Assembly: GCA_016210435.1 (NCBI GenBank)
Contig: JACQUF010000426.1
Location: 1 to 12,792, forward strand
Origin: Chloroflexota bacterium
Lineage (GTDB): Bacteria; Chloroflexota; Dehalococcoidia; Lucifugimonadales; Lucifugimonadaceae
Reading direction: 5' to 3'
Length of the DNA stretch: 12,792 nucleotides
The number at the start of each line of letters is the position of its first letter. Positions within the stretch are counted from its first letter, which is position 1. The translations under genes were made by a program, and so were the position numbers. Positions 1 to 12,792 of the stretch are shown in pieces. The notes beneath the pieces are model-generated. The model had not been told where the DNA came from. It saw only the letters and a program-made list of their open reading frames with translations, and made no database searches.

Positions 1-540
1 ATTGAAGAGCGCGTTCATGTGGTTCTTCACGGAGACCGCGGCCATCTGCTCGACGGTCGTGCCGAATTCATGCATGTGACGGCGGACCATCATGGCGTAG
101 TAACCGGAGTAGAACCCGCCAAGCGGGAAATCGAAGTTCGTATCTGACGCGAGGGCGATGAATTCGTTGCCCTTCCAGGTGTTCACACGTGACATCGTCT
201 CGAAGCCGAATGCCAGGCAACAGTTCATGCGCCCGGAGGCAACCGCCTCCCACGCGGACTGGAAACAGAGGCCGCCGGTCGCCCCACCACCTTCAATCCG
301 CTTGGACGGCTTCGGGCACAGGCCCAGGTAGTCCTGCGCCATGCTCCCGGCCTTCAGCTGGCGTGTGAAGTGGTCGGAGAAGTATGAGCCGACCGCCCCA
401 TCGATCATGTCCTTCCGGAATCGAGGGATATCGCGGAGGGCGTAGTCGTACGCCTCCTTGACCATGACCCGGAAATCCTTGTTGGCGTGCGCCTTGGCGA
501 ACTTCGTGACGCCGCCGGAGATCATGTAGACCCGTCTCAA
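1..540 (-). CDS. Thiolase/SCP-x-family protein lacking the catalytic Cys (partial, 3' end outside the window)
   Basis: 180 codons are visible, reading leftwards off the edge. The start chosen is TTG at 540. It gives MRRVYMISGGVTKF, matching the usual thiolase/SCP-x opening (MRRV..IG.G.TKF), with AAAGGGGG about 12 nt upstream; an in-frame TGA lies just before it. The ATG at 525 is possible but would remove the conserved first strand. The nucleophile region reads IEGGGATGG (residues 82-90). In SCP-x thiolases the matching stretch is NNNCATGS, so Gly86 takes the place of the acyl-accepting Cys. The following stretch (CCLAFGFETMSRV) matches the family well, so the alignment is not in doubt by eye. 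The gene follows the acyl-CoA dehydrogenase on the same strand, 136 nt away, which suggests acyl-CoA or steroid side-chain breakdown. Thiolase-fold aldolases of the Ltp2 type, partnered with DUF35 proteins, are a known non-thiolytic precedent. The fold is secure; the reaction is not. Confidence 0.85.
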   Translation of the reverse strand, partial: MRRVYMISGGVTKFAKAHANKDFRVMVKEAYDYALRDIPRFRKDMIDGAVGSYFSDHFTRQLKAGSMAQDYLGLCPKPSKRIEGGGATGGLCFQSAWEAVASGRMNCCLAFGFETMSRVNTWKGNEFIALASDTNFDFPLGGFYSGYYAMMVRRHMHEFGTTVEQMAAVSVKNHMNALFN

Positions 541-646
541 CGGCTCTCAACCCCCTTTGACTCGCAGGTACCCGCCACTGGCGGGATCGCATACTCTCGC
601 TCCAGGCGTCTTCTTTCCCCCTTACCGTCGTTCGCCCCTTGGGCTC

Positions 647-677
647 ACCCGCCACGCCTCCCGAGGGCGAGGCGGGT
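647..677 (-). terminator. Long GC-rich stem-loop after the acyl-CoA dehydrogenase
   Basis: A 7-bp outer stem (ACCCGCC at 647-653 with GGCGGGT at 671-677) is followed by an A-A mismatch and an inner stem CGCC(T)/(G)GGCG around a 5-nt loop. It touches the acyl-CoA dehydrogenase stop codon. There is no clear U-tract, so it may be a partial terminator, an mRNA-stabilising hairpin between two operon genes, or a member of the dispersed GC-rich repeat seen elsewhere in the window. The rest of the 541-676 gap shows nothing recognisable apart from the thiolase ribosome binding site. Confidence 0.5.
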
Positions 678-1834
678 TATCGCTCCCCGAATTCGCGGAG
701 GATCTGGCGGGCGATTACGAGCCGTTGAATCTCGGAAGTCCCTTCATAGAGCGGGGTCGCACGAGAATCCCGGAAGTAGCGCTCGACCGGGGAGTCCTTC
801 ATGTAACCGGCGCCGCCGTGTATCTGCACTGCCTTATATGCGACCCGTGTGCCCATTTCAGAGGCGTACAGCTTCGCCATGGAGGCTTCCTTCGTGAAGC
901 GCTCCCGTCCGGCGTCCTTGAGCGCCGCCGCACGATACGTCATCCAGCGCGCGGCCTCAATCTCGGTCGCCATGTCAGCCAGCATCCACTGGATGGCCTG
1001 GAAGCCCCCTATCTCCTGGCCGAACTGCTTGCGCTGCTTTGCGTACGCCCTGGCTACGTCAAAGCAGGCCTCAGCGATGCCCAGGGCCTGGGCAGCAATC
1101 CCGACACGCCCCGCGTCCAGCGTCGAGAAGGCCACCCTGTAGCCTTCGCCCACCTTGCCGAGAACCTGGTCCTCAGGTACCTGAACGTCGTCCAGAGCGA
1201 GCATGCAGGTGTCGGACGCAAGCAGACCCATCTTGCGTTCCTTCTTCACCAGGGAAAAACCCTTTGACTTCCTGTCGACCAGGAACGCGGTCACGCCCCG
1301 GTGGCCCTTGCTCCGGTCGACCGTCGCGAACACGATCGCGTTCGACGCGATATCGCCATTCGTGATGAACTGCTTCGTTCCTGATATCGACCAGTGGCCG
1401 TCGACCCTGCTCGCAGCGGTCTGCATCGCCATGGAATCCGACCCCGACCCGGGTTCGGTGAGACAGTAGCAACCGAGTACCTCGCCCTTCGCCGCAGGCT
1501 CAAGCCACCGTCGCTTCTGCTCCTGGGTTCCATAGCGCATCAATGGCTCGCCATAAAGCGTGTTGTTTACGGTCATCATCAGGCCCACGGCGGCCGAAGC
1601 CCGGCATACCTCTTCGAGGGCGATGATGTAAGCGAGGTAGTCCATGCCCGCGCCGCCGAGGTCCGCGGGAACGCAGATTCCCAGCAGGCCTAGGTCTGCC
1701 ATCTTCTGGATAAGGTCTTGCGGGATCACGCCTTTCTCATCGAAGGCGGCCGCACGCGGGGCGATCTCGTTCGCGGCGAATTCTCGTACGGCCCCGCGGA
1801 GGGACAGCTGGGCATCGGTCAGGTCAAAGTCCAT
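677..1834 (-). CDS. Acyl-CoA dehydrogenase (short/branched-chain type)
   Basis: A 385-residue FAD-dependent acyl-CoA dehydrogenase, the normal family length. It introduces the alpha-beta double bond into an acyl-CoA and passes electrons to ETF. The start is ATG 1834 (MDFDLTDAQLSLRGAVREF), preceded by AGTGAGG; the reading frame continues 50 codons upstream but that part is not family-like. The first signature (CYCLTEPGSGSDSMAMQ), the FAD/dimer region (RKQFGQEIGGFQAIQ), the second signature (QIHGGAGYMKDSPVERYFRD) and the catalytic base Glu364 in YEGTSEIQRLVIAR are all present. The C-terminal YEGTSE position of the Glu is that of butyryl/short-chain enzymes rather than isovaleryl- or long-chain types. 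It is divergent from a branched-chain 2-oxo acid dehydrogenase E1-alpha gene, so an isobutyryl- or 2-methylbutyryl-CoA substrate is plausible. That substrate is inference only. Confidence 0.95.
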   Translation of the reverse strand: MDFDLTDAQLSLRGAVREFAANEIAPRAAAFDEKGVIPQDLIQKMADLGLLGICVPADLGGAGMDYLAYIIALEEVCRASAAVGLMMTVNNTLYGEPLMRYGTQEQKRRWLEPAAKGEVLGCYCLTEPGSGSDSMAMQTAASRVDGHWSISGTKQFITNGDIASNAIVFATVDRSKGHRGVTAFLVDRKSKGFSLVKKERKMGLLASDTCMLALDDVQVPEDQVLGKVGEGYRVAFSTLDAGRVGIAAQALGIAEACFDVARAYAKQRKQFGQEIGGFQAIQWMLADMATEIEAARWMTYRAAALKDAGRERFTKEASMAKLYASEMGTRVAYKAVQIHGGAGYMKDSPVERYFRDSRATPLYEGTSEIQRLVIARQILREFGER

Positions 1835-1865
1835 CGCTCGCCTCACTTGCGCCGGTGACGGTGAG

Positions 1866-1871
1866 ATTTTA
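1866..1871 (-). promoter_or_regulatory. Candidate -10 box (TAAAAT) for the acyl-CoA dehydrogenase
   Basis: On the minus strand TAAAAT (5 of 6 matches to TATAAT) lies 31 nt before the ATG at 1834. That would give a leader of roughly 25 nt containing the Shine-Dalgarno. A TTGACG lies upstream at 1900-1895, but the 23-nt spacer is too long for a standard sigma-70 -35 box, so only the -10 is proposed. Confidence 0.35.
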
Positions 1872-1929
1872 CGCGTGGACCCACATAAAGACCGCGTCAA
1901 ATGCCGAGCCGGTGGAGGCAGGGCAAACG

Positions 1930-1941
1930 TATAATCGATAT
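1930..1941 (+). promoter_or_regulatory. Leaderless promoter -10 box of E1-alpha copy 1
   Basis: A perfect TATAAT (1930-1935) is followed by 6 nt and then the ATG at 1942. This places the -10 box at -12 to -7 relative to the A of ATG, so transcription would start on or next to the start codon. The nearest GGAGG is about 23 nt upstream, too far to act as a Shine-Dalgarno. The same arrangement occurs at the second E1-alpha gene. No convincing -35 box is visible. Confidence 0.65.
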
Positions 1942-3039
1942 ATGCCGGCACCGTCGATTTCGACCGCGACCGCCGGCAAGGCACAGGTCCGGTCCAACGG
2001 GCAGGGGCTTACCGAAACAGACCTGCTCAAGATGTACCGGATCATGGTGCTGAGCCGGACCCTCGACGAACGCGCGTGGATCCTGAACCGCCAGGGCAAG
2101 GCTGCGATCGTGCCATCCTCCCAGGGCCACGAGGCCACGCAGCTTGCCTGCGCCTGGGCGACCGACCCGACCCGCGACCACTATCTGATCTACTACCGGC
2201 AGCTTCCCCTGCTCGTCGCGCTCGGCGTCACTCCACTCGAACTCCTGAAGGGATTCCTCGCCAAGGAAGGCGAGCCTCTTAGCGGCGCGAGACAGTTTCC
2301 CATGCACGGCGCCCACCCTCGCGTGGACGCCTTCTCTTTTTCCAGCGTGGTTGGCACCCAGATGCCCCAGGCGGTCGGAGTGGCGCTCGCCGACAAAATG
2401 AGGGGCGAATCCCGCGTCTCGGTAGTGTTCTTTGGCGACGGCGGTTCGAGCCAAGGCGATTGCCATGAAGCCATGAACTTCGCCGGGATCCACAAGCTTC
2501 CAGTCATCTTCCTCTGCGAGAACAATCGCTATGCGATCTCGGTGCCGATCCGGAAGCAGGTGGCCACGGAAAGCGTGGCCGGGCGTGCCGCGTCATACGG
2601 TTTTCCCGGCGTGACCGTGGACGGCACCGATGTGGAAGCTGTGTATGAAGTAATGCGCGAGGCTGTTGAGCGCACGCGCTCGCGGGGAGGCCCGGTACTC
2701 ATCGAGGCCATGATCGAGCGCATCTTCCCGCACACGACCGACGACGATCAGACGAAATACCGTTCAGCCGAAGAAATACAACGTGCGAAGGACCGCGATC
2801 CGGTGCCCTTGCTGGAACGGAAATTGCGGGACCGTGGGATCCTGGACGACAAGCTTCGGGAACAGATCTGGGCAGAGGCCAAACGGGCGGTAAACCAGGC
2901 GAACGCAGAGGCGGACGCCGCGCCTTACCCCGATCTTTCCACGATGTACGAGGGCGTTTACGGGACGTCGTTCCCGACCGCCGCGAGCGAAGCTGCTGCG
3001 GGGCATGCGGAGGCCAAAGGCCGCCGTCAGGCCGCGTAA
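1942..3039 (+). CDS. Branched-chain 2-oxo acid dehydrogenase E1 alpha subunit, orphan copy
   Basis: 365 residues. E1-alpha with E1-beta forms the thiamine-diphosphate enzyme that decarboxylates a 2-oxo acid and acylates the lipoyl group of E2. The ThDP motif is GDG (165-167) to ENN (193-195). The RQFPMHG segment (118-124) and the HTTDDD loop (264-269) before KYRS resemble the branched-chain (BCKDH) E1-alpha rather than the pyruvate type. The start at ATG 1942 follows the TATAAT by 6 nt, and from there the protein aligns position for position with the copy at 3980-5011. Residues 21-330 align without gaps, 214 of 310 identical. The C-terminus differs: this copy has an extra Ala/Glu-rich tail of about 22 residues. 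It is not followed by its own E1-beta; the next gene is convergent. It could share the downstream E1-beta with a different substrate range, or be a redundant duplicate. Confidence 0.93.
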   Translation: MPAPSISTATAGKAQVRSNGQGLTETDLLKMYRIMVLSRTLDERAWILNRQGKAAIVPSSQGHEATQLACAWATDPTRDHYLIYYRQLPLLVALGVTPLELLKGFLAKEGEPLSGARQFPMHGAHPRVDAFSFSSVVGTQMPQAVGVALADKMRGESRVSVVFFGDGGSSQGDCHEAMNFAGIHKLPVIFLCENNRYAISVPIRKQVATESVAGRAASYGFPGVTVDGTDVEAVYEVMREAVERTRSRGGPVLIEAMIERIFPHTTDDDQTKYRSAEEIQRAKDRDPVPLLERKLRDRGILDDKLREQIWAEAKRAVNQANAEADAAPYPDLSTMYEGVYGTSFPTAASEAAAGHAEAKGRRQAA

Positions 3040-3056
3040 GCCACCCTCCCCATTGC

Positions 3057-3128
3057 CCCCTCCCGTCGAGGGAGGGGACGCATTCCGCCTCTCTATCGGG
3101 GGGAGAGGCGACTCCGCCTCAGGCGGAG
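3057..3128. terminator. Three consecutive GC-rich hairpins between convergent genes
   Basis: Three inverted repeats lie in tandem in the 112-nt gap between E1-alpha copy 1 (plus) and the cyclophilin gene (minus). They are CCCCTCCC/GGGAGGGG (3057-3077, 5-nt loop), CGCCTCTC/GAGAGGCG (3086-3110) and CTCCGCCT/AGGCGGAG (3112-3128). Their position suggests bidirectional termination. The composition is that of a dispersed REP-like repeat. No U-tract is present. Confidence 0.6.
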
Positions 3129-3151
3129 ATCGGTCAGGGTGACGCCGAGCC

Positions 3152-3811
3152 TCAGCCCTCGACTATCTGGATCGAGGACAGTTTCGTCCCTGGCGGCGCC
3201 GACGGGTCCTTTCCCGGGTCCCGCAACTTGATCTTCCTGACAACATCCAGGCCTTCTACGACTTTTCCGAATACGGCATGTTTGTCGTCCAGCCAGGGCG
3301 TGGCCTCGAACGTGATGAAGAACTGTGACCCGCCACTGTCAGGCCCGCTGTTCGCCATGGACAGGATTCCCGGTCTGTCGTGCCGCAGAGAAGGATCGAA
3401 TTCATCCCGGATCACCCATCCGGGCCCGCCGCGGCCCGTGCCGGTCGGGTCCCCTCCCTGTGCCATGAAGCCTTCCAGCACGCGGTGGAAGGTCGAGTTG
3501 TTGTAATACCCGCTTCCCGCCAGGTGAACGAAGTTGTTCACCGTGACGGGCGCCTTCGCGGCGAATAGCTGGACCTTGAATTCGCCGACATCGGTCTTGA
3601 AGACCGCGAAATACTGCTTGTTCTTGTCGATCGTCATCCCTGGTGTGGCCAAAACTACGGGCCCTCCAATGCGCGCCTGCGGCTGCGCACTGCTACGCGC
3701 CACCTCCGTGGGGACGCTTGTCGGAGTCGCAGTCGGCGAAGCGGTCTCCGCCCCGCACGCCGCCGCGGCGACAACCAGCAGCGACGCGATCGCAAAAATC
3801 ACACGCCTCAT
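3152..3811 (-). CDS. Cyclophilin-type peptidyl-prolyl isomerase, probable lipoprotein
   Basis: 219 residues. The first 18 form a signal peptide (MRR then a hydrophobic stretch) ending at AAAAC, with Cys19 as the likely lipidation site. The lipobox is weak because position -3 is Ala. A Ser/Thr/Pro-rich linker (about 22-48) leads to a cyclophilin domain (about 65-218) that catalyses cis-trans isomerisation of prolyl bonds in exported proteins. Nearly all CypA active-site residues are present at the right spacing: Arg110, Phe115, Gln118, Phe165, Trp173, Leu174 and His178. The Trp is notable because many bacterial cyclophilins lack it. The start at ATG 3811 has AGGAG 6 nt upstream. The gene is on the opposite strand to both E1-alpha copies that flank it and has no evident functional link to them. 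Confidence 0.93.
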   Translation of the reverse strand: MRRVIFAIASLLVVAAAACGAETASPTATPTSVPTEVARSSAQPQARIGGPVVLATPGMTIDKNKQYFAVFKTDVGEFKVQLFAAKAPVTVNNFVHLAGSGYYNNSTFHRVLEGFMAQGGDPTGTGRGGPGWVIRDEFDPSLRHDRPGILSMANSGPDSGGSQFFITFEATPWLDDKHAVFGKVVEGLDVVRKIKLRDPGKDPSAPPGTKLSSIQIVEG

Positions 3812-3819
3812 CTGATGCT

Positions 3820-3839
3820 CCTGGTCATAGGCAACCAGG
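3820..3839. promoter_or_regulatory. Inverted repeat over the cyclophilin ribosome binding site
   Basis: CCTGGT and ACCAGG arms (6 bp, 8-nt spacer) lie just before the cyclophilin start and overlap its AGGAG by a few bases on the minus strand. It could be an operator or a leader hairpin limiting ribosome access. The rest of the 3840-3967 stretch in the divergent gap contains an A+T-richer patch near 3890-3930 and nothing else recognised. Confidence 0.25.
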
Positions 3840-3967
3840 TGAGCATAACAGGAGCGGCTAGTCCACGGCCCTCATAGCCCCGGCGGCACATTTGGAGTAA
3901 TAAACGGCCTCAGAAAGGCAGTGAAAACTTCCCAAGAGCGCGAGGCCAGGTAAGACATGCCGTTGCC

Positions 3968-3979
3968 TATAATGGCGAC
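3968..3979 (+). promoter_or_regulatory. Leaderless promoter -10 box of E1-alpha copy 2
   Basis: TATAAT (3968-3973) is followed by GGCGAC and then the ATG at 3980. The 6-nt spacing is identical to that at E1-alpha copy 1. There is no Shine-Dalgarno-like sequence in the 40 nt before the ATG and no clear -35 box. This would be the main promoter of the 3980-9442 operon. Confidence 0.65.
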
Positions 3980-5011
3980 ATGCCGCCAGACGATTCGCCG
4001 TCCGCCGCGACGGCCACTTCCGGGCAGCGCGTCCGAAGCAGCAAGTTGACCAGGCCTGACCTGCTCGAGATGTATCGCGTGATGGCCCTCAGCCGGACGC
4101 TGGACGAGCGCGTCTGGCTGCTGAACCGCCAGGGCAAGGCCGCCATCGTGGCGGCCGCCCAGGGCCACGAAGCGGCGCAGATCGCCTGCGTATTTGCCAC
4201 GGATCCTTCCCGCGACCACTACCTCATCTACTACCGTGAGCTGACCACGCTGCTCGCGGTCGGGCTCACGCCTCTGGATCTCCTCAAGGGTTTTCTCTCG
4301 AAGGAAGGGGAACCTATGAGCGGTGGGCGCCAGTTTCCTACGCATGGCGCCTGCAGGAACGTTGACCTCTTCTCCTTTTCGAACGTCGTTGGCACCCAGC
4401 TTCCACAGGCCGCGGGTGTAGCTCTGGCAGACAAGATGCGTGGAGAGCCCAACGTAACCGTCGTCTACTTTGGCGACGGCGCGGCGAGCCAGGGTGATTG
4501 TCACGAGGCGATGAACTTCGCGGGCATCCACCGCCTGCCGATCATCTTTTTCTGCGAGAACAACCGGTACGCGATATCGGTTCCGCTAAGCAAGCAGATG
4601 GCGGTCGAGAACATCGCCGCGAGAGCCGCAGGCTACGGCTTCCCGGGCGTGACCCTCGACGGGACCGACCCGATCGGCGTGTACGAAGCCGTCTACGCCG
4701 CCGCAGAAAGGGCACGCAATGGCGGTGGGCCGACGCTCATCGAAGTGATGGTCGAGCGCCTGTTCCCGCACACGAGCGACGACGACCACACCCGGTACCG
4801 CTCCGCGGAAGACCTCCGCCAGATGCGCTCACGCGACCCGTTGCCGACGTTCGAGGCGCAGCTGCGGAAGGCGGGCATTCTCGACGATGCTACCCACGAC
4901 CGGATCTGGTCTGAAGCGAAGCGTCTAGTGAATGAGGCGACGGAAGAGGCCGAGGCCGCGCCTTACCCTCAGGTGGACCAGTTCACAAGGCACGTTTTCG
5001 CGGAGTCCTGA
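3980..5011 (+). CDS. bkdA: Branched-chain 2-oxo acid dehydrogenase E1 alpha subunit, operon copy
   Basis: 343 residues, the first gene of the dehydrogenase operon. It is the ThDP-binding half of the E1 heterotetramer that decarboxylates branched-chain 2-oxo acids from Val, Leu and Ile. GDG (165-167) and ENN (193-195) form the ThDP/Mg motif. GRQFPTHG and the HTSDDD loop (264-269) with YRSAED are of the BCKDH type. The ATG at 3980 is the first in frame and sits 6 nt after a TATAAT. Its TGA ends 1 nt before the E1-beta start, and GGAG for E1-beta lies inside its last codons, so translation of the two subunits is probably coupled. Compared with the copy at 1942 it lacks the Ala-rich tail. A pyruvate or acetoin substrate cannot be excluded from sequence alone. 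Confidence 0.94.
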   Translation: MPPDDSPSAATATSGQRVRSSKLTRPDLLEMYRVMALSRTLDERVWLLNRQGKAAIVAAAQGHEAAQIACVFATDPSRDHYLIYYRELTTLLAVGLTPLDLLKGFLSKEGEPMSGGRQFPTHGACRNVDLFSFSNVVGTQLPQAAGVALADKMRGEPNVTVVYFGDGAASQGDCHEAMNFAGIHRLPIIFFCENNRYAISVPLSKQMAVENIAARAAGYGFPGVTLDGTDPIGVYEAVYAAAERARNGGGPTLIEVMVERLFPHTSDDDHTRYRSAEDLRQMRSRDPLPTFEAQLRKAGILDDATHDRIWSEAKRLVNEATEEAEAAPYPQVDQFTRHVFAES

Positions 5012-5012
5012 C

Positions 5013-5996
5013 ATGGCCGTCATGACGGTGCTCGAAGCCGTTCGGCAAGCCATGCTGGAAGAGATGCGCCGGGATTCCCGGGTCTTCGTGATGGGCGAAG
5101 ACATCGGGGCACGCGGCGGCGTTTTCCTGGCTACCGATGGCTTCCTCCAGGAATTCGGTGAGCAACGGGTGATCGACACCCCACTCGCGGAGTCGTCGAT
5201 CGCCGGCATTGCAATCGGCGCCGCGGTGAACGGCATGAGGCCGATCGCGGAAATTGAATTCGCCGACTTCGTGTGGCCTGCGATGAATCAGATAGTCGGT
5301 GAGGCCTCGCGGATCCGCTACGGCACTAACGGGAACAAGTTTGCACCTCTCGTAGTGCGGATGCCGTACGGGGGCGGTGTGCGCGGTGGCCTTTACCACT
5401 CCCAGACCATCGACGTCGTGTTCGCGCATCAGCCAGGACTGATAGTGATCGCGCCGTGCACGCCGTACGATGCCAAAGGCCTTCTGAAGGCCGCCATCCG
5501 GGCAGACGATCCCGTCGTGTTCCTGGAGCACAAGCGGACCTACCGTCTCGTACGGGGCGAGGTGCCCGAGGAGGAGTACATCCTCCCGATCGGGAAGGCC
5601 GATATCAAGCGCGCGGGTAGCGACATGACGGTAGTGAGCTACGGCCTGATGGTGCACTACTGTCTCGAAGCGGCGCGCAAACTCTCGGACGAGGGCGTCG
5701 AAGCGGAGGTTGTCGATCTCCGCACTCTCGCGCCCGTGGATCGGGAAACGTTCCTGGAGTCGGTGCGGCGGACCAGCAAGGCGATGGTCGTTTACGAGGA
5801 CAATCGCACCTACGGGATCGGCGCGGAGATCGCGGCAACGATCGCGCAGGACGCCTTTCACGATCTGGACGCACCGGTTGTGCGCCTCGCCGGTCCGGAC
5901 GTTCCTGCCATGGCGTTCGCGCCGCCCTTTGAAGCAGAGTTCATGCTCTCTCCTGAGAAGATCGCGGCGGCGATGCGCGATCTGGCTGCGTATTAG
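5013..5996 (+). CDS. bkdB: Branched-chain 2-oxo acid dehydrogenase E1 beta subunit
   Basis: 327 residues, normal for E1-beta. The start is ATG 5013 (MAVMTVLEAVRQAMLEEM), with GGAG 7 nt upstream; the frame is open further back but overlaps E1-alpha and is not family-like. The GEDIG motif (28-32), the ThDP-activating Glu60 in IDTPLAES and the active-site His129-Ser-Gln are present. The C-terminal transketolase domain carries VVDLRTLAPVD and the VYEDNRTYGIGAEIAA segment. Together with E1-alpha it forms the decarboxylase that loads the lipoyl arm of the E2 encoded next. It is the only E1-beta in the window and could serve both E1-alpha copies. Confidence 0.95.
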   Translation: MAVMTVLEAVRQAMLEEMRRDSRVFVMGEDIGARGGVFLATDGFLQEFGEQRVIDTPLAESSIAGIAIGAAVNGMRPIAEIEFADFVWPAMNQIVGEASRIRYGTNGNKFAPLVVRMPYGGGVRGGLYHSQTIDVVFAHQPGLIVIAPCTPYDAKGLLKAAIRADDPVVFLEHKRTYRLVRGEVPEEEYILPIGKADIKRAGSDMTVVSYGLMVHYCLEAARKLSDEGVEAEVVDLRTLAPVDRETFLESVRRTSKAMVVYEDNRTYGIGAEIAATIAQDAFHDLDAPVVRLAGPDVPAMAFAPPFEAEFMLSPEKIAAAMRDLAAY

Positions 5997-5999
5997 TCA

Positions 6000-6022
6000 C
6001 CCCTCTCCCGCCGGGAGAGGGG
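6000..6022. repeat. GC-rich hairpin repeat between E1-beta and E2
   Basis: A perfect 10-bp stem, CCCCTCTCCC with GGGAGAGGGG, with a GCC loop. It is followed by AGGGTGAGGGCGATGAT. The tail matches that after the hairpin inside lipB (GGGTGAGGGTAATGAT), so both belong to one repeat family. It lies in the only sizeable gap (69 nt) within the operon and may act as an attenuator or processing site changing E1 to E2 stoichiometry. Confidence 0.65.
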
Positions 6023-6065
6023 AGGGTGAGGGCGATGATTGCAAGCACCGGAGAGAGTGAGTTGA

Positions 6066-7454
6066 GTGGGATATAAGCTCAAGCTCCCCCACGTCGGCGA
6101 ATCGGTCACGGAGGCCGTTATCGGCAAGTGGCTGAAGAAGACCGGCGATCGCGTGGAGAAGTTCGATCCGATCGTGGAAGTCGTCACCGACAAGGTATCC
6201 ATGGAGTTTCCCGCGCCCGAAGCCGGCACCTTGACGAAAGTCCTCGTCGACGAAGGCGCGACCGTACCGATGGGGACCGTCATCGCAGAGATGGAGCTCG
6301 ACGACCCGTCGCTCGCGCCGCCCGAAGAGGAGGAACAGGCCGGAGGGCCCCCACCCGAAGAGCCCGTAGACAGGGTCGGGCGAATGGTCTCCGGAGCGAA
6401 TGTCGGACCGACGGGCGGCGTATTCGCTGATACAACCGCGCGCCGGCCTGCGGAACGTCCCGCCGCCGCAGCGCCCCCGCAGGCAAGACCAGGCGAACCC
6501 AACCTGAGCGAACGTTATTCGCCGGTAGTCGTTCGGCTTGCGGCACAGCAAGGGATCGACTTGCGCACGATCAAAGGAACCGGCCTGGGCGGCAGGATAA
6601 CCAAGCAGGACGTCCTCGCTGCGGCTGAGAAGTCCCGGCAAGGCGTCGCGCCGGAGACCATTCAGCGCGCAGCGGAGGCAGCGCCGGCACGAGTGCAGGC
6701 GGCGCCCGGGCAGCCCGCGACAGAAACACCTGCCGCCGCGCCTGCCGACCGTTTGGTCGAGCCCTCACCGGTGCGGAAGCTGATTGCAGCCCGCATGGTC
6801 CGGAGCTGGAACGAAATCCCTCATGCCTGGACCGTGATGGAGGCAGACGTCTCTGGAATGGTGGCCTGCCGCGATACGAACAAGGCGGAGTTCCAGCGCC
6901 AGAACGGTGTGGACCTGACCTACGTCGCCTTCACGCTCCGCGCGATCGCCCGGGCGCTTCGAGCAAATGAGCTCGTGAACTCGACCTGGGACAGCGGGAA
7001 GATACGGATCAGAGGACGTGTGAACATCGGCGTCGCCGTCGCTGCGCCGCAGGGCCTCATGGTGCCGGTCGTCCATGACGCTGATCGATTGTCGATTTCC
7101 GGCGCGGCCAGGGCGTTGGCTCCGCTCGTCGACCGGGCGAGAAACGGCAGGTTGACCCAGGACGACGTCCGGGACAGCACGTTCACGTTGAACAACACCG
7201 GCGCTCTCGGCTCCGTTTGGGGCAAGGCGATAATCGCTCACCCGCAAGCCGCGATCCTGAATACGGAAGCGATCGTGAAGCGGGCAGTCGTTTTGAGTGG
7301 GCCGGGAGGAGACGCGATAGCGATCCGCCCGATCATGAACCTGAGCCTGTCATTCGACCACCGGGTCATCGATGGCGCTGAGGCGGCGGCGTTTTTGCAG
7401 GACGTGAAGCGCGGGATCGAGTCGTACGCAGTCGATACCGGCCTGGACGCATGA
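6066..7454 (+). CDS. Dihydrolipoyl acyltransferase (E2) of a 2-oxo acid dehydrogenase complex
   Basis: 462 residues with the classic E2 layout. A single lipoyl domain (about 2-78) has lipoyl-Lys43 in VVTDKVSMEFPAP. An acidic Pro/Glu linker follows, then a peripheral-subunit-binding domain (about 150-187, YSPVVVRLAAQQGIDL to GGRITKQDV), a second Ala/Pro linker, and the acyltransferase domain (about 235-455) ending in the catalytic DHRVIDG motif with His432 and Asp436. The start is GTG 6066, the only one that keeps the conserved first lipoyl strand, with GGAGAG upstream. The protein transfers the acyl group from lipoamide to CoA and is the structural core. VVTDKVSMEFPAP is closer to BCKDH/E2b than to the 2-oxoglutarate enzyme. 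The E3 gene it needs is not in this window. Its TGA overlaps the lipB ATG (ATGA). Confidence 0.95.
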   Translation: MGYKLKLPHVGESVTEAVIGKWLKKTGDRVEKFDPIVEVVTDKVSMEFPAPEAGTLTKVLVDEGATVPMGTVIAEMELDDPSLAPPEEEEQAGGPPPEEPVDRVGRMVSGANVGPTGGVFADTTARRPAERPAAAAPPQARPGEPNLSERYSPVVVRLAAQQGIDLRTIKGTGLGGRITKQDVLAAAEKSRQGVAPETIQRAAEAAPARVQAAPGQPATETPAAAPADRLVEPSPVRKLIAARMVRSWNEIPHAWTVMEADVSGMVACRDTNKAEFQRQNGVDLTYVAFTLRAIARALRANELVNSTWDSGKIRIRGRVNIGVAVAAPQGLMVPVVHDADRLSISGAARALAPLVDRARNGRLTQDDVRDSTFTLNNTGALGSVWGKAIIAHPQAAILNTEAIVKRAVVLSGPGGDAIAIRPIMNLSLSFDHRVIDGAEAAAFLQDVKRGIESYAVDTGLDA

Positions 7455-8242
7455 CCCCTATTAGCCGCCCCCGTGGCCCCAATATCCTGAGCGCAGTCGA
7501 CGGAACTGGTGGAAGACCATTTGAGGATATCCCCTCGCCCCACAGGGGAGAGGGTGGCCGGAGGCCGGGTGAGGGTAATGATCCCGTTACCAGTCTCCGT
7601 GCCGCGTGGCTTGGCCGCGTCCCCTACGGCGAAGCGCTCGATCGGCAGCGTCGGGTCCACGAACTGCGCGTCCGTGGCGAAATCACCGACACGCTGCTCC
7701 TGCTGGAGCACCCCCACGTATACACACGCGGCCGCCGGGGCGCGGAATCGGATGTCCTTGCCACGCCAGAGCGGCTACGGGAGCTTCGCGCGGAGGTATT
7801 CGAGACCGACCGGGGAGGGCAGACGACCTATCACGGCCCCGGCCAGCTCGTGGGCTATCCGATCCTGAACTTGAAGGCTGCAGGCCTTGGTCCTGTCGGC
7901 TACGTCTGCATGCTCGAACAGGTCCTGATTGATACGGCGGCCGAATTCGGGGTCGGCGCCAACCGCCTGAACGGCGAGACAGGTGTGTGGTCATCGTCTG
8001 GAAAGCTCGCGGCGATAGGCGTCCGCATCAGCTACGGCGTGACCATGCACGGTTTCGCCCTCAACGTGACGACCGACCTCCGGTATTTCGATCACATCAT
8101 CCCGTGCGGGATCCCGTCCATGCCGGCGTCTTCCATCGAATCGGAGACCGGGCGGACCTACGGCGTGCTGGAAGTGGCATCCGTTCTTGCGCCAAAGCTT
8201 GCTGCAGCGCTGGAGCGCGTTGAGATGGGCGATCGGAACTAG
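7451..8242 (+). CDS. lipB: Octanoyl-(acyl-carrier-protein):protein N-octanoyltransferase LipB
   Basis: 263 residues. LipB moves octanoate from ACP to the lipoyl Lys of E2, the first step of lipoate synthesis before LipA. RGGQTTYHGPGQLVGYP (121-137), the catalytic Lys185 in GKLAAIG, TMHGFALNV (198-206) and catalytic Cys219 in IIPCGIP are all present. The conserved domain starts only near residue 48 (LRAAWLGRVPYGEAL). The first 47 residues are extra and partly encoded by a GC-rich repeat (residues about 28-42, IPSPHRGEGGRRPGEG). ATG 7451 overlapping the E2 stop is the only ATG, GTG or TTG in frame before the domain, so it is kept; a rare start (CTG or ATT) is possible. The neighbours make sense because E2 is a LipB substrate. 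Confidence 0.94.
   Translation: MTPISRPRGPNILSAVDGTGGRPFEDIPSPHRGEGGRRPGEGNDPVTSLRAAWLGRVPYGEALDRQRRVHELRVRGEITDTLLLLEHPHVYTRGRRGAESDVLATPERLRELRAEVFETDRGGQTTYHGPGQLVGYPILNLKAAGLGPVGYVCMLEQVLIDTAAEFGVGANRLNGETGVWSSSGKLAAIGVRISYGVTMHGFALNVTTDLRYFDHIIPCGIPSMPASSIESETGRTYGVLEVASVLAPKLAAALERVEMGDRN
7532..7577. repeat. GC-rich hairpin repeat inside the 5' part of lipB
   Basis: CCCTC-G-CCCC and GGGG-A-GAGGG arms (7532-7554, one G-A mismatch, ACA loop) are followed by a small GGCC-GGA-GGCC hairpin and then GGGTGAGGGTAATGAT. The tail and arms match the element at 6000-6035, so this is a second copy of the same dispersed repeat. It lies in the lipB reading frame and is translated as a non-conserved Arg/Gly-rich insert. 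Confidence 0.65.
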
Positions 8243-8245
8243 CTC

Positions 8246-9442
8246 GTGGAATATCCGCAAAGCGCCCTCACACATCTCGAGTGCAGCTATACCGGTGAGG
8301 TTCTCGACGCAGACGAGCCTGTCCGCCTGTCGGCGGCCGGGAAGGTCGTCTTCGCGCGTTACGACCTCGACAAGGCTGCAAGGACGCTGACGAAAGCCGC
8401 GCTCAAAGACCGCCCGACGACGATGTGGCGATACGCCGAGGTCATGCCGGTGCGCCACGGCGAGAACGTCGTCTCGCTCGGGGAGGGCTTTACGCCGATC
8501 CTGCGCGCCACGCGGCTCGGCAAGGCGGCCGGATTCTCGGGCCTATTCATAAAAGACGAATCGCTCAATCCGACCGGTTCGTTCAAGGCGAGGGGGTTGT
8601 CGGCGGCGGTGTCGCGCGCACGCGAGCTGAACCTCAGGCGGCTCACGATGCCGTCGGCGGGCAACGCCGCGGGAGCGCTCGCCGCGTACTGTGCCGCAGC
8701 GGGAATGGAAGCGCATGTTTTCATGCCGAGGGACGCGCCGATCGCCAACCAGCAGGAATGTGTCGCCTACGGCGCCCGGCTCACGCTTGTCGACGGCTTC
8801 ATCACAGACGCCGGGAAGCTTTCGGCCAAAGCGGCCCAGGAGCTTGGCCTGTTCGACGTCTCGACGTTGCGCGAGCCATACCGTGCCGAAGGCAAGAAGA
8901 CGATGGGATACGAGATCGCGGAACAGTTCGACTGGACGCTGCCTGACGTGATCGTCTATCCAACGGGTGGCGGGACCGGAATCGTCGGAATGTGGAAGGC
9001 ATTCGACGAGATGGAACGGATGGGATGGATCAACGGCCGCCGTCCCCGCATGATCGTTGTCCAGGCAGAAGGATGCGCGCCTCTAGTACGGGCGTTTGAG
9101 AAGGGGACAGAATTCGCGGAGCCGTTCTCAGACCCGCATACTATCGCCGCCGGTATCAGAGTCCCGGCCGCGATCGGCGACTACCTGGTCTTGCGAGCAT
9201 TGAGGGCCAGTAAAGGGACCGCGATCACGGTGACGGATGACGAAATCCTCGTGGCCGTGGCCGAAATGGCGCACCAGGAAGGTATCTTCGCCGCTCCAGA
9301 AGGCGGTGCGACCCTGGCAGGACTGCAAAAACTTCGGGCACTGGGGAAGGTCGTCCGCGATGAACGGGTGCTCTTGATCAATACCGGTTCAGCTCTCAAG
9401 TATATGGACGTCCTCGGCCCCGTCTTTGAATCGGCGCGTTAG
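8246..9442 (+). CDS. thrC: Threonine synthase (PLP-dependent)
   Basis: 398 residues. It converts O-phosphohomoserine to threonine using pyridoxal phosphate. The PLP-binding Lys114 lies in ESLNPTGSFKARG, the SAGNAAGA substrate loop at 137-144 and the phosphate-binding TGGGTGIVG at 240-248. The N-terminus (LECSYTGEVLDADEPVRLSAAGKVVFARYDLD) lies where many homologues have a four-Cys zinc ribbon, but only one Cys remains, so it should not bind zinc. The start is GTG 8246, 3 nt after the lipB stop, with only a weak GA-rich Shine-Dalgarno, so it is probably translated with lipB. Its link to a branched-chain acid complex may be through the Thr to 2-oxobutyrate to Ile pathway. A related fold-type II enzyme (threonine dehydratase-like) is less likely given the length and N-terminus. 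Confidence 0.88.
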   Translation: MEYPQSALTHLECSYTGEVLDADEPVRLSAAGKVVFARYDLDKAARTLTKAALKDRPTTMWRYAEVMPVRHGENVVSLGEGFTPILRATRLGKAAGFSGLFIKDESLNPTGSFKARGLSAAVSRARELNLRRLTMPSAGNAAGALAAYCAAAGMEAHVFMPRDAPIANQQECVAYGARLTLVDGFITDAGKLSAKAAQELGLFDVSTLREPYRAEGKKTMGYEIAEQFDWTLPDVIVYPTGGGTGIVGMWKAFDEMERMGWINGRRPRMIVVQAEGCAPLVRAFEKGTEFAEPFSDPHTIAAGIRVPAAIGDYLVLRALRASKGTAITVTDDEILVAVAEMAHQEGIFAAPEGGATLAGLQKLRALGKVVRDERVLLINTGSALKYMDVLGPVFESAR

Positions 9443-9449
9443 CCGGCTT

Positions 9450-9458
9450 TGCTAGGAT
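9450..9458 (+). promoter_or_regulatory. Extended -10 promoter candidate upstream of the molybdenum hydroxylase
   Basis: TGCTAGGAT fits the TGn extended -10 pattern with a TAGGAT hexamer. It would start transcription near 9465 and give a leader of about 50 nt. The same TGnTAGGAT appears before the selenoprotein gene at 12639. No -35 box is evident, as expected for extended -10 promoters. The remaining gap between thrC and this gene shows only the GGGAGG ribosome binding site about 5 nt before the ATG at 9517. Confidence 0.4.
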
Positions 9459-9516
9459 GGCGATTCGCTGGCCCGGAATACGATTGGGCGACCTCGATCC
9501 GTGACGGGAGGGACTG

Positions 9517-11892
9517 ATGGCCGATACCGCAGCTCGGACTACCTACATCGGAGCATCAACGCCAAAGATCGACGGCGTTGACAAGGTCACCGGCGCCGCG
9601 CGCTATGGCGCCGACATCCGGCTCCCCGGAATGCTCGATGGCCGGGTCCTGAGAAGTCCCCACGCGCACGCTCGCATCAAGAAGATCGACACCTCGAGGG
9701 CAGAAGCGCTGCCAGGAGTGTTGGCTGTCGTGACCGGGAACGACTTCCCGCTCCTCAAACCGGGCACGATTGTCCAGATCGGCGTCCTGAAGATGGACCT
9801 GCACCGCATCAGCCAGCTTGTGATCGCTCGCCACAAGGTGCTGTTCGTTGGACACCCGGTCGCCGCGGTCGCAGCCACATCGCCCGAGATCGCGGAGGAC
9901 GCTCTCAAGCTGATCGACGTCGAATACGAGGTGCTCCCCCACATCCTGGACGAAGTCGAGTCGATGAAGCCCGGTGCGCCGCTACTTCACGACGACCTCT
10001 TCACATCGGGCACGCCCGAAAAGCCGACGAAGCCCAGCAACATCGCTCTCTATATCGAGATGGCGCGTGGCGACGTCAAGAAGGGCGAGGCGGACGCGGA
10101 CGTCGTCGTCGAGCGCAGTTTCAAGTCGCAGACGGTCCACCAGGGCTATATCGAGCCCGAAGCGGAAACCGCGTGGTGGCACCCGGACGGCCGAATCGCG
10201 GTGTGGGCCGACACGCAGGGGCCGTTCGGGCAGCGGTCCCAGCTGGCCGTGTTCCTCGGAGTCCCACAGGCAAGGATCACCGTTGTGCCGATGGAGGTCG
10301 GCGGCGGCTTCGGCGCCAAGAACGCGCTTCGGATCTCTCCATTGTGCGCGGGCCTTTCCCGCAAAGCCGGGCGGCCGGTGCGGATCGTCCTTTCGCGCGA
10401 AGAGGTGTTGAAGGCGACCGGGCCGGGTGTCGCAACGACCAACTGGGTCAAGGTGGGCGCCAGGCGGGACGGTACCCTCACGGTGATAGACGCCCGCATG
10501 GTCTACAACGCGGGTGCATTCCCGGGTTCCCCTCTGGCGGGCGGCACGCTTGTGGGATTCAGCGCGTATCAGACGCCGAACCTGCGCATCGTGGGCTACG
10601 ACGTCGTGACAAACCGTCCCAAGGTGCAGGCGTACCGGGCGCCGGGCGGCCCGCCGATCTCGTTCGCCGTGGAATCCGTTATGGATGAGGTCGCCGAAAA
10701 GCTGGGGCTGGACCCGGTCGACTTCAGATTGAAAAATGCGTCGAAGACAGGCGACCCGGGACCCAACGATCTGAAATTCAACCGCATCGGGCTAACCGAT
10801 CTCCTGCAAAAGGTCAGGTCGCACCGCGCCTGGAATGACCCGCTGCCCGCCCCCCGTTACGGCGGCAAGGTCGGACGGGGTCTCGCGCTCGGATTCTGGC
10901 GCGGCGGCACAAACACGTCTTCCTGTGAGCTGAATCTGCACGGCGACGGCTCGGTCAGCCTTGTAATCGGTTCCGTCGACCTTTCGTCGGTGCGGACCAG
11001 CTTTGCGCAGATCGTCGCGGACGAGTTTGGCCTGACGCCTGGGGACGTGACGGTCACCACGGGCGACACAAGCTCGGTGGGCTACACCGACAATTCCGGT
11101 GGCAGTCGCGTGACATATGTAACCGGCACAGCCGTCCACCGTGCATGCCAGGCCGCGATCGGCGTCCTGAAGGGGAGGGCGGCACAGAAATTCAACGTCC
11201 CGCCCGACATCATCGAGTTCAAGGACGGCGTCTTCTCGGTACGCGATATTCAGGACAGGACCACAACGCTGAAGGAGCTGGCCGCGGAGAGCGTCCGCGG
11301 GGGCGGTGTGATCAGCGTGAGTGGGACGGCCACCGGCATGCAGGCGGCGCCGGCCTTCGCAGCCCAGATCGCGGACGTGGAAGTAGACCCTGAGACCGGC
11401 AAGGTCCAGATTCTCCGCTACACGGCGTTCCAGGACGTTGGGAAGGCTATCAACCGCGCCCAGGTAGAGGGGCAGATACAGGGCGGCGTTGCCCAGGGCG
11501 CGGGCTGGGCGCTGCATGAGGCATACGCCTTCGACGACAAGGGGCTCCTGCGGAACGCAAGCTTGCTCGACTACCGGATCCCGACTGCACTGGACCTGCC
11601 TTGGATCGACGTCGAACTCGTGGAGGTGCCCGCCTCAGACGGGCCATACGGCGTCCGGGGAGTTGGCGAGGTCCCGATCGTCCCGCCGCCCGGGGCAATT
11701 GCAAACGCCATCTACCGGGCCGCGGGGGTGCGAATGGACGTCCTACCGATGAGCCCCGAGAGCGTTCTCACCGCGATCAAACGCAGGGACAAGCCGCCGT
11801 CGAGAACGCGCTGGCTCGGCGCGACGGGCGCTTCGGGCGAAACTGATGGCGAAGGGGCCGTTGCGGGGGTTGACACGCCGCATGACGAATAG
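9517..11892 (+). CDS. Xanthine dehydrogenase-family molybdopterin-binding (large) subunit
   Basis: 791 residues, the usual length for a separate Mo-binding subunit. It hydroxylates or dehydroxylates an aromatic heterocycle, aldehyde or acyl-CoA at a Mo-pyranopterin centre. An N-terminal a/b hammerhead domain (about 15-135) precedes the Moco domains. Motifs seen are TQGPFGQR (233-240), GGGFGAK (262-268), AYRAPG (372-377) and GVRGVGE with the probable catalytic Glu718. The AYRAPGG loop lacks the Cys of form I CO dehydrogenase (AYxCSFR), so it is not CoxL. About 35 C-terminal residues beyond the fold are Gly/Arg-rich and non-conserved. The start is ATG 9517 after GGGAGG. The 2Fe-2S and FAD subunits that normally accompany this one are absent on both sides; they may lie elsewhere. 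The substrate cannot be inferred. Confidence 0.92.
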   Translation: MADTAARTTYIGASTPKIDGVDKVTGAARYGADIRLPGMLDGRVLRSPHAHARIKKIDTSRAEALPGVLAVVTGNDFPLLKPGTIVQIGVLKMDLHRISQLVIARHKVLFVGHPVAAVAATSPEIAEDALKLIDVEYEVLPHILDEVESMKPGAPLLHDDLFTSGTPEKPTKPSNIALYIEMARGDVKKGEADADVVVERSFKSQTVHQGYIEPEAETAWWHPDGRIAVWADTQGPFGQRSQLAVFLGVPQARITVVPMEVGGGFGAKNALRISPLCAGLSRKAGRPVRIVLSREEVLKATGPGVATTNWVKVGARRDGTLTVIDARMVYNAGAFPGSPLAGGTLVGFSAYQTPNLRIVGYDVVTNRPKVQAYRAPGGPPISFAVESVMDEVAEKLGLDPVDFRLKNASKTGDPGPNDLKFNRIGLTDLLQKVRSHRAWNDPLPAPRYGGKVGRGLALGFWRGGTNTSSCELNLHGDGSVSLVIGSVDLSSVRTSFAQIVADEFGLTPGDVTVTTGDTSSVGYTDNSGGSRVTYVTGTAVHRACQAAIGVLKGRAAQKFNVPPDIIEFKDGVFSVRDIQDRTTTLKELAAESVRGGGVISVSGTATGMQAAPAFAAQIADVEVDPETGKVQILRYTAFQDVGKAINRAQVEGQIQGGVAQGAGWALHEAYAFDDKGLLRNASLLDYRIPTALDLPWIDVELVEVPASDGPYGVRGVGEVPIVPPPGAIANAIYRAAGVRMDVLPMSPESVLTAIKRRDKPPSRTRWLGATGASGETDGEGAVAGVDTPHDE

Positions 11893-11894
11893 GG

Positions 11895-11950
11895 ATAGGG
11901 GCCAAGGGCGGCCTCACCCCGGGCCCTCGACCCGCGGCCCTTGGCCCTAT
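11895..11950. terminator. Bidirectional terminator-like inverted repeat between convergent genes
   Basis: ATAGGGGCCAAGGGC (11895-11909) pairs with GCCCTTGGCCCTAT (11937-11950) with a single unpaired base. The 27-nt GC-rich loop can itself fold (CCCGGG and GGGCCC). The arms begin 2 nt after the molybdenum hydroxylase stop and include the stop codon of the opposing GNAT gene, so one element would serve both. Confidence 0.7.
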
Positions 11951-12549
11951 ACGCGATGAACCGGCCCCGCGCCAGGCGGCTGCGGATATCGGCGCTCGTA
12001 ATCCGAACGGAGCATGCCCAGGATTACCGAGTTGAAGCGCGCACCCTGATGTGGCCGGCTTTGACGGAGCGTGCCCTCGTGAACAAACCCGACGTGCTCG
12101 AACATTTCGCGTGCGTGCGTGTTGTATTCGGGCACATCGACCCACGCGCGATACAGGCTAAGCCTGATGAAGATGTGGTCCAGTAGGGCAAGGGTCGTCG
12201 CGGTTCCGTAGCCGCGATGCCACAGGTCCTTGCGACCTATCAGGACCGAGATCTGGGCGTCCCCCAGCGCCTCATCGATCGCCAGCTGGGCCTCACCGAT
12301 GTGCTCCCCCGACGAGGTTCGGATCGAAAAGATATCGCGGTGCGGATGGTGGTCGCCCGACTTGAAGACCCGCTTCCACTCTTCCACATCTGCCAGGAGC
12401 ATCTTGTCGGGGTCGTACCCCAGGTGCGCTGGTTCACCGTAGGTGTACCTGCCGAACCAGCTCTCGGCGATCTCCTCGTCTTTCAACCAGTCGGCGACGC
12501 GCTTTACGTCATCCCGCATCACTTCGGTCAACTGAATCTGAGGCAGCAT
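11947..12549 (-). CDS. GNAT-family N-acetyltransferase (RimJ/RimL-like)
   Basis: 200 residues. The acetyl-CoA pyrophosphate loop is IGRKDLWHRGYGTATTL (104-120; the R-G-x-G-T core is HRGYGTA). It is followed by the helix LLDHIFIRL, the VDVPEYNTHAREMFEHVGF segment (138-155) and EGTLRQ, typical of the RimJ/RimL and spermidine acetyltransferase branch. It transfers acetyl to an amine; the acceptor is unknown. The start is ATG 12549 with GGAGG 6 nt upstream; another ATG 4 nt earlier is in a different frame. The C-terminal 15 residues are Pro-rich and variable. It is convergent with the molybdenum hydroxylase and divergent from the selenoprotein gene. Confidence 0.9.
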   Translation of the reverse strand: MLPQIQLTEVMRDDVKRVADWLKDEEIAESWFGRYTYGEPAHLGYDPDKMLLADVEEWKRVFKSGDHHPHRDIFSIRTSSGEHIGEAQLAIDEALGDAQISVLIGRKDLWHRGYGTATTLALLDHIFIRLSLYRAWVDVPEYNTHAREMFEHVGFVHEGTLRQSRPHQGARFNSVILGMLRSDYERRYPQPPGAGPVHRV

Positions 12550-12560
12550 GCATGGCCTCC

Positions 12561-12578
12561 AGGCGCTTGCGCGCGCCT
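12561..12578. promoter_or_regulatory. Hairpin in the GNAT leader
   Basis: AGGCGC/GCGCCT arms (6 bp, TTGCGC loop) lie directly upstream of the GNAT Shine-Dalgarno (minus strand). It may affect translation, or may be chance in GC-rich DNA. Confidence 0.25.
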
Positions 12579-12602
12579 CCGTCCAACCGCTCGTTCGCCC
12601 AG

Positions 12603-12631
12603 TAGATACACTCCCGCGCCGTGCTTGTCTA
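12603..12631 (-). promoter_or_regulatory. Candidate sigma-70 promoter for the GNAT gene
   Basis: On the minus strand TAGACA (5 of 6 matches, 12631-12626), a 17-nt spacer and TATCTA (3 of 6, 12608-12603) could direct transcription of the GNAT gene with a leader of about 50 nt. The spacing is ideal but the -10 box is poor. Confidence 0.3.
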
Positions 12632-12638
12632 GGGGTTT

Positions 12639-12647
12639 TGGTAGGAT
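12639..12647 (+). promoter_or_regulatory. Extended -10 promoter candidate for the selenoprotein gene
   Basis: TGGTAGGAT is an extended -10 element of the same TGnTAGGAT form as at 9450. It predicts a start near 12654 and a leader of about 63 nt. Confidence 0.4.
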
Positions 12648-12665
12648 GCGACCAGCGGCCGGGAA

Positions 12666-12688
12666 GGATTGCGAGCCGTTTCGCAACC
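12666..12688 (+). promoter_or_regulatory. Leader hairpin upstream of the selenoprotein gene
   Basis: TTGCGA/TCGCAA arms (12669-12674 and 12681-12686, 6-nt loop) extend by GG/CC across a bulged A. It lies about 17 nt before the AAGGAGG. It may be regulatory or chance; it is too far upstream of the TGA to be a bacterial SECIS, which lies just downstream. Confidence 0.3.
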
Positions 12689-12716
12689 TCGTGCGCCTGC
12701 GACGAAGGAGGTCGAA

Positions 12717-12792
12717 GTGGCCGAAGCTAAGGTGCAAGCAGAAATCGTCTACTGCGTGCCTTGAGGCTATCACCATGTGGCTGGCTGGATGC
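12717..12792 (+). CDS. Probable SelW/SelT/SelH (Rdx)-family selenoprotein, TGA read as selenocysteine (partial)
   Basis: A textbook AAGGAGG (12705-12711) lies 5 nt before GTG 12717. The frame reads VAEAKVQAEIVYCVP, then TGA at 12762-12764, then GYHHVAGWM to the window edge. A Val/Ile strand followed by C-x-x-U-G-Y is the redox motif of the SelW-like Rdx family (vertebrate SelW has YCGAUGY). These are small thioredoxin-fold proteins of about 70-100 residues, known or suspected to act in thiol redox chemistry. If TGA were a stop the product would have only 15 residues, which would not explain the strong ribosome binding site or the family-like sequence continuing after it. Only 28 nt after the TGA are visible, so the SECIS hairpin cannot be judged. 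Alternatives are a TGC-to-TGA mutation or sequencing error in a CxxC homologue. Confidence 0.75.

Follow-up and report, generated by a model that had tools for sequence, protein, structure and literature searches.

A contig of a Chloroflexota genome very probably ends within a gene for a small Rdx (SelW-like) selenoprotein

The window, the whole stretch of 12,792 nucleotides analysed here, ends in a reading frame that is interrupted by a TGA, and the question raised by this locus is whether the TGA is a stop, an error or a codon for selenocysteine (Sec). The original prediction described a hidden selenoprotein gene at the window edge, made up of AAGGAGG, 5 nt, GTG, 15 codons, TGA and a frame open to the end, and each of these elements was confirmed by direct reading (Table 1). 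The GTG at 12717-12719 is counted among the 15 sense codons that precede the TGA, and the frame reads VAEAKVQAEIVYCVP-U-GYHHVAGWM up to the end of the window, which is the complete contig C376 of genome G000, a MAG of 2.28 Mb in 508 contigs that is 61% complete. A stretch of 25 codons at a contig end is by itself weak evidence, and its origin could be chance; the case for the gene comes from data beyond the window, namely its continuation on a second contig, C239, and the intact genes of two congeners, which carry the same TGA and support the prediction. Read together with these, the window almost certainly ends within the gene of a 94-residue selenoprotein of the Rdx family (SelW-like, thioredoxin-like), its TGA being read as Sec. 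This reading draws on the frame, the membership of the Rdx family, a TGA that relatives conserve and a hairpin that covaries, as well as on selB and a fragment of selD in G000 and on selA and tRNA-Sec in both congeners.

Table 1. Coordinates of the features discussed (window positions unless C239 is named).
Feature	Position	Strand	Remarks
E1 alpha of 2-oxoacid dehydrogenase, two genes	1855-3039 and 3980-5011	both +	PF00676
Cyclophilin gene	3152-3811	-	separates the two E1 alpha genes
GNAT acetyltransferase gene adjoining Rdx	11947..12549	-	Pfam Acetyltransf_3 5.2e-10; neighbour conserved in the window's family
Ribosome-binding site AAGGAGG	12705-12711	+	5 nt upstream of GTG; direct reading
Putative Rdx selenoprotein gene, 5' part	12717..12792	+	GTG start, 25 codons and base 1 of codon 26
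In-frame TGA, probable Sec codon, residue 16 in C-V-P-U	12762-12764	+	TGA in 93/118 genes analysed, Cys in 25
Overlap of window end with C239 start	12769..12792	+	24 bases, 1 mismatch at 12789; collinear with G001, G002
SECIS-like hairpin, 5' part	12780..12792	+	GCUGGC-UGGAU-GC(U)CAGC, columns 19-36 from TGA; last 5 bases on C239
Putative Rdx gene, 3' part	C239 bases 25-233, stop TAG 231-233		frame continuation of the window gene

C239, also of G000, opens with the final 24 bases of the window at an identity of 23/24. At the mismatch the A of the window gives Met and the T of C239 gives Leu, Met being the residue found in both congeners, G001 and G002. C239 extends the frame by 76 codons before a TAG (HHVAGWLLSELFSAGGTDVAIKVTPGASGILQLYLDDDLVYDKKSEGNLTPSLTRVKELKTLLKQRIEAAKAKIPA), and the rightward extension with TGA as Sec, which had been put forward as a check, yields a product of 94 residues with an Rdx domain, of which 76 come from C239 and in which Leu is taken at the mismatch position. 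The origin of the gene from two contigs and the one mismatch in their overlap count against the Sec-gene reading. In G001 and G002 the entire gene is unbroken and the TGA is identical in position. A single contig of G001 carries, in order, the molybdenum hydroxylase large subunit, GNAT (minus strand), the TGA-form Rdx, a Cys-form Rdx, glyoxalase (minus strand), and NADH dehydrogenase chain 3 with further subunits. Aligned to G001 and G002, the window's right end and the left end of C239 follow one another in this same order, with the C239 tail landing on the TGA copy, and glyoxalase and NADH dehydrogenase chain 3 are placed on C239 as in the congeners. No Cys-form Rdx copy lies on C239 between Rdx and glyoxalase, and the search of G000 with the Rdx profile found one place. 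The molybdenum hydroxylase of the window matched several NCBIfam models, every one of them under its cut-off. Further upstream in the window, the two E1 alpha genes stand ahead of genes for E1 beta, E2 and lipoyl transferase, which form a single set.

The joined protein matches Pfam Rdx PF10262 (E 2.6e-13, 50.4 bits, cut-off 22.6) and NCBIfam TIGR02174 CXXU_selWTH (36.7 bits, cut-off 34.2), and lies below the cut-off of the Campylobacter equivalog NF041051 (29.9 vs 88). The CxxU motif is C-V-P-TGA, residues 13-16, and aligns with the C-x-x-C of 3dex and other solved relatives, which places the TGA at the second redox position of a SelW/Rdx-like motif, as had been claimed. The solved bacterial Rdx-like proteins 3dex (SAV_2001), 2fa8 and 2oka are matched in sequence with E values of 1.1e-7, 1e-6 and 1.8e-6 respectively, and all three have Cys at the position where the window gene has TGA. 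The match to mammalian Selenoprotein W (2npb, mouse) over residues 8-85 is weak (E 0.37) and too distant for SelW itself, in agreement with the earlier suggestion of a bacterial branch distinct from SelW. The bacterial SelW-like CxxU selenoproteins, as described in the available parts of PMC1794560 and PMC2398784 and by TIGR02174, have the Rdx domain, the N-terminal C-x-x-U and TGA for Sec in common with the window gene. Within this Chloroflexota order, the window gene groups with its relatives as a separate set, and Cys forms occupy the same locus in related genomes; according to the accessible portion of PMC1794560 (2006), SelW-like proteins have very few Cys homologues, or none, in organisms that contain Sec.

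A match was found in 189 of the 250 genomes of the window's order, its own genome included. Two sets of loci were read (59 and 60), to which the gene in the window and two Cys copies from tandem pairs were added, and in the resulting 118 genes analysed, a non-random sample drawn from the upper ends of the match lists, the site codon is TGA in 93, the window's included, and Cys in 25, the latter answering the proposed check for Cys homologues at this position. A Cys codon stands three places upstream of the site in 118/118 genes, this motif having been used to locate the site. Dropped before the counts were L095, a remote Cys form, L084, in which the site is unreadable, and two remote Rdx-like proteins: L093 (G039:C1:20421-20591), a long TGA form with a longer C-terminal part, and L094 (G056:C10:160205-160468), which lies near the TGA-form copy L087 and has S-L-S-D instead of the redox motif. 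Over 85 codons spanning the TGA, the window gene differs from that of G001 with dN 0.12 and dS 1.58, and from that of G002 with dN 0.16 and dS 1.95. A search of the protein database returned 11 proteins, comprising the reading frame of C239 itself and 10 others of 68-80 residues. All 10 begin downstream of the TGA and, because none of them keeps the redox motif, annotation loses the active site; of the expectation that gene callers would miss or mis-start the gene, it is the mis-start that was seen. Three of the 10 had already been labelled 'predicted Rdx family selenoprotein' by a source, one, from a SAR202 cluster bacterium by its name, has the same sequence as the tail of the G002 gene, and another carries the name Chloroflexi bacterium; these two names make the SAR202 group of Chloroflexota the most likely source of the window. 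The plasmid collection gave no match, and there was no relative among 131 pattern matches in the named genome collection.

In bacteria in general, SelB inserts Sec at a UGA marked by a hairpin, and in eukaryotic SelW the SECIS sits in the 3' untranslated region. With the TGA numbered as columns 1-3, RNAalifold on 39 TGA genes predicts a stem of columns 21-24 with 30-33 enclosing UGGAU, a loop whose conservation is uninformative because it is dictated by Trp-Met codons. Columns 21 and 33, the outer pair of the stem, are both wobble positions. In 82 distinct TGA genes they hold G-C (27), C-G (21), U-A (19), A-U (3) or G-U (1), so that pairing occurs in 71/82 vs 6/25 Cys genes, and the excess of observed over expected pairing, 0.46, is the highest among all 91 pairs of third positions, the next being 0.27 (sd 0.08). 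Pairing at 21-33 is found in 57 of the 64 genes outside a subgroup that uses another register, and in 36/41 after removal of near-copies, each value being reached by 0/20000 shuffles; the shuffles disregard relatedness, and the comparison with the other 90 column pairs is the better control. In the subgroup of 18 genes the stem is 18-21 with 30-33, and the variable pair 18-33 is formed in 18/18. Within the stem, pair 23-31 is formed in 82/82 TGA genes and 0.72 of Cys genes, and pair 24-30 in 0.76 and 0.40; pair 22-32, found in 0.72 of TGA genes vs 1.00 of Cys genes, is contrary to the hairpin reading. Helices of 3 bp at columns 9-27 (0.83 of TGA genes) and 9-31 (0.72) have a higher share and were given no weight because they show merely 2 or 3 pair types.

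In the window's genus the stem has 6 bp with one U bulged out, GCUGGC-UGGAU-GC(U)CAGC, and an energy of -6.9 kcal/mol. Its hairpin is without the 21-33 pair and requires this alternative bulged stem, which counts against it. Any of the three stem registers is formed in 86/93 TGA genes and 8/25 Cys genes, the three registers and the split into 64 and 18 genes having been picked after the sequences were seen. The available text of PMC13188914 gives a model with a loop of 3-9 nt, a stem of 4-16 bp, a G within the first two positions of the loop, a spacing of 16-37 nt and an energy of at most -7.5 kcal/mol. Compared with this, the window hairpin has a 5-nt loop, UGGAU, with G second, a 6-bp stem and 21 nt from TGA to loop, agreeing in all but the energy (-6.9 vs -7.5 kcal/mol), and it differs in its one bulged U and in the three stem registers found among relatives. 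Folded alone, the window region is no more stable than its shuffles (z 0.92, -0.08, 0.41), which, like the missed energy limit, counts against the Sec-gene reading. The SECIS that had been expected after the TGA is seen as a hairpin covarying across relatives and not in the window sequence folded alone. A hairpin directly after the TGA that covaries at synonymous sites in TGA genes, not in Cys genes, behaves as a bacterial SECIS should.

The machinery for Sec was only partly recovered in G000. SelB is present (616 aa, 340.7 bits, cut-off 242), as is a fragment of selD that is cut off by the contig start and begins at profile position 35; selA gave no match and tRNA-Sec (selC) was not found in this 61%-complete MAG. 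Both negative results count against the Sec-gene reading. The claim that the organism makes Sec stands on selB and the selD fragment in its own genome, and for selA and selC on the congeners, which have both. Three matches to the tRNA-Sec model in G000, all below the cut-off, are tRNA-Trp, -Gly and -Ala. G002 (98% complete) has selA, selB, selC and selD, and G001 (69% complete) has selA, selB and tRNA-Sec, with selD not over the cut-off; the tRNA-SeC of both carries the anticodon tca. The tRNA-Sec cut-off is passed in 49/60 genomes, a count that was not used because the weaker matches may be other tRNAs; 41 have a match of at least 59 bits, and ARAGORN called tRNA-SeC at 8/8 strong loci. SelA is over its cut-off in 46 of the 60 genomes (G000 and 59 relatives), and a TGA-form Rdx was read in 30/46 of these vs 2/14 of the others, namely G000 and G023, the latter a MAG of 82% completeness whose selA match covers 99 positions. 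Five of the 14 genomes with no selA over the cut-off have the Cys form as sole match (G006, G007, G009, G016 and G025). The Cys form also stands alone in six genomes with selA (G011, G017, G020, G022, G029 and G035), which contradicts a simple rule. SelD is probably also a selenoprotein in the window's order, because the selD matches over the cut-off (e.g. L054 and L055) contain an in-frame TGA, that of the G000 fragment excepted. In G009 and G027 selD is over the cut-off with an in-frame TGA and selA is not over its own, a pattern that reflects either assembly gaps or a different use of selenophosphate.

Three other explanations of the TGA and of the joined gene have to be weighed. TGA differs by one base from TGC and TGT, and it is conceivable that a Cys codon has decayed to or been misread as TGA, leaving a gene that is dead or internally started, in a MAG that is fragmented, 61% complete and in which selA and selC were not found. 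Such a pseudogene or sequencing error is nevertheless highly improbable: the identical TGA occurs in both congeners and, the window included, in 93 of the 118 genes analysed, dN is far under dS on both sides of the TGA, and the codons upstream of the TGA are conserved together with the motif Cys. A frame that stays open through TGA would also be expected from an altered genetic code in which TGA is decoded as an amino acid other than Sec. This is the least probable of the three and scarcely credible, as three domain-bearing genes of the window (cyclophilin, the second E1 alpha and E2) stop at TGA, homologues have Cys at the site, and selB, the selD fragment and the tRNA-SeC of the congeners indicate Sec.

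The joining of the contigs is the point at which an alternative is least improbable, though still very unlikely. TGA and Cys copies lie in tandem in G001 and G002 and the 24-base overlap contains a mismatch, and the start of C239 might therefore stem from another Rdx copy, such as a tandem Cys copy, in which case the true tail would differ. However, the joined protein is 74% identical to the TGA copy of G001 and 47% to its Cys copy, and C239 aligns to the TGA copies of both congeners before continuing as they do into glyoxalase and NADH dehydrogenase. Whether or not the join is wrong, the window part is orthologous to a TGA-form Rdx gene. As judged from these comparisons, the TGA very probably codes for Sec in a small SelW-like (Rdx) redox protein.

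With the TGA as a Sec codon, translation would initiate at GTG 12717, and SelB bound to the hairpin (columns 19-36) would deliver Sec-tRNA to the ribosome at TGA 12762, so that in the product the first strand would end with the redox motif C-V-P-U. This product would most likely be a small thiol/selenol oxidoreductase whose Cys-Sec pair makes and breaks a selenenylsulfide, a chemistry suggested by its family membership. We infer both the insertion of Sec in this organism and the redox chemistry, and the same would hold for any substrate or partner. To our knowledge, no substrate of a bacterial Rdx protein is known, and the gene neighbours (16 loci listed; 59 loci matched) indicate no substrate or partner.

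The neighbour that does recur is GNAT. A relative of the window's GNAT lies in the flank of 25 of the 59 Rdx loci (L077 and L091 among these 59 being one place in G013), and all 25 belong to the window's family, where they comprise 8/12 Sec loci, 16/16 Cys loci and L084; outside the family the figure is 0/30. The glyoxalase neighbour was matched in the G001 and G002 loci alone, and nuoA-like matches occur at 6/59 loci. Beside GNAT, Rdx has the Sec form in G000, G003, G004, G014, G023 and G032, the Cys form in other genomes, and both forms in tandem in G001 (C66, L064:3794-4084), G002 (C1) and G013 (C1:1276417-1277009), the two copies of G013 being 86 bases apart and in reversed order relative to G001 and G002. 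Since GNAT-flanked sites show all three states, a single locus carries the Sec form, the Cys form or the two together. In a tree built from all 118 proteins, the Sec and Cys labels require two changes. One concerns 24 Cys rows that group as a clade (99/95), of which 23 come from the window's family and one, G243, from another; the Sec row of G003 is the first to group with this clade (98/84), and the window's clade follows (95/74, not starred). The other change is G244, in which selA is not over the cut-off and gave weak matches alone. Because the tree has midpoint rooting and only 92 columns, the direction from Sec to Cys is a presumption. The chances are about even that the GNAT-Rdx locus is a natural record of Sec-to-Cys exchange through tandem duplication. 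Under such an exchange the hairpin would be visibly selected at synonymous sites in Sec copies only and, given that Cys forms also occur where selA is kept, the swap would have a driver beyond the loss of Sec decoding.

SelW-like bacterial selenoproteins are already known, abundant and well described, and the window gene adds one more of them. In the available text of PMC1794560 (2006), SelW-like is one of 25 bacterial selenoprotein families and 3 selenoproteins are given for Chloroflexi; as far as the accessible part of PMC2398784 goes, no family was spread more widely in the Global Ocean Sampling data than SelW-like (427 sequences) and SelD; SelW-like is listed again in a 2021 marine study, in the portion at hand (PMC9402790); and in the available part of a sponge metagenome study (PMC5649159), whose bins include SAR202, SelA and SelB are noted for symbiont bins from several phyla. 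The available portion of the literature searched, with most subscription journals outside it, gave no description of Rdx selenoproteins in this order. Such Rdx genes are widespread across the bacterial order, most of those analysed being of the TGA form, and the gene set serves well as an example of covariation in a bacterial SECIS. Loci where Sec and Cys copies stand side by side would allow a direct test of what Sec adds over Cys.
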